From assembly GCA_913063225.1 (NCBI GenBank), contig CAJXYP010000002.1, positions 85,756 through 149,755 on the forward strand: DNA of 64,000 bases, given 5' to 3'. The position numbers and the translations under genes are program-made. This document shows, piece by piece, positions 1 through 64,000 of this stretch. The notes beneath the pieces are model-generated. The model saw only the letters and a list, made by a program, of their open reading frames with translations. It made no database searches and was not told the DNA's origin. Each line of letters begins with the position of its first letter. Position 1 is the stretch's first letter. This DNA is from an uncultured Cellvibrionales bacterium (GTDB lineage Bacteria; Pseudomonadota; Gammaproteobacteria; Pseudomonadales; GM7GCV1).

Positions 1-436
1 TTACTCTCTCCTGAACATCATCTATATCCACCGTATCCAGAGCCGACCAGGTTGTTCGAATCAACTCACCCTCTTCAGATAGGCGATAAGCGACCCGCGT
101 CATGCCACCGGGTGCAACAGGCAGGCTTGGCAGTCCACCCCGAGTAAATTCTACCAAGTAGGGATCACGCCCGGCGATATAAGCTCCCGATACCGTTCCA
201 AATTGATCATGAACGGGTCGCTGTCGAATATGCAGGAGATCCTGCCCGATCAATGACCATGCTTTGTGGAAAGACTGCTCAGTAGCCACTTCGGCTCTAT
301 TCCGTTGTTCCATATTGGCCACAAGTAGAAAGCCTTGCACGCTGAATATGGAGAGCATCGCAAAAATACTAATCGCGATTAGCACCTCAATAAGAGTAAA
401 TCCGCTGATACTGCGATTAATGGCCAATGTCTGCAC
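1..436 (-). CDS. gspJ: Type II secretion pseudopilin GspJ (partial, C-terminus outside window)
   Basis: Minor pseudopilin of the type II secretion pseudopilus tip, in the inner membrane/periplasm. About 145 codons are present and the reading frame is still open at the window edge. A GTG start is read at 436-434, overlapping the gspI stop (TAGTG). The N-terminus has the prepilin peptidase motif GFTLIEVLIAIS followed by a hydrophobic helix. It is last in the visible order E-F-G-H-I-J, as expected for GspJ; gspK and later genes would lie beyond the edge. The GTG start is inferred from position, since no ATG lies nearby in frame before the type IV pilin motif. The family call rests on the motif plus gene order. 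Confidence 0.85.
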   Translation of the reverse strand, partial: MQTLAINRSISGFTLIEVLIAISIFAMLSIFSVQGFLLVANMEQRNRAEVATEQSFHKAWSLIGQDLLHIRQRPVHDQFGTVSGAYIAGRDPYLVEFTRGGLPSLPVAPGGMTRVAYRLSEEGELIRTTWSALDTVDIDDVQERV

Positions 437-855
437 TAATTAACTATGAAGTAGGCGGCAAGAAGCGCCGAGTTTGTATCAGACGCAGCACCTGAACCGT
501 CTTCTAAGAACACCTCTACCTGATATCGATAAAAGTTCTCCCCCAGGGTAGATTCTGCTTCTAGTCCCCAGTCCCAACTGCGCCCCAGCGTTTCGATAGT
601 CCCACTGGATTCTGAGGCGTCCGTTGTGCTGTCTGCCCAGCCTTCGATTAACTGGTATTGCTGCATTAATTTGTTCCACGCGACAGTGTCCGCAGCTAAT
701 CGCTCTTGTAAGGCAAAGCGTTCCGAAGCGATTTGTCCTACCTGTGATACGGCAAATCCGATCAGTAATCCGGATATGGCCAGCGCAATAAGCACTTCAA
801 TTAGGGTGAAGCCCCGGCGGTTGGAGTAGGAACTAAATTGACGAACTATCTGCAT
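436..855 (-). CDS. gspI: Type II secretion minor pseudopilin GspI
   Basis: Minor pseudopilin that, with GspJ and GspK, forms the tip complex of the T2SS pseudopilus. It is 139 aa from the ATG at 855; a TTG two codons earlier is possible but less likely. A short basic leader ends in RRGFTLIEVLIALAIS, the prepilin peptidase site (cleavage after Gly) and the hydrophobic N-terminal helix. Length fits GspI. The start lies about 20 bp inside the end of gspH and the stop touches the gspJ GTG, so translation is probably coupled along the operon. Confidence 0.88.
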   Translation of the reverse strand: MQIVRQFSSYSNRRGFTLIEVLIALAISGLLIGFAVSQVGQIASERFALQERLAADTVAWNKLMQQYQLIEGWADSTTDASESSGTIETLGRSWDWGLEAESTLGENFYRYQVEVFLEDGSGAASDTNSALLAAYFIVN

Positions 856-1435
856 AGTCAATTACTCCGTTCACTTCCCAAAAAACTGCCAGGCTCTTTC
901 CTGAGCTAGCTTCCAAATGCAGTGCACCCTCGGATACCGGCTCTCCAGAAGGCATAAAAACCATGAAAGGCTCAATAACCTGTCCATCTTCCAAGAGAAG
1001 CCTAGCATCTATATCAAATTCAATATTCTCACTTTGCTCTCGAGCATATTTATCCGCATCGGCCACTGAAATAAAACCATTCTGGGGTTCATCTTCAGCC
1101 AAAGCAAAATGGATATTCTCCGGTAAAACCAACAAGCCTTCGTGCTCCACGACATACCATTGATGATCAAACCAACTAACCGCCTGCAGCTGATTACCAA
1201 CCACTCGGTATCCGTATAGGCCTCCCTCTAGAACAGATCGCTCCGAAAGGCTCTGCATCCAACGTGTAATAGTCGTTGCCTGATTGTCCAAATCTCTATC
1301 AGCAAGCTGGCCAAAACTCACTACCACCAATCCCAATCCTACAGCTAAAATTGCCATAGCCGCCAATATCTCAATCAGGGTAAACCCCGCCGAACTGTCC
1401 GCACTAGTTGGCTTTGACGGCTGAGTCAAAATCAA
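833..1435 (-). CDS. gspH: Type II secretion minor pseudopilin GspH
   Basis: Pseudopilin of the T2SS, 200 aa. The leader ends in SAGFTLIEILAAMAIL, a prepilin peptidase motif with the conserved Glu at +5. The rest is a GspH/FimT-like globular domain with little strict conservation. The only early start is a TTG at 1435, overlapping the TGA of gspG (AATTGATT), which suggests translational coupling; a TTG at 1429 is an alternative. The assignment depends on position between gspG and gspI as well as on the motif. Confidence 0.83.
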   Translation of the reverse strand: MILTQPSKPTSADSSAGFTLIEILAAMAILAVGLGLVVVSFGQLADRDLDNQATTITRWMQSLSERSVLEGGLYGYRVVGNQLQAVSWFDHQWYVVEHEGLLVLPENIHFALAEDEPQNGFISVADADKYAREQSENIEFDIDARLLLEDGQVIEPFMVFMPSGEPVSEGALHLEASSGKSLAVFWEVNGVIDYADSSSI

Positions 1436-1884
1436 TTCAGTTCCCAGGTTCCCAAATCAGCACCATCGCCCTCTCCACCCTCAACACCATCGACCCCGAA
1501 GGAATAGATATCGAAGTCACGCCCGTGCAGGCTAGGGTTTCGATACTGATAATCCATTTCCCAAGGATCTTTCGGCATAGACTCGAGATAAGGCCCACGC
1601 CATGCCCTTGCTGTGCTTGGCTCAGTTACTAAAGCTTCCAACCCCTGCGCTTCCGAGGGGTAGGCAAAGTTATCTAGACGATAAAGTTTTATGGCACTTT
1701 CGACAGCACGTAAATCAGCCTCGACGCGCTTTTCCTCTGCTTTGCGTAATTGATTAAAGACAGTGGGTGCGACGATAGCTCCCATTAGAGTGATAATTAT
1801 TACCACCACCATTACCTCAACAAGGGTAAAACCCCGGGATCGGCAAAGTTGAGGTAGCGCTTTCTTTGTATATGAGTTCAACAT
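1432..1884 (-). CDS. gspG: Type II secretion major pseudopilin GspG
   Basis: Main subunit of the periplasmic pseudopilus that drives substrates through the outer-membrane secretin. It is 150 aa, the usual family length. Residues 18 onward read RGFTLVEVMVVVIIITLMGA, the prepilin cleavage site and membrane helix. The mid region YRLDNFAYPSEAQGLEALV and the later WRGPYLESMPKDPW are hallmark GspG stretches, and the acidic C-terminal loop (VDGVEGGEGDGAD) matches the calcium-binding region of the family. It is in an operon with gspF upstream and gspH overlapping downstream. Confidence 0.95.
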   Translation of the reverse strand: MLNSYTKKALPQLCRSRGFTLVEVMVVVIIITLMGAIVAPTVFNQLRKAEEKRVEADLRAVESAIKLYRLDNFAYPSEAQGLEALVTEPSTARAWRGPYLESMPKDPWEMDYQYRNPSLHGRDFDIYSFGVDGVEGGEGDGADLGTWELN

Positions 1885-1937
1885 TTTTCTCCTGCGTCTA
1901 TATTCAAAATAATCTTATACGTTAGCTCGGTAGACCT

Positions 1938-3161
1938 TTAGCCGACTATGTCGTTCATTTGCATAATGGGTAACATCACCGCCAAAACAATGGTCAAAAT
2001 CATCATACCAATCAGCACTATCAAGATTGGATTCATCAGTTTCAAAAAGGTGTCTACCGAGTTTGCCAATCGCGTTCGGTAAAAATCTGCCACTCGCATC
2101 AACATCGCTGACAGCTCACTGGATGCTTCCCCGCTACCCACCATATGCACCAAAAAGCCCGTACCTGCATCAGATTCCCGTAGCGCATTATGTAAACTGG
2201 ACCCCCGTCGCATAGATTCAGTAACGGCTTCAAATCTCGCTCTTAGTTCTAGGTTGGTAACTACCGTCGAAGATATCGTCAGAGCCGACAATGCAGGCAC
2301 TCCGCTTTGCAACAAAGTGCCTAAGCTGCGAGACCAATCCGCCAGATTTGCCATCATCATCCATTTACCTAAGCCCGGAATTTTTAGCAATCGACCATGC
2401 CAGGCTCTCTTTATCTCTGGCTTTCTCATGGCCAGCTTAAAAACAACTACCAATACCAAAAGAGTCGAGAGCAATGCGGCACCGTAATTGAGCACAAAGT
2501 TACTAATAGCCACGATAATTTGTGTAATAAGCGGAAGCTCGGTCCGCGAACTAATAAATACCTGCGTAATTCGGGGTACAACCCAAACCATCATGAAGCT
2601 GACTACGGAAATACTTCCAGCGATCAGTATCGAGGGGTAAATGAGCCCCCGCGCAAAAACCTGTTGATTCTCGGCGCCAGTCTCAAGTTCGTCAGCGAGA
2701 CGGATTAGAATGTCGTGCAGATGACCTGTTTCCTCACCCACGCCAACGCTGGCAACTATACTTTCAGGGATTTTATAGGGCGAGCGATTCATCGCGCTTG
2801 AAAAGGACCTGCCTTCAGATATTTCAGCACGCCAGGCCTCGCCCATGCGCCGCTCTTTATCGGTCTCGGCCTGCTCAACAGTCATTTTTAAGGCCGCATC
2901 CAAAGGCAAGCCAGAGTTAATCAATACCCCAATCTGGCGCAATACCATGGCCAACTGAAAGCGGCTAAGTTTCTGAGTGCGTTTTTCTACTATGGCTTTC
3001 GAAGCAGCTAACTTTTCGGCAGAGGTAACCAAGCTAACTTTTTCAACAAACAGGCCTTGGTCTTTAAGCTGTCGCCGCACCTGTTTTTCTGAATCTGCCG
3101 TTAGCGATCCTTTTTTCTTTTTGCCGGCGATATCCAGGGCCTGATAGTCAAATGCGGGCAT
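1938..3161 (-). CDS. gspF: Type II secretion inner-membrane platform protein GspF
   Basis: Polytopic inner-membrane platform protein that couples the GspE ATPase to pseudopilus assembly. It is 407 aa, the usual length. It opens with MPAFDYQALDIAGKKKKGSL, the classic GspF/PilC start, and contains two T2SSF repeats. Hydrophobic segments lie at roughly residues 170-195, 215-240 and 375-400, with the C-terminal one followed by LPIMQMNDIVG. It sits 20 bp after gspE and 53 bp before gspG. PilC of type IV pili is related, but the flanking gsp genes settle the assignment. Confidence 0.95.
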   Translation of the reverse strand: MPAFDYQALDIAGKKKKGSLTADSEKQVRRQLKDQGLFVEKVSLVTSAEKLAASKAIVEKRTQKLSRFQLAMVLRQIGVLINSGLPLDAALKMTVEQAETDKERRMGEAWRAEISEGRSFSSAMNRSPYKIPESIVASVGVGEETGHLHDILIRLADELETGAENQQVFARGLIYPSILIAGSISVVSFMMVWVVPRITQVFISSRTELPLITQIIVAISNFVLNYGAALLSTLLVLVVVFKLAMRKPEIKRAWHGRLLKIPGLGKWMMMANLADWSRSLGTLLQSGVPALSALTISSTVVTNLELRARFEAVTESMRRGSSLHNALRESDAGTGFLVHMVGSGEASSELSAMLMRVADFYRTRLANSVDTFLKLMNPILIVLIGMMILTIVLAVMLPIMQMNDIVG

Positions 3162-3180
3162 CTAAGGTTTGTCGTCGATC

Positions 3181-4689
3181 TTAGGCGCTGGTAACACGAA
3201 GAATTTCTTCGATAGTGGTCTGGCCATTGCGCACCAGAGCAAAGCCAGACTCTTGAATACTTGGCACATCAACTCTAATGACCCGCTCAACATCAACTTC
3301 GCTGGCGCCATCGTGAATCAGCCGTTGCAGCTCATCAGTGATAGTTACCAATTCGAATATACCAAGACGCCCATCAAAACCGGTGTGGTTGCAGTCATCA
3401 CACCCCTTGGGAGCATATATCTGAGCGCCAGGTTCCAAGCTGAGCTTCTCGGCCACTAAGCCTTGGACCTGCATAGCTTCTTTGCAGTGAGAACATAGTT
3501 GCCGCACTAGTCTTTGCGCCAATACACCCCTTAGGGTTGAAGCGAGTAAAAAGCCATCAACCCCCAAATCTTGCATCCGGGTAACGGCACCAGATGCGGT
3601 ATTAGTATGCAGGGTCGATAAAACCAAATGACCCGTCAGACTCGCTTGGGTAGCAATTTCCGCAGTCTCTGTATCCCGAATCTCGCCAATCAGAATTACG
3701 TCCGGGTCTTGCCGCAACATAGCCCGTAGACCCTTCGCGAAGGTCATACCAGCGCGTAAATTAACTTGAGTCTGGCTAATGCCCGCCAAGTCATATTCCA
3801 CCGGATCTTCCACCGTCATAACGTTTCGCTGCTGCCGATCCATTTGCTGAAGCGCCGCGTATAAGGTTGTGGTTTTACCTGAACCTGTCGGGCCGGTTAC
3901 CAAAATAATGCCGTGGGGTCGTTCAATAAGATTGACAAGCTTCGCTTTAAGGGCACCACTCATACCCAGATCGTCGACCTTCAACTGGCCAGCCTGTTTG
4001 TCTAGAAGTCTCAGCACTACACGCTCACCATAACTGGAAGGCATAGTGGAAACTCGCATATCGATTTGCCGTCCACCTAAGCGCACGGTCATTCGTCCAT
4101 CCTGAGGCAAGCGTTTTTCGGCGATATCTAGACGAGACATCACCTTTATCCGGGAAATAAGTAAGGGGGCTATCTGAACCGAAGGCGTCAGAACACTCCG
4201 CAATACGCCGTCCAATCTAAATCTAATACGTGCTTCGTTTTCATAGGGCTCTATGTGGATATCAGAGGCCTGCTCTTTTAGCGCTTCAGCTAGAATTGCA
4301 TTTAGAAGACGAATAATAGGCGCGTCGTCATCTGCATCCAACAAGTCCGCAGTCTTTTCTAGCGCTTCGGCAGCGGATTCCAGATCAACAAAATCCTGAA
4401 TATCATCCATAACGGAAGCGGAAGAATTGCGCCTATTTGCGTAAGTAGCTCGCAGTATTTCATCAAAGTCTTGCTCTGATTTACCGACAATTTTGGGACT
4501 ACTGCCTATAAAGCGCCGTGCCTCTATCAAGGCATCCGCTGAAGTATCAGGAGCTACTATCAGAGTCCCTTCGGCCAGAATAATTCTGAAAGTGCGCGCA
4601 AACTCGAAAGGCAATAGCTCCGAATTGTTATCGGTTTCAGTTTTATGTTCAGGTACATGTTCCGACACTTGTTCCAATTCTTCCTCCAA
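3181..4689 (-). CDS. gspE: Type II secretion ATPase GspE
   Basis: Cytoplasmic hexameric ATPase powering pseudopilus assembly. It is 502 aa. It has a GspE N-terminal domain, then Walker A GPTGSGKTTTLYAAL (about residues 265-280), an Asp-box and Walker B region (DPDVILIGEIRDTETAE), a His-box (TGHLVLSTLHTNTA) and the zinc-binding tetracysteine typical of GspE (CSHC and later CDDC). The start is taken as TTG at 4689; no ATG lies in the first 50 codons, so the exact start is uncertain. It is the first visible gene of the gspE-J operon. gspC and gspD are not adjacent and must be elsewhere. The gene upstream (ugd) is divergent. Confidence 0.94.
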   Translation of the reverse strand: MEEELEQVSEHVPEHKTETDNNSELLPFEFARTFRIILAEGTLIVAPDTSADALIEARRFIGSSPKIVGKSEQDFDEILRATYANRRNSSASVMDDIQDFVDLESAAEALEKTADLLDADDDAPIIRLLNAILAEALKEQASDIHIEPYENEARIRFRLDGVLRSVLTPSVQIAPLLISRIKVMSRLDIAEKRLPQDGRMTVRLGGRQIDMRVSTMPSSYGERVVLRLLDKQAGQLKVDDLGMSGALKAKLVNLIERPHGIILVTGPTGSGKTTTLYAALQQMDRQQRNVMTVEDPVEYDLAGISQTQVNLRAGMTFAKGLRAMLRQDPDVILIGEIRDTETAEIATQASLTGHLVLSTLHTNTASGAVTRMQDLGVDGFLLASTLRGVLAQRLVRQLCSHCKEAMQVQGLVAEKLSLEPGAQIYAPKGCDDCNHTGFDGRLGIFELVTITDELQRLIHDGASEVDVERVIRVDVPSIQESGFALVRNGQTTIEEILRVTSA

Positions 4690-4955
4690 CAGCTAATTCC
4701 TCACTGAGGTAAATTTAAGATAGTACGACCAAAATGTGCAGATAGTTCGAGTATTCTGCTCTCGGCAGTTTTTTACTGGATTAGAGAGCAAAAAAGCATC
4801 ATTTTGCATTCTATTTTTATTACAAGAATTATAAAGGCAAAAGACATTCTCTATTTAGCCAAGATCATCGCATATCCAGCCTAACCTAGCGCGACATATC
4901 TGGCATAATTAGTAGTACAAATTATTTCGTAACATGCGACAACAGAGGCTTCCTT

Positions 4956-6305
4956 TTGCAAGTAACAGTATTTGGCATTGGTTATGTAGGTTTAGTTCAG
5001 GCGGCGGTGCTGGCCGATGTGGGCAATACGATGATGTGCGTGGATATTGACCCCACAAAAATAGCCCGCTTGAAGGAAGGCCATATACCTATATATGAAC
5101 CGGGTCTTGAAGATCTGGTAAAGGAAAATATAACTGAGCATCGCCTATTATTTACTACAGATGCAGTAGAAGGAGTTCAGCATAGTGACCTGCTCTTTAT
5201 TGCCGTCGGCACGCCACCGGACGAAGATGGATCAGCAGACCTCAAATATGTTTTGGCCGTAGCTTCTAGCATTGCAGAAAATATTGAAAATGACGCCATT
5301 GTGGTCACCAAGTCCACAGTGCCCGTGGGTACCGCAGATAAGATCACTCAGCGCATAAAAGAAGTATTAGAATCTCGCGGCGTAAACTACAGCGTAGCGG
5401 TGGTTTCCAACCCCGAATTCTTAAAAGAAGGCGCGGCAGTCTCCGATTGCCAGCGTCCGGACCGCATTATTATCGGAACCGAAGATGCGGCCGCAGAAGC
5501 GCGACTGCGCGAGTTATATACGCCCTTTAACCGCACCAAGGACCGTATTATTTCTATGGATGTGCGATCGGCAGAACTAACCAAGTATGCAGCTAACTGC
5601 ATGCTGGCGACAAAAATAAGCTTTATGAATGAACTGGCAAACCTGGCTGAACGTATGGGCGCTGATATCGAGCAGGTACGCCACGGCATAGGCTCCGATT
5701 CTCGAATCGGCTATTCCTTTATTTATCCAGGTTGTGGGTATGGGGGCTCCTGCTTTCCAAAAGATGTACAGGCCCTCATTCGTTCGTCCACTCAAATTGG
5801 CTATCAGCCCGAGCTATTGCAAGCTGTAGAATCCGTAAACTATCGTCAAAAAGAAGTCATGTTTGACCTACTAAACAAGCACTTTGATGGCGATTTAAAA
5901 GGAAAAAATATCGCGATTTGGGGTCTGTCATTCAAGCCCAATACCGACGATATGCGTGAAGCTTCCAGCCGGGTATTGATGGAAAGACTCTGGGGAGCCG
6001 GAGCCAAAGTACAAGCATTCGACCCCGAAGCAAAACAAGAAACCCAGCGCATATATGGTGAGCGAGAGGACCTTATATTGACCGATAGCAAAGAATTAGC
6101 GCTATCGGGCGCCGATGCACTAGGAGTTTGTACCGAGTGGAAACAATTTCGGGCGCCCAACTTCAAGCTAATCCGTGACGAGCTTGCACATCCAGTAATA
6201 GTCGATGGCCGCAACATGTACGATCCGAAAGAACTAAAATCTATGGGATTTCACTATTACGCCATGGGTCGCGGCGATTCCGTTACCATGAACCGAGTAA
6301 TCTGA
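4956..6305 (+). CDS. ugd: UDP-glucose 6-dehydrogenase family protein
   Basis: NAD-dependent oxidation of UDP-glucose to UDP-glucuronate, a precursor of acidic surface polysaccharides. It is 449 aa. The N-terminal Rossmann motif is [19 protein letters not shown]. The catalytic Cys lies in [14 protein letters not shown] (about residue 260), and a C-terminal UDP-binding domain follows ([15 protein letters not shown]). The start is a TTG at 4956 with AGAGG a few bases upstream; no better start is seen. The stop overlaps the ATG of the next gene (TGATG), so the pair is one transcription unit. Other nucleotide-sugar dehydrogenases share the fold, but the neighbouring UDP-glucuronate epimerase-like gene supports this substrate. 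Confidence 0.88.
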
Positions 6306-7312
6306 TGCAAGTATTAGTAACAGGCGCTGCGGGGTTTATCGGATTCTTCACTGCCAAAAAATTATTGGCACAGGGCATATCGGTTATCGGCGTAGATAAT
6401 CTCAATGATTACTATCTGCCACAGCTAAAACGCGACCGTTTGGATCAATTACTGAAACAACCAAACTTCGAGTTTCGTGAGCTTAATATCGCCGATCGAG
6501 ATGGTGTAAGTTCGCTTTTTGCCGATTATCAATTTGATCGAGTTGTGCATTTGGCGGCTCAAGCCGGCGTTCGCTATTCATTGACCAATCCGCACGCCTA
6601 TGCTGATTCAAACTTAATAGGCACCTTGAATATTCTTGAAGGTTGTCGCAATACAGAGCAAATGCAGCACTTGGTTTACGCCTCTTCTTCTTCGGTTTAC
6701 GGCCTAAACTCTAAAATGCCATTTTCGACTTCAGACAATGTCGACCACCCGGTATCTTTGTACGCGGCTACTAAAAAATCTAATGAGCTAATGGCGCACT
6801 GCTATTCGCATCTCTACAAGATTCCCACCACGGGGCTGCGTTTTTTTACGGTTTATGGGCCCTGGGGCCGACCAGATATGGCCTATTGGACATTTTCCGA
6901 GAAAATTCTCCGCGGTGAGCCTTTGCCCATTTTTAATCAGGGCAAACTAAAACGTGACTTCACCTATATCGAGGATATTGTTGAAGGCGTAGTGCGCTGC
7001 CTGAATGTTATTCCACAAGAACAGCCTGACCTCAAACCTCAGTCGCCCGCCGAGAGCAGTGCTCCCTATAAAGTCTATAACATCGGCAACAACCAACCGG
7101 TTGAAATCGAGACTTTTATCCAAACTCTGGAAAATGCGCTAGGCAAACAAGCTCTTCGTGAATACCTGCCCATGCAACCCGGTGATGTGGAAGCAACCTG
7201 GGCGGACATTGACGACCTAAATCAATCCGTCGGCTACAAGCCAAGTACTCCTCTTGCAGAGGGTATTGGTCATTTTGCGGATTGGTATCTGGAATACCGC
7301 AAAAACTTTTAG
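6305..7312 (+). CDS. NAD-dependent epimerase, UDP-glucuronate 4-epimerase type
   Basis: Short-chain dehydrogenase/reductase-fold epimerase, probably converting UDP-glucuronate to UDP-galacturonate. It is 335 aa. The Rossmann glycine motif is VTGAAGFIGFFTAKKLL. The catalytic triad region shows SSSSVYG (Ser) and YAATKKSNE (Tyr-x3-Lys). The stretch TGLRFFTVYGPWGRPDMAYW is characteristic of the UDP-glucuronate epimerase subgroup. It is translationally coupled to the upstream UDP-glucose dehydrogenase, whose product would be the substrate. No polysaccharide polymerase or glycosyltransferase follows directly. Confidence 0.85.
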   Translation: MQVLVTGAAGFIGFFTAKKLLAQGISVIGVDNLNDYYLPQLKRDRLDQLLKQPNFEFRELNIADRDGVSSLFADYQFDRVVHLAAQAGVRYSLTNPHAYADSNLIGTLNILEGCRNTEQMQHLVYASSSSVYGLNSKMPFSTSDNVDHPVSLYAATKKSNELMAHCYSHLYKIPTTGLRFFTVYGPWGRPDMAYWTFSEKILRGEPLPIFNQGKLKRDFTYIEDIVEGVVRCLNVIPQEQPDLKPQSPAESSAPYKVYNIGNNQPVEIETFIQTLENALGKQALREYLPMQPGDVEATWADIDDLNQSVGYKPSTPLAEGIGHFADWYLEYRKNF

Positions 7313-7484
7313 AAAATCACACTTTTAGTTACCCCTGGATTCACTAGCGTGAAGACATTGAGGATTTTCCTGCATACGTTTCATCTTCCGAGCCAAGTCC
7401 CTATATAATTCTGACCAAATTCAGAGCACTAGGTTGTTAGGGAACTCAACTCGAGCCAAACGAATATAAAAAGAGAAAATACTT

Positions 7485-10466
7485 ATGCGGTCATACAATC
7501 AATTACTATTCGCGAAAAAAACGGCGCTAAGCATTTTTATAGCCTTAGCCTCAATACTACTCGCGTCTTGTGGCGGTGGTGGTGGTAGTTCTTTCGTAGC
7601 GGATCCAGGCACCCCGGCCCCTACTTTCAGTGTCGACACAACCTTCGTTAAAGGCTTAGTCACAGGCGCTAGCTGTGAATTATTTGAAATTACCGCGGCT
7701 GGGGCTAAAAGCACTAGCGTCGCTACCGGAACAACTACCAATGGCCTCGCCAGTTTTGGTAGCAGCATTGAATATCAGGGCACGGGATTAATCGAATGTA
7801 CTGGCGGCACTTACACTGATGAAGCCACTGGAGACCCCTTAACCGCGCCGATGCTGCGGGCGGTTGTCGCGGTAAGTGGAAACGGATCCTTTATCGTATC
7901 CCCACTCACAGAAATTGCAGCACAATTGGCTGACGCAGATAGCGACTTAGGCTCGGCGGTAGATACTCACAATACCGCCGTCGCAAGTGCCTTTGGCCTT
8001 GATAGTGATATCACAACCCAAATACCTACCGACCTAAGCGCAGCGGCAGCTGGAAGCAATGATGCCGGAGAGTATGGAACCGTGTTGGCGCTAATTAGTC
8101 AGCTAAATGATAACAATGCGGGTTCATTGTCTAATCTTGTCGATGACCTAGCCGTCGATATAGCGGATGGCACACTATCTGTTACCACTCTGGCCGACTT
8201 AACCACCGCAGTGGCTGATCTTGCCACATCTGCCGTATCAGCAAATATCAGCGACACGGCCCTGGCTGATGTAGTCGCCAATGCTGGTATTCCGGTAGAC
8301 GACGGCAATGACGGTGGCGATCAAGTAGCGGACCAACCGAATATTCTATTTATTCTGTCTGACGATCAGGGAGTTGATGCATCTGCAGAATATGATTACT
8401 CCTTATTTCCACCCACAACCCCTACTATCTCCCAGCTGGCTGCGGATGGCGTTATCTTCCAAAACGCTTGGGCAACCCCAGCCTGTTCCACCACTCGTGC
8501 CGCAATATTAACCGGCAAGCACGGAGTGAATAACGACGTAATTTCGTTACCGGGCGATCTCAATGAAGAAGATGAAATTATTTACGAATATCTGGCGAGC
8601 AATAATGCCACTTCGAATTACGCCTCGGCCTATTTTGGCAAATGGCACCTAAACACTGCGCTAATTGGCAGCGATTCCAATCCGGTTGGAAATGGTATCC
8701 CTTACTTTGCCGGCTCCGTTCAGGGTAATCTCGATGATTACGATAGCTGGGATCTAACCATTGACGGCGACGACCTACCCATTAGCGAATCTGTTAGCAC
8801 TGAATACAATACCAGCGAGTTAACTCGCCTAGCTGAAGTCTGGATTGCCGACCAAGATTCACCTTGGTTCGTAACCATGGCCTATAACTCGCCCCATGGT
8901 CCGGTGCATTTGCCTCACGAGTCGCTCCACACTCGAGACATAACTGACTGTAGCGACTCAAGAGAATGTTTTTTGGCCATGATTGAAGCCATGGATACAG
9001 AAATAGGCAATCTGCTCAATACGCTTTCTCCGGATGAGCGAGATAACACGGTAATTATCTTTGTTGGCGACAATGGAACTAGCAACGGTCAGAGAGACCC
9101 GGCGGTATTTACTAATGGACAGGTGAAGGGTTCATTATTTGAAGGCGGCTTACGGGTACCTATGGTGGTATCAGGAGCAGGTGTTTCTCGTGCAGATGTC
9201 GTTGAAAATAGTCTGATAACCGTAACGGATATGTACGCAACCATTGCCGAACTCGCAGGTGCGGGCATTACCAATATTTACGACAGCATTAGCTTTGCTG
9301 GGTATTTATCCTCGGTTGATGGCGATACCAGAAAACACGCCTATTCTGATTACTTCAGTGCTTCCGTCGATGGCTGGTCTGTGCGCAACGATACACATCA
9401 ACTGATAAATGATTCCGAAGAGGAGCTTCTGTATTTGCTTAGCACGGAGAACTTTGCCCTAAACCCGGTCGCGGATATCGACACTTTATTTGAACTACAG
9501 GTCGAAGCCGCAAGAATACGAGGAGAGCTAAGTACCTTCAGCGCTGAACCGAGCGGCTCAGCCCTAGATATAACAGATGGCGGCAACAATGGCGTATATA
9601 GCGAGCGCACCATGACCTGTGCTCGTTATGTAAAAGACTACACAGCCTCCGTATTCGACCTAAATGCCACCGACAGTACCGCTGACGATACAGCCTTTAC
9701 CGCCAACTTATCTATAAGTGTGGCAGACGGAACCTGTATCTTTGAAAGTGATGGAATACCCAATCACAACATGCAAGATAGCGGTCGATTTGCCACTACA
9801 GTTTCTGAACAAGACGATACCTACCAGGTAACCGCAACTCCTGAATTTGCTGATGATATTTACTACGGCGACCTTGGTACAGAACAGGGCATTTATTTGA
9901 ATGGCGTTAAAATTGATATTTATGCGGCTGCCTGTCTTGGCGTACACAACGAATCTATCGGTTGTGGTGCAAACACAGTTGCCGATGAAGACGAATGGCG
10001 ATTTGACCCCATGTTTGACGACAACGGATTTGGCACTGACTCGCACAATGCACATACGCAACCCACCGGGGCCTATCACTATCACGGTAGTCCCAATGCA
10101 CTATTTGATGGTACAGGAGCAGCTGAATCAGGTGTCGTTGGTTTTGCCGCCGATGGCTTCCCCATATTTGGCCTCTACATCAGCGAAGAAAGCGAAGTGC
10201 GCAAAGTCACTTCCAGCTACGAACTCATTGAAGGCAATCGGCCAACACTGGACCTGGGCGGATCTTCAGCTGATTACAGCGGACAACCTTATAACGGAGC
10301 ATTCCGTCAGGACTATGAATATGTTGAAGGTTCGGGCGACCTAGATGAATGTAACGGCACGACTCGGGACGGAGGCTACGGCTACTATGTAACCGAAGGC
10401 TTCCCCTATATCGTCGGTTGCTTTATGGGCACGCCAGACGATTCCTTTTTACCTGGTGGGGGATAA
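7485..10466 (+). CDS. Secreted lipoprotein: N-terminal domain, sulfatase and C-terminal YHYH domain
   Basis: Predicted exported lipoprotein of 993 aa. A signal peptide ends in a lipobox (ILLASC, Cys about 29) followed by a poly-Gly linker. Residues about 45-280 form an uncharacterised repeat-poor domain. Residues about 284-700 are an alkaline-phosphatase-superfamily sulfatase: metal motif LSDDQG, a formylglycine-type site CSTTRAAILTGKHG (Cys about 334), SPHGPVHLPH and VGDNGTSNG. The site has Thr where Pro or Ala is usual two residues after the Cys. Residues about 700-993 carry a YHYH domain (GAYHYHG, then GFAADGFPIFGLY). The substrate is unknown; desulfation of a marine polysaccharide is an inference. 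It stands alone between the sugar genes and a terminator. Confidence 0.82.
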   Translation: MRSYNQLLFAKKTALSIFIALASILLASCGGGGGSSFVADPGTPAPTFSVDTTFVKGLVTGASCELFEITAAGAKSTSVATGTTTNGLASFGSSIEYQGTGLIECTGGTYTDEATGDPLTAPMLRAVVAVSGNGSFIVSPLTEIAAQLADADSDLGSAVDTHNTAVASAFGLDSDITTQIPTDLSAAAAGSNDAGEYGTVLALISQLNDNNAGSLSNLVDDLAVDIADGTLSVTTLADLTTAVADLATSAVSANISDTALADVVANAGIPVDDGNDGGDQVADQPNILFILSDDQGVDASAEYDYSLFPPTTPTISQLAADGVIFQNAWATPACSTTRAAILTGKHGVNNDVISLPGDLNEEDEIIYEYLASNNATSNYASAYFGKWHLNTALIGSDSNPVGNGIPYFAGSVQGNLDDYDSWDLTIDGDDLPISESVSTEYNTSELTRLAEVWIADQDSPWFVTMAYNSPHGPVHLPHESLHTRDITDCSDSRECFLAMIEAMDTEIGNLLNTLSPDERDNTVIIFVGDNGTSNGQRDPAVFTNGQVKGSLFEGGLRVPMVVSGAGVSRADVVENSLITVTDMYATIAELAGAGITNIYDSISFAGYLSSVDGDTRKHAYSDYFSASVDGWSVRNDTHQLINDSEEELLYLLSTENFALNPVADIDTLFELQVEAARIRGELSTFSAEPSGSALDITDGGNNGVYSERTMTCARYVKDYTASVFDLNATDSTADDTAFTANLSISVADGTCIFESDGIPNHNMQDSGRFATTVSEQDDTYQVTATPEFADDIYYGDLGTEQGIYLNGVKIDIYAAACLGVHNESIGCGANTVADEDEWRFDPMFDDNGFGTDSHNAHTQPTGAYHYHGSPNALFDGTGAAESGVVGFAADGFPIFGLYISEESEVRKVTSSYELIEGNRPTLDLGGSSADYSGQPYNGAFRQDYEYVEGSGDLDECNGTTRDGGYGYYVTEGFPYIVGCFMGTPDDSFLPGGG

Positions 10467-10481
10467 GCATTTTACACAAAC

Positions 10482-10522
10482 AAAAAAGGCTCCTACTTAT
10501 ACATAAAGGGGAGCCTTTTTTT
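10482..10522. terminator. Bidirectional intrinsic terminator
   Basis: A-tract plus GGCTCC at 10482-10493 pairs with GGAGCC plus T-tract at 10510-10521. It lies between the convergent sulfatase gene and the DUF6152 gene, and has an A-run on one side and a T-run on the other, so it can end transcription from both. Confidence 0.85.
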
Positions 10523-10542
10523 ATTGATAATTTAGTGGTTTT

Positions 10543-11562
10543 TTATTCCACGGAAAGATGCCTAGTGGCAGCTCTCGGATCACATACGATTTCTTCAAAC
10601 TCTCTATCCAACGCTTTGAGATATGCACCGGTTTTGGTGCCTGATTCTGTCAAATAGCGCAGATCGGTAACGGTATACGAAACTTCCATCGACATGCCGT
10701 CATCAGACAGCAGGTAGTGCTCAACAACGGTTTTCTGGTCACTTGAATCGACTCCGTTAGCGTTGCCCCAGATTGTCGGCAAAAACCCTGATGTTTCCAC
10801 CACTAAATGGCGCTCGCTTTCAAAGTAACCGTATGAGCTTCCCAGATAACTGGGCGGTTGATTTTGTAATCCTAAGGCATCTCGATCGAACCAGATCACC
10901 CGATTTTCATTCAGATGCTCTTTCTGAATACGGATACTATTTTCATCACGAGTCCAGTTGGTACCATAGGGGTAGATCACTAGTTTGGGAACACCAATAG
11001 CAAGGCAGTTCAGTTCTGGATTATCGTTCACACTAAAGTCTTCGGCCTCGACACGAGCTTTATCGGTATACGACCAATCAGTTGGTGGACCACCACCTGC
11101 TGCGCCCAGATTATAGTTAGTAAAATCTAAGGTCCATGTTCCAGTGAAATCATCCGATGCAGTAATTAACGGCTCTTCTTGTTCTGCGTTTCCATCGCGA
11201 AAGGCGTACAACCGGGAACCATCAGCCTTCTGAATGTAGTCCAAAAGCACGAAGTATTTGGAGGGATTGCGATCTGGATAACCCGAGAAGGTGACCATTT
11301 CACCCTCTAATAGAGAATCGCCGTCCCACCCACGTCCTCGCAGACCGGTTATTGAGTGCGCCTCCAATAGCCAAGTACGGCTAGCACCTGTCGCGTCATC
11401 ACCTTCAATCTCCATATAGACGTGAGGGTTTCTCCAGGCGTAATCCAACACTGTGCCGGTAATTTGCACTGTGGTTTCATTGTCAAAATTTGCACGGGAA
11501 TGATGTGCTAACGAATTACTCGAAATTGAAAATACCAAAACCACCAACATTAGTCTTATCAA
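10543..11562 (-). CDS. Exported DUF6152-family protein
   Basis: Predicted periplasmic protein of unknown function, 339 aa. A signal peptide (MIRLMLVVLVFSISSNSLA) is followed by HHSRANFDNETTVQITGTV and WRNPHVYMEIE, the conserved start of the DUF6152 family (recognised by pattern). The mature part is probably beta-rich with no catalytic motif I can name. The family is common in marine gammaproteobacteria. It is monocistronic, sharing a terminator with the convergent sulfatase gene and divergent from the dehydrogenase at 11755. Confidence 0.72.
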   Translation of the reverse strand: MIRLMLVVLVFSISSNSLAHHSRANFDNETTVQITGTVLDYAWRNPHVYMEIEGDDATGASRTWLLEAHSITGLRGRGWDGDSLLEGEMVTFSGYPDRNPSKYFVLLDYIQKADGSRLYAFRDGNAEQEEPLITASDDFTGTWTLDFTNYNLGAAGGGPPTDWSYTDKARVEAEDFSVNDNPELNCLAIGVPKLVIYPYGTNWTRDENSIRIQKEHLNENRVIWFDRDALGLQNQPPSYLGSSYGYFESERHLVVETSGFLPTIWGNANGVDSSDQKTVVEHYLLSDDGMSMEVSYTVTDLRYLTESGTKTGAYLKALDREFEEIVCDPRAATRHLSVE

Positions 11563-11754
11563 AATGAATTCTCTAAGTTTTTTTCGATTAGCCGAATTGT
11601 ATGTTGCCTCAATTTAACTAGCCAACAGAATTTCGACAAAATATCAATTCACACAAAAACATATATAATGCCCAGTCGTTTTTGAGCCCTTCGGGTGCGC
11701 AAAACCAGATATATTTACACACTTCAGATACAGAAAATTGAGGAAGAGTTAGCA

Positions 11755-12717
11755 ATGAGTAAATTTAAAGTCGTCCTGACGGACAATATATTCCCAGACC
11801 TGATTATCGAACGGAAAATGCTAGACAAGATAGATACCGAGCTGGTTGAAGTAACCGACCTTTCCACTCTTGCTGAAGAAGTAAAAGACGCAGACGCGGT
11901 AATAAACACCTACGCTCAAATGACTCCAGAAATCATTAATGGCATGGAAAAATGCAAGATGATTATTCGCAATGGTATCGGCGTCAATACTATCGACGTC
12001 CCTACCTGTAACGAAAAAGGAATTATGGTTGGTAATATTCCAACATATTGCATCGAAGAAGTTGCGACGCATGCTATCGCACTTATGCTTACCCTTAACC
12101 GTAAGCTGTTCTTGTACAACCAAAGCGTTCGCTCTGGTGTTTGGGACGTTAAAAAGGGTATGCCAATCCAATCTGTTGTAGGCGGAACACTAGGCCTAGT
12201 CGGCTTCGGTCGTATTCCTCGCCTTATTAACGATCGTGCCCTTGCTCTGGGAATGAAAGTATTGGCCTATGACCCCTATGTAACTGCTGAGAATGCGGCT
12301 GAAGCTGGCGCTCAAAAAGCGGAAATGGATCAGATCATTGCTGAAAGTGACTTTATTTCTATTCACTGCCCGCTGACTCCAGAAACCAAGGGCATGTTCA
12401 ATTACGGAGCCTTTAAAGCAATGAAAGACAGCGCTTATATTATTAATACAGCGCGTGGCCCAATTGTTAACGAACCAGATCTTGTACGCGCGTTAGAAGA
12501 GAATCTAATTGGCGGCGCTGGCTTAGATGTATTGATGGAAGATAAAGGACAATCAGATCACCCGCTTTATGCTTTTGACAACGTGATTTTATCCCCACAC
12601 GCAGCCTGGTATTCAGAAACTTCGATACTACGTCGCAGAACACAAACGGTAGATAGCGTAATAGAAGTTTTGGAAGGTCGTGAACCTTTCTCTTACCTAA
12701 ATAAAGGTAAGTTCTAG
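11755..12717 (+). CDS. D-isomer-specific 2-hydroxyacid dehydrogenase (phosphoglycerate dehydrogenase/CtBP-like)
   Basis: NAD-dependent reductase/dehydrogenase of 2-oxo/2-hydroxyacids, 320 aa. It has an N-terminal substrate domain and a nucleotide-binding domain with GTLGLVGFGRIP. The catalytic residues are visible: Arg in NTARGPIVNE, Glu in the ALEENLIGGAGLDV segment and His in SPHAAWYSE. ATG at 11755 was chosen over an upstream in-frame start at 11695 because GAGGAAGAG lies just before it and homology begins there. A TATAAT at 11664-11669 could be its -10 box, but no good -35 was found. The substrate cannot be assigned: it lacks the ACT domain of SerA. Confidence 0.8.
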   Translation: MSKFKVVLTDNIFPDLIIERKMLDKIDTELVEVTDLSTLAEEVKDADAVINTYAQMTPEIINGMEKCKMIIRNGIGVNTIDVPTCNEKGIMVGNIPTYCIEEVATHAIALMLTLNRKLFLYNQSVRSGVWDVKKGMPIQSVVGGTLGLVGFGRIPRLINDRALALGMKVLAYDPYVTAENAAEAGAQKAEMDQIIAESDFISIHCPLTPETKGMFNYGAFKAMKDSAYIINTARGPIVNEPDLVRALEENLIGGAGLDVLMEDKGQSDHPLYAFDNVILSPHAAWYSETSILRRRTQTVDSVIEVLEGREPFSYLNKGKF

Positions 12718-12740
12718 ATACTTAGAATCTAAACATCTAG

Positions 12741-12795
12741 ATCATTGAAGACCAAAAAAGGGGGCAATTAATGCCCTCTTTTTTTCTTCAATGAT
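12741..12795 (+). terminator. Intrinsic terminator with long outer stem
   Basis: An inner hairpin GGGGCA/TGCCCT with flanking A-run and T-run lies inside a perfect 10-bp outer inverted repeat (ATCATTGAAG at 12741-12750, CTTCAATGAT at 12786-12795). It follows the dehydrogenase stop. Confidence 0.9.
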
Positions 12796-12985
12796 CAGAA
12801 TTTATCGACTCTGAACCAACCGCGTTGATGTCCCTATTTCGAATGCCAACTGAGCTTCGGGCTATCACTTGAGCCGATCGAACAGTAAACTGTAGATGCT
12901 CAGACGAGCTGAAGTTAATGAGCTGCCTCTAGCTATCGAACTAGACAGCAATTCAGTATAAAACCATTGGGCATAAAGGTTTCCG

Positions 12986-14323
12986 GTGACAGAAAAGACG
13001 CATCTTGAAGGACTTTCGTTAGCACTCGATAGTGGTGCCATTCATCAGGTGCGCAGCCTGCTGAATAGTCTGTCAGCTTCGGAAATTGCCCAGGTACTTG
13101 AATCTTCGCCTCCGAATGAACGTAACGTTCTGTGGGAATTACTCGACTCTGACCTAGAGAGCGATGTACTTCAGCGCCTTAGCGAAGACGTCCGCAACTA
13201 TATTCTCAATTTGATGGATAGCTCTGAGGTTGCCGCCCTAACAGAAATCTGGGACGTCGATGACATCGCGGATATTCTCCAACAGCTACCAGATCGCGTA
13301 ACTAAAGAAGTTCTGGACCTGATGACGCAGCAAGACCGGTTGCGCGTTGAGTCCCTCCTAACATACGACGAAGAAAGCGCTGGTGGCCTGATGAACACCG
13401 ACACCATTACGGTGCGGGCCGATATTAGTATCGACGTAGTGCTTCGCTATTTGCGGCGTCACGAAAAAATTCCACGGATGACGGATTCGCTCTATGTGGT
13501 AAACCGGGATGATCTGCTTATCGGTGAACTTCCCATCCGGCATATCCTGACTGCAGATCCGACTCAACCGGTATACAAGTTGATGAATGCCGACGCCGAG
13601 GTTATTCCCGCCGATATGTCCGATACGGAAGTCGCCAATCTGTTTGAACGGAATGATTGGATTTCTGCGCCTGTAGTGGACGAAGAGCGACACCTGCTTG
13701 GCCGAATCACCATCGATGACGTGGTAGATGTTATTCGCGACGATGCAGACCATTCTTTGATGGGGCTTGCCGGGTTGGGGGAAGATGACGATACCTTTCT
13801 ATCGCTTCGCAAATCTACCCCTCGCCGTATGCTCTGGCTTGGCGTAAATCTACTGACAGCACTTGCCGCATCCGCCGTTATTGGGCAATTTCAAGCTACT
13901 CTGGATAAGGTAATAGCACTGGCGGTACTTATGCCCATTGTGGCAAGCATGGGTGGCGTAGCTGGCACTCAAACGCTTACTGTAGTGATTCGAGGTATGG
14001 CACTTGGCCATATCCGGAAAAACAATATGAAGTGGTTACTGAACCGTGAGCTCATTCTGGGGGCTATAAACGGCATGTTCTGGGCTGTCGCTGTTGGCCT
14101 TATCGCCGGCTTATGGTTTCAGGATTTAACGCTCTCCGCGATAATCGCTGCAGCTATGATTATTAATCTTATCGCCGCGGCGGCTGCGGGTGTGTTATTA
14201 CCGGTAATTCTTCGCAAGATGAATATCGACCCAGCCTTGGCCGGTGGTGTTGCCCTTACAACAATAACTGATGTTATTGGTTTTCTGAGCTTTCTTGGAT
14301 TTGCGACTTTAGCCTATGCATGA
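12986..14323 (+). CDS. mgtE: Magnesium transporter MgtE
   Basis: Homodimeric Mg2+ channel/transporter of the inner membrane, 445 aa. In order it has an MgtE N-domain of helical repeats (residues about 30-135, e.g. ELLDSDLESDVLQRL and DIADILQQLPDRV), two CBS domains (about 135-255) that gate by Mg2+ binding, and a C-terminal five-helix membrane domain with the signature PIVASMGGVAGTQTLTVVIRG. The start is a GTG at 12986 with AAAGG upstream. It overlaps darP by 8 bp. The 268 bp upstream hold only the preceding gene's terminator; no Mg2+ riboswitch fold was recognised. Confidence 0.94.
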   Translation: MTEKTHLEGLSLALDSGAIHQVRSLLNSLSASEIAQVLESSPPNERNVLWELLDSDLESDVLQRLSEDVRNYILNLMDSSEVAALTEIWDVDDIADILQQLPDRVTKEVLDLMTQQDRLRVESLLTYDEESAGGLMNTDTITVRADISIDVVLRYLRRHEKIPRMTDSLYVVNRDDLLIGELPIRHILTADPTQPVYKLMNADAEVIPADMSDTEVANLFERNDWISAPVVDEERHLLGRITIDDVVDVIRDDADHSLMGLAGLGEDDDTFLSLRKSTPRRMLWLGVNLLTALAASAVIGQFQATLDKVIALAVLMPIVASMGGVAGTQTLTVVIRGMALGHIRKNNMKWLLNRELILGAINGMFWAVAVGLIAGLWFQDLTLSAIIAAAMIINLIAAAAAGVLLPVILRKMNIDPALAGGVALTTITDVIGFLSFLGFATLAYA

Positions 14324-14870
14324 CGACGAATTTGAAGACGAATTTGACGGACCGTCAAAATCGCAATTAAAGCGAGATCAGCATGCGATACAAGACTTGA
14401 TCGCCCAACTAATCGCGTTACCCATGGATCAAATTGAAAATTTGCCCACAGATGGTCATCTGCGACATGAAATAAAAGTTGCGGCTGCTATGCGCCCATC
14501 TAGTGCGCGCAATCGTCAAGTTCGCCATATAACTAAGTTGGCTTCCGGTGATTCGGAATTACTCATTATTTTCGAAAACCTAGTAAAAAGCACTCAGGAA
14601 GCAAAAAACGAACAAGCTCAGCAATTGCACGAAATGGAATATTGGCGAGATAAATTATTGTCGGGTACAAACAATGAGTTCACCGAATTTGCCGACCGAT
14701 TTAATCTCACCAATGTGCAGCAGTTAAGACAAATGCGACGCGAGCATCAAAAAACTGGCCTAACGCAAAAACCCAACACAGAGCAAAAACAAAAAGAGAT
14801 TAGCCGCAAGGTTTTTAAATTAGTTTCTGAGGTTATTAGAAACTCAACAAAGAAGAATAAGAGCTACTGA
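14316..14870 (+). CDS. darP: Ribosome-associated protein DarP (YjgA, DUF615)
   Basis: Assembly factor bound to late large-subunit ribosome precursors, 184 aa, almost exactly the E. coli length. Recognisable DUF615 features are the acidic N-terminus, KSQLKRDQHAIQDLIAQLIAL, and IKVAAAMRPSSARNRQVRHI. It starts inside the end of mgtE with an 8-bp overlap, suggesting coupled translation. The stop overlaps the end of convergent yhdP by 7 bp. Confidence 0.9.
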   Translation: MHDDEFEDEFDGPSKSQLKRDQHAIQDLIAQLIALPMDQIENLPTDGHLRHEIKVAAAMRPSSARNRQVRHITKLASGDSELLIIFENLVKSTQEAKNEQAQQLHEMEYWRDKLLSGTNNEFTEFADRFNLTNVQQLRQMRREHQKTGLTQKPNTEQKQKEISRKVFKLVSEVIRNSTKKNKSY

Positions 14871-17800
14871 ACTGACGCTTCTGAAGTTGCCTCATCAGCT
14901 GCTTCCTCAGAAGCAACCGCCTGGTCTACATCCACTGCTCTTTTTGCGTCGAGATCTGGCGCACCTAAATCTCCGGTAACTAAATAAGTTACGCTAGCCA
15001 TCGAATCCAACTCGTCCTTAAAAAGCTCACCAAACAACCAAACGCCTGCAGCAGCAGGTATGCCTGCGACAGCCGCAGTGACCCAAGCCAAATTATTGCG
15101 GACAGGAAGTGTCGCTACTAATTCTGCATCTACTTGATTTTGGTTAAGATCAATTAGTCCATCGAAAGTGAGCCGCCCCGTGATTAGACTAATGTTGACT
15201 GGATCTAAAGTAGTAACTAATCCGTTTTCAACTCCAAAATCTCCGCTGAAGGACCGATAATCGGTTCCCCCCTCGGTTAAATCGGAAAAATCGAATTTCA
15301 ATCTCCTGCCCCAGTTGTCGATGCTGAACAGGGCTATTAGATCAAGAATTGCTCCACCCTGGGCCTCGGCATCAAATTGTCCATCGTTGAGCACTACGCC
15401 AACCTCACCGCCCAATTCAGCAAGTGTTGGCTTCCAAGGTAAACCCGACCAACCTAGCTGAGCTGAAATCTTACCGGTCTCGCTGGACACCGCGGCCGAA
15501 TCGTTGACCACTCGAAATATATCGCCGACATCGGTCAATCCCAATTGCATATTTATCACCGTTAGATGCTCTTGTCCGTTGTATCCCCAGTCCAGACGAC
15601 TAACTCCATCGGCCTCAATTGTTGATCCAGCAAAAGCTGATGACAGATTGGTGATGCTAGCACCCAAGTCATGGGGTTCAATTTCAAAATGCCAATTACC
15701 CCAATCCTGATCAGCGTACTTCAGTTGTTGAATATCGAAAACCACAGCAGGCAATTTTCGCGGATCGAGGTCGGTATCCAAAGAACTTTCTGCCTCTGAC
15801 ACCACCAAAGTTGCATCACTTTGAACAAGTACTTTATCTAATTCTGGAATATTCGCTTTTGAGATATTGGTCAGCGCTTTAATATCAGCCCAATCTAAAA
15901 CTAGGTGATGAGGCATATCTGAATCCGCTCCAAAAAAACTGATATCCCCCTCACCAAAGGCAGCAGAGAATCCCAGGTGGAAAATGGAATCTTTGTAGGT
16001 CAGCTGACCCACCACGGGCCCTAGATCTAAGCCAGAAAACCAAGTTTGGCTGCTACTAATACTAATATCCGGCTCCAATGCGGACTCTAGCCCTTCTTCA
16101 CCAATAGCTATATTTTCCCACTCTAGGTAGTCAAAATTTTCCAAGCTTGCCTTACCTATAAGTTTGCCGGCCTGCTTTTCTGGAAGATCCGATAAGATAC
16201 TAAAGGCGCTCTGATAGACCTGCCCTTGTGTATCAAAGCTCAGCGACAGCTCAAGAGTATCGCCCCAACCTAGATCAAGGCTTGAGCTTTTGTCCGGCAT
16301 TAGTTGAGAGGTAACCTCTAAATACCTACTCTGATCGATATTTTTTTGCAGAGGAAGTGGCAGTAGACTTGTCATGCCAAGAGTCTCTGACCAAAGTCGG
16401 AACTGAGGCAGTTCTCCCGAAGCACTCGCAAAGGATATTTCCGCCAGCGCAGCAAAACCTCCCTCGAAACTATCCAAAATAGGCAGATTCAGCCAAGCCT
16501 TTAAATCGGAAATTTCTATTTCAGAACTAAGCGCCAAAACAGATGATCTATTCGTTTCGGAAGTAGTCTCGATAGTAGCTTCGAGTGGATTGCCCCATAC
16601 CTCAGCCGACAAATTGTCAGAGCGCAAACCGTCCTGATCATATTGCAAATCGCCGGATATGTCGGCTACAGATAGATCTAGTGCGTCCAGGTGAAGCTCG
16701 TTGCCCGACAGGCGAGTGTTTACGCGAACAAGCACCTCGTCACTGACCAAATCACTTTTTAAAGGTTGCTGTAAATTGAACTCTATCTCTGCTGGACCGG
16801 AAAACTGCAGCCCATCCAAAGAATCTCCAATCTGAGACCGAATAGGTGTAGTGCGCAGTAAATCGACTAGGTCGTTTAAGTCTCCGTTCAATACAGCTCG
16901 AGTAGAAAGCACTGCTTCTAAAGAGTAATCTACTTCTGTATAGGTATCCGATAAGGATACAGGGCCTAGGCTGGATTGTTCAGTGAGGCTATAAAACTTC
17001 CTATCAGACAGCCAAAAATTGGATTTTAATCCCGTCATTTCTGGCCAGCCCGGCGCAAAAGTTAAATTTCCGTTATTGACCTCCCCGGCTAACTGCACGG
17101 TTTTTATATTATCTGCACCCAAGCCAATAGTACCTCGGTAAATAAAGCCAGCCTGAGGTAAAGCGCCTTCTAACTTCGAATTTTCAAACCACTGAATAAG
17201 AGCATCACCGCCGAGAGTAGGCACATATTGTGGCCACTGAGACGCGAGGCCATCTTGCATCCCAGTAATCAATGTAAAATTAGTGGGGAATGCTCCGCGT
17301 GAAAGTGCAGTTGTTAAATGAAACTGGGCAGCGCCCTGACTAGCCAAATTGGATAAAGAAATTAGACCGCTATATACGTTCAATTCGCCGGCTTCCGAAT
17401 CGATGCGCCATCCAACCTGCCCACGCAAATTTTGATTAAAAATCTCTTCTTCAAAGAGCCTGTCGAAATGAATAGCCGTATTAGTAGAGGCAATTAACAG
17501 CTCGCCACCTTTGGCATCTGCAATAAAATAGCCACTAAGATTTTCAATTTCAGGAACGCCACGATAGGAATTAACGGATACCTCCAGCAAATTCCCTTCG
17601 ACTAACCAATGCGGGTTTTGCTGGGCATCCTCTGAAAAGATTATTGAGGCAGAGGTAAGATTTCCCCTGGGCGCCAAAATCTGAATCGCCTCCTTCAAGG
17701 ATTGTGGAAATACATTTAGTGCTGCCACTTTCTGCTCAATTTCTTCAAGAGCAATACCCTCTGTTAGAAACCTAAGGCCGGTCTCCTCTCGGCGTGTAGA

Positions 17801-18793
17801 AAGCTGCAGCGGTCCCAAAGACTGGTCTCCGTAGTTCAATCCGAAATCTACCAAATCAAAGCGCCAACCTCCTTTTGTTAAACGCTGACCCCAAAGATCT
17901 GCATCCAAGCTGAGAGGAGCATCGTCATCTATCAGGTACAGATCCGATACAACAGCCTGTCCAGACATTTCGATTTCTGCTCCGGGTTTTACATCAAACC
18001 AAATCTCGCCCTCAGCAAGAATAGGCGTGTCATCCTTCGTTTCTATATAACCGGCGAATAACGTGGCGAACAAGTTGCTCATATCAGCACCTGTCAGGGC
18101 TAGATATGCCTGCCCCTGCAACTGATCAAACTGATAACTATTGCCACTTAGCTCGACTGTAGCCTCTATACCGTTCTCATCTCCGTCAACCTGCCCTTCA
18201 ATACCGATTCTGTGGAAACTTTCCTCGTTGTCTGCCCGCATTTCCGAGAATTTGAGATTAAAAAACCTACCATCATCAAAGTTGAAATCCACACTAAGAT
18301 TTTGAATATCAATGGTGCGGCTGCGAAATAGCATATCCGCCAACTGCTGGGCTGAACCTTTTGTTGGCGATCCTTTTGCCCCAGTTGAAATACCCGCTAT
18401 AACCCAGGTATCGTCTGGTAACTGATTGAGTTCAAGACTTAGATCCTGAATGAAAAGCTCTTCCCAGATTGCGGTTTGTAACAAAACACTTTGTAGATAA
18501 TCTGGCACTGCGCGGACAAACCCGGCCCTCAAGCCAGGGTTTTCTGCATCGTCACCAAGCTGCAAACCTTCAAGCTCGATAATGGGATAAATGGTATCCC
18601 AAACACCCCGTGCTGCTTCAGCAGTGACAGGGGTAAGAAGTACATCACTGAGGTAAGACTCAATCTGAGACTGATAAAAATAGAGCTGGGTTATCAATAG
18701 TCGACTTAACAGAAGAAAAACTGCCGCTAGGACAATGCTTAGATATAAGCTCCAGCGGCAGAAATCTGCTGTTTGTTTAAGTCGACGTCTCAT
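14864..18793 (-). CDS. yhdP: YhdP-family AsmA-like phospholipid transport protein
   Basis: Very large envelope protein of 1309 aa, matching YhdP, an AsmA-like bridge that moves phospholipids to the outer membrane. A single N-terminal transmembrane helix (about residues 14-40) anchors it in the inner membrane. The rest is a long beta-groove domain (DUF3971-type) ending in an AsmA-like C-terminal region with VGVVLNDGQFDAEAQGGAIL and ALFSIDNWGRRLKFDFSDL. Its start overlaps the rng stop by 4 bp, the order mreBCD-maf-rng-yhdP being conserved in many gammaproteobacteria. Confidence 0.9.
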   Translation of the reverse strand: MRRRLKQTADFCRWSLYLSIVLAAVFLLLSRLLITQLYFYQSQIESYLSDVLLTPVTAEAARGVWDTIYPIIELEGLQLGDDAENPGLRAGFVRAVPDYLQSVLLQTAIWEELFIQDLSLELNQLPDDTWVIAGISTGAKGSPTKGSAQQLADMLFRSRTIDIQNLSVDFNFDDGRFFNLKFSEMRADNEESFHRIGIEGQVDGDENGIEATVELSGNSYQFDQLQGQAYLALTGADMSNLFATLFAGYIETKDDTPILAEGEIWFDVKPGAEIEMSGQAVVSDLYLIDDDAPLSLDADLWGQRLTKGGWRFDLVDFGLNYGDQSLGPLQLSTRREETGLRFLTEGIALEEIEQKVAALNVFPQSLKEAIQILAPRGNLTSASIIFSEDAQQNPHWLVEGNLLEVSVNSYRGVPEIENLSGYFIADAKGGELLIASTNTAIHFDRLFEEEIFNQNLRGQVGWRIDSEAGELNVYSGLISLSNLASQGAAQFHLTTALSRGAFPTNFTLITGMQDGLASQWPQYVPTLGGDALIQWFENSKLEGALPQAGFIYRGTIGLGADNIKTVQLAGEVNNGNLTFAPGWPEMTGLKSNFWLSDRKFYSLTEQSSLGPVSLSDTYTEVDYSLEAVLSTRAVLNGDLNDLVDLLRTTPIRSQIGDSLDGLQFSGPAEIEFNLQQPLKSDLVSDEVLVRVNTRLSGNELHLDALDLSVADISGDLQYDQDGLRSDNLSAEVWGNPLEATIETTSETNRSSVLALSSEIEISDLKAWLNLPILDSFEGGFAALAEISFASASGELPQFRLWSETLGMTSLLPLPLQKNIDQSRYLEVTSQLMPDKSSSLDLGWGDTLELSLSFDTQGQVYQSAFSILSDLPEKQAGKLIGKASLENFDYLEWENIAIGEEGLESALEPDISISSSQTWFSGLDLGPVVGQLTYKDSIFHLGFSAAFGEGDISFFGADSDMPHHLVLDWADIKALTNISKANIPELDKVLVQSDATLVVSEAESSLDTDLDPRKLPAVVFDIQQLKYADQDWGNWHFEIEPHDLGASITNLSSAFAGSTIEADGVSRLDWGYNGQEHLTVINMQLGLTDVGDIFRVVNDSAAVSSETGKISAQLGWSGLPWKPTLAELGGEVGVVLNDGQFDAEAQGGAILDLIALFSIDNWGRRLKFDFSDLTEGGTDYRSFSGDFGVENGLVTTLDPVNISLITGRLTFDGLIDLNQNQVDAELVATLPVRNNLAWVTAAVAGIPAAAGVWLFGELFKDELDSMASVTYLVTGDLGAPDLDAKRAVDVDQAVASEEAADEATSEASVQ

Positions 18794-20271
18794 AAATTTC
18801 CTAGCGGAACAATATCAAACTTACCTTGAGGGTATTGGCCCTCAACTTTTATCTCAATAGTGCAAGAGAGCTGGGTCTCAAGATTAGCTATAAGCCCCGC
18901 GTCATCTTCCTGTAATTGCACAGAAATCTGCTCAGAGACCAAAATCAGGATGCTCTCGGGTCGCTGTTTTTGTAAACGCCTTATTGCTTCCCTATATATA
19001 TCGAAACAGATGGTCTCAGCGGATTTGACCACCCCTGAGCCCAAACATTCCGGACATGGTTCACAAAGCAGTCTTGTTAGACTCTCCGAATTACGTCTTC
19101 GAGTCATTTCAATTAAACCAAATGTTGAGAACTCTGACACTATAGTTGTTGCTTTATCATGATCCAGAGCAACTTCTAAAGCTCGAATCACCTGGCGCTG
19201 ATGATCCCTAAGCTCCATATCAATAAAATCGACAACAATAATTCCACCAAGATTGCGAAGTCGAAGTTGGTGGGCAATTACAGAGGCCGCTTCAAGGTTA
19301 GTCTGAAATATTGTCTCTTCTAAATTTCGATTTCCGACAAAAGATCCGGTATTAATATCTATTGTCACCATTGCTTCGGTTTGCTCTATAACCAAGGAGC
19401 CTCCCGATTTTAGTGGCACTCTGGGCTGAAGCGCTCGAGCTATTTCTTCTTCTATACTAAAAATATCAAAAAGAGGTTTCGAATCCTGATAATAACCAAC
19501 CAAAGGGGCAAGTCCCGGGCAGTACCTTTGTGTAAATTCACATATAGATTCAAATTCTTGTTTATTATCGACGCGAATTGCATCCAATCCTTTATCAGAC
19601 ACGTCACGGACAGCACGCAAAGCCAATGGAATATCTGTATAGATATTGGAAGACGGTTTTGCATTTTGGGAAAGCTCCACAACTTCTTGCCATCGATCCT
19701 TTAGGTATTCCATGTCCTCTAGGAGTTTTTTTTCGCTGGCGCCCTCAGCGGCTGTTCTGGCAATAAATCCTCCAGGAATAGACCGCTGCTTAGCGAGTTC
19801 ACCAATGAGGCCTTTTAGGCGTTGACGCTCCTCTTCGCTATCGATCCGCTGCGAAATCCCGAGATGATCGGTCTGCGGCATATAAACTAAATACCTAGTC
19901 GATACAGATAAGCGCATGCTTAATCGGGCACCCTTATTACTCAATGGTGACTTCACCACCTGAACCAGAACTGATTTGCCCTCATGCACTTTTCTGAGAA
20001 TATTGCCGGCAACTGGATTAGTGACTTCCAATCCATTTGTGCCGATTAATGGAATATCCGATTCGTGCAAAAAGCCGGCCCGGTCAATGCCGATATCGAC
20101 AAATGCAGCCTGCATGCCCTGCATTACTCTTGTGACTTTACCCTTATATATATTGCCGACAAGCCGAGAGTCACTCTTTTTCTCTAGATTTAGCTCTTGC
20201 AGCAAACCGTCCTCGATAAGGGCGGTTCGCGTTAGGCCATTAGTAACACTTACGAAAAGCTGATTAGACAC
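18790..20271 (-). CDS. rng: Ribonuclease G
   Basis: Endoribonuclease for 16S rRNA 5' maturation and mRNA decay, 493 aa, typical for RNase G and far shorter than RNase E. It starts MSNQLFVSVTNGLTRTALIE, followed by an S1 RNA-binding domain (residues about 38-125) and the catalytic DNase-I-like domain with metal-binding aspartates in TIDINTGSFVG and IIVVDFIDM. The zinc-link CEPCPECLGSG is present. It overlaps maf by 8 bp and yhdP by 4 bp, so it is co-transcribed. Confidence 0.95.
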   Translation of the reverse strand: MSNQLFVSVTNGLTRTALIEDGLLQELNLEKKSDSRLVGNIYKGKVTRVMQGMQAAFVDIGIDRAGFLHESDIPLIGTNGLEVTNPVAGNILRKVHEGKSVLVQVVKSPLSNKGARLSMRLSVSTRYLVYMPQTDHLGISQRIDSEEERQRLKGLIGELAKQRSIPGGFIARTAAEGASEKKLLEDMEYLKDRWQEVVELSQNAKPSSNIYTDIPLALRAVRDVSDKGLDAIRVDNKQEFESICEFTQRYCPGLAPLVGYYQDSKPLFDIFSIEEEIARALQPRVPLKSGGSLVIEQTEAMVTIDINTGSFVGNRNLEETIFQTNLEAASVIAHQLRLRNLGGIIVVDFIDMELRDHQRQVIRALEVALDHDKATTIVSEFSTFGLIEMTRRRNSESLTRLLCEPCPECLGSGVVKSAETICFDIYREAIRRLQKQRPESILILVSEQISVQLQEDDAGLIANLETQLSCTIEIKVEGQYPQGKFDIVPLGNL

Positions 20272-20863
20272 TATTGCGGCCTAAACAACCGCCAACATTC
20301 CAACGATCCAGCAGCTGCATAGTTTCGCAAACCGGCAGACCGACAACATTTGAATAGCTACCTTCAATACGCTCGACAAATTCTGCCGCTAATCCTTGAA
20401 TACCGTAGCCACCAGCTTTGTCTTGAGGTTCGCCAGTGTTCCAGTAATTCTGAATTTCGTTGCTTCCGATGCTTCGAAAACTCACCTCTGTCGAGACAAC
20501 CAGACTCTCGCGCGAAGACATCTCAGGGCCGGTTGCCACAGCCACCCCAGAATAAACTTGGTGAGTTTTTCCAGAAAGTAGCTCAAACATATATACAAAA
20601 TGATCAAAACCTTCAGGTTTACCCAATATTCTTGAACCGATACTCACGCAAGTATCGGCTGCTAGTACCAGTTTGCACTTAGATGTTTTCAAGCTTGTTA
20701 GCCGATCCTCCGCCTTCGCTTTTGAAACTCTCGCTACGTAATTCGTCGGACTTTCGTTCGGCAATACGGACTCATCTATTTGAGCTGGTTCGACTAGAAA
20801 ATCAACCCCGTGTCGCAACAGAATGTCAGCACGGCGTGGCGATGCGGAGGCGAGTATGATCAA
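20264..20863 (-). CDS. maf: Maf/YhdE-type nucleoside triphosphate pyrophosphatase
   Basis: House-cleaning pyrophosphatase that hydrolyses dTTP/UTP and modified nucleotides, 199 aa. The N-terminus IILASASPRRADILLRHG is the Maf signature. The conserved ADTCV and LGKPEGFDHF regions and the C-terminal GGYGIQGLAAEFV with IEGSYSNVVGLPV are all present. It lies in the usual place between mreD and rng and overlaps rng by 8 bp. Confidence 0.93.
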   Translation of the reverse strand: MIILASASPRRADILLRHGVDFLVEPAQIDESVLPNESPTNYVARVSKAKAEDRLTSLKTSKCKLVLAADTCVSIGSRILGKPEGFDHFVYMFELLSGKTHQVYSGVAVATGPEMSSRESLVVSTEVSFRSIGSNEIQNYWNTGEPQDKAGGYGIQGLAAEFVERIEGSYSNVVGLPVCETMQLLDRWNVGGCLGRNSV

Positions 20864-20901
20864 AAAATAAACTCTTAAACTGTGGTTAAACTGGGTTTAG
20901 G

Positions 20902-21402
20902 CTAGGGTTGAATCAGGGTGCGCCGGATCTTGGGGACGGACTCCAATCGGGTAACGATTACCGGCCAAAATATTGAGGTCAAAAGCACCGCCCACACCGC
21001 ATCCAAGCTTGGTAAAATCCCCAAATTAAGTGCCGTTACCCAGCTGGACAAAAACTTTAGGAACATCAGAATTCCGATAATAAGTGGTAGCTGTTTAGCA
21101 GGTGACAGCATGCGTAAACTATCTCGTATCCAAGGTATAAAGAAACAAATCAGTACCAGCCCAAGCGCATGCTGGCCAAGTGGGGCAAAGGCTACCAAAT
21201 CCTGCAGTAGCCCTGTGCAAAACCCTAAAGTAAGTGACCATGCCACAGGGCGGTAAAAGTTTATATAAAGCACTAGCAGTGCTACGGCATCAATTCGAAT
21301 ATTTGGTGCCCCGGGAATTGGCGTTACATAAACAACGCAGGCCACTAGCACCAATATCAAATAGATGGGCATAGGAACGGGCTTTCGCTCTGAAAAAACC
21401 AC
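20902..21402 (-). CDS. mreD: Rod shape-determining protein MreD
   Basis: Small polytopic inner-membrane protein of the elongasome, 166 aa. It has about five hydrophobic segments, and the central sequence RPVAWSLTLGFCTGLLQDL fits the family (GLLxDx motif). It lies 3 bp after mreC and 38 bp before maf. Confidence 0.9.
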   Translation of the reverse strand: MVFSERKPVPMPIYLILVLVACVVYVTPIPGAPNIRIDAVALLVLYINFYRPVAWSLTLGFCTGLLQDLVAFAPLGQHALGLVLICFFIPWIRDSLRMLSPAKQLPLIIGILMFLKFLSSWVTALNLGILPSLDAVWAVLLTSIFWPVIVTRLESVPKIRRTLIQP

Positions 21403-21405
21403 GCT

Positions 21406-22302
21406 TTACTGCCTCGCGTCTATTCGACTGGAAGTACCTTCCACTGCGGGCCATTGACTAAGAACCCTAGATTCCCAACCGGAGAAAAGCAGCAACATAT
21501 GGCCCGTAGTCTGTAAGTTGGAATCCGGTCGAATTTCCACTTCTAGAAAGGGCGAGCCTTCCAAAACACGCACAGAAGTAACCTTGCCAACGGGATAGCC
21601 CTTTGGAAAACGCTCTCCCAAACCAGAGGTAACTATATTGTCACCCACAACAATATCCATGGTTACTGGAATGTCTCGTAATCGTATGCGATTGAAATCA
21701 CCGGTCCCTTCGGCGATGGATCGAACACCACTGCGCAAGTTTTGCACAGGAACCGCATGGTCACGATCTGAAATCAACAATACTTCACTATATTCATCAC
21801 CGACCGATACCACCTGCCCCACCAATCCCTGTGCATCCAATACCGGCTGCCCAACATAGAGCTCTTGGTCTTGGCCTTTGTCTAATATAAGGCGATGGGT
21901 TTCAGAATCCGGAGGAGTGCCAATTAATTCAGCTATCAATACTCGCGCTTCTAGCAGCTCTGCAACATTGAGTAGCTGCCTAAGCCTAGTGTTTTCTGCC
22001 ACCACCGTAGTCATAGTTGAAACACGAGCCTGAAGTATCAGGTTTTGATCTCGCAAGGTTTGGTTTTCTAACAAAATATCATCGCGACTTGTGAAGCTGT
22101 TGTCGCTCCATTCGCGCAAACGGGCTGGAATATTGGTTACATGATAGAGCGGCGCAACCAAGTCCAGTGCCTTAGATCGCACCGGGTCCAACCAATCAGT
22201 AAAGTAATTCACGCCAAGTAGGCAAACAGCCAAAAAACCGAATAGAACTGCACCTCGCAGAGGCGCAGGTCCTTCGCGGAATATATGTCGGTCGGTTGGC
22301 AT
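21406..22302 (-). CDS. mreC: Rod shape-determining protein MreC
   Basis: Periplasmic scaffold of the elongasome, 298 aa. An N-terminal transmembrane helix (about 17-35) is followed by a short coiled coil (LLENQTLRDQNLILQARV) and a beta-domain with VLDAQGLVGQVV, SEVLLISDRDHAVPVQ and GLGERFPKGYPVGKV, all typical of MreC. It lies between mreB and mreD in the standard operon order. Confidence 0.94.
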   Translation of the reverse strand: MPTDRHIFREGPAPLRGAVLFGFLAVCLLGVNYFTDWLDPVRSKALDLVAPLYHVTNIPARLREWSDNSFTSRDDILLENQTLRDQNLILQARVSTMTTVVAENTRLRQLLNVAELLEARVLIAELIGTPPDSETHRLILDKGQDQELYVGQPVLDAQGLVGQVVSVGDEYSEVLLISDRDHAVPVQNLRSGVRSIAEGTGDFNRIRLRDIPVTMDIVVGDNIVTSGLGERFPKGYPVGKVTSVRVLEGSPFLEVEIRPDSNLQTTGHMLLLFSGWESRVLSQWPAVEGTSSRIDARQ

Positions 22303-22342
22303 TGCGATTAGATCTTTTTAAACAGGTCCGTATTCAGACAGC

Positions 22343-23437
<1,095 letters not shown>

Positions 23438-23549
23438 TCAACGGCAGGGATTTTGAGCAAGCGACAAATATGATAAGTTACCGCGCTTTCTCACTTTTTA
23501 CCCTTTTCTAGCTAAAATAACCTTACTAAATGAAAAATTGGACCACTCA

Positions 23550-23837
23550 ATGGCATTAACACCAGACGCAGTCGCAAAACTCGCCGAATTGGCGCGCTTG
23601 TCGATAGATTCACAAAATGTTGAATCAACCACAGGAAGTGTTTCAGATATTTTGCATATGATTGATCAGTTAAAGCAGGTCGATACATCTGAAATTGCTC
23701 CTCTATCTCACCCCATGGATCTCGCACAAAGACTGCGAGCTGATCAGGTAACAGAGCCTAATCAACGTGAAGAATTTCAAGAAATTGCCCCAGCGGTAGA
23801 GCGTGGGCTCTATCTCGTACCTCGAGTTATTGAGTAA
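23550..23837 (+). CDS. gatC: Asp-tRNA(Asn)/Glu-tRNA(Gln) amidotransferase subunit C
   Basis: Small subunit that stabilises the GatCAB complex, which amidates mischarged Glu-tRNA(Gln) and/or Asp-tRNA(Asn). It is 95 aa from ATG 23550; an in-frame TTG at 23538 was rejected because the family begins at [20 protein letters not shown]. It ends with the conserved LRAD....[23 protein letters not shown]. It is 4 bp before gatA. Confidence 0.93.
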
Positions 23838-23841
23838 AACC

Positions 23842-25305
23842 ATGCACAACAAAACAATTCGCGAGATTCTTGATGATCTCGCCAGTGGCGAGTATTCCAG
23901 CCGAGAAATCACCAGCGCGCTGTTAACACGCATTAAAAATCTGGATCCCGCATTAAACAGCTTTATTAGCCTGACAGAAGATCAAGCTCTAGCCGCCGCA
24001 GAGGCCGCTGATGCCCTCCGCAGCCAAGGCAATGCCAGAGGCCTTTGTGGTGTGCCAGTTGCCCATAAAGACATATTTTGCACCAAGGGCGTGCGAACCA
24101 GTGCCGGTTCGAAGATGCTCGACAACTTTATTGCGCCTTATGACGCCACACTGGTAAGACATCTGGCTGAATCCGGCGCAGTCTGCTTGGGTAAAACCAA
24201 CATGGACGAATTCGCCATGGGCTCCTCAAACGAAACTAGTTTTTATGGCCCGGTCAAAAATCCTTGGGATACTGAACGCGTTCCCGGCGGATCATCAGGC
24301 GGTTCTGCAGCTGCAGTTGCAGCTAGATTGGTGCCAGGCGCGACCGCAACAGATACCGGTGGCTCGATTCGCCAACCGGCTTCTCTATGCGGTGTTACAG
24401 GGCTTAAACCTACGTATGGCAGGGTATCTCGCTACGGCATGATCGCTTTTGCGTCCAGCTTGGACCAGGCGGGCCCAATCGCTCGAACCGCAGAAGACTG
24501 CGCGTTGTTACTTGAATCCATGGCGGGTTTCGATGCCATGGATTCCACCTGCATCGATAAAGAAGTCCCCAACTACAGCGCCTCCTTGGCGGACTCTATT
24601 AGGGGTCTGCGCATAGGACTGCCCAAACAGTACTTTAATGGTGATATCAATGCCGAGGTCGGCACCCTTATTGACAATGCACTTGAAGAGCTGAAGAACG
24701 CCGGAGCCACTTTGGTGGAGGTAGATTTACCCCATGCAGAACTGGCAATACCAACCTATTACGTCGTGGCTCCCGCAGAGTGCTCAACCAATCTTTCAAG
24801 GTATGATGGCGTTCGTTACGGATACCGCTGTGATGATCCCCGTGATTTAACCGATCTCTATACTCGAAGCCGCAGTGAAGCCTTTGGCGACGAAGTAAAA
24901 CGACGCATCTTGGTCGGAACCTACGTATTGTCTGCCGGCTTTTATGACGCTTATTATCGTCAAGCGCAAAAAGTACGCCGCTTGATACAACAAGATTACA
25001 TTACCGCTTTCGACAAGGCTGACCTAATCGCTAGTCCCACAGCCCTCTCTACCGCCTTTAAATTCGGCGAGAAATCGGCTAATCCGATTGAGATGTATCA
25101 AGAAGATTTATATACCATTCCCGCAAACATGGCAGGTCTGCCGGCTATGTCTATGCCCTGCGGTCTAATTGGTGGCTTGCCCATAGGCATGCAATTTGTT
25201 GGACGACAATTTGAAGAGGCGCGCATGCTAAACGCAGCTCACCAATATCAGATGCGCACTGACTGGCATACTTTATCTCCATCTGTCTACGGGAGTGCCA
25301 AATAA
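23842..25305 (+). CDS. gatA: Asp-tRNA(Asn)/Glu-tRNA(Gln) amidotransferase subunit A
   Basis: Amidase subunit that frees ammonia from glutamine. It is 487 aa from ATG 23842; the start 13 codons upstream lies inside gatC and lacks homology. The amidase signature is intact: catalytic Lys in [10 protein letters not shown], cis-Ser in [16 protein letters not shown] and the nucleophile Ser in [15 protein letters not shown]. The stop shares one base with the gatB ATG. Confidence 0.96.
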
Positions 25306-26744
25306 TGGAATGGGAAATCGTTATAGGGCTGGAAGTTCACGTACAGCTGAAAACCAGATCTAAAATATTCTCGGGCGCAGCAGTAGATTTTGGCCAAGAA
25401 CCAAATACCAATGCGTGTGCAATTGATCTGGCCCTTCCCGGAACACTGCCAGTACTCAACGCTGAAGTAACTGCTATGGCGGTGAAATTTGGTTTGGCCA
25501 TAGATGCGGAAATCAGCCGACGCTCAGTTTTCGAGCGCAAAAACTATTTTTACCCTGACCTACCCAAGGGCTATCAAACCACTCAATTGGATGAACCTAT
25601 TGTTGGTAAAGCGATCATTATGTTGGAGCTTGAAGATGGCACAGAAAAAGCCGTCCGCTTGCACCACGCCCACCTTGAAGAAGACGCGGGCAAGTCCCTG
25701 CATGAAGACTTTGCAGGTATGTCCGGGATTGATTTAAACCGTGCCGGAACCGCTCTGATTGAGATTGTTTCAGAGCCAGATATGCGCTCATCAGAAGAGG
25801 CCGTGGCTTTTTTGAAAAAGATTCACTCCATAGTCACCTATTTGGATATTTCTGACGGCGAAATGTCACAGGGCTCAATGCGCTGTGATGCCAATGTTTC
25901 CATTCGACCCATGGGCCAGGAAGAACTGGGTATTCGAGCAGAGATAAAAAACATTAACTCTTTCCGTTTTGTAGAGCGGGCGATCGCCGTTGAGGTCGAA
26001 CGACAAATAGACCTCATTTCTGATGGTGGGACAGTGGCGCAAGAAACTCGACTCTATGACGCTAATAAAAACGAAACTCGGCCGATGCGGAGCAAAGAAG
26101 TGGCCAATGACTATCGCTACTTCCCCTGCCCGGATTTACTGCCAGTTGAGTTGGAAAAGTCATATATTCAGTCGCTAAGAGATTCCCTGCCAGAATTGCC
26201 AGATGCCAAGAGAAAACGGTTTGGTGGTGACTACGGCTTGTCCAACTATGACGCAAGCCTTTTAACTCAGGAGCGACCTTTTGCCGATTATTACGAACTG
26301 GTAGCTGCTGAGTGCAGCGACGCAAAACTGGCGGCGAACTGGGTGATGGGCGAACTATCAGCGCAACTCAATAAAGAAGACTTAAAAATATCTGAATCTC
26401 CTTTATCTGCGGCGAAACTGGGACAGCTGATCACTAGGGTGATTGATGGCACCATCTCAGGAAAACAAGCCAAGCAACTATTTGAACTACTCTGGACTGA
26501 GGGTGGAGAAGTAGATCAAACCATTGAAGTCAAGGGCCTAAAGCAAGTTTCGGATTCCGGAGCTATCGAAAACATGATCGATCAGGTTATCGCCGAGAAT
26601 ACGCAACAGGTAGAAAACTTCCGCTCCGCTGCAGAAGATAAACGCAAGAAAATGTTCGGCTTCTTTGTTGGACAGGTGATGAAACTGTCCCAGGGCCAAG
26701 CTAACCCTGCCGAAGTTAATAAAATTTTAAAAGAGAAATTATGA
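25305..26744 (+). CDS. gatB: Asp-tRNA(Asn)/Glu-tRNA(Gln) amidotransferase subunit B
   Basis: Subunit that binds tRNA, phosphorylates the mischarged aminoacyl end and receives ammonia from GatA. It is 479 aa. It opens with [20 protein letters not shown], has the GatB signature around [20 protein letters not shown], and ends in the helical tail (YqeY-like) domain [20 protein letters not shown]. It overlaps gatA by 1 bp and the next gene by 4 bp. Confidence 0.96.
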
Positions 26745-27037
26745 GCCTTAAAAAAGACAAGCAAAAAGTTCTTGGGGAATTCTTTGATGAAAATCGAATT
26801 CGAGAATTTTTGGCCTACGAAGCACCAGAGGGAGTTAACAACGACTTTCATTTACTAGAGCGCGCCTACCGCGGTATGCAAGCAGAAAACTTTGTAACCT
26901 TTCTGCAAATATTTCAGGCGGAAGGCGGTGATGTGAACGCTAAGAATGCAGATGGCAATAGCTTGTTTAACTTGGTGCAACAGCATAGCGCTTTTCTGGA
27001 ATATGCCGCCGCATTGAAACAGGTCGGCGCTAGCTGA
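26741..27037 (+). CDS. PA4642-family protein of unknown function
   Basis: Small cytoplasmic protein, 98 aa, resembling the conserved Pseudomonas PA4642-type family from the pattern [20 protein letters not shown] and [20 protein letters not shown]. Charged, helical, with no signal peptide or catalytic motif. It overlaps gatB by 4 bp (ATGA), so it is probably translated from the gat operon message. Its 3' end overlaps convergent tgpA by 8 bp. Function unknown. Confidence 0.75.
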
Positions 27038-29054
27038 GCTTGCGTATATCCCTTCGTAGCTCTTCGGAATCCGCTCTTACAAGTTGATATAGAAATTGGT
27101 CCAAGCGCGCAGTCAGCTCGGCCAGATCGTCCTTATACTCCGGCAGTTCCTCAGTAGCTTGGGTCAATATATCTTCTAGTGTCATTCCGGGCTCTGGTGA
27201 AAAGCCCAGCTTGCGTAGTCTTTTCAGATATAACCGCACAATACGTTGCTCTCGTGTGAGGTTTCGATTTAGATAAAAAGTTTTTGTGAGTACATATAGA
27301 CTCACAAAAAAAGCTAAAGCCGATACTAGCGAGAGTGCCAATTTAAGGGGTGTCACCTCTCCTAACAGGTCTTCGAGCAAATCAAATTGCGATCCAGTGT
27401 CGTAACCAAGTACTAGAGATAGCCAGCGATAATTTAGGCTATCTAGCTGAAGTCGAATCCAATTGGTAAAGGCTAGATCCCGAAACCGGTCGAACGAAAA
27501 TAGACTCTCGTCGAGCAATTCATCGTTTCTAAAGAACGCTTCAAAACCAACCTCAATTCTCTCGGGCGCCACTGCAGAAATAGGGTCAAGGCGAGTCCAG
27601 CCAAATCCATCTCGCCAATATTCAACCCAAGCATTAGCATTGTATTGATGAACCATCAAATAGCCTTCAGTGGGATGCACCTCGCCTCCTTGATAGCCGG
27701 CGACGATGCGCGCAGGGATACCAGCCATTCGAAGCACCGCCGCAGTTGCACTGGCAAAGTGTTCGCAGAAACCACGCTGGCCATCAAATAGAAATTGATC
27801 TACTGCTTCGTCCAAATAAGTTGGCGGATCAAGAGTGTAGCTGAACTGGCCGTTAAACAACCCAAGTAAACGAGACACAACAGATTCTGCACCGGTTTCA
27901 TCTACCCAACTCGCTATAAGCGCTTCAGTACGTGGGTTTTCTCCCGGAGCAAACTCCAGATTATCTCTGACCTGAAATGGCATCAATCTCACTGGTTGAT
28001 GGCTATAGTCGAGATGGCTTTCTACGCTGTACTTAAATGATTGGGCAATGGGAATCCTATTGACCAAAAGCAAACTCCGGGTTTGGCCTACCGTTTGCCG
28101 GTCACTAGAAGCAGCCGGAAGCGCAAATAACCAATCTTCATGTGTCGGCTCTAGAAAAACATCATACTCAATGGGATCACCCCGTCTTTCTATTTCAGTG
28201 CTTAAGTCGTAAGCGGATCTGCGATCGGGCCAAACGATAGCTGCACCTTCGCTCAATCCACGCCGCTCATTTTTCGGCTGCTAAGCACGTCCATCAAATT
28301 CACTAAATATTAAACCACGCCAGTAGAGATCTCGCGGCGCTGGCACTTCCCCCTCAAACTCAACACGGAAAGCCACTTCATTAGAATTACTCAAGCTGCT
28401 TATAGAGCCCGGATCCATAAAATCACTTATGCCCGCTGTTGCTTGGTCAATTTGCACCGGCAGTACGCTAAAGGCCGGCAATCTCGGAGCCAAAACAAAT
28501 ATTATTATGGTCAGAGGTATGGATACGGCTATCAACCGAAGTATTTGTCGCAAAGGCTCCAATGAAAAGTTAAAAAGCGAAAACTGCTGATCTGTATCCC
28601 GCAGCAACATACTCTGGGCGGTAAGAATCACAGTGAAGCCAGTAATCGACAGCAAAAAACTACCCATGTTCTGTGCAAATATAGGCTGCAGGGCTCCCAT
28701 AAATAAACATAAATAGATGAGTAAATGACTCTGCCTCTGACGAGACATCTCCAGAAAGTATAAGCAGCTTGCGACAGTTAGTATTGAACTCATCGGCTCT
28801 ACACCAGGAGTAAATCCGTACTGAGCTATAAACCCAAGGGCTAGCAAAAGAGCCAGAACCACCATCACCCGTGGCGATGGCTGACCTCGCCCTTTATGCA
28901 TCAAATAAGCGCGCCACCCTACTGCGACCAATCCCCCAATCGGCGCCCAAATCGGCGCCCAAATCGGCAAGAAATACCAGATCGGAGCACAAGCAAAAAG
29001 CAGCGCTGACATTAACCAAATACGTTGTACGCGAGAGATTTGTAGCTCAGACAA
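27030..29054 (-). pseudogene. tgpA: tgpA-type DUF3488/transglutaminase gene split by one amber codon
   Basis: Intact, it would encode a 670-residue inner-membrane protein: an N-terminal multi-helix DUF3488 part (28281-29054), a periplasmic transglutaminase core with catalytic Cys in GFCEHFASATAAVLRMAGIP, and a C-terminal helix plus DUF4129-like tail. A TAG at 28283-28281 interrupts it after WRGLIFSEFDGRA. The frame continues cleanly as QPKNERRGLSEGAAIV, so this is a nonsense codon, not a frameshift. Homologues usually have Trp here (FDGRxW), so TGG to TAG is the simplest event. Restart at a TTG (28256) could give the C-terminal half without its membrane part. A 12-bp tandem repeat lies in the N-terminal half. 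Confidence 0.85.
28938..28968. repeat. 12-bp tandem repeat in tgpA N-terminal part
   Basis: The unit AATCGGCGCCCA occurs about 2.6 times in a row, giving the peptide repeat PIWAPIWAPIGG in a transmembrane segment. It is in frame, so it does not break the gene. Confidence 0.8.
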
Positions 29055-29063
29055 GATACACCT

Positions 29064-30035
29064 CTATACTTCCGGCACTTCAGGGTAAATTGCTAAAGCG
29101 GTTAAGAGTTGGCGCAAATGACGTTCGCCCTGAGAGGGTGCCAACCGGAAATTACTTAGTTTCAACCCGTAAGACTGCCCAATAGATTCCATCTGAACCG
29201 CTTTCGCGCACATGGCACTTAAACGATCTTCCGTCGAAATACCATCGTAGGCATCCCAATCTATCCAGGTAGGGTTACCCGCCTGTGCTTCAAAGGTTTT
29301 TTCAAGCATTCCTCTGCCAGCAGAGTATTGCTTCCAAGCAATTCGCTGAGCTGGCACTCCTGGCTGCCATTCCTCTAAACCAGCAAAATCATCTATACCT
29401 CGCCCCGCTGGAGCCAGTCCGGAACTATCGGAGCCATCTGATGACGTAACATCGCGTTCGATCTGCCGCGGGTATACCAAACAGTTCGATTTTAGAAGCG
29501 GCCAGCTCCAGGCATGTAAAACGCCGAGAGGGTACCTGGTGTATACCCGCAACCGTCCCAACTTCAGCCATCCTCGTTCATTTGTAGAAATCCGAAGGTG
29601 AGTGGTTGCCTCAGCCGAGGGCGGCACGTCGACTACATGCTCTGCACCTTCGTAGCGTACAAAAATTCTGCGGCGCCAGCGGCGAGACTTGTTTTCCAAC
29701 AATAGAGGAACTTGTAATTCATCCCCCGCAAACACTGGATCCGAGTCACCGACTCTTATGGATAAACCTTCTAGGTTCGCATGGGTAGAGAAAATGGTGC
29801 TCACAAAAACCGCGACCAGAAAAAAGGCCAACAGCAATACCAGATTGTTTTCGTAAATAGTGCCAAGCATCCAAATTAGAAACACAACCACTAGAAATCT
29901 AAGACCTTCCCTTGCGGGGAATATATAGAGGTTCCTTTGTGTAAATAATTCGGAGTTTGCCGCCGGCTGACGGCGGTCTTGCCAACCAATTACATGGTTG
30001 CGGATTCTGAGCACAGACTTAATCCAACTGTTCAT
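29064..30035 (-). CDS. DUF58 domain-containing protein
   Basis: Membrane-anchored protein of 323 aa that in other bacteria is encoded between moxR and tgpA. Two hydrophobic helices lie near residues 45-85. The DUF58 core motif is visible as GRGIDDFAGLEEWQPGVPAQRIAWKQYS (split here as GRGIDDFAGLEEW and GVPAQRIAWKQYS), followed by LEKTFEA. The reading frame is complete even though both operon partners are broken. It lies 12 bp after moxR and 9 bp before tgpA. Its function probably depends on the MoxR ATPase, so it may be non-functional now. Confidence 0.87.
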   Translation of the reverse strand: MNSWIKSVLRIRNHVIGWQDRRQPAANSELFTQRNLYIFPAREGLRFLVVVFLIWMLGTIYENNLVLLLAFFLVAVFVSTIFSTHANLEGLSIRVGDSDPVFAGDELQVPLLLENKSRRWRRRIFVRYEGAEHVVDVPPSAEATTHLRISTNERGWLKLGRLRVYTRYPLGVLHAWSWPLLKSNCLVYPRQIERDVTSSDGSDSSGLAPAGRGIDDFAGLEEWQPGVPAQRIAWKQYSAGRGMLEKTFEAQAGNPTWIDWDAYDGISTEDRLSAMCAKAVQMESIGQSYGLKLSNFRLAPSQGERHLRQLLTALAIYPEVPEV

Positions 30036-30047
30036 AAGAAAAAGAGA

Positions 30048-30999
30048 TTAACTACCGAGAACATCGACCTGTTGAATCCATTCTTGAACCATCTCTAGAC
30101 TGGCTTGGGATCCGGATGCTCGGTTGGTTAGTCGATGTCCAAAAACTGGAGCAACCACTGCCTGCACGTCATCCGGGGTTACATAGTCACGACCGGAGAC
30201 AACTGCCCAGGCACGGGCGCACTGAATTAGAGCCATACCCCCGCGAGGAGATATGCCATGTACAAAATCCCCTCCCGAACGAGTTGCGGCTATTAATCTC
30301 TGCACATAATCCAATACCACATCAGATGTTCTTACTTGAGCAGCAATGTCTTGTAACCGCTTTAATTCGGTCGCATCCAGCACTACCTTCAGCTGGCCCA
30401 TCTGAGATCGAGGATCCACTCCCGCAAGAATCTGGCGCTCGTCCGCACTATCCGGGTAGCAAATGGATATTCGCATTAAAAATCTATCGAGTTGCGACTC
30501 GGGTAAAGGGAACGTAACCGCCAAACTAAAGGGATTCTGTGTCGCAATTACAAAAAATGGGTTTGGTAACGGGTGGGAGATGCCGTCGACCGAAACCTGA
30601 CGCTCCTCCATGGATTCCAAAAGTGCACTCTGAGTCTTGGGGCTAGAACGGTTAATTTCATCCGCTAGCAATAGCTGGCAGAAAACCGGCCCTTTCTGAA
30701 ACTCAAAACTACCACTGTCTCGGTCCAGCATGGAAAACCCGGTTAGGTCCGCCGGCAACATATCGCTGGTAAACTGAACCCGCCGATAATCAAGCCCGGT
30801 AACGCGCCCAACAGCACTCGCAAGAGTCGTTTAGCCCAACCCGGGCAAGTCTATCAATAAGTAGATGTCCCCGCGCCAGCAAGCAACACAAGGCTAGCTT
30901 TATAGACTCATCTTTGCCGTAAAGTACACGCCCTATTTCTTCAACAGCAGAGCTCAATCTCTGCTCAAAATTATCCACTGATTCAGCGGTCGAAAGCAT
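30048..30999 (-). pseudogene. MoxR-family AAA ATPase, broken at Walker A
   Basis: Two pieces of a single MoxR ATPase gene. The 5' piece (30999 down to about 30855) encodes FEQRLSSAVEEIGRVLYGKD and ARGHLLID. The 3' piece runs from 30761 to 30048 with TSDMLPADLTGF, LLADEINRSSPKTQSALLESMEE (Walker B) and the sensor region. Two lesions separate them: one extra base near 30850-30854 (GAT-A-GAC) and a TAA at 30833-30831. Removing the extra base gives DLPGLG-stop-TTLASAVGRVTGLDYRRVQF, so the stop replaces the Walker A lysine codon (AAA to TAA). The total length, 952 bp, is one more than a multiple of three. The upstream AsmA-like gene overlaps its start by 17 bp. Confidence 0.88.
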
Positions 31000-31789
31000 C
31001 CAACAATCCCCTTACCTGTTGTTCTACATCTTCACCCTGCGATCGAATATTATCTATTTGTTCGCGCGCTTGTTCCTGCACATTTTCTAGCTCAGCGGTT
31101 ACCAGATCTTGAACCCCAGCAAGAGCATCAACATACAGGGCCGAATCAGTTACCTGGCCGCGTATAGCTGAGTCTAAGTAGGCGAATATCTGCTCTCCTG
31201 CTTCTTGCAGGGTAGCGCCACCTTTCTCGCGGCCGATGCCGGTTAACTCAAGCTCTGGCAAATTTATTGCCATACGACGATCGCCTAAAAGCGCATGACT
31301 TGCTGAAATTCGCCCATCAGAAAAGATGAACTCGTCGATAATAATTTTAACCTCGGACTCTGTCTCAGCCACTTCCGGCTGCTCAGTAACGCCCAAACGC
31401 TCCGTGATATTTGCCATCAATGCTCGCAGATTATCTGTGGACCCGTCATGCAAATATAAAATCTCTGGCGCTATAATGGCGATGCGGTTGATCACGATAA
31501 CTTTGTCACCTACCGTTGAAAGATCAATATCTACAGCGATTTCGCCCAAAGAAAAGGCGTTTTCAGTGCCAAAAGGCTCTGGATTTCCTATGGTTAAACC
31601 TGCTAGAGAACCCTTACCAGTCCATGGCGTTATCGAAGATTTCTCCAGGCTCACCGGAGTTCCCGTGATTTCTGGCCCAAATCGCGCGACAGATTCTTCA
31701 ACGATACGGTCAATGTTAAAAAGGCCGATAGCCACCACTACGACTACAACCAGCATTAATGCACCAACGATCTTTACGAGTAGCTTCAC
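30983..31789 (-). CDS. AsmA/DUF748-like envelope protein
   Basis: Protein of 268 aa with one N-terminal transmembrane helix (about residues 5-27) and a periplasmic AsmA-like region: LEKSSITPWTGKGSLAGLTI, then IDLSTVGDKVIVINRIAIIA. The C-terminal 60 residues are charged and helical (ENVQEQAREQIDNIRSQGED), probably a coiled coil. The end overlaps the moxR start by 17 bp. Specific role unknown; the AsmA link is by pattern only. Confidence 0.6.
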   Translation of the reverse strand: MKLLVKIVGALMLVVVVVVAIGLFNIDRIVEESVARFGPEITGTPVSLEKSSITPWTGKGSLAGLTIGNPEPFGTENAFSLGEIAVDIDLSTVGDKVIVINRIAIIAPEILYLHDGSTDNLRALMANITERLGVTEQPEVAETESEVKIIIDEFIFSDGRISASHALLGDRRMAINLPELELTGIGREKGGATLQEAGEQIFAYLDSAIRGQVTDSALYVDALAGVQDLVTAELENVQEQAREQIDNIRSQGEDVEQQVRGLLDAFDR

Positions 31790-31834
31790 CTATATCTCCA
31801 TGCTTTCTATGTTCATATTTTAATTACTGAACAT

Positions 31835-32959
31835 TTATTCAGTATCAGCTGATTTGTCCGCTGGTAACTCAGAGCCAGACTCAATTATTGGCACATTTAG
31901 GCTGTCATCATTTGACTCTTTATCGTAGTTAGACAAACTGGCCAGATTTCCAAGAACCGCCCCTACCCAGAGGGTATCCGGGTATGCCTCTAAGGCTATT
32001 TTTAACATCATGGTAAGCGGCACTGACAAAAGCATTCCCACAGGCCCAAGCACCCAGCCCCAAAAGACCAATGAAATCAAAACCACAAGCGGCGATAGCC
32101 CCAAACCCCGTCCCATAATCCGTGGTTCCATAAATTGGCCAATCACCAAATTAATAGCCAAATAACCCGCAGTAACAACCGCGGCTGAGAGCGAACCAAG
32201 CTGCACAAGAGCAAGCAACACTGGTGGCACTGCGGCCAATAACGAACCTAAAGTAGGGATAAAATTGAGTAAAAAGGCCAAGGTGCCCCATAGAACCGGA
32301 TATTCAACTCCAACAACCAGGCAGAGCAAAAAGGCCAGCACGCCTGTTAACAAGCTAATGGCAGCCTTGATTGCCATGTATTGATTAATGCTCTGGGAGA
32401 TACGGAATATATCCAATATATTTTTATCACTGTCTTTCACCGTAAGCTTAAGTTTTTGCTCCAAGCTAGCTTCTTCAGCGAGAATAAATACCACCGTAAG
32501 GATAATTAGAAATGCATTTGTCGCTAAGCTTCCAAACTGGCCCAAGAGCGAGCGCGCATAGGGGAAAATAGATTGGATTTGAAACCATTCTTGCCACTGT
32601 GTCTCGTCTACCGCCAATCCACGCGCCTGCAACCAGACCAAAACTTCTCCCGCTAGCCCTTCCAAGCGACTGGTATATATCGGTATGTCTCCTGCAAATG
32701 CGGTCAGAGACTTTGTGAATATAGTTCCAAGAATTCCACCCACAGAAATGATCACCAAAATAATGATCAGAATCGCCAATCCATTTGGCACCTTGCGACT
32801 TTGTAGATAAGCCAATGGCGGAGAACAGAGAACCGCCACAAATATAGCCATCAGAAAAGGCACCAACAGCGTGCTGGCCTCGCGCATTCCAGCGACAATT
32901 ACCACAAACGCTCCGGTCAACAACATAAACCGGCCAACTGGAGAAAAGAATGTTCTCAT
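31835..32959 (-). CDS. AI-2E family transporter (PerM-like permease)
   Basis: Polytopic inner-membrane protein of 374 aa from the AI-2E exporter/PerM family. About eight hydrophobic segments are visible, with the family pattern around VEYPVLWGTLAFLLNFIPTLGSLLAAVPPV (split: LWGTLAFLLNFIPTLG and SLLAAVPPVLLAL), then MEPRIMGRGLGLSPLVVLIS and GPVGMLLSVPLTMMLKI. The C-terminal tail is acidic. The family name does not prove autoinducer-2 transport; several members export other solutes or Na+/Li+. Not clearly in an operon. Confidence 0.85.
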   Translation of the reverse strand: MRTFFSPVGRFMLLTGAFVVIVAGMREASTLLVPFLMAIFVAVLCSPPLAYLQSRKVPNGLAILIIILVIISVGGILGTIFTKSLTAFAGDIPIYTSRLEGLAGEVLVWLQARGLAVDETQWQEWFQIQSIFPYARSLLGQFGSLATNAFLIILTVVFILAEEASLEQKLKLTVKDSDKNILDIFRISQSINQYMAIKAAISLLTGVLAFLLCLVVGVEYPVLWGTLAFLLNFIPTLGSLLAAVPPVLLALVQLGSLSAAVVTAGYLAINLVIGQFMEPRIMGRGLGLSPLVVLISLVFWGWVLGPVGMLLSVPLTMMLKIALEAYPDTLWVGAVLGNLASLSNYDKESNDDSLNVPIIESGSELPADKSADTE

Positions 32960-33042
32960 TTAAGGTATTCCAAATTCAGATAGACACATCCTAGCGCAGA
33001 GTGACCGAGGCGACTAGCGCCATTGACAGGTACCAAGACGAA

Positions 33043-34530
33043 TCAAGGATAGTCGATAAAACCCTGCATCTTATAAAGATATAGGTGCTGAGAAAGATTA
33101 TGGTAAACGGGCATTTCAAATTGGTCGACAAAAATGGCTGATTCAAAGGCCGACAATACCTGTGGCTCAGGTTGTGTTTCACCAACCCAAAGAAATTCCT
33201 GATCCGGGGTCGACTTAAAATCCCTAAGATTCACCCGAAGATCATAGTAGTCGCGAATATCTTCTTCGTCTGCGCCCCATCGGGCCAATCTAAATTCTCC
33301 CGGCATTGCGTAGAAGCCTATAACTGCCAATAACTTTCGTGAATCACTAGTCAGAATTAGGTTTGGATCCTTCTGCAAAATCGGTTCCACTTGCGCAGCA
33401 ACTTGATCCCAACCCAGTACTCTGAAATAGGGATCATTGGATTTATCACGTTCTAGGCCAGCGGTATCTGCAAGTATCGGCCAGTGGTAAAAAATACTAA
33501 GCACTAGCAAATTTGCTGCGCCAGCCCAAATCCATAATCGATCGTTTCGGCCTGCCAGGCTATTCCCTACCAATACCGAACCGGCGATATATATCGGGCC
33601 AGCCCAATTAACAAAAGCGTGGGATAAAAGTGCCTGCAGACTAATCACCAACAATAGTGGGATAAGGGCAAACCAAAGAATAAGACCCGGCGACGCCAGA
33701 ATAGTTTTACGCTCCCGCCGAAACGCTTGGATTAGGAGCCAAGTCCAAATCGGGCCGAATACTACAAACTGTGCCGCCAAAAACTCAAGTAATTTACCGG
33801 GGTTAAACCAGTTCGAGGTTACCCCTGATATTTCCGAGGTGTGCCTAAAAGCCACAAATTCGTTCTGAAAATTCCAGATAACGTTTGTTGAAAAAATCAG
33901 TCCAGCCAATATTGCAGCAATCCAGGGGCCGGGTGTTTTTAACTGACGCCTCCCTGCATCACTTATCAATAGATACAGAAATATACTGCCGGGAAGCGCT
34001 GCCATGGTGTATTTACTTAACATGCCCAGCCCACAGAAGAGCCCAACTAACCACCAATAACGCGTGCTTACTGGATTTTGCTGAGACATTACAACGGCCC
34101 ATAGGGTAGCTGCCCAGAAAAACAGCAATGGAGCGTCTGTAGTAATAAAAAGACTGTTGTAGCCAACTAGGATGGAAGTTAGAAAAACCCATCCCGAAAA
34201 ACAGGCTGCCCGAGGACCAAAGGTTTTTTCGGAAATTTCGTATACCAGAACTGCTGTTCCAGCGTAAAGAAGTGGCGCCCCAAGCTTTACGGCAAATGCC
34301 GAATCACCAAATAGAAAGGTAAAAAAAGCTATTACCCATGCGACAACTGGCGGTTTTGAGTAGTACCCCCAATCTGGGTTGAGGGCCCAATGGTAGTAAT
34401 AGGCCTCGTCGTAGAAGAGCACCAAGTGTGGCTGCAACAAACTTAGCACTCGATATAGAGTGAGCAACGTCAGGCAAACAAAAAAACCTTTCCTCGCACC
34501 AAGGCCGTCTCGTATATCAGGCCCCCCCAT
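33043..34530 (-). CDS. Glycosyltransferase family 39-type membrane protein
   Basis: Polytopic GT-C glycosyltransferase, 495 aa, of the dolichyl-phosphate-mannose/ArnT type. The first periplasmic loop has the expected acidic motif in LVLFYDEAYYYHWALNPDWG (Asp-Glu), followed by YYSKPPVVAW. About ten hydrophobic segments follow. The start is placed at ATG 34530 (MGGPDIRDGL); a longer start at 34581 would overlap the DUF3094 gene. Donor and acceptor are unknown; lipid A or glycan modification are possibilities. Confidence 0.82.
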   Translation of the reverse strand: MGGPDIRDGLGARKGFFVCLTLLTLYRVLSLLQPHLVLFYDEAYYYHWALNPDWGYYSKPPVVAWVIAFFTFLFGDSAFAVKLGAPLLYAGTAVLVYEISEKTFGPRAACFSGWVFLTSILVGYNSLFITTDAPLLFFWAATLWAVVMSQQNPVSTRYWWLVGLFCGLGMLSKYTMAALPGSIFLYLLISDAGRRQLKTPGPWIAAILAGLIFSTNVIWNFQNEFVAFRHTSEISGVTSNWFNPGKLLEFLAAQFVVFGPIWTWLLIQAFRRERKTILASPGLILWFALIPLLLVISLQALLSHAFVNWAGPIYIAGSVLVGNSLAGRNDRLWIWAGAANLLVLSIFYHWPILADTAGLERDKSNDPYFRVLGWDQVAAQVEPILQKDPNLILTSDSRKLLAVIGFYAMPGEFRLARWGADEEDIRDYYDLRVNLRDFKSTPDQEFLWVGETQPEPQVLSAFESAIFVDQFEMPVYHNLSQHLYLYKMQGFIDYP

Positions 34531-34543
34531 CAACCCGCTCAAG

Positions 34544-34729
34544 CTATTCGATGCCCATATATTTGGTGAACCAGATTGCAAAATAGCCCATGCCTGATAC
34601 CACGATAAATAGAATGAACAATAATATCCAAGGGTGGTAAGGCTTTTTCTCGGTCCGGTTAAAACCGGAACTAAGGTACTGATTTACCCGGTCCTGATCT
34701 TCTTCAGAAAGTTGGCGCTTCTTTTTCAT
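34544..34729 (-). CDS. DUF3094-family small membrane protein
   Basis: Protein of 61 aa: a charged N-terminus with EEDQDRVNQYLSSGFNRTEK, a KPYHPWILL junction and a single transmembrane helix near residues 35-55. This pattern matches the DUF3094 family of gammaproteobacteria. It is 13 bp upstream of the glycosyltransferase start and probably co-transcribed with it. Function unknown. Confidence 0.72.
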   Translation of the reverse strand: MKKKRQLSEEDQDRVNQYLSSGFNRTEKKPYHPWILLFILFIVVSGMGYFAIWFTKYMGIE

Positions 34730-34781
34730 ATAGGTATTAGATTAAGAGGTCAGATAAGATTGTGAGGCTTATTCGGATTTC

Positions 34782-35507
34782 ATGGAAGAAATCATGCACC
34801 AGATCGAGAATATATTTAAATTTTTACCTACTCAATGCTTGCGGTGCAGATGCATGCAAGTCTCTCCCATAAGAAATATCTGCTCCCCCTGTTACGCAGA
34901 AATTCCTCGCATTCAAAGCGGTTGCAAGCGCTGCGGAATTCCAACCTTACTTCCGGTTTCTGCCTGTGGGCAGTGCCTCAATTCAAAGCGGCATGTAGAA
35001 CAGAGTTTTATCCCTTGCTCATATCGCTCACCGGTCGATGTCTGGCTTAGAGAACTTAAAGACAGACGTGATTTCGAGACACTGCCGGTTTTGTCTCAAC
35101 TCCTATATGACTCACTAAAAGAAGGCAGAAACCGCCGCCCCGACATAATCCTGCCTATTCCGATTCATCGCAGCCGACGCATAATTCGCGGATATAACCA
35201 AACCGAGCTTTTGGCGGACATGCTGTCAGAATTAATGGAGATTCCCGTAAATCACAAAATTCTTTTGCGCAGCAGAAGCGTCACATCGCAAAGGAAATTG
35301 TCTCGATCAGCCCGTATTCGAAATCAAAAAAATAGTTTCTGTTTGAAGAACATTGACTGCATCCAAGGAAAACGAATTCTCTTGGTGGACGACATAGTTA
35401 CGACAGGTTCTACAGTAACCCAGGCAGCTGAAGCACTTAGGGACGGAGGAGCGAAAAGCATAGTATTAACCGCGGTGGCTCGAACACCGGAGCTGACTTC
35501 CCGTTAG
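34782..35507 (+). CDS. comF: ComF family phosphoribosyltransferase-like protein
   Basis: Homologue of the DNA-uptake factor ComF, 241 aa. An N-terminal zinc ribbon has Cys pairs (CLRCRCM, CSPCYAE, CKRCG, CGQCL). The C-terminal type I phosphoribosyltransferase fold has a PRPP-binding loop RILLVDDIVTTGSTVTQAA, and HRSRRIIRGYNQTELLA precedes it as usual. ATG 34782 is used; ATG 34794 is possible. Notable because the other natural-transformation gene in the window, comM, is broken. Confidence 0.88.
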   Translation: MEEIMHQIENIFKFLPTQCLRCRCMQVSPIRNICSPCYAEIPRIQSGCKRCGIPTLLPVSACGQCLNSKRHVEQSFIPCSYRSPVDVWLRELKDRRDFETLPVLSQLLYDSLKEGRNRRPDIILPIPIHRSRRIIRGYNQTELLADMLSELMEIPVNHKILLRSRSVTSQRKLSRSARIRNQKNSFCLKNIDCIQGKRILLVDDIVTTGSTVTQAAEALRDGGAKSIVLTAVARTPELTSR

Positions 35508-35524
35508 CACTGAACCAAAAAAAG

Positions 35525-36463
35525 TTACGCTTTATTCCATGGAAACAAAAGCACTGAATCAATATGTTCCAGGTCAAGCTTTGCCATTAGCAGGCGATCT
35601 AAACCGATGGAAACTCCAGAGCATGGAGGTAAACTAGGATCCATCGCCTCAAGCAAAGCTTCATCTAGGGCCTGGGTCGCGCGTCCCAATTTTTGGCGAA
35701 TTAGATTGTCCCGCTCAAACCGACTCCTTTGCTCCAGCGAATCTGTGAGCTCCTGATAGCCGTTAGCCAGTTCGACTTTCCCAAGATATATCTCAAATCG
35801 CTTAGCAACAAACCGCCCATTTGCATCCGGCTCAACTTCTGATAAAGCGGCCTGACTAACCGGAAACTCAGACAGCACCGTAATACCGGGTTGGAACTGC
35901 GGCTCTATACATTCTGTCAGTAAAAGCTGCAGTGCCTCCTCGACCGAAACACAGTCGTGCCCATAATTAGTATGTTGCACCACCAATTCCTGAAGATCTT
36001 GAAGACTCGCCTGGTGCGGATCTAGTTGCAAATACCGCTGAAAAATCGAGAAATAGGTTTCTCGAACTAGGGGCAGGTCCCCTAAGTATTGGCGCACTAA
36101 TGTAAGCGTATCTTCAATAATATCGGCTAATTTGAAATCTAGGCGATACCATTCCAGCATCGAAAATTCAGGATTATGATTACCGCCAAACTCTTCATCA
36201 CGAAAAGCCTTAGTAATGGTAAATATCGACTGGGGGTTATCTGACAAAAGGCGTTTTAAGAAGAACTCCGGAGAACTTTGCAGGTAACGTAGACCTGAAG
36301 TGCCATCAACTAAAAATGAATTTATATGAGGGTCGGTAGTGGTCTTTGCCGCCAGTAATGGCACCTCTACTTCTATTGCGCCAGACTGACTAAAATAGTC
36401 TCTAACGGCTTGATATAGATCCATCCTGGCGGAGCTAACCTCCAAAGGAGACAGATTGCTCAT
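35525..36463 (-). CDS. epmA: EF-P lysine ligase EpmA
   Basis: Lysyl-tRNA-synthetase-like enzyme (GenX/PoxA) that attaches beta-lysine to EF-P, 312 aa. It is a class II synthetase core without the anticodon-binding domain. Motif 2 is visible as ITKAFRDEEFGGNHNPEFSM (split: FRDEEFGGNHNPEFSMLEW) and motif 3 as PCSGVSIGLDRLLMAKL. It lies 3 bp from efp on the same strand, so substrate and ligase are co-transcribed. Confidence 0.93.
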   Translation of the reverse strand: MSNLSPLEVSSARMDLYQAVRDYFSQSGAIEVEVPLLAAKTTTDPHINSFLVDGTSGLRYLQSSPEFFLKRLLSDNPQSIFTITKAFRDEEFGGNHNPEFSMLEWYRLDFKLADIIEDTLTLVRQYLGDLPLVRETYFSIFQRYLQLDPHQASLQDLQELVVQHTNYGHDCVSVEEALQLLLTECIEPQFQPGITVLSEFPVSQAALSEVEPDANGRFVAKRFEIYLGKVELANGYQELTDSLEQRSRFERDNLIRQKLGRATQALDEALLEAMDPSLPPCSGVSIGLDRLLMAKLDLEHIDSVLLFPWNKA

Positions 36464-36466
36464 CTA

Positions 36467-37039
36467 CTAGCTTTCCTTAACACGACTCAGATATTCACCG
36501 GTTCGAGTATCGACTTTAATAACATCGCCAATTTCCAAAAAAAGAGGCACTTTCACTACTGCACCGGTACTAAGTTTAGCTGGTTTGCTGCCTCCTTGGG
36601 CAGTATCACCGCGTAGACCTGGATCGGTCTCAACAATATCTATTTCCACATGGTTTGGCGGCAAAACTGAAAGCGGAGATCCATTCCAAAGCGTAACAAT
36701 ACAAACATCCAAGCCCTTGAGCCAGCGCACCGCATCGGCCACAGCGCTTGCGTCGGCTTGCTGCTGTTCAAAGGTATCCGGATCCATAAAAGTCCAAAAC
36801 TCTCCATCGGTATAGAGATATTGCATCTCAACATCCATAACATCAGCGGCTTCAATATTCTCGCCAGATCTAAATGTACGCTCCCAGCTGCGTCCGGTTT
36901 TCAGGTTTTTTAACCTCACTCGACTAAACGCCTGACCCTTGCCAGGTTTCACAAATTCATTTTCAACGATAGAACAAGGGTCGCCATCCAATATAACTTT
37001 TAAGCCTGATCGAAATTCATTGGTAGAATAGGTTGCCAT
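36467..37039 (-). CDS. efp: Translation elongation factor P
   Basis: Relieves ribosome stalling at polyproline stretches. It is 190 aa from ATG 37039 ([14 protein letters not shown]); the in-frame extension to 37072 was rejected because it lacks homology and would run into epmB. The modified lysine lies in the [11 protein letters not shown] loop (about residue 34), so the beta-lysylation pathway is complete here: epmB makes beta-lysine, epmA attaches it. It has three beta-barrel domains by family knowledge. Confidence 0.96.
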
Positions 37040-37070
37040 TTGTTTATTTCTCGCCGGATAAAAAGCGCGC

Positions 37071-38072
37071 ATGATACCTCAGACTGACCTCAGCTGGCAG
37101 GAAGAATCCTGGCAGTCCGCACTAAAAAACCTGGTTACTGACGCCAATGAGCTCTGTGCGCTTTTACAATTAGATCCACAACAATTAGATCTTAGTCCGG
37201 AAGCTGCAACTCAGTTCCAACTGAAAGTTCCCCGAAGCTTTGTCGCCCGAATGGAAATTGGCAATGCCAGTGATCCGTTGTTGCGTCAGGTACTCAACGT
37301 TAAAGATGAACTTTTGCAAGTGCCGGGCTTTGTTTCAGACCCCTTGGAAGAACATGAATCTAATCCCCTGCCCGGCCTGATCCACAAATATAAAAACCGT
37401 GCTTTACTCACCGTAAGCGGCGCATGCGCGATTCACTGTCGCTATTGTTTTCGGCGTCATTTTGACTACGAAGCAAACAATCCTGGGTCAGATGGATGGC
37501 TTCCGGTTTTGCGCTACATTCAGGAAAACCCCGAAATAAATGAAATTATCTTCAGTGGCGGAGATCCGTTAAACGCTCCAGACCGGGTTCTTAAAAAACT
37601 AACGGAACAACTTAAAAATATACCTTCGCTAAAGCGCCTAAGAGTCCACACACGCTTTCCTCTGGTCATTCCCCAGCGAATCACAGATGACTGCATTGAC
37701 TGGTTAAGCTTATTCTCGAATACGGTTGTCGTACTTCATATCAACCACGCTCAGGAGATAGACAAGCATGTTGCTGAGGCGATATCTAGACTTAAATCCG
37801 CTGGGCTGATTCTTCTTAACCAAGCGGTGCTTCTTAAGGGTGTGAACGATTCTTTAAAAGATCAGCAAGACCTGCACCAAAGTTGTTTTGATCTTGGTAT
37901 ACAGCCCTATTATTTACACATGCTAGACCCAGTAAAAGGTAGTGCTCATTTCGATGTAGATAAGGATGTTGCGCTGAACCTCTACGAGGAAATGAGAGGC
38001 TCTCTTTCCGGGTATATGTTGCCTAAGCTAGTACGGGAAACGCCGGGTGATATTGCGAAAACACCCCTCTGA
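37071..38072 (+). CDS. epmB: EF-P beta-lysylation lysine 2,3-aminomutase EpmB
   Basis: Radical SAM, PLP-dependent enzyme converting L-alpha-lysine to beta-lysine for EF-P, 333 aa. The radical SAM cluster is [13 protein letters not shown], followed by [14 protein letters not shown] (SAM-binding GGD). The C-terminal part carries the PLP-binding lysine region ([11 protein letters not shown]). It is divergent from efp with a 31-bp gap, an arrangement also found in E. coli. Confidence 0.95.
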
Positions 38073-38256
38073 ACCAATAAGTGCGGAGTTTGTCCGGTTT
38101 TTGACTATTTTTGGCCAGCTTCTAAGCAGCTGCGAAGACCTGATGGCAACCCGGCTTTACGCGGGCAATACTTGGTCGGTCGAGCTTCCCTTTGATGGAC
38201 AGGTAACTTATCGCGCCACAAATAACTTTGGCGTGCGCACAATCGTTATTGATTAA
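38073..38256 (+). pseudogene. Possible C-terminal remnant of a fimbrial chaperone
   Basis: Open frame joined directly to the end of epmB; it has no proper start after the epmB stop. The last 40 residues, including CEDLMATRLYAGNTWSVELP and YRATNNFGVRTIVID, look to me like the end of an alternate (CS1/Tcf-type) pilus chaperone, where a Tyr-x-Gly-x-x-Trp stretch and a short beta-hairpin close the domain. It ends 9 bp before the usher fragment at 38266, the order expected of chaperone-usher operons. By-eye match only; it could instead be a small unknown protein using GTG 38047. Confidence 0.35.
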
Positions 38257-38265
38257 TACCTCTTA

Positions 38266-38940
38266 ATGCAGGTGGGACTCCAGCTTACTCGAGCATTTTT
38301 TTGCTTTGCACTGCTAGCGCCCTGCAATCTGCTTTTCGCGCAGAGCTCAAACGTACCCGCTGGCTTTGAAGCCTTTTTACAAGAACAGACTACCTTTGTA
38401 GATGTAGATTTCGATGGACGCTATGTCTACTCGAGATTGGCCACATTTGATCAAAGCACTATTACCTTTAACGACCCGTCAGCGCTTCTCAAATCTATCC
38501 CAGGGTTAACCAACACAGAAGAATTATTGCGGGAAATTAGTCGCCCAATGATGAACAACCAGCAATTCAAGTGCGTTGTTGAGTTCCAGTCAAATTGCGG
38601 CAGCATAGCAACCGATTCCATCGATCTAATATTTGACCCTGCTAATTACCACGCCACATTTTTTGTGGCTCCGAAATACCTATCACTGCAACTGCAGCAA
38701 GTGTCAAAATTTCTGCCTCCGTCGAGTGGAGGAATATCTCTATTGCAAACACTGAACATTGCTGCGACAGGAAATGACCGCAATGATGAAATCCAACAAA
38801 ACATTAACGGCAGGACTCTTTTAGGCTTTGGCGGAAGTAATCTGCACCTCACATCTAACTATTCAGAAGAACGTGGCTACGAGGTTGATGATTTAACCTG
38901 GCAGCGGGATGCGAACGGCAAACGCTACATTATCAAATAA
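38266..38940 (+). pseudogene. Truncated N-terminal part of an alternate-type (CS1/TcfC) fimbrial usher
   Basis: 224 codons with a signal peptide (cleavage after FCFALLAPCNLLFA) followed by the N-terminal region of TcfC/CfaC-type outer-membrane ushers: VPAGFEAFLQEQTTFVDVDF, then GRYVYSRLATFDQSTITFND and a Pro-Gly-Leu segment. Full ushers have 750-900 residues; this ends at YEVDDLTWQRDANGKRYIIK. The beta-barrel is therefore missing. Homology seems to stop at about KRY (38930), and within 20 bp the sequence becomes the tail of an EAL gene in another frame. A truncated secreted protein could still be made, but usher function is impossible. Confidence 0.72.
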
Positions 38941-38948
38941 GAGAAAGA

Positions 38949-39077
38949 AAGCGTTTAAGCATCGTACCCATGGTGGAAAGCACGCAAATACTGCCAAGCC
39001 TTTGGAAGTCCAACGTTGCCTATATTCAAGGTTATTATGTGCGCCAGCCGACAGATAAGATGGACTTCGGCTTCTAA
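38949..39077 (+). pseudogene. C-terminal remnant of an EAL-domain gene (FimX-like)
   Basis: About 42 codons with no start, ending at TAA 39075-39077. The translation SIVPMVESTQILPSLWKSNV then AYIQGYYVRQPTDKMDFGF matches the end of EAL cyclic-di-GMP phosphodiesterase domains (typical pattern IVPFVEN...LWxxGVxYIQGxYxQxP...MxYDF). The next genes are serB (convergent) and ahpA; in Pseudomonas aeruginosa fimX, an EAL protein for type IV pilus control, sits beside serB, as I recall. So this is probably the 3' scrap of a fimX-like gene. Its frame differs from the usher fragment. Confidence 0.72.
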
Positions 39078-39105
39078 GAAACCGTATCCAGCCTAGATCG
39101 ACGAT

Positions 39106-40359
39106 CTAACGCGCTTTTGGGCTATCCGCATCGCTATACCCCATCAAGTAAAGAATCGCATCTAAGCCTAACCTAGACAGTGAATGCGACGCAGTCTCTC
39201 GGACTAACGGCTTGGCATGAAAGGCAATTCCCAATCCGGCCTTTCCAAGCATCGGAAGATCATTGGCGCCGTCTCCCACCGCAATAACCTGATCTAGTAC
39301 CAATGATTCTTTGGCGGCGATTTCGCCCAACAAACGAGCCTTACATTCGCCATTTACAATTTCTCCGAGCACTCTACCGGTTAGCTTACCCTCGATAATT
39401 TCCAGAGTATTGGCGTGTAGATAATCCATATTTAGACGCTTCTTCAACTCCTCTCCAAAGTAAGTAAAGCCACCGGAGAGAATGGCAGTTTTCATACCGA
39501 GCTGATTCAAGCGCTGCATAAGTCGCTCTGCGCCCTCATTGAGTTCTAGCCTATTCGAAACTTTTTGCAAGGCGGACTCAGGTAACCCGGCAAGCAAGGA
39601 AACACGTTTCCGTAAGCTTTCGTCAAAATCGATTTCTCCTCGCATAGCCTGCTCGGTTACTTGACTAACTTCTTCTCCAACGCCGGCCTCAACGGCCAAC
39701 TCGTCTATAACCTCTTGCTTAATTAGTGTCGAATCCATATCAAAAACCACTAGACGCCGGTTTCGGCGATAGAGGTCATCCCGTTGATAGGCCAAATCCA
39801 CATCCAGATGGGTAGCCAGCTCCATCAATTTTTGTTGGAACTCTGATTCTGATTCGTCCCCGATGCCGCCACGCACAAGTATTTCTACACAAGCCTGCGC
39901 GCCCTTGTCTAAATTCTCTAGGGGTATCCGACCAGTCAAACGAGTAATGTGATAAATATCCAGCTTCTGACTTGCCAGCATTGAGGTGACTTGAGCCAGT
40001 ACCTCTGCTCGAATTTCTCTGGCTAAGAGCGTTAATACATGTTTTTTCTGGCCGTGTTGCCCGACCCACTTTTGGTAGTCGTCAATAGGAATACTTTGAG
40101 AGCGAACGTCTAAACTACGTTCTTTGAACTCTTGTCTGCAATCCTCCTCAATGATTTGTATATCTGCCTTAACATTCGAGCTGTCATCCAAGCCGATAAG
40201 AACGCCCAAAGACAGAGAGTCATGTATCACTGACTGACCGATGTCCAATACTCTGGCACAATGCCGCGACAGGATATTGGCCAGTGCAGAGCTTATTCCG
40301 TTGCGGTTAACTCCGGTTACAGAAAGCAGATATATTCGGATCACGATGCGTAATTCCAA
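39106..40359 (-). CDS. serB: Phosphoserine phosphatase SerB
   Basis: Last step of serine synthesis, O-phosphoserine to serine, 417 aa. Two N-terminal ACT-like domains (about 1-180) are followed by a HAD phosphatase with nucleophile motif VVFDMDSTLIKQEVIDELA, motif II ILSGGFTYF and motif IV IAVGDGANDLPML. The start is a TTG at 40359; an in-frame GTG at 40344 would give MIRIYLLSVTG and fits the ACT domain equally well. Divergent from ahpA. Confidence 0.94.
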   Translation of the reverse strand: MELRIVIRIYLLSVTGVNRNGISSALANILSRHCARVLDIGQSVIHDSLSLGVLIGLDDSSNVKADIQIIEEDCRQEFKERSLDVRSQSIPIDDYQKWVGQHGQKKHVLTLLAREIRAEVLAQVTSMLASQKLDIYHITRLTGRIPLENLDKGAQACVEILVRGGIGDESESEFQQKLMELATHLDVDLAYQRDDLYRRNRRLVVFDMDSTLIKQEVIDELAVEAGVGEEVSQVTEQAMRGEIDFDESLRKRVSLLAGLPESALQKVSNRLELNEGAERLMQRLNQLGMKTAILSGGFTYFGEELKKRLNMDYLHANTLEIIEGKLTGRVLGEIVNGECKARLLGEIAAKESLVLDQVIAVGDGANDLPMLGKAGLGIAFHAKPLVRETASHSLSRLGLDAILYLMGYSDADSPKAR

Positions 40360-40438
40360 TTAAAGCAGTTTGCAATTATATATCGACCGAGGCCTGTACC
40401 GGGCAAATCAGGTTAAAACTAGTCATTTTTTCAGATAG

Positions 40439-41581
40439 ATGAAGCCGAGGCTTAGATTGAAGCTGTTTATACAAGATGAGAAAAACCTCCAAGTACTGCT
40501 GTCATCAGCCTTGGTATTTGCCGTCTGCTTTGTATGCCTGAATTTGCTAAATCAACATGATCTGAATCAGACCCAAGACTCGAAACTACTGCCGATGGTG
40601 CTGAATGCCGCCGAGCCCTATCTCATCACCGGAAATGTTGAGCGATTGAAGCCGGAGTTAGAACAGCTAATTTCCGGATCAAGCCTCGAACGTATCGATG
40701 TCCATGGAGCTGACTCCATCTTGTTAGCCTCTGCTAGAAACCTGAACCTCGCTCGACCGGCAGTTAGCGAACTTCGAGAGTTCTCCGCGGCCATCGTACT
40801 GGACGACGCGCTTGCTGCAACCGTTGTCATTCAAGACTATCAAGCAATCGCTACTCAAAGCTTCTGGCCCAATATGCTGATTAGTTTTGCTTGCGCATTA
40901 GCTGCGGCAACTGCGGGACTCCTTTTAAATAGCCTCTCCAACACTCCCACTAAAACCTACGCTGAAAATAGCCTCGAGAAAACAGAAGATAGGCCTAACT
41001 CAGCCACTGAAAATACCGAATCAGACATCTCTCTGCCAATCAATACCGACCCCCAGGGTCACCAACGTATGGTGTTAATGATTCGCTTAAGCGATATTAA
41101 AGATCAGTTATTGCGAGCTGACGATATTGATAACTATATGACTCGCGTGTGGCGAATAACCGAACAAATGGCAGGAACTTACGGTATTAGCTGTATAGGG
41201 GTGCAATCGGGGACTCTGGTATTCACCGCTTCTGCTACCAATACTTCTGTGGCCCTGCGCCATTGCATAATGTTTGGGTGGAACCTGACCCGCCAGGAAG
41301 GCAACAACCTCGCCAACCCATCTAGCCTTATTGCCCCTGTAGATTTTATGGGGGAAAACCCCTGTAACGCCTTAGCTTTAGCCACAAACGAAGAACTACT
41401 GCGCTTGCAGGGCCGACTCATACTCCTTAAGGATGGAGAATTCTGTCTTTGCAATGAGCTGAAAACTTGCCTACCGAAATCCGTCGACGCTATCCCTTCG
41501 GAGAATAGTAATATGCGCGTTCTTTCGATCGAAACTCGCATGCTAGATCTTTGGAAACAACAAATCCAGATCCAGCACTAG
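40439..41581 (+). CDS. ahpA: AhpA/YtjB (SMP_2) family membrane protein
   Basis: Protein of 380 aa with a transmembrane helix at about 20-38 and another at about 140-160, enclosing a periplasmic segment (AEPYLITGNVERLKPELEQL). The C-terminal cytoplasmic part is a weakly conserved domain. It is divergently paired with serB, the same arrangement as ytjB-serB in E. coli, and the N-terminal layout matches the SMP_2 family. Role poorly known (hemolysin/virulence-linked in Pseudomonas). It ends before a strong terminator. Confidence 0.7.
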   Translation: MKPRLRLKLFIQDEKNLQVLLSSALVFAVCFVCLNLLNQHDLNQTQDSKLLPMVLNAAEPYLITGNVERLKPELEQLISGSSLERIDVHGADSILLASARNLNLARPAVSELREFSAAIVLDDALAATVVIQDYQAIATQSFWPNMLISFACALAAATAGLLLNSLSNTPTKTYAENSLEKTEDRPNSATENTESDISLPINTDPQGHQRMVLMIRLSDIKDQLLRADDIDNYMTRVWRITEQMAGTYGISCIGVQSGTLVFTASATNTSVALRHCIMFGWNLTRQEGNNLANPSSLIAPVDFMGENPCNALALATNEELLRLQGRLILLKDGEFCLCNELKTCLPKSVDAIPSENSNMRVLSIETRMLDLWKQQIQIQH

Positions 41582-41606
41582 TTCTAGCCCTATAGTACGC
41601 AGACAC

Positions 41607-41640
41607 AAAAAAAGCGCCGGGGAAAACCACGGCGCTTTTG
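41607..41640. terminator. Bidirectional intrinsic terminator
   Basis: AAAAGCGCCG (41610-41619) pairs perfectly with CGGCGCTTTT (41630-41639) around a short loop. It lies between convergent ahpA and glnK. Confidence 0.92.
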
Positions 41641-41656
41641 TCTTGGCTCGAACTAT

Positions 41657-42091
<435 letters not shown>

Positions 42092-42097
42092 CTAGGC

Positions 42098-43321
42098 CTA
42101 AGTTCCAGATGAAAACTCTGGGTAAGCTTCGATACCACATTCACTGATATCAACACCTTCGTACTCTTCTTCCTCAGTAACTCGAATGCCCATAGTGGCT
42201 TTCAGAGCTAACCAAACAACACTTGAAGCGCCAAAGACCCAAACAAAGATAGTTACCGCACCAATAAGTTGTCCAGAGAAAGTAGATGCATCGTTAGTGA
42301 TAGGCACAAGCATCAGGCCAAGAAAGCCTACAACACCGTGAACCGAGATAGCACCAACAGGATCATCAAGCTTCAATTTATCCAAAGCGAGAATACTGAA
42401 GACTACAAGCACACCACCTAATACACCCCAAACAGTGGCGATAAGTGCGGTGGGCGTTGAAGGCTCAGCCGTGATAGCTACCAAACCAGCTAGTGCGCCG
42501 TTAAGGGCCATAGTCAGATCAGCTTTACCGAACAATATACGAGCGGTAATAAGTGCAGCAACAAGACCACCTGCGGCAGCAGCGTTAGTATTCATAAATA
42601 CAACCGCTACAGCATTTGCGCTTTCAACACTGGCAGTCGCTAGAACCGAACCACCGTTAAAGCCAAACCAACCTAACCAAAGGATAAACATACCCAAGGT
42701 AGCTAAAGGCATGTTTGCGCCTGGGATAGCGTTTACAGAACCATCCGCGTTGTATTTGCCCTTGCGAGCGCCAAGGAAGATCACACCAGCTAGGGCTGCA
42801 GAAGCACCTGCCATATGAACAATACCGGAGCCAGCAAAATCGCTAAAGCCGAGATCACCTAGGGTATATAGACCAAATACGGCGTTGCCGCCCCAAGTCC
42901 AAGAACCTTCCATTGGGTAGATGAAACCAGTCATGACTACCGCAAAAATCAAGAAAGCCCAAAGCTTCATGCGCTCAGCAACCGCGCCCGAAACAATAGA
43001 CATAGCTGTGGCAACAAATACTACTTGGAAGAAGAAATCAGCCGATGGCGCATATGTCCAATCGTCAGCAACTCCGTCACCAGTAATACCGCTTAGGAAA
43101 AGGTCTCCGCCATACATAATCATGTAACCGCAAACCATGTACATTACACATGAGATTGCATATAGAGCGACGTTTTTAGTAAGAATTTCTGTAGTGTTCT
43201 TGGAACGAACCAAGCCAGCTTCCAACATGGCAAAACCAGCAGCCATCCACATAACAAGGGCACCACATACCAAGAAATAGAAGGTATCTAGTGCATAAGC
43301 GAGTTCAATTGCAGCATCCAT
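42098..43321 (-). CDS. amtB: Ammonium transporter AmtB
   Basis: Trimeric ammonium channel of the inner membrane, 407 aa with eleven hydrophobic segments. Family signatures are visible: FAMLEAGLVRSKNTTEILTK, DFAGSGIVHMAGASAALAGV (with the first pore His), and SVHGVVGFLGLMLVPI (second pore His). The C-terminal tail carries the GlnK contact region. It starts 12 bp after glnK copy 2 and is probably under the sigma-54 promoter at 44457-44472. Confidence 0.96.
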   Translation of the reverse strand: MDAAIELAYALDTFYFLVCGALVMWMAAGFAMLEAGLVRSKNTTEILTKNVALYAISCVMYMVCGYMIMYGGDLFLSGITGDGVADDWTYAPSADFFFQVVFVATAMSIVSGAVAERMKLWAFLIFAVVMTGFIYPMEGSWTWGGNAVFGLYTLGDLGFSDFAGSGIVHMAGASAALAGVIFLGARKGKYNADGSVNAIPGANMPLATLGMFILWLGWFGFNGGSVLATASVESANAVAVVFMNTNAAAAGGLVAALITARILFGKADLTMALNGALAGLVAITAEPSTPTALIATVWGVLGGVLVVFSILALDKLKLDDPVGAISVHGVVGFLGLMLVPITNDASTFSGQLIGAVTIFVWVFGASSVVWLALKATMGIRVTEEEEYEGVDISECGIEAYPEFSSGT

Positions 43322-43333
43322 TATTATCTCCAG

Positions 43334-43687
<354 letters not shown>

Positions 43688-43702
43688 TTAGCGGGATGAG
43701 TT

Positions 43703-43740
43703 GGAGGGTTTGGCAAACAACTAGGTATGCCTCACCCTCC
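43703..43740 (-). other. Hairpin in the torF-glnK intergenic region
   Basis: GGAGGGT (43703-43709) and ACCCTCC (43734-43740) form a 7-bp stem between the torF stop and the glnK start. No T-run follows on the minus strand, so it is more likely an mRNA-stabilising or partial attenuating structure than a full terminator. Confidence 0.5.
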
Positions 43741-43755
43741 GAATCTCGGCGGGTA

Positions 43756-44397
43756 TTACATATCTAATGGAATTGAGTAGCTCACAACAAATTGAGTTTC
43801 TTCGGTATAGACCGCATCATCAAAACCTTGTGAAATTGTGAAAGCGAGGTCACCCATAGAATAGGTCGCATCCAAATGAGCGCCATCATCTGACCACATA
43901 CCATAGGTAATGTTGAAATCAGAAAAATCGTAGCCTAAAGCAATATAAGTATCGTTGTAGTCAGCGTCTTGATTGTTATATGCAGTGATACCAAATGCGG
44001 CATAGCTTAGGCCGGCGTAGATTTCTTCGAAGTCACACAAAGAAGGATCAACTCCCAATAGAGGATCGAGGTTGCCAGTTGAATTACAGCTAGGGTAGTT
44101 ATAGCTTACATAACCGATGTCGTAGCCAATGTCCCCAACTTCTCCAGCATAACCAACATATAAGTCATACTCAGTTCCGTAGGTGTCATCACCAGATGAA
44201 CCCCAGATTCCGGCATAAATGCCTACCTCGCTAGAGTAGTCAAGTGATCCAGATACCACTGCTGAGCCCGCGCTAAGATCAGAACCACGCCATAAGTAGC
44301 TGCTAGCAATTGCTGCGCCGCCAGAAACTTCGGCTTGAGCCGCAGCACCAGTAGTTAAAAGCGCTGCCGCTATCAAAGTTTTGTTGAACATTTTCAT
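43756..44397 (-). CDS. torF: TorF-family putative outer-membrane porin
   Basis: Outer-membrane beta-barrel protein of the TIGR02001/Gcw_chp family, 213 aa. The signal peptide MKMFNKTLIAAALLTTGAAA is followed by EVSGGAAIASSYLWRGSDLS, the family's characteristic start (xxSxYxxRGxxxS). The rest alternates short beta-strands rich in Tyr and Gly and ends in an aromatic/hydrophobic strand. It lies upstream of glnK-amtB-glnK, an association common in marine gammaproteobacteria, and directly behind the sigma-54/NtrC region. A role in uptake of nitrogen compounds is inference. Confidence 0.82.
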   Translation of the reverse strand: MKMFNKTLIAAALLTTGAAAQAEVSGGAAIASSYLWRGSDLSAGSAVVSGSLDYSSEVGIYAGIWGSSGDDTYGTEYDLYVGYAGEVGDIGYDIGYVSYNYPSCNSTGNLDPLLGVDPSLCDFEEIYAGLSYAAFGITAYNNQDADYNDTYIALGYDFSDFNITYGMWSDDGAHLDATYSMGDLAFTISQGFDDAVYTEETQFVVSYSIPLDM

Positions 44398-44456
44398 GAA
44401 TTTCTCCTGAGTTTTAAATAAATGAGACTATTTATATCGTCTTCGGTTACTAACAA

Positions 44457-44472
44457 AGCAGATGTCGTGCCA
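44457..44472 (-). promoter_or_regulatory. Sigma-54 promoter for torF-glnK-amtB
   Basis: On the minus strand the sequence TGGCACGACATCTGCT has GG and GC separated by exactly 10 bases, matching the -24/-12 consensus (TGGCACG-N4-TTGCA) with one change in the -12 core. The predicted start site is near 44446, about 49 nt ahead of torF. Confidence 0.85.
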
Positions 44473-44559
44473 ATTTATCTATATTTCTTATATTTCATAT
44501 AGATATGAAATATTCATACGTCTTATTAGTTTTAATAGGGCGCTTTTCGATCGCTTATC

Positions 44560-44574
44560 GCACCATCTAAGTGC
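44560..44574. promoter_or_regulatory. NtrC-type binding site 1
   Basis: GCACCATCTAAGTGC, the GCAC-N7-GTGC dyad of NtrC sites. It is centred about 121 bp upstream of the predicted sigma-54 start, a normal enhancer distance. Confidence 0.75.
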
Positions 44575-44576
44575 AC

Positions 44577-44591
44577 GCACCAAATATGTGC
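44577..44591. promoter_or_regulatory. NtrC-type binding site 2
   Basis: GCACCAAATATGTGC, again GCAC-N7-GTGC, with an A/T centre closer to the NtrC consensus than site 1. It is 17 bp from site 1 centre-to-centre, allowing cooperative binding, and is centred about 138 bp upstream of the predicted start. Confidence 0.8.
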
Positions 44592-44721
44592 ACTTTTCTG
44601 GAGCTAGTAGGTAGGATCGGTATACAAGCGCCAAAAAATGAGCGCTGATGGAACATCCAACCCCCATAAATCAGGCTATACTTCGGCGTAAATCTGCCAT
44701 CAACTTTATGCCGACAAACCA

Positions 44722-44949
44722 ATGACAAAAGAATTCAAGTTAGACGATCTGCTGAAAGACCTTCCCCACCTAGCAGAATCCGCAAATGAAGAAATACGTA
44801 ACATTATTAAGGCCGCACTTGGACGAGTCATTCAGGATATGGATCTGGTATATCAAGAAGAAATTGATACCCTAAAACAAATGCTCTCCCGCACAGAAAC
44901 AAGGGTTACCGAACTCGAAAACAGCCTAGAAGAATTAGAAAGCAGCTAG
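44722..44949 (+). CDS. ubiK: Ubiquinone biosynthesis accessory factor UbiK (YqiC/BMFP)
   Basis: Small protein of 75 aa: an amphipathic N-terminal region ([19 protein letters not shown]-like) and a C-terminal coiled coil ([20 protein letters not shown]), the BMFP layout. It assists the cytoplasmic ubiquinone synthesis complex. It lies between the nitrogen cluster and comM, the same order as in Pseudomonas as I recall. Confidence 0.85.
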
Positions 44950-44986
44950 ACTCAAAACAACACTCAGCACTTATGGAAAGGAATCC

Positions 44987-46030
44987 ATGCCAACCGCAAA
45001 TATACGAAGCTACACCATAGAAGGTGTCGCGGCTCGAGCCGTCGATATCGAAGTACATATATCCGCAGGCTTGCCCGCCTTCACTATAGTAGGCATGCCG
45101 GAAACTGCGGTTCGCGAAAGTCGCGAACGTGTGCGCTCGGCAATACTCAATTCAAATTTTGAATTCCCCTGCCGTCGCATTACCGTCAATCTAGCTCCAG
45201 CGGACTTGCCTAAACAAGGCGGAGGGTTCGATTTACCCATCGCCCTCGGCGTACTAATCGCCACCGAACAACTGCCACCAAATACCACAGAGCAAAGCTT
45301 TTGCGGAGAGCTCTCTCTTATGGGAAGGCTGCGCTCTGTAAAGGGCTTACTTCCCATTGCTTTGGCCAGTAGCCTCGATAAATTATCTCTTATATGCCCG
45401 GCAGAGAATTTGATGGATTTGCAGCTATTGCATAAGTCCGTCATATACCCAGCGGCGACTCTGTTGGACGTGTGTAGTCATATAAAGGAACTGGAAAAAA
45501 TACCAAGCCTACAGAGTGATCATTTTCGGCAAACTATCAAACAAAACGCCTCAACGACCATGCTTGATCTTTCGGATGTCTGCGGGCAGGCCATACCAAA
45601 AAGAGCGTTGGAAATTGCGGCTGCTGGTGGCCATAACATTCTCTTTAAGGGTCCTCCCGGTGCCGGCAAGTCTATGCTGGCAAAACGAATACTGGGCATC
45701 TTGCCCGAATTAACCGAGCAAGCAGCTATCGAGTCTGCTGTGGTCTATTCGATTTCCGGGAAAACTCGAGGGAACCTTTTTGTGCCTCCGGTGCGCGCAC
45801 CTCACCACACAGCTTCTTCGGCTTCCTTGGTCGGCGGTGGTTCACCCCCAAGCCCGGGTGAAGTATCCCTCGCCCACAGGGGGATACTGTTTTTAGACGA
45901 ACTACCGGAATTCGCGCCCAAGGTATTGGAAGCGCTCAGGGAACCACTCGAAAATGGTGAAATAGTTATATCGCGAGCGGCACAGCAGAACGAGTTTCCG
46001 GCAATCTTCCAGCAATATGCTTACTTATGA
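44987..46030 (+). pseudogene. comM: comM (YifB) 5' part, interrupted
   Basis: N-terminal two thirds of the Mg-chelatase-like AAA helicase ComM, which drives branch migration of incoming DNA in natural transformation. Native sequence runs to about codon 342: the Lon-like N-domain ([20 protein letters not shown]), Walker [16 protein letters not shown] and Walker [10 protein letters not shown]. It then breaks after FPAIFQ and runs into foreign sequence, stopping at 46030 with QYAYL. The rest of the gene continues at 47250. The left junction is the first copy of a 7-bp duplication (46007-46013). Confidence 0.93.
46007..46013. repeat. Left copy of 7-bp direct repeat flanking the comM insert
   Basis: TTCCAGC, identical to 47250-47256. 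Keeping one copy and removing everything between joins GCA ATC TTC CAG to CTA GTA GCG, restoring comM in frame. Confidence 0.85.
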
Positions 46031-46176
46031 TGAATAACATTCAGACCCATCTATATTTCAAAATCATAGGGATAATGCGGATTTACACGTAGGTAAGTGG
46101 TTCAGCACCTATGCCAGTTATCCAGAATAGTCGGGGTAGACTCGAGGATTTAAAACCCCCGTGTCTACTCTTAACG

Positions 46177-46638
46177 CTAGTGCAGATTCTTGTGCATTAC
46201 GTTGACCGGTACCCCGTTGTAGTCACAGCTCTCTAGCAATTGCCAACCCAGTTTTAAGTAAAGCGTTGTAGCTTTCTCGGTACACAAATACAGCTTACTA
46301 ATTCCGGATCGTCTAGCTTCTTCTTCCACTCTTTTAATAAGCTCAGATGCTATACCTTTCTCTCTATGCTCTTCCTTGACAAACACCCCAGCGAGCCATG
46401 GTGAAAGATCTTTTCTAGTGCTCATATCTTCAGATACAAGAAACGCTGAACCAAGTAAAACGTCATTATCGAGAGCTAAAAACCCTTGGGGAATACCGTC
46501 CGTATTAAGCAAAGCTCGTATCTTATTTCCACGCTCTATTTCAGACGTTTTCGGAGAAAAGTGCTTCCATTCCTCGTGATGCAACCGCGCAAGTTCAGGA
46601 ATGTGATTTTGGGAGGTATTGAGATCAGTAATATGCAT
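46177..46638 (-). CDS. GNAT N-acetyltransferase (insert gene 2)
   Basis: Acetyl-CoA-dependent acetyltransferase, 153 aa. The acetyl-CoA loop is visible in AGVFVKEEHREKGIASELIK (motif A, R/Q-x-x-G-x-A/G) followed by LYLCTEKATTLYLKLGWQLL (motif B, with the Tyr). The C-terminal beta-strand ends HKNLH. Substrate unknown. It lies 63 bp downstream of the other GNAT gene and both lie inside the comM insert, so they probably share a message. It does not resemble a named resistance enzyme closely enough to say more. Confidence 0.83.
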   Translation of the reverse strand: MHITDLNTSQNHIPELARLHHEEWKHFSPKTSEIERGNKIRALLNTDGIPQGFLALDNDVLLGSAFLVSEDMSTRKDLSPWLAGVFVKEEHREKGIASELIKRVEEEARRSGISKLYLCTEKATTLYLKLGWQLLESCDYNGVPVNVMHKNLH

Positions 46639-46701
46639 CTGCTTAATAATCCTCGCGTGGGTGGTTCGACTTAAAAAATTAAAGGGGGCAGAGGCTTTTT
46701 T

Positions 46702-47163
46702 CTAATCATCCTTCAGCAATTTCGAGAATAAAATACTTGGAGGAGGTTCTCCTCCGTCTACATCCGTGCCAGTAATCTGGAAGCCTTCCTGAATGTTTAA
46801 AATCAGCATCTCCGGAAACGAATTGCGGGAATTAGTTAAAATCTTTTCGTAGCCCTGTTCTTTGCACCATTGATGCTGTCTCCGTAGCAATTCCCGTGCA
46901 ATACCCTGCCTTCGGTATTCTGGTCGGACACAGCCCAACCAGCTAAAAAATGTACCTTGCCATCGTTCATATCCAAGCTTGAAGCCCACAACGTCGTCGG
47001 CGTTTTTAGCAAGCACCACCATAGGTTTGAATTTGGAGAGCACGCGCTCAGGAAAGTTCGGTTCTGGATATTGTTCACCAAAGGTCTCAGAAACAAGGCG
47101 AGCCATCTCCTCTATTGCTGAATCGGGAATATCCTTATTGTGAATTGCGAATGCGAATTCCAT
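46702..47163 (-). CDS. GNAT N-acetyltransferase (insert gene 1)
   Basis: Second acetyltransferase, also 153 aa but different in sequence. Motif A is WLGCVRPEYRRQGIARELLR, then a helix HQWCKEQGYEKILTNSRNSF and a C-terminal strand with MLILNIQEGFQITGTD. It lies first on the minus strand of the insert. The 40 bp upstream are short before the decamer repeats and the comM junction, so its promoter must lie in or beyond those repeats. Substrate unknown. Confidence 0.83.
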   Translation of the reverse strand: MEFAFAIHNKDIPDSAIEEMARLVSETFGEQYPEPNFPERVLSKFKPMVVLAKNADDVVGFKLGYERWQGTFFSWLGCVRPEYRRQGIARELLRRQHQWCKEQGYEKILTNSRNSFPEMLILNIQEGFQITGTDVDGGEPPPSILFSKLLKDD

Positions 47164-47190
47164 CTAATATTTATTTCTTATCTGTCCACG

Positions 47191-47220
47191 CATGAGAATA
47201 CATGAGAATGCATGAGAAGC
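47191..47220. repeat. Three tandem decamers at the right end of the comM insert
   Basis: CATGAGAATA, CATGAGAATG and CATGAGAAGC in a row (period 10, 8-9 of 10 bases shared). They lie 29-58 bp inside the right junction and 27 bp upstream of the insert's first gene. They could be recombinase or regulator binding sites, or simple slippage. Confidence 0.85.
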
Positions 47221-47249
47221 TATACCGAGACAGAAGCCCTCCTCCTCTG

Positions 47250-47732
47250 TTCCAGCTAGTAGCGGCAATGAACCCCTGCCCTTGCGGATATTATGGCAGC
47301 GTGAGATGCGACTGCAGCCCTGACAGGGTTGCGCGATATCAAAGAAGAGTGTCTGGCCCCCTACTCGATCGGATAGACATGCAGATCCAAGTAGAATTGC
47401 CCGAAAGAGCCGTATTGCTGCATAGAGGTGATCGAGGGGAAAGCAGTGCCAACATAAACATGCGAGTAATAGCCGCCCAAAAAGCCCAGCTATGCCGCCA
47501 AGGAAAAATGAACGCTCGTCTTAGTATTAACGAATTGGAAAAGTACGCGCCGATCCATGGCGCATCAGAACCACTGATCAACCTTGCTATGGATAAACTC
47601 GGCTTATCCGCCCGAGGCCTGCATAAGGTCTTGAGAGTAGCCCGCACCTTAGCGGATCTTGAAAGTAGTGTCTTCAGTACTGCACATATAAAGCAGGCTC
47701 TCGGCTATCGAGACCCAAGTTTCCTGAATTAG
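47250..47732 (+). pseudogene. comM: comM (YifB) 3' part
   Basis: C-terminal third of comM, beginning at the second repeat copy: FQLVAAMNPCPCGYYGSVRC (zinc/sensor region), then RVSGPLLDRIDMQIQVELP (arginine-finger area) and the C-terminal helices KVLRVARTLADLESSV. An in-frame GTG/ATG at 47202 would allow translation of a 176-residue fragment, but it lacks the ATPase core. Joined to the 5' piece after removing the insert the gene is 1503 bp (500 aa), close to E. coli YifB (506 aa). Confidence 0.92.
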
Positions 47733-47781
47733 AGACATAGTATGGTTAGAATACTGTTTCCATTAATCAAAGCAGTTCAGA

Positions 47782-49314
47782 ATGTCACGCCGTCAGAGTA
47801 AGCCAAAAACCGAAAAGACTTTTAGCCTGAGGGCTCCTAGTAGACCGGATCGAACGCTTAAAGAAAATCAATTGCGAAGCCAGCTCAATTCACTTGCGCA
47901 AAGCAACTCGTGGAAAGAAATATTGCAAATTTGCACACAGCTCGGTTCGGAACGAACGTCACGCAGTTGGCTAGCCAATATCTTTTTTAGCGCCTTAGAT
48001 GCCACCAACCAAAAACAAGCGTTATTAATAGAATGTCAGACGACATCCAACTCAAGGCCGCGCGACCCCACAGTGCTCAGCTGGCTAGCCCACGCTCTAA
48101 GACTGAATGGTCGTGTTGAAGAGAGCGCGGAAGTGCTGCGCAAAGCCATCAAACACGCCAAACCCGACGCCGCTCTATTTAATAGCCTGGGCTCGGCCTT
48201 AAAAGAAACAGGCGAATTTGAAGAGGCCAGAAGCTGGTTCAGCCGGACCATTGCACTGCAGCCCAAACTTGCCAAAGCACACTGGAATCGGTCAGACCTG
48301 CTGTCTGATCATCAACAAGCAGTAGACACAATTGAGGTGATAATCGGTTCTGAGAACCAGGCCCTGCCAGAGGATCACCTACTTTACTTCAGCCTATATA
48401 GGCACTACGAAAAATTAGGCGATTACGATTCCGCCTTCTCCAAATTACAGATTGGAAATCGCCTTAAACGCCAACAGATCAGTTATAGCTCCGAAAACTC
48501 CTGTGAGCTGACGGACAAAATATTAGCCGCATTTCAAAACACCGACCCGGAACCACATACATCTTCAAATAAGACGCACCCCATATTTATATTTGGATTA
48601 CCACGATCCGGAACCACACTAGTAGAACAAATATTGGCTAGCCACCCAGAGGTACATGGTGGCAATGAGCTGACTTTTTTAAATGATGCGGGTGCAATGG
48701 TGCAACAGAGTTTGAGACTGGCAGGAGGTTTCCCAGAATGGATATCGTCACTACCAGATTCCGGCTGGAAACAGATAGGCGACAATTACTCTGGTCTTAT
48801 TGAAACTCTAGATCCGGGCGATAAACGGGTTACCGATAAATCCCTAATGAACTTTCGCGCCGCCGGCCTAATTGCCCGAGCCTTGCCCGGAGCAAAGATG
48901 GTTCATTTAGTGCGAGACCCTATGGATGTGGCGTTCGGTTGCTATCGACAAGTATTTGGTTCCGGCCATTTATTCAGTTACCAGTTTGACGAAATTGCAG
49001 ATATGTTGATGGATCACAAGAAACTGCTTAACCACTGGCAGAACAGTCTTGGCAGCTCACAATACTTTGCACTCGACTATCAGGAGCTAGTACAAAACCC
49101 CTCAGAAAAAATCACAGAGCTACTAAACTTCTGCGAATTGTCTGATGAGCCCGCTTGCTATACGCCAGAGCAAACCAAACGCACGGTGCGAACCCTTAGC
49201 GCAACCCAAGTAAGGCTGCCTATTAATACAGCAGGATTAGGCGGCTGGAAGCGGTATGAAGAGCAACTATTACCCCTTAAGGGCGCTCTGCAAAATAGAG
49301 GGCTTATCTCCTAA
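47782..49314 (+). CDS. TPR-containing sulfotransferase
   Basis: Protein of 510 aa. Residues about 60-230 are TPR repeats (e.g. SWLAHALRLNGRVEESAEVL and FNSLGSALKETGEFEEARSW). Residues about 265-490 are a PAPS-dependent sulfotransferase domain with the 5'-phosphosulfate loop IFGLPRSGTTLVEQILASHP and the 3'-phosphate region MVHLVRDPMDVAFGCYRQ. It transfers sulfate to an unknown acceptor; family relatives modify carbohydrates or proteins. No signal peptide. It follows comM by 50 bp. Confidence 0.88.
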   Translation: MSRRQSKPKTEKTFSLRAPSRPDRTLKENQLRSQLNSLAQSNSWKEILQICTQLGSERTSRSWLANIFFSALDATNQKQALLIECQTTSNSRPRDPTVLSWLAHALRLNGRVEESAEVLRKAIKHAKPDAALFNSLGSALKETGEFEEARSWFSRTIALQPKLAKAHWNRSDLLSDHQQAVDTIEVIIGSENQALPEDHLLYFSLYRHYEKLGDYDSAFSKLQIGNRLKRQQISYSSENSCELTDKILAAFQNTDPEPHTSSNKTHPIFIFGLPRSGTTLVEQILASHPEVHGGNELTFLNDAGAMVQQSLRLAGGFPEWISSLPDSGWKQIGDNYSGLIETLDPGDKRVTDKSLMNFRAAGLIARALPGAKMVHLVRDPMDVAFGCYRQVFGSGHLFSYQFDEIADMLMDHKKLLNHWQNSLGSSQYFALDYQELVQNPSEKITELLNFCELSDEPACYTPEQTKRTVRTLSATQVRLPINTAGLGGWKRYEEQLLPLKGALQNRGLIS

Positions 49315-49376
49315 ATTAACTGCACGGATAGGCTTCATAAGCTGCTAGAATCGCGCCGCTTCTACTGCGGCTACTG

Positions 49377-51401
49377 ATGAATAACCCGACTTCTCAAGGA
49401 TTAAATTCCCAACAAATCGAAGCCGTCCAATATAACGACGGCCCGACGCTGGTGCTGGCTGGTGCTGGTAGCGGAAAGACCATGGTGATCACCAAAAAAA
49501 TCGCCTGGATGTTGGAGAAACTGCAATATTCACCTCGCCAAATTACTGCGGTCACCTTTACCAACAAAGCAGCTCGGGAAATGGATTCCCGGGTGCGCAA
49601 ACTGATTGGTAAAAAAGCCTGCCGTGGATTACGCATATGCACTTTTCATCGCCTCGGGCTGGACATTCTTAACGCTGATCTAACAACCGCCGGTTTTAGA
49701 AAAGGCTTTTCAATATTTGACTCCGAAGACGCCTTAAAGCTACTGGGAGATCTTGGCCTCAAAGATGTTGACTCTGACCAACTTGCTATAGGTCGTGATC
49801 TAATTTCCCAGTGGAAGAATCAGCTCATCGACCCCCCGCAGGCAATCTCAATTGCCGCCGATGACGCAGAATATCGGGCCGCCAAACTCTACGAACGCTA
49901 TCAAGAAGCTCTGAAGACTTATAACGCAATGGATTTTGACGACCTGATCTATCTGCCGGTCAAACTATTGCAGTCGGAACAAGAAATCCGAAATAAGTGG
50001 CAGTTGCGTATGCGCCATCTGCTTATAGATGAATACCAAGATACCAATCAGGCTCAATACGAATTGGTAAAAATTCTGGTTCAGCATCATATGAAATTCA
50101 CCGCAGTGGGTGATGATGACCAGTCGATTTACACTTGGCGTGGCGCACGCCCGGAAAACCTGATTGACCTGAGTCGTGATTACCCGAATTTGAAAGTAAT
50201 TAGGCTGGAGCAAAACTACCGATCTACCGAGCGTATTCTTAAGTGCGCGAATCAGGTAATCAAAAATAATTCTCACCTTTTTGAGAAAACCCTGTGGAGT
50301 AATCTTGGCTCCGGCGACCCCATAAATCTTGTTCGCCATAAAAATGAAGAAGTTGAGCTCGATTGGGTAGTACAGGATATTCAATACCGTATGGCGGTTA
50401 AGAGCGGTCGAAAGTTTAAAGACTTCGCGGTGCTTTATCGTGGCAATCATCAATCTCGCCTACTGGAAATGAAACTGCAGGGTCATGGCGTTCCATACAA
50501 TATCAGCGGCGGCACTTCTTTTTTTGGCCGCTCGGAAATCAAAGATGTAATGGCCTACCTTAGGCTGCTAATTAATCCAGAAGATGACGCTGCATTTTTG
50601 CGCATAATTAATACGCCGCGTCGGCAGATCGGCCCCAAAACTGTGGCGCAACTCTCGAACTATGTGAAAAATCGCGGTGGCAGTCTCCTGCAAGGCTGCA
50701 CAGAATTTGGCCTAACTGAGTCCGTAAGCGACCCGGGGCTATCCAGACTGCAATCCTTCGCGCACTGGATGGAAAAGAAAGCAATGCTCGCCGATACCAA
50801 AGACACCCTGAGCATCATTCGCGAACTACTGTCAGATGTCGACTATGAGAATTGGCTATTTGATTCGTCAAACTCACCAAAAAGCGCCGAAGCACGGTGG
50901 CGTAACGTTAATTACCTAATCGAATCCATCGGTAAAACCATTTCTTCCGAAGATGGAAATGAACAGAGTGAGACCCTCGCTGAGGCTGTGGCGCGAACAC
51001 AATTGCGAGATATGTTGGAAAACCTCGAAGAAGAATCTGCAGACGACAAGGTATCTTTGATGACCCTACATGCATCCAAGGGTTTGGAGTTTAAAGAAGT
51101 TTATTTGATAGGCCTCGAAGATGGCATATTGCCACACCAAAATAGCCTCGAAGAAGATAAGCTGGAAGAAGAGCGCAGACTCTTTTACGTTGGTATTACA
51201 AGAGCACAGGAGCGCCTTACACTAAGCTTGGCGGGAAGCCGCAAACAATTTGGTGAAGTCTCTGCCACAACCCCGAGCCGCTTTATTGAAGAACTTCCGG
51301 ACGAAGATTTAAACCGGGAAGGTTTCGCCGAAAAAAACCCAGAAAGAGCCGAGGCAAAAACCAAAGAAGCCCGCGCCAACCTTCAATCGTTATTCTCCTG
51401 A
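49377..51401 (+). CDS. rep: ATP-dependent DNA helicase Rep
   Basis: UvrD/Rep superfamily 1 helicase, 674 aa, the normal Rep size, that clears proteins ahead of replication forks. Motif I GAGSGKTMVITKKIAW, motif II LLIDEYQDTNQAQYEL, motif III AVGDDDQSIYTWRGA, motif IV region LEQNYRSTERIL, motif V LMTLHASKGLEFKEVYLIG and motif VI RRLFYVGITRAQERL are all present. Rep rather than UvrD by size and the short C-terminus. Separate from the sulfotransferase and followed by a terminator. Confidence 0.94.
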   Translation: MNNPTSQGLNSQQIEAVQYNDGPTLVLAGAGSGKTMVITKKIAWMLEKLQYSPRQITAVTFTNKAAREMDSRVRKLIGKKACRGLRICTFHRLGLDILNADLTTAGFRKGFSIFDSEDALKLLGDLGLKDVDSDQLAIGRDLISQWKNQLIDPPQAISIAADDAEYRAAKLYERYQEALKTYNAMDFDDLIYLPVKLLQSEQEIRNKWQLRMRHLLIDEYQDTNQAQYELVKILVQHHMKFTAVGDDDQSIYTWRGARPENLIDLSRDYPNLKVIRLEQNYRSTERILKCANQVIKNNSHLFEKTLWSNLGSGDPINLVRHKNEEVELDWVVQDIQYRMAVKSGRKFKDFAVLYRGNHQSRLLEMKLQGHGVPYNISGGTSFFGRSEIKDVMAYLRLLINPEDDAAFLRIINTPRRQIGPKTVAQLSNYVKNRGGSLLQGCTEFGLTESVSDPGLSRLQSFAHWMEKKAMLADTKDTLSIIRELLSDVDYENWLFDSSNSPKSAEARWRNVNYLIESIGKTISSEDGNEQSETLAEAVARTQLRDMLENLEEESADDKVSLMTLHASKGLEFKEVYLIGLEDGILPHQNSLEEDKLEEERRLFYVGITRAQERLTLSLAGSRKQFGEVSATTPSRFIEELPDEDLNREGFAEKNPERAEAKTKEARANLQSLFS

Positions 51402-51439
51402 TCCTATCAAGCTTTTAACTCTGTCTATTTCACAGACAT

Positions 51440-51477
51440 TAAAAAAGCCGCACAGTTTTTTAAACTAGCGGCTTTCC
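51440..51477. terminator. Intrinsic terminator, rep/cytochrome c5
   Basis: AAAGCCGC (51444-51451) pairs with GCGGCTTT (51468-51475) with an A-run upstream. It lies between the convergent rep and cytochrome c5 genes. Confidence 0.78.
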
Positions 51478-51487
51478 AATAGATCAG

Positions 51488-51919
51488 TTACTGCTCAGTA
51501 GCTGAAACCATATAGTCGACTACAGCTCGTAGCTCATCTTGAGAGCAATCTAGGCAAAGGCCGTTCACTGGCATAGCCAATACGCCGTTCACTTCAATAC
51601 CATTAAATACACTGGCATATAGAGCATCTTTGCCCTTAGCAATGCGCGGAGCCCATTGCTCAACGTTGCCAAACAAAGGGGCATTGGCAGCGCCCGTTAG
51701 ATGGCAGGCCATACAGCTAGTATTGTAAATATCCTCAGCGGAACGCGGGCCTAAAGACGCTGTAGCAACCGCTGCTTGGGCGCAAGCTTCACCAGCCATA
51801 CAAACAGAACCTATCGGACTGAGCCTATCAATAATCGCCTGTTCGCGATCCGTTTGGGCAAATGAAGAACTAATTAACAACACTAATCCTGAAAGAAGAA
51901 TCAAGGAAAAACGAATCAT
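51488..51919 (-). CDS. Cytochrome c5-type protein
   Basis: Periplasmic electron carrier of 143 aa. The start is at ATG 51919 (MIRFSLILLSGLVLL), which gives a good signal peptide; the longer frame to 52024 was rejected. Heme binding site CMACH (about residue 80) and a later axial Met (LAMPVNG). A pair of cysteines near the C-terminus (CLDCSQDE) matches the conserved disulfide of cytochrome c5. Monoheme. Its redox partner is unknown. Confidence 0.88.
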   Translation of the reverse strand: MIRFSLILLSGLVLLISSSFAQTDREQAIIDRLSPIGSVCMAGEACAQAAVATASLGPRSAEDIYNTSCMACHLTGAANAPLFGNVEQWAPRIAKGKDALYASVFNGIEVNGVLAMPVNGLCLDCSQDELRAVVDYMVSATEQ

Positions 51920-52027
51920 GGATAAAACCTTTGCTATGTCTACTGATAAGCGCGGCGCGATTATACCCTCGCCCGAGGCAAAGTTGAATAAAGATAGCCT
52001 TAAGTTCTGATTAAGTTGATCCATTAG

Positions 52028-52055
52028 TTGATTCTTCGAAAACTAAACCCATAAT
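52028..52055 (+). promoter_or_regulatory. Candidate sigma-70 promoter for trxA
   Basis: TTGATT at 52028-52033 and CATAAT at 52050-52055, spacing 16, about 68 bp ahead of trxA. Confidence 0.4.
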
Positions 52056-52122
52056 AGCCTGCAGCCAAAGTGGATATCCGAACCTGATATCCCCAAACCG
52101 AATTTTGAAATTGGAGTAAATA

Positions 52123-52449
52123 ATGAGCGATTTAATGAAGCATGTAACGGACGCTGATTTTCAATCCGAAGTGCTTGAAGCTGAAGGGCCCGTGCTGGTT
52201 GATTTCTGGGCAGCCTGGTGTGGTCCATGCAAAATGATTGCTCCAATACTGGATGAAATGGCTGCTGAATATGGCGACCAGTTAAAAATCTGCAAAATGG
52301 ATGTTGATGCCAGTAGAGAAACACCTATGAAGTACAACGTGCGCGGTATTCCAACCCTTATTATCTTCAAGGGCGGTGACGTTGATTCAATGAAAGTTGG
52401 CGCGGTTTCTCGTAAGCAGCTGAAGGAATTTATTGACGCAGCGGTTTAA
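52123..52449 (+). CDS. trxA: Thioredoxin
   Basis: Cytosolic disulfide reductase of 108 aa with active site WCGPCK (residues about 32-37) in FWAAWCGPCKMIAP and the cis-Pro loop in VRGIPTLIIFKGG. It has the usual thioredoxin-1 length and a GGAGTAAAT ribosome site. It lies directly before rho, as in many gammaproteobacteria. Confidence 0.97.
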   Translation: MSDLMKHVTDADFQSEVLEAEGPVLVDFWAAWCGPCKMIAPILDEMAAEYGDQLKICKMDVDASRETPMKYNVRGIPTLIIFKGGDVDSMKVGAVSRKQLKEFIDAAV

Positions 52450-52460
52450 CCAACAATAAA

Positions 52461-52499
52461 AACTATTACACTCCAGGTTCCTCTAGGGTGTAATAGTTG
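52461..52499 (+). terminator. Hairpin after trxA
   Basis: AACTATTACAC (52461-52471) pairs with GTGTAATAGTT (52488-52498). It is a long stable stem, but no T-run follows, so termination may be weak or the hairpin may only protect the mRNA 3' end. It lies just upstream of the candidate rho promoter. Confidence 0.55.
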
Positions 52500-52524
52500 C
52501 GATAGATCTCGAACTCGCTATAAT
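52497..52524 (+). promoter_or_regulatory. Candidate sigma-70 promoter for rho
   Basis: TTGCGA (52497-52502), 16-bp spacer, TATAAT (52519-52524). This leaves a leader of about 120 nt before rho, compatible with autoregulation by attenuation as known for E. coli rho. Confidence 0.5.
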
Positions 52525-52651
52525 CTGCGGCAGGTACTCTCCTAAACTCTCTTCTGATCAGCTAAATTTCTGTAAAAATATCTGGTCAGCTCCTCGAGCT
52601 GAGTACCATAACCTTTTCTAAACACAACCTACCTATACTAGGATTCGTACC

Positions 52652-53911
52652 ATGAATCTGACCGACCTCAAGCGCAAGCCAATAGGCGAGCTCATTGAAA
52701 TAGCGGCATCGACCGGCCTTGAAAATATGGCCCGTAACCGCCAGCAAGACATCATTTTTGCCATTCTAAAGCGCCACGCTAAGAGTGGCGCCGATATAAC
52801 CGGCGATGGTGTATTAGAGATACTCTCAGACGGCTTTGGTTTTCTGAGATCAGCTGACAGCTCCTATTTAGCTGGCCCGGATGATATCTATGTATCGCCG
52901 AGTCAAATTCGCCGCTTTAATTTACGCACCGGCGACAGCATTTCCGGAACCATTCGACCGCCAAAAGACAGCGAACGTTATTTCGCCATGCTTAAAGTGG
53001 ACACGGTCAATTATGACGCTCCGGAAAACGCAAAAAACAAAATTCTTTTTGAAAATCTTACTCCCCTCTTCCCAGATCAACGCCTTCCACTCGAAAACGG
53101 TAATGGCAGTTCAGAAGATTTAACCGGCAGAATTATTGATTTGGTATCGCCTATCGGTAAAGGCGTACGTGGACTTATTGTTGCGCCACCAAAAGCCGGT
53201 AAAACCATAATGATGCAACACATAGCTCAGGCGATTATTAGAAATAATCCTGAGTGCTACATCATGGTTTTATTGATTGATGAGCGTCCGGAAGAAGTTA
53301 CTGAAATGCAGCGCACCGTGCGAGGCGAAGTAATCGCATCTACCTTTGACGAACCGCCCACCCGCCACGTGCAGGTTGCCGATATGGTTATCGAAAAGGC
53401 CAAACGCCTAGTTGAGCACAAGAAAGATGTGATTATCTTGCTCGATTCTATTACCAGATTAGCGCGCGCTTTTAATATTACACAGCCTTCTTCAGGCAAG
53501 GTATTGACTGGTGGTGTTGATGCTCACGCTCTGGAGAAACCCAAACGTTTCTTTGGCGCAGCCAGAAACATCGAAGAAGGCGGTTCTCTAAGTATTATCG
53601 CCACAGCCCTAGTAGACACCGGTTCAAAAATGGACGAAGTAATCTACGAAGAATTTAAGGGCACCGGCAACATGGAATTGCAGCTGGATAGGAAGATTGC
53701 TGAGAAACGTATTTTCCCAGCCATTAATATTCGCCGTTCTGGCACAAGACGCGAAGACCTATTGATGGATGAAGCCGAGCTGCAGAGAGTAATAATTCTG
53801 AGGCGACTACTTCATGACATGGAAGATCTAAACGCTGCAGAATTCCTTATCGAGAAACTCAAAGACTTTAAAACCAATGATGAATTTTTCGGCGCAATGC
53901 GTAAAAAGTAG
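52652..53911 (+). CDS. rho: Transcription termination factor Rho
   Basis: Hexameric RNA helicase that ends transcription, 419 aa, the family length. N-terminal domain [18 protein letters not shown], cold-shock RNA-binding part [20 protein letters not shown], Walker [16 protein letters not shown], Walker [17 protein letters not shown], and the Q/R loops [20 protein letters not shown]. All are intact. Confidence 0.98.
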
Positions 53912-53937
53912 ATTAGAATAGTCTATAAAACGTTAGA

Positions 53938-54990
53938 TTAAACAGTATCGGAAGCACGACTATAGTCTTGAGCCGCGCGCCAATCTCCAGTCTCATCACT
54001 TAGTTCTTCTAGCACCGCTAGCAGCTCTGGCGATTCGCCATGACGATGCTGCCATTTTTTTAGCTGGGTAAGCTGCTTCTCGGCGTCAACATCCGGGATG
54101 CCTACATAGTCGCGAAGCAAATCTGGCCGCCACTCTTTATGCAGGAACTCACGTAATAGTTTTTCTGCCTCTTTGCTGGCGCCACATCGAATCAAGAAGT
54201 GTGTGCGAATCTCCACTACTTCTGCAGTATTTTGTATTTCTGCTGGAATAGTGGCAACCACTTCGTCATATTCCTCGCGGCTCATACTGGGCTTTCGCAA
54301 TCTAGATAATCCGGCACGGCGCTCTAACTCTTTAACGCGTAAACTAACGCCCTCAGTACCGCGAAGCTTAGGAAGCAAGCTTTGAAAAGCAGGCCAATCT
54401 TTTCTTTGCTCTGCAATTTTTAACAACAGTAAGTCGGTTCGAGCATCCTTGAATTTAATCGCCTTAATATCTTTGCAAAGGCTTTCAGCTTCAGCTAACC
54501 GATTTAGGTGCACCAATACTTTAGCCTTTGTATGCATAAGGGCTGAATCTGCGGCCGAGCCCTCAGTCTTTATATTGTTCAAAATATTCAGCGCTCTATC
54601 GTATTGCTCTGACTCAATAGCTGAGTGCGCAGCTAGCAATCCATTTATTATTGGCTCTTGTTTTAGATTTGCTGCTTTTAGAAAATGATTTTTCGCGTCT
54701 TTTGCTTTGCCGGAGAAAAGTAGCAGAACCGCTTTACGCGAGCAGTTGGAACTGCGTCGGGCTCGTGATCTCGCTGCCCATCGACCGCCCAATGTTTCAG
54801 AAACCAAATAGCTAATAAGGTTAACTGCCCAAATAACTACAAATAAAAATACCAGCCCGGTCAAGACCTGCAGTTGAAGTGTCCAATCTCCGAGGCGGAT
54901 AAGAACGAAGCTATTGGTGCCTATATACCACCAGGCTAAGCTTCCAAGAACCGCAAACAACACCAGAAAAATAAGTAGTTTTCCCACCAC
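53938..54990 (-). CDS. hemY: Heme biosynthesis-associated protein HemY
   Basis: Inner-membrane TPR protein of 350 aa encoded with hemC-hemD-hemX; its exact role in late heme synthesis is unclear. Two N-terminal membrane helices (about 4-25 and 42-62) are followed by the HemY_N/TPR region (RKAVLLLFSGKAKDAKNHFL; AHSAIESEQYDRALNILNNI). The start is a GTG that overlaps the hemX stop (TAGTG). Shorter than E. coli HemY (398 aa). Confidence 0.85.
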   Translation of the reverse strand: MVGKLLIFLVLFAVLGSLAWWYIGTNSFVLIRLGDWTLQLQVLTGLVFLFVVIWAVNLISYLVSETLGGRWAARSRARRSSNCSRKAVLLLFSGKAKDAKNHFLKAANLKQEPIINGLLAAHSAIESEQYDRALNILNNIKTEGSAADSALMHTKAKVLVHLNRLAEAESLCKDIKAIKFKDARTDLLLLKIAEQRKDWPAFQSLLPKLRGTEGVSLRVKELERRAGLSRLRKPSMSREEYDEVVATIPAEIQNTAEVVEIRTHFLIRCGASKEAEKLLREFLHKEWRPDLLRDYVGIPDVDAEKQLTQLKKWQHRHGESPELLAVLEELSDETGDWRAAQDYSRASDTV

Positions 54991-56177
54991 TATTCCCCTT
55001 GGTTGATCCGTCGCATAACTAGAGCACCCTGCTGCATTGCACGCAGTGAGGATGAAATATCTGGCACATCAGCCTGAACCGGCTGATCGGAAAAACCTAA
55101 CAATTGAGAAACAAGAGCGTCTCGTTGGCTGATAGCCTGAAAGTTGCTCTGAAGCATTTCTGCAGTACGTTGCAGGGCAGTTTGGTAAATTCGCTGATCT
55201 CCAGAAAGTAGCGCTGAAAGACTTTGCATTATCAGTAAATCCATCTGGGCACGCAGCAGCGCTTCACCTTCAGCATCAACTATCCACTCAGCACTGCCTT
55301 CAGCCTTGCGTACAACAATTAGCTGCTCCAAAGAAGACTTTATCGAAGTGACAAATGAAATCCATATGCCATCAGTAGGCGCTTCACCCTCCCGATCCTG
55401 CGTTCTCCAATCCTCAATTCCTTCAACACCGGCCAAGGATAGATCATCAATGGATTGACCTGCTGAAGTAATCTGATAGTACAAACCTTGATAATCAATT
55501 GAAGGTACCAATAGAAGAGCCGAAATATCTGCTATTAATGCTTCGCGAACGCCAGCCAGTTCTGGATAAGCGAGTTCGCGCAGCAGCACATCCGCTCCGG
55601 ACAATAGCTCAATGACACTATCTGTATCTCTGGAAACTAACAATCGTTGATCTGCCAATCGGACCAGGTATTGGGCTTCCGCTAAAAGCCAATCGCCATC
55701 ACGGGTGCCCTCGGTTGTGCGAATTCGATCAGCTAAAGCCTGCATCTGCCGTTGTTGATCGCCAATAAAACTAGACAGGGTCCGTTCTATGTTTTGCTGG
55801 TTTTGCCGTGTCGCGGATATCATCTGAGTCAGCTCAGCAGTCTGATAATTCAGAAGTTCCAGTTGTGCTGTCTTACTTTGAAATTCAGTATCGAATATCT
55901 GATAGCCATACCAAGATCCGACACCTAGGCCTCCCAATAAAATCAAGAAAACCAATAAACGAATCGTCTTAGTAAAACTTTTTGAGTCCCCAGTTTTAGG
56001 TGCACGGGGCTTTTTGGCGACTTTTTGCTTGGGGGATTTTTCCGTGGTGCTAGCAGAAGACTCGCTGCTAGATTTTGCTTTCTTGGCAGAACCCGATTTA
56101 CTGGCTTCAATACTTGATTGAGCAGCTGAATCCACCGCTGGTTCTGATGCTTCGGGCTTATCGTCCGCCATATCCAC
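54990..56177 (-). CDS. hemX: HemX family protein
   Basis: Membrane protein of 395 aa. A low-complexity Ser/Ala/Lys-rich N-terminus (about 1-65) precedes one transmembrane helix (about 70-92), a coiled coil (AQLELLNYQTAELTQMISAT) and the conserved HemX domain (GDWLLAEAQYLVRLADQRLL, then DVLLRELAYPELAGVREALI). It has been called a uroporphyrinogen methyltransferase, but it has no SAM-binding motif. Co-transcribed with hemD and hemY. Confidence 0.85.
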   Translation of the reverse strand: MDMADDKPEASEPAVDSAAQSSIEASKSGSAKKAKSSSESSASTTEKSPKQKVAKKPRAPKTGDSKSFTKTIRLLVFLILLGGLGVGSWYGYQIFDTEFQSKTAQLELLNYQTAELTQMISATRQNQQNIERTLSSFIGDQQRQMQALADRIRTTEGTRDGDWLLAEAQYLVRLADQRLLVSRDTDSVIELLSGADVLLRELAYPELAGVREALIADISALLLVPSIDYQGLYYQITSAGQSIDDLSLAGVEGIEDWRTQDREGEAPTDGIWISFVTSIKSSLEQLIVVRKAEGSAEWIVDAEGEALLRAQMDLLIMQSLSALLSGDQRIYQTALQRTAEMLQSNFQAISQRDALVSQLLGFSDQPVQADVPDISSSLRAMQQGALVMRRINQGE

Positions 56178-56215
56178 TCAATTTGGTTAGGATGTTAGAT
56201 ATCCATAATAAAACA

Positions 56216-56953
56216 TTATGTCAGGGAAAACTGCGATAGAAAGTCGATCAAACCGCTTTCTGTCGGATCTGTTTGGCAAAAAACGGTAAAAAAGCCAGAT
56301 TCTTTCGCAATTTTTTGAATTCGTGATGAAGAAACTACTAGAGGGATATCTTTCCACTCGGAATTATTGCTGCCATCAACTAGGCTGCTGAGTGTCGCTA
56401 TCGCTTCACCATTCATAACGCTAATTAGATCCGGCGGCTCATTGGTTTGAATTTTCTGAAATGCCAAACTCAAATCTTGAGCGAGATGACGCCTGTAAAC
56501 TTCCAGTCGATTCACCTTTAATCCCTGCCTCTCTATAAGCTCCTTAAGATATCCACGCCCACCTGAACCACAAACAATACTGACTTCAGTGTGCTCGAGT
56601 AACTGCGTACGCAAATGGTCTAGTAGCTCTTCCGATCGAAATCCGGAGTTTGGAGCTTCTGAAATTAGACCTTCAGCCGCCAATGCTCTAGCAGTAGCCG
56701 GGCCAATCGCATTCAGCGAACAAGCGGACAAGTCGACTCCAGCCGCACGCAATTGCGGCAACCCCTGCCTGACAGCGTTAGCGCTCACGAAAATTAGCAA
56801 GGGTGACAGGGGGGTTGGAATATCAACTTTTAAAATCGTTATTTCAGTGAGCGCCAAGATATCCGCTTCATAGCCCTGAGCATCTAGCTTCGCAGCCAGC
56901 GCTGAGGCCTGCTCCATAGGCCGTGTAATTAGAACCTTAAGCGTTTTGCTCAC
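56216..56953 (-). CDS. hemD: Uroporphyrinogen-III synthase
   Basis: Cyclises hydroxymethylbilane to uroporphyrinogen III. 245 aa from the GTG at 56953 ([20 protein letters not shown]); an upstream start at 56980 would lie inside hemC. The start region VLITRP is typical. Two lobes with low conservation follow, including [14 protein letters not shown] and [16 protein letters not shown]. It overlaps the end of hemC by 17 bp. Confidence 0.88.
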
Positions 56954-57884
56954 GAATCCTCGCAAGAATTTCAGCGGCACCCTGTGCCAGCAATTGCTCA
57001 GCTACCTCTATACCAATCTGTTCAGCTTGATCGGCATTGCCCTCGGCTGCACCCTGAAGGATTTGCTCTCCATTCGCATCACCGACCAAGCCGCGCAGCT
57101 CTAGCTGATCTGGCTGATCTGGCTGCCCAGGCTTTAGGGTTGCATGAGCGGCAATGGGAACCTCACAACTACCGTTTAGTTTTAAATTCATCGATCGTTC
57201 CGCGCGCACGCAAATACTCGAGGCATGGTGGCCCAGCGGCTCTAGCAGATCCATGAGCTCCTGGTCATCGCCACGCACCTCTATACCAACTGCGCCCTGA
57301 CCGCCCGCAGGCACGCAGGTAGAAATATCTATTCTTTCTGCAATACGCTCAACAAAACCAAGTCGAATCAACCCGGCACTGGCTAGAATAATGGCGTCAA
57401 ACTCTCCTTCATCCAATTTTCGCAACCGCGTATTTACATTGCCACGCAAAGACTTAACTTGCAGGTCTGGTCGCAGCCGCATAATTTGGCATTGTCGGCG
57501 TAGGCTAGAGGTTCCGAGAACAGCGCCCTGGGGAAGAGAATCCAAGCTAGGGTATTTGTTGCTAACAAAAGCATCGGACGGATCTTCGCGCTCACAAATA
57601 GTATGCAAAACCAAACCCTCTGGCAGTTCCATCGGCACATCTTTCATAGAATGCACTGCCAAGTCTGCTTCACCGCGCAGCATGGCTTCTTCAAGCTCTT
57701 TTACAAACAGCCCCTTCCCGCCTATTTTCGCTAGAGGAGTTTGCAGCCACTGATCTGCCCTAGTAGTCATACCTAGTAGCTCAACTTCAATATGTGGGTG
57801 GTGGCGCAACAATTCGCTGCGCACATACTCTGCTTGCCACAAAGCCAGCGGACTTTCTCTTGTAGCAATTTTAAGGGTTCTCAT
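56937..57884 (-). CDS. hemC: Porphobilinogen deaminase
   Basis: Condenses four porphobilinogens into hydroxymethylbilane, 315 aa. It has [20 protein letters not shown], the active site region [19 protein letters not shown] (Arg cluster) and the dipyrromethane cofactor Cys in [16 protein letters not shown] 9-bp tandem repeat gives PDQPDQ near residue 253, in frame and harmless. Upstream of algR by 59 bp. Confidence 0.96.
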
Positions 57885-57943
57885 TTACGACTCCATTGAG
57901 GCGCGGGCATGGTAGCAAATGTCATTGAGATATTGTCGCGAAA

Positions 57944-58708
57944 TTATCCATCTTGACCGAGCAATACCTCTCTAATATCTGCCAAATGACGTCTACTTAT
58001 CGGCAATGTGTAGCTTTGGCCACTTAGCGAAAGACAATGGCCTCCATCAGTAGCTCGCCCCAAGCCACTAATAGCATCTATTCGAACAAGAGCTGATCGG
58101 TGACAACGGGTGAAAAGACTGGCGTGCTGCTCTTCCAATGCCGCGAGGCTGTCTTCGATAAGCGTATCGCCACCCCGATGCTTCACGGTTATATATTTAC
58201 CATCAGCGACAAAACAAATAATGTCCGCCATTGGAATAATTTGTATGCCCCGCTGAGACTTAACCCTCAGACATTCTTGGTCCAACGCTTCGGAAGTAGC
58301 TGAGCTTTGTTGCACAGAAATTTGGCTTAGCTGCAATTTGCTTAGCCGCGACGCCGACTCTAGAGCTTTGGATAGCTTCTCGGATCGCACCGGTTTCAAT
58401 ATATAGCCAACAGCGCCCGCATCAAAAGCTTGAATCGCGTATTCATCAAATGCCGTGCAGAAAACTATCGCAGGCGCATGCTCAAATGTGGAAATGTGTT
58501 TTGCCACTTCGATACCATTAATTCCCGGCATCGAAATATCAAGAAGAGCCAAATCTGGTTTTAACAATTCAATCTGAGCTACTGCTTCCAAGCCATCAGA
58601 AAAAGAAGCGACTACGGAATATCCGCGTAAAGCTTCTACCAATCTAAACAAACGTTCCCGCGCTAGCGCCTCGTCATCGAGAATCACAACTGATAGTTGA
58701 TCAGTCAT
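57944..58708 (-). CDS. algR: LytTR response regulator AlgR
   Basis: Two-component regulator, 254 aa. The receiver domain has the phospho-acceptor Asp in PDLALLDISMPGINGIEV (about residue 54) and the Lys in GYILKPVRSEKL. The C-terminal LytTR DNA-binding domain has FVADGKYITVKHRGG and FTRCHRSALVRI. It overlaps algZ by 8 bp. In Pseudomonas AlgR controls alginate, type IV pili and twitching; its targets here are unknown. Confidence 0.92.
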   Translation of the reverse strand: MTDQLSVVILDDEALARERLFRLVEALRGYSVVASFSDGLEAVAQIELLKPDLALLDISMPGINGIEVAKHISTFEHAPAIVFCTAFDEYAIQAFDAGAVGYILKPVRSEKLSKALESASRLSKLQLSQISVQQSSATSEALDQECLRVKSQRGIQIIPMADIICFVADGKYITVKHRGGDTLIEDSLAALEEQHASLFTRCHRSALVRIDAISGLGRATDGGHCLSLSGQSYTLPISRRHLADIREVLLGQDG

Positions 58709-59744
58709 TTGGCACCATACGAATTTGCAAAATATATTGCCCTTTCTCCGTGCGGGCGCTTAACTCTACCGCCAAATCCGAGAAAGCTTGAAACCGCTCT
58801 AACACATTCGCCAAAGCAATTTGATTGCCGGCACTAGATGCAGGCCCATCGGATACCGGATTACGAATATCTAGACTAAGCTCATTTCCGTTCAGTCGAG
58901 CGTCCAAGTAAATACTCCCCCCTTCTGGTATTTGCGACACCCCGTGTAGAACAGAATTTTCTATCAGTGGCTGCAAGCTCAGAGAAGGAACATATTTTGC
59001 AGCAGCATCTGCTGTGACTTCAAAACTCCAATGCAACCGATCACCCATTCGCAAACTCTCAATCTGTAAATACTTTTCACAGAGTTCTAGTTCCTGCGCA
59101 AGCGTCACTCTATGTTGACCCGCGTTTAAGCTGGATCGCATCAGGTCTGCTAAATCAAGTACAGCCCCTTCAGCCTTGTCAGGAGAGCTAACAATAAGAG
59201 AGGCAATGGAATTCAGCGTATTGAACAAAAAGTGCGGCTGTATCCTCGCTTGCAATAATTCTAATTCAGCCTGCTTAAAGGCATCGGCTCGTTGACGCTC
59301 TTGATCCCGGATATAAAAGAACCTGAGAGCGACTGAACCAATAAGGGCTGAGAGCAACTGGCTAGGGATCAGGGTATCTAGAAAACCGCTTCCGGTTACT
59401 AGTATCTGCCCCCAAGCGCCCAAAAGGCCGGCAGTCTGTATGCCAAGCATTACCGATACCACTATTGCCCATAAGGGCCAACCAATTGATATTCTTCGGA
59501 TAAGACAAGCAAAAAAACAACCTATCAATACCATCCAAAGAATCAACAACGCACTTTGACCCAAACTGGTAACACTGAAATTCGCCCCGCGCAGCAAGAG
59601 TTCCAAAATAATTGCCAAAACCACAGCCAAAAGCGTTACCCAGACTAAGGCTTCAGTGCGGCACAGATCTGGTAACCAGTGGCGAACCAACCTACCCGGC
59701 ATTCTCGTTTGCTCTCCCGTTTGTGATCTGCTGTCGGAACTCAA
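58701..59744 (-). CDS. algZ: AlgZ/FimS-type sensor histidine kinase
   Basis: Membrane kinase, 347 aa, of the LytS/HisKA_7TM-like family (PF06580-type). Four to five hydrophobic segments fill about residues 30-150. The phospho-acceptor His is in LLQARIQPHFLFNTLNSIAS (about residue 175). The C-terminal ATPase domain has PLIENSVLHGV as its N box; the G box is divergent, ending before a classic GxGxG. That is known for AlgZ homologues. The partner AlgR is next. Confidence 0.9.
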   Translation of the reverse strand: MSSDSRSQTGEQTRMPGRLVRHWLPDLCRTEALVWVTLLAVVLAIILELLLRGANFSVTSLGQSALLILWMVLIGCFFACLIRRISIGWPLWAIVVSVMLGIQTAGLLGAWGQILVTGSGFLDTLIPSQLLSALIGSVALRFFYIRDQERQRADAFKQAELELLQARIQPHFLFNTLNSIASLIVSSPDKAEGAVLDLADLMRSSLNAGQHRVTLAQELELCEKYLQIESLRMGDRLHWSFEVTADAAAKYVPSLSLQPLIENSVLHGVSQIPEGGSIYLDARLNGNELSLDIRNPVSDGPASSAGNQIALANVLERFQAFSDLAVELSARTEKGQYILQIRMVPND

Positions 59745-59817
59745 TTTCTATCTCCGGTAATTTGCGCGTCTTTTTTGACTATCAATACTCTACTAACCAA
59801 ATTTTAGCCTACTAAAT

Positions 59818-59826
59818 TGGTATAAT
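59818..59826 (+). promoter_or_regulatory. Extended -10 promoter candidate for argH
   Basis: TGGTATAAT, a TGn extended -10 with a perfect TATAAT, about 97 bp before the argH ATG. No matching -35 is obvious, as is usual for extended -10 promoters. Confidence 0.45.
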
Positions 59827-59922
59827 AATTCGCTCAGAGCAGCTTCGTGCGCGCAAAGCATTTTTACGATTCTAGCTCACTCATATAACTAGACCTAAAT
59901 AACTTGACCGAGTTTGGCCGAA

Positions 59923-61326
59923 ATGACCAAGAAAACTGATTCAGAACAGAAGCTCTGGGGTGGTAGATTTACCGAACCCACCGATTCATTTGTAGAACGA
60001 TTTACCGCCAGTGAATCCTTTGACCGTCGTATGGCCGAGCAGGATATTCGGGGTTCTGTTGCTCACGCAACCATGCTTTGCACAAAGGGAATCCTTAGTG
60101 CAGATGAGCTTTCGGCCATTAAAACCGGGCTCGAGCAAGTTCAAGCCGATATTGACAGCGGGCAATTTGAATGGTCAGTTAGCCGTGAAGATGTGCATAT
60201 GAACATCGAAGCGGCGCTCACCGCAAGAATCGGAGCCGCTGGCAAAAAACTGCACACGGGTAGATCTCGGAATGATCAGGTCGCTACCGATATTCGTCTT
60301 TGGTTGCGCGATCAAATTGATCTTATTGAGGCGGATCTGAGCCGGCTTCAGGAAGGAGTTATCGGTTTAGCACAAGAAAATAGCGATACCATTATGCCGG
60401 GCTTTACGCATCTGCAATCCGCGCAACCGATTACTTTTGGACATCATCTGATGGCCTGGAACGAAATGCTCGAGCGAGATTATTCGCGCTTAATGGATTG
60501 CCGTGACCGCATGAACGTTTCGCCGTTGGGCGCTTCAGCCTTAGCTGGCACTAGCTATCCGATTGATAGAAACCAAACTTCGGACATGCTGGGTTTCGAT
60601 GCACCTACACGAAACTCGCTAGATTCCGTAAGCGATAGAGATTTTGCCATTGAGTTTTGCAGCTTTGCCAGTGTCTGTTTGATGCATCTATCGCGTATGA
60701 GCGAGGAGATGATCCTTTGGGCCTCAAGTCAATTCGCTTTTATTGATTTGCCGGACAGGTTTTGCACAGGCTCCAGTATCATGCCGCAAAAGAAAAACCC
60801 TGATGTGCCCGAATTGGTGCGAGGCAAGAGTGGGCGAGTATTTGGGCATTTGGTTGCTTTACTTACACTGATGAAGTCCCAACCGCTGGCATACAACAAA
60901 GACAATCAGGAGGATAAAGAACCTCTATTCGATACCGTTGATACGGTACAGGACTGCCTGCGAGCCTTTGCCGACATGATTCCCGCCATTCAACCTAAAA
61001 AGGAAAATATGCGCGCCGCGGCTTCGCAAGGATTTTCTACCGCAACCGATTTAGCGGACTATTTGGTAGGACAAGGGTTAGCTTTTAGGGACGCTCATGA
61101 GGTAGTTGGGCTTGCAGTGGCGCACGCTATCGAAGCCGATTGCGATCTCAGTGATCTCAGCCTCGAACAGCTTCAGGGATTTAGCAGTCTGATTGAAGCT
61201 GATGTGTTCGAATATTTAACTTTGGAAGGATCGGTGAATTCCCGGGACCATATTGGCGGAACAGCACCTGCACAGGTAAGAAGTGCTGCGGTAGCGGCTC
61301 TTTTGTTAGTTAAAGCTCGGAATTAG
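59923..61326 (+). CDS. argH: Argininosuccinate lyase
   Basis: Splits argininosuccinate into arginine and fumarate, 467 aa from ATG 59923; a TTG three codons upstream is possible. Signature [20 protein letters not shown] (catalytic Ser loop), the N-terminal [20 protein letters not shown] and the catalytic His in [11 protein letters not shown] are present. Single gene, divergent from algZ. Confidence 0.97.
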
Positions 61327-61342
61327 GCCTTACCTTTTATTA

Positions 61343-61615
61343 CTAAGGCTTAAGGCTACGCAGATAGGGAACTAAATCCGTGTAGCCGCCTATGTATCGG
61401 TCACCATGCAGTATCTGCGGAACCGTATATACCGGGTGGCCAATTTTATCCGCAAGCTCTGCTTTACTGATGTCCTGCTCTCTTATATCAATATATTCAA
61501 ATTCAAGCCCGGCTCTTTCGAGAAGGCTTAGCGCTCCTGAACAGTAGCCGCACCAAGGTCGACCATAAACGGTGTAGCTATCAGTCTTTGTTTCACTTTC
61601 AGTTTGCTCAGTCAT
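61343..61615 (-). CDS. Glutaredoxin, GrxC-like
   Basis: Small thiol-disulfide oxidoreductase of 90 aa, using GSH. The active site is CGYC (WCGYCSGAL) instead of the more common CPYC of GrxC. The cis-Pro motif TVPQIL and GGYTDL (glutathione binding) are present. An N-terminal Thr/Glu-rich stretch of about ten residues is not part of the fold. It overlaps the cyaY stop by 8 bp and is likely co-transcribed with it. Confidence 0.88.
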   Translation of the reverse strand: MTEQTESETKTDSYTVYGRPWCGYCSGALSLLERAGLEFEYIDIREQDISKAELADKIGHPVYTVPQILHGDRYIGGYTDLVPYLRSLKP

Positions 61616-61937
61616 CTAATTCGAGCTCCGCCCTAGGAGCTTCTCCAGCCTGTTCTTGTAAAACGCGACTCAGTAATTGCTGCAGGGTCTCTCCAGTTTT
61701 ACAGATCCAATCACCAGATTGCAGGGAAAAATGGAAACCACCAGAAATGGCAGCCACCCAAATTTCGGACACTGCCCTTTGACGGCTCAGAATAATTTGC
61801 GAACCGTTGTTTTCACAGACGACGGTCAACATGCCTTGACCGGTTTCCATATCCAAATCTATTCCGGACTCCTCCAGCCATTCTTCCACTGCGGAAAAAA
61901 TTGCCTCAGAAGTCTCTAAGAAAACTGCTTCATTCAT
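61608..61937 (-). CDS. cyaY: Iron donor protein CyaY (frataxin)
   Basis: Bacterial frataxin regulating iron-sulfur cluster assembly, 109 aa. Acidic N-terminal helix, then LDMETGQGMLTVVCENNGSQ, IILSRQRAVSEIWVAAISGG and FHFSLQSGDWIC, all typical. The acidic surface expected for iron binding (EAIFSAVEEWLEESGIDLDM) is kept. Divergent from lptM, conserved order cyaY-lptM-lysA-dapF. Confidence 0.92.
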   Translation of the reverse strand: MNEAVFLETSEAIFSAVEEWLEESGIDLDMETGQGMLTVVCENNGSQIILSRQRAVSEIWVAAISGGFHFSLQSGDWICKTGETLQQLLSRVLQEQAGEAPRAELELDD

Positions 61938-62034
61938 TCTTTTTCTAACTCTCTCTTTATATCTTGAAAGATCATTATGCGGATTTCAGGGCACTATTTG
62001 ATATAGTCGCGGCCCATATAACTAAAGAACCACT

Positions 62035-62151
62035 ATGCGTACTGTAATTCTACTTTTCTTTGTCGGTATTTGCGCGCTGAATCTCAGTGCTTGCGGCCAA
62101 AAAGGTTCGCTTTACCTGCCGAACGAGCCAGATGAGCAGCGTGCTGAATAG
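62035..62151 (+). CDS. lptM: LPS translocon maturation lipoprotein LptM (YifL)
   Basis: Lipoprotein of 38 aa. ATG 62035 gives a signal sequence ending in the lipobox LNLSAC, and then GQKGSLYLPNEP, the YifL/LptM hallmark (CGQKGPLYLP). It helps mature the LptD-LptE LPS export complex at the outer membrane. It lies 15 bp before lysA, as in E. coli-like and Pseudomonas genomes. Confidence 0.9.
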   Translation: MRTVILLFFVGICALNLSACGQKGSLYLPNEPDEQRAE

Positions 62152-62166
62152 TATTAAGAAATTACC

Positions 62167-63420
62167 ATGAACCACTTCGAATACCGTGATGGAGAGCTTT
62201 ACGCCGAAGAAATTCCTGTAGCCCAGCTGGCAGAGGAATACGGTACGCCTCTATACGTCTACAGCAGGGCGACGCTGACGCGCCACTATCAAGTCTGGAC
62301 GAAATGCCTTTCGCCGCAAGATATGATTTGTTATGCGGTTAAAGCCAATAGTAATCTGGGCGTATTGTCGGTATTGGCGAAACTTGGCAGCGGCTTCGAC
62401 ATCGTCTCCGGTGGAGAGCTTGAGCGTGTCCTCACTGCTGGTGCAGACCCTACACGAATTGTATTTTCTGGGTTGGGAAAAACTCAGCAAGATATGCGGC
62501 GGGCGCTGGAGGTGGGAGTTCGTTGTTTTAATATTGAATCAGTTCCCGAACTCAACCAGCTAAATAGGGTCGCCGAAGAAATGGGGCAAATCGCGTCGAT
62601 TTCCATTCGGGTAAACCCTGATGTGGATGCAAAAACCCATCCCTATATTTCTACCGGCTTAAAAGAAAACAAATTTGGTATCGATATATCTGAGGCTCCC
62701 GCTATTTATGCACAGGCTGCACAAATGGCTGGTCTGAAAATTATTGGTATTGATTGCCATATCGGTTCTCAGCTCACCGAACTAAGTCCTTTCTTAGATG
62801 CATTGGATCGCGTACTGCATCTATTAGATCAACTGGCAGAATCCGACATAAAAATATCTCATTTGGATCTTGGCGGAGGGTTGGGGGTTACCTACGAAAA
62901 TGAAATACCACCATCGCCGGCGGAGTTATGTACTGCCCTCAAAGAGCGTATGGGATCACGGCCGCAGCATTTGATTTTCGAACCTGGCAGATCCATTGCC
63001 GCCAACGCTGGACTGTTATTGACCAGAGTCCAATATCTAAAGCCGTCAGCGGCAAAAAACTTTGCCATTGTCGATGCTGCCATGAACGACCTTATTCGTC
63101 CGGCTCTGTATAGCTCTTGGATGAACATCAGCGAGGTTGATCGAAATTCAGCTAACAACGGAGAGCGCCATCTGGCGATATGGGATGTGGTTGGCTCTGT
63201 TTGTGAAAGTGCTGACTTCCTCGGCAAAGACCGCGAACTAAGTATTGCCTCTGGCGATTTACTCGCAGTCCATTCTGCTGGTGCATATGGCCAGGTAATG
63301 AGCTCCAACTACAATACAAGAGCCCGCGCGGCGGAAGTCCTGGTGGATGGAAACCAGAGTATTTTAGTCCGTGAACGTGAGACCTTCGAAGATATGATCC
63401 GCGGCGAGCAGGTTGTTTAG
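62167..63420 (+). CDS. lysA: Diaminopimelate decarboxylase
   Basis: PLP enzyme making L-lysine from meso-diaminopimelate, 417 aa. PLP Lys in ICYAVKANSNLGVLSVLAKL (YAVKAN), the GGGLG phosphate loop in HLDLGGGLGVTY, GRSIAANAG and the C-terminal CESADFLGKDREL with SGDLLAVHSAGAYG. Located between lptM and dapF, forming a lysine/peptidoglycan branch. Confidence 0.97.
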   Translation: MNHFEYRDGELYAEEIPVAQLAEEYGTPLYVYSRATLTRHYQVWTKCLSPQDMICYAVKANSNLGVLSVLAKLGSGFDIVSGGELERVLTAGADPTRIVFSGLGKTQQDMRRALEVGVRCFNIESVPELNQLNRVAEEMGQIASISIRVNPDVDAKTHPYISTGLKENKFGIDISEAPAIYAQAAQMAGLKIIGIDCHIGSQLTELSPFLDALDRVLHLLDQLAESDIKISHLDLGGGLGVTYENEIPPSPAELCTALKERMGSRPQHLIFEPGRSIAANAGLLLTRVQYLKPSAAKNFAIVDAAMNDLIRPALYSSWMNISEVDRNSANNGERHLAIWDVVGSVCESADFLGKDRELSIASGDLLAVHSAGAYGQVMSSNYNTRARAAEVLVDGNQSILVRERETFEDMIRGEQVV

Positions 63421-63472
63421 GATGGGCTCAGCAATTCTTAGTCGACAAAGCTGGCTTTGGAAAATATAAACA

Positions 63473-64000
63473 ATGCGATCTAAATCTCCAGCTCTCAAAT
63501 TCACCAAGATGCACGCCCTTGGTAATGACTTTGTTGTTATTGACGCCATCACCCAAGAGGTGAATATGACGGCTGTGCGTGCCAAAAAACTGGCTGATCG
63601 TTATCAGGGCATTGGTTGTGATCAGATATTGCTGGTAGAACCACCCTCAAATCCGGACGTAGACTTTAACTATCGCATCTTTAATCAGGATGGTTCCGAG
63701 GTATCTCAATGCGGCAACGGTGCACGCTGTTTTGCCAAATATGTGCGTGATCGAAAACTAACTGGGAAAGATCGTATTAGCGTAGAAACTCGCGCTGGCC
63801 TTATGGAGCTTAGTATCAATACAGACAGAACCTACTCGGTTGCATTGGGCGTGCCAGATTTTGCACTCGATCAAGTTCCCTATATGGCAGAATCTGCCTC
63901 ATCTGGAACCAAACAAAGCCTAAATATCGGCGATGAATCATTTGAGTTTTTTGCGCTTTCTATCGGCAACCCCCATGCAGTGATTTTGGTCGAGTCCATT
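63473..64000 (+). CDS. dapF: Diaminopimelate epimerase (partial, 3' end beyond window)
   Basis: Converts LL- to meso-diaminopimelate. 176 codons are visible and the frame is open at the edge. It has KFTKMHALGNDFVVIDAIT at the start and the first catalytic Cys in EVSQCGNGARCFAKYV, and the end of the window (IGNPHAVI) matches the middle of the enzyme. The full length would be about 275 aa. 52 bp after lysA. Confidence 0.95.
   Translation, partial: MRSKSPALKFTKMHALGNDFVVIDAITQEVNMTAVRAKKLADRYQGIGCDQILLVEPPSNPDVDFNYRIFNQDGSEVSQCGNGARCFAKYVRDRKLTGKDRISVETRAGLMELSINTDRTYSVALGVPDFALDQVPYMAESASSGTKQSLNIGDESFEFFALSIGNPHAVILVESI

Follow-up and report, generated by a model that had tools for sequence, protein, structure and literature searches.

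Within the window, that is, the whole 64,000-nucleotide stretch of DNA that was analysed, four genes on the minus strand follow one another in the order torF-glnK-amtB-glnK downstream of a sigma-54-type promoter and a group of NtrC-like dyads (Table 1). Both this gene order and the assignment of the first gene to the TorF (Gcw_chp) family had been proposed in a preliminary description of the stretch and were borne out. In the genome (2.26 Mb, 97% complete), only two genes for P-II proteins were found, both of them in this operon, and a separate glnB was not found. With both P-II genes located in a presumably NtrC-activated operon, the P-II protein that restrains NtrB under nitrogen excess must here come from basal expression.

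Table 1. Features of the torF-glnK-amtB-glnK locus (window coordinates).
Feature	Position	Strand	Basis
Putative outer-membrane porin gene torF, Gcw_chp/TorF family, 213 aa	43756..44397	-	PF09694 66.4 bits (cut-off 24); TIGR02001 75.2 bits (cut-off 47.15)
glnK 1 (P-II)	43334..43672	-	PF00543 and PRK10665 above cut-off
amtB, ammonium transporter, marine subtype	42098..43321	-	TIGR03644 647 bits
glnK 2 (P-II)	41657..41995	-	PF00543; start set at MKLITAV, upstream TTG at 42046 not used
Sigma-54 (-24/-12) promoter TGGCACG-ACAT-CTGCT	44457..44472	-	motif match; conserved in relatives
Predicted transcription start (+1)	44446	-	placed from GC at -12
NtrC-like dyad GCAC-N7-GTGC, centre about -121	44560..44574	.	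pattern match
NtrC-like dyad GCAC-N7-GTGC, centre about -138	44577..44591	.	pattern match
Weaker overlapping NtrC-like dyad, 8/10 positions	44589..44605	.	
Hairpin in the torF-glnK gap, without U-run/T-run in the window	43698..43747	-	fold; z = -4.2 at this locus

Judged by its sequence, the element ahead of torF (TGGCACGACATCTGCT, read on the minus strand from 44472 down to 44457) is a textbook Ntr-type sigma-54 promoter, a type already known, with GG at 44471-44470, GC at 44459-44458 and exactly ten nucleotides between them. Taking the C of GC as position -12 would place the transcription start at 44446, the lower end of the interval given in the preliminary description, with 49 nt between it and the torF ATG (44397). 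The pattern TGGCAYG-N4-YTGCW occurs once in the window, where 0.07 matches are expected from shuffled sequence, and pattern searches over the 2.26 Mb genome returned exactly four matches. Further upstream lie the two dyads GCACCAAATATGTGC (distal) and GCACCATCTAAGTGC (proximal), their centres 138 and 121 bp upstream of the predicted start and thus 17 bp apart, which amounts to an end-to-end arrangement; the third, weaker dyad overlaps the distal one. Promoter spacing, dyads and distances all agree with what the preliminary description had read from the sequence. The window holds four GCAC-N7-GTGC dyads where 0.81 are expected, and since pattern searches gave only 29 in the entire genome, it is very unlikely that chance brought two of them to within 140 bp of such a perfect -24/-12 element. 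NtrC sites were scored throughout by an E. coli-type consensus.

The GG/GC element, whose conservation ahead of torF had been put forward as a check of the proposed control, is indeed kept in relatives. The order-wide search covered 294 genomes, 155 of which hold torF relatives, and a named set of relatives was covered by a second scan (58 loci). For glnK-linked torF in the named set, GG-N10-GC is found in register in 25/25 cases at a score of at least 7 of 11 and in 21/25 at a score of at least 8, against about 2 predicted by dinucleotide shuffling and about 1 by site density elsewhere in the same loci; the sets share some genomes and contain related species, so that these counts are not independent events. 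Of 53 loci, 43 carry NtrC-like dyads between 40 and 200 bp upstream of the site, as compared to 2.6 expected upon base shuffling; the dyads lie mostly 105-150 bp upstream of +1 and often form pairs 30-33 bp apart. The 17-bp spacing of the window recurs in the two nearest relatives, while many others exhibit the wider one. Four promoters of the same family share TTTTGGCA...TGC and a GTGCA half-site, the remaining DNA having diverged.

Beyond the order, a sample of 397 Pseudomonadota genomes contained TorF/Gcw_chp in 207, about half of them, and no viral copies of torF were found. In a phylum-wide TIGR02001 sample the site precedes 15/19 torF genes adjoining glnK/amtB versus 10/50 others (Fisher P = 1e-5), and four of the 19 adjacent loci (L118, L138, L152, L170) are devoid of it. 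Within one family of the order (f21), several TorF genes likewise lack a sigma-54 site. Within the order sets, adjacency to nitrogen genes is not associated with the site, because unlinked torF genes there carry it as well. We conclude that not all TorF genes are so regulated, and that the predicted control follows nitrogen context, with the addition of solo genes in the wider neighbourhood of the window's genome.

The gap between torF and glnK, roughly 60-200 nt in length in linked loci of the order and of differing sequence from locus to locus, was searched in 71 linked loci and contained neither a second sigma-54 site (score of at least 8) nor a strong dyad. On these grounds we rejected the idea that glnK has a sigma-54 promoter of its own, and one promoter thus probably serves all genes of the operon. 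What the gap does contain is a hairpin, kept in 43/45 linked loci of the order (z below -2; mean z -4.2 against dinucleotide shuffles), with a run of at least four T near the stem-loop in 27/45. By partial termination or by protection of the upstream mRNA, the hairpin would keep the porin transcript above that of glnK-amtB, and it probably sets torF output above that of the downstream genes.

The lack of a second promoter in these gaps, together with the standing of glnK-amtB operons as classic targets of NtrC (PMC10274813, PMC8443478), could also be taken to mean that torF is a mere passenger located between the promoter and its true targets. If so, the promoter should be lost once torF is apart from glnK-amtB. 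However, 26/35 torF genes of the named set without glnK downstream keep an in-register site scoring at least 8 of 11 (about 1 to 2 expected), many of them with dyads, and some solo torF precede urtA or ureD in place of glnK. Such solo genes are found in Alloalcanivorax, Gilvimarinus, Thiothrix, a Moraxellaceae genome and others. We thus regard a passenger role as unlikely; since torF keeps the promoter away from glnK-amtB, TorF would rather be a sigma-54 target in its own right.

The company kept by unlinked torF genes points in the same functional direction. In three Thiothrix genomes torF adjoins urtA (569-575 bits), and a urtA-like gene lies beside it in a Thiotrichaceae genome and at a further locus (L072); ureD is the neighbour at five loci (L220, L077, L101 (PF01774), L055 and L210), and ureEFG at two (L205 and L222). 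The urtA- and ureEFG-linked genes have sigma-54 sites scoring 9 to 11, and the ureD-linked ones score mostly below 8, with no site at L055, L077 and L210. Read from these neighbours, the common theme is small nitrogen solutes. Because solo torF genes keep the promoter, and because several adjoin urea-uptake or urease genes, the functional clue is stronger than first argued. On a plasmid of Azoarcus sp. KH32C (L255:2531-4330), a TorF paralogue directly precedes the agmatinase gene speB and is found near genes for a choline dehydrogenase (betA) and a cytosine permease, a neighbourhood that makes an amine or guanidine role of the porin family possible.

The regulators on which the proposed control depends are encoded in the genome: rpoN is present (C2:69517, E 1.4e-66), as is a full-length NtrC (730 bits versus a curated cut-off of 559), with a sensor-kinase-like ORF adjoining ntrC. 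The promoter of ntrB, placed after glnA and a small ORF, shows the same dyad followed by a sigma-54-like site (L239:2965-3058, corresponding to G000:C23, 11964-12057), and constitutes the only other intergenic dyad/sigma-54 pair found genome-wide when exact dyads are paired with sigma-54 sites that deviate at no more than one position. A further pair at C4:120096-120287 was dropped as lying partly within a TonB-receptor ORF. For glnA no recognisable sigma-54 site was detected in this genome, so that the Ntr circuit may be rewired.

One might then ask whether some other enhancer-binding protein drives the promoter in place of NtrC, given that the genome encodes a second sigma-54 activator-like gene (C6:40952, 238 bits) and that the dyads are just 17 bp apart. 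We consider this improbable, more so than the passenger role: the dyads fit the NtrC consensus and recur in the 43 loci noted above, the same dyad precedes ntrB, and glnK-amtB is an NtrC target in both Herbaspirillum (PMC3023670) and Caulobacter (PMC10274813). That the resemblance to sigma-54 and NtrC sites is fortuitous can practically be dismissed, since single exact TGGCAYG-N4-YTGCW sites do arise in 7/100 shuffles of the window but dozens of diverged loci carry the pattern in register.

Hence, we consider it highly likely that torF-glnK-amtB-glnK is under NtrC/sigma-54 control, an assignment based on sequence comparison. At low nitrogen, phosphorylated NtrC would bind the tandem dyads, which lie some 120-140 bp upstream, and activate the sigma-54 RNA polymerase held at -24/-12, whereupon the operon would be transcribed; NtrC binding, start site, co-transcription and induction are the steps that we infer. 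TorF might then raise the permeability of the outer membrane for scarce small nitrogen solutes, that is, ammonium and, in other species, urea or amines, with AmtB and the P-II proteins acting at the inner membrane. The substrate and channel role of TorF is the least certain part of this scheme, and we offer it as a tentative proposal.

A signal peptide can be read from the TorF sequence, and the AlphaFold2 model (55 sequences; pLDDT 84.8) predicts a 12-strand barrel for which the best matches among solved structures are the 12-strand porins KdgM (Z 15.8; 2.4 A over 153 residues), VhGalP and NanC (Z 14.1). Although TorF thus shares the predicted fold of the KdgM/NanC porins, it is strongly acidic, has other neighbour genes, and shows no detectable sequence relation to them: a profile search of PDB sequences with TorF gave no match. 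The net charge of the mature protein is -29 over 191 residues, and that of relatives mostly between -18 and -30. Such a charge would suit a channel that favours cations, but acidity is common among marine proteins, and the charge, which may reflect such general acidity, is thus only a hint. Of the general porins, Porin_4 and OprD were the two families searched, and neither was found in the window's own genome.

When compared with the Ntr promoters of E. coli glnAp2 and glnK-amtB, the window likewise exhibits GG-N10-GC and, some 100-140 bp upstream, NtrC dyads in tandem, but differs in that a porin gene leads the operon and in that the dyads are 17 rather than about 32 bp apart, 32 bp being the spacing at E. 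coli glnA. The phosphate-starvation porins PhoE and OprP are outer-membrane channels induced by starvation for the very nutrient that they admit; our reading of TorF shares with them the starvation-induced channel, whereas fold size, regulator and nutrient differ. A porin of Burkholderia cenocepacia described as amine-transporting, BCAL3473, is reported to be upregulated under nitrogen limitation and has a sigma-54-like promoter of extended spacing, although reports conflict on the direction of the NtrC effect and expression is constitutive in rich media (PMC10117139).

The closest parallel is the nlmA-glnK-amtB operon (orf1glnKamtB) of Herbaspirillum seropedicae, which is NtrC-dependent and from which amtB::lacZ is expressed about 21-fold higher under nitrogen limitation (PMC3023670). 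NlmA was detected in membrane extracts under nitrogen limitation and placed 'most probably in the periplasm' (PMC3023670). As in the window, a membrane-associated gene of unassigned function precedes glnK and amtB behind an NtrC-type promoter; in contrast, amtB is followed in the window by another glnK, with no separate glnB found in its genome. Membership of NlmA in the TorF family is probable, given that sigma-54 sites also accompany torF-glnK-amtB loci outside the order of the window (L130, L131, L137, L155), including a lineage (L131) whose TorF matches Azoarcus and Cupriavidus proteins. Our finding is thus less new than the preliminary description implied, NtrC-dependent nlmA-glnK-amtB having been published for Herbaspirillum (PMC3023670). 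What was known already is NtrC control of such an operon; what is new is the probable link between nlmA and TorF, the solo torF genes with sigma-54 sites, the association with urea genes, and the hairpin. In the openly accessible literature searched, TorF/Gcw_chp (PF09694, TIGR02001) is not connected by name to nitrogen, and the main text of NtrC studies on Caulobacter and P. stutzeri makes no mention of TorF, a porin or the outer membrane. A Rhodobacter protein named 'TorF' was rejected as a member of the family, being an unrelated motility regulator.

The value of these observations lies in a clue at the level of the family, in that TorF recurs under predicted control of the nitrogen type and next to genes for ammonium and urea. 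Such conserved control leads to the hypothesis that TorF is a channel in the outer membrane, induced by starvation, which admits small nitrogen compounds, and the TorF link may explain the gene that opens the Herbaspirillum operon. For sea bacteria that live on very little nitrogen, the permeability of the outer membrane could matter. It is tempting to speculate, as a possibility somewhat short of an even chance, that in much of the Gammaproteobacteria in the broad sense TorF is the outer-membrane partner of nitrogen acquisition: a small, acidic channel that admits ammonium, urea or amines, induced by NtrC/sigma-54 and constituting the nitrogen counterpart of the phosphate-starvation porins, with the hairpin setting the porin above glnK-amtB.

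The surroundings of the operon deserve a brief description. Between the torF promoter and comM lies a small divergent ORF (44722-44949; 75 aa) that looks UbiK/BMFP-like by eye. The Mg-chelatase-like gene comM (region 44987-47732) is split into an N-terminal part (44987-46030) and a C-terminal part (47202-47732), and the ~1.2 kb between the halves hold two ORFs on the minus strand that appear by eye to encode GNAT-like acetyltransferases (46177-46638 and 46702-47163), with no visible transposase in the gap. The break point is the conserved FQLVAAMNPCPCG stretch, and comM is a known insertion hotspot. Solo torF genes (L057, L065, L066, L104) are often convergent with a rep-type helicase gene, and a similar helicase gene is located in the window at 49377-51401, 5 kb off beyond comM, which together suggests an old torF-comM-rep neighbourhood.
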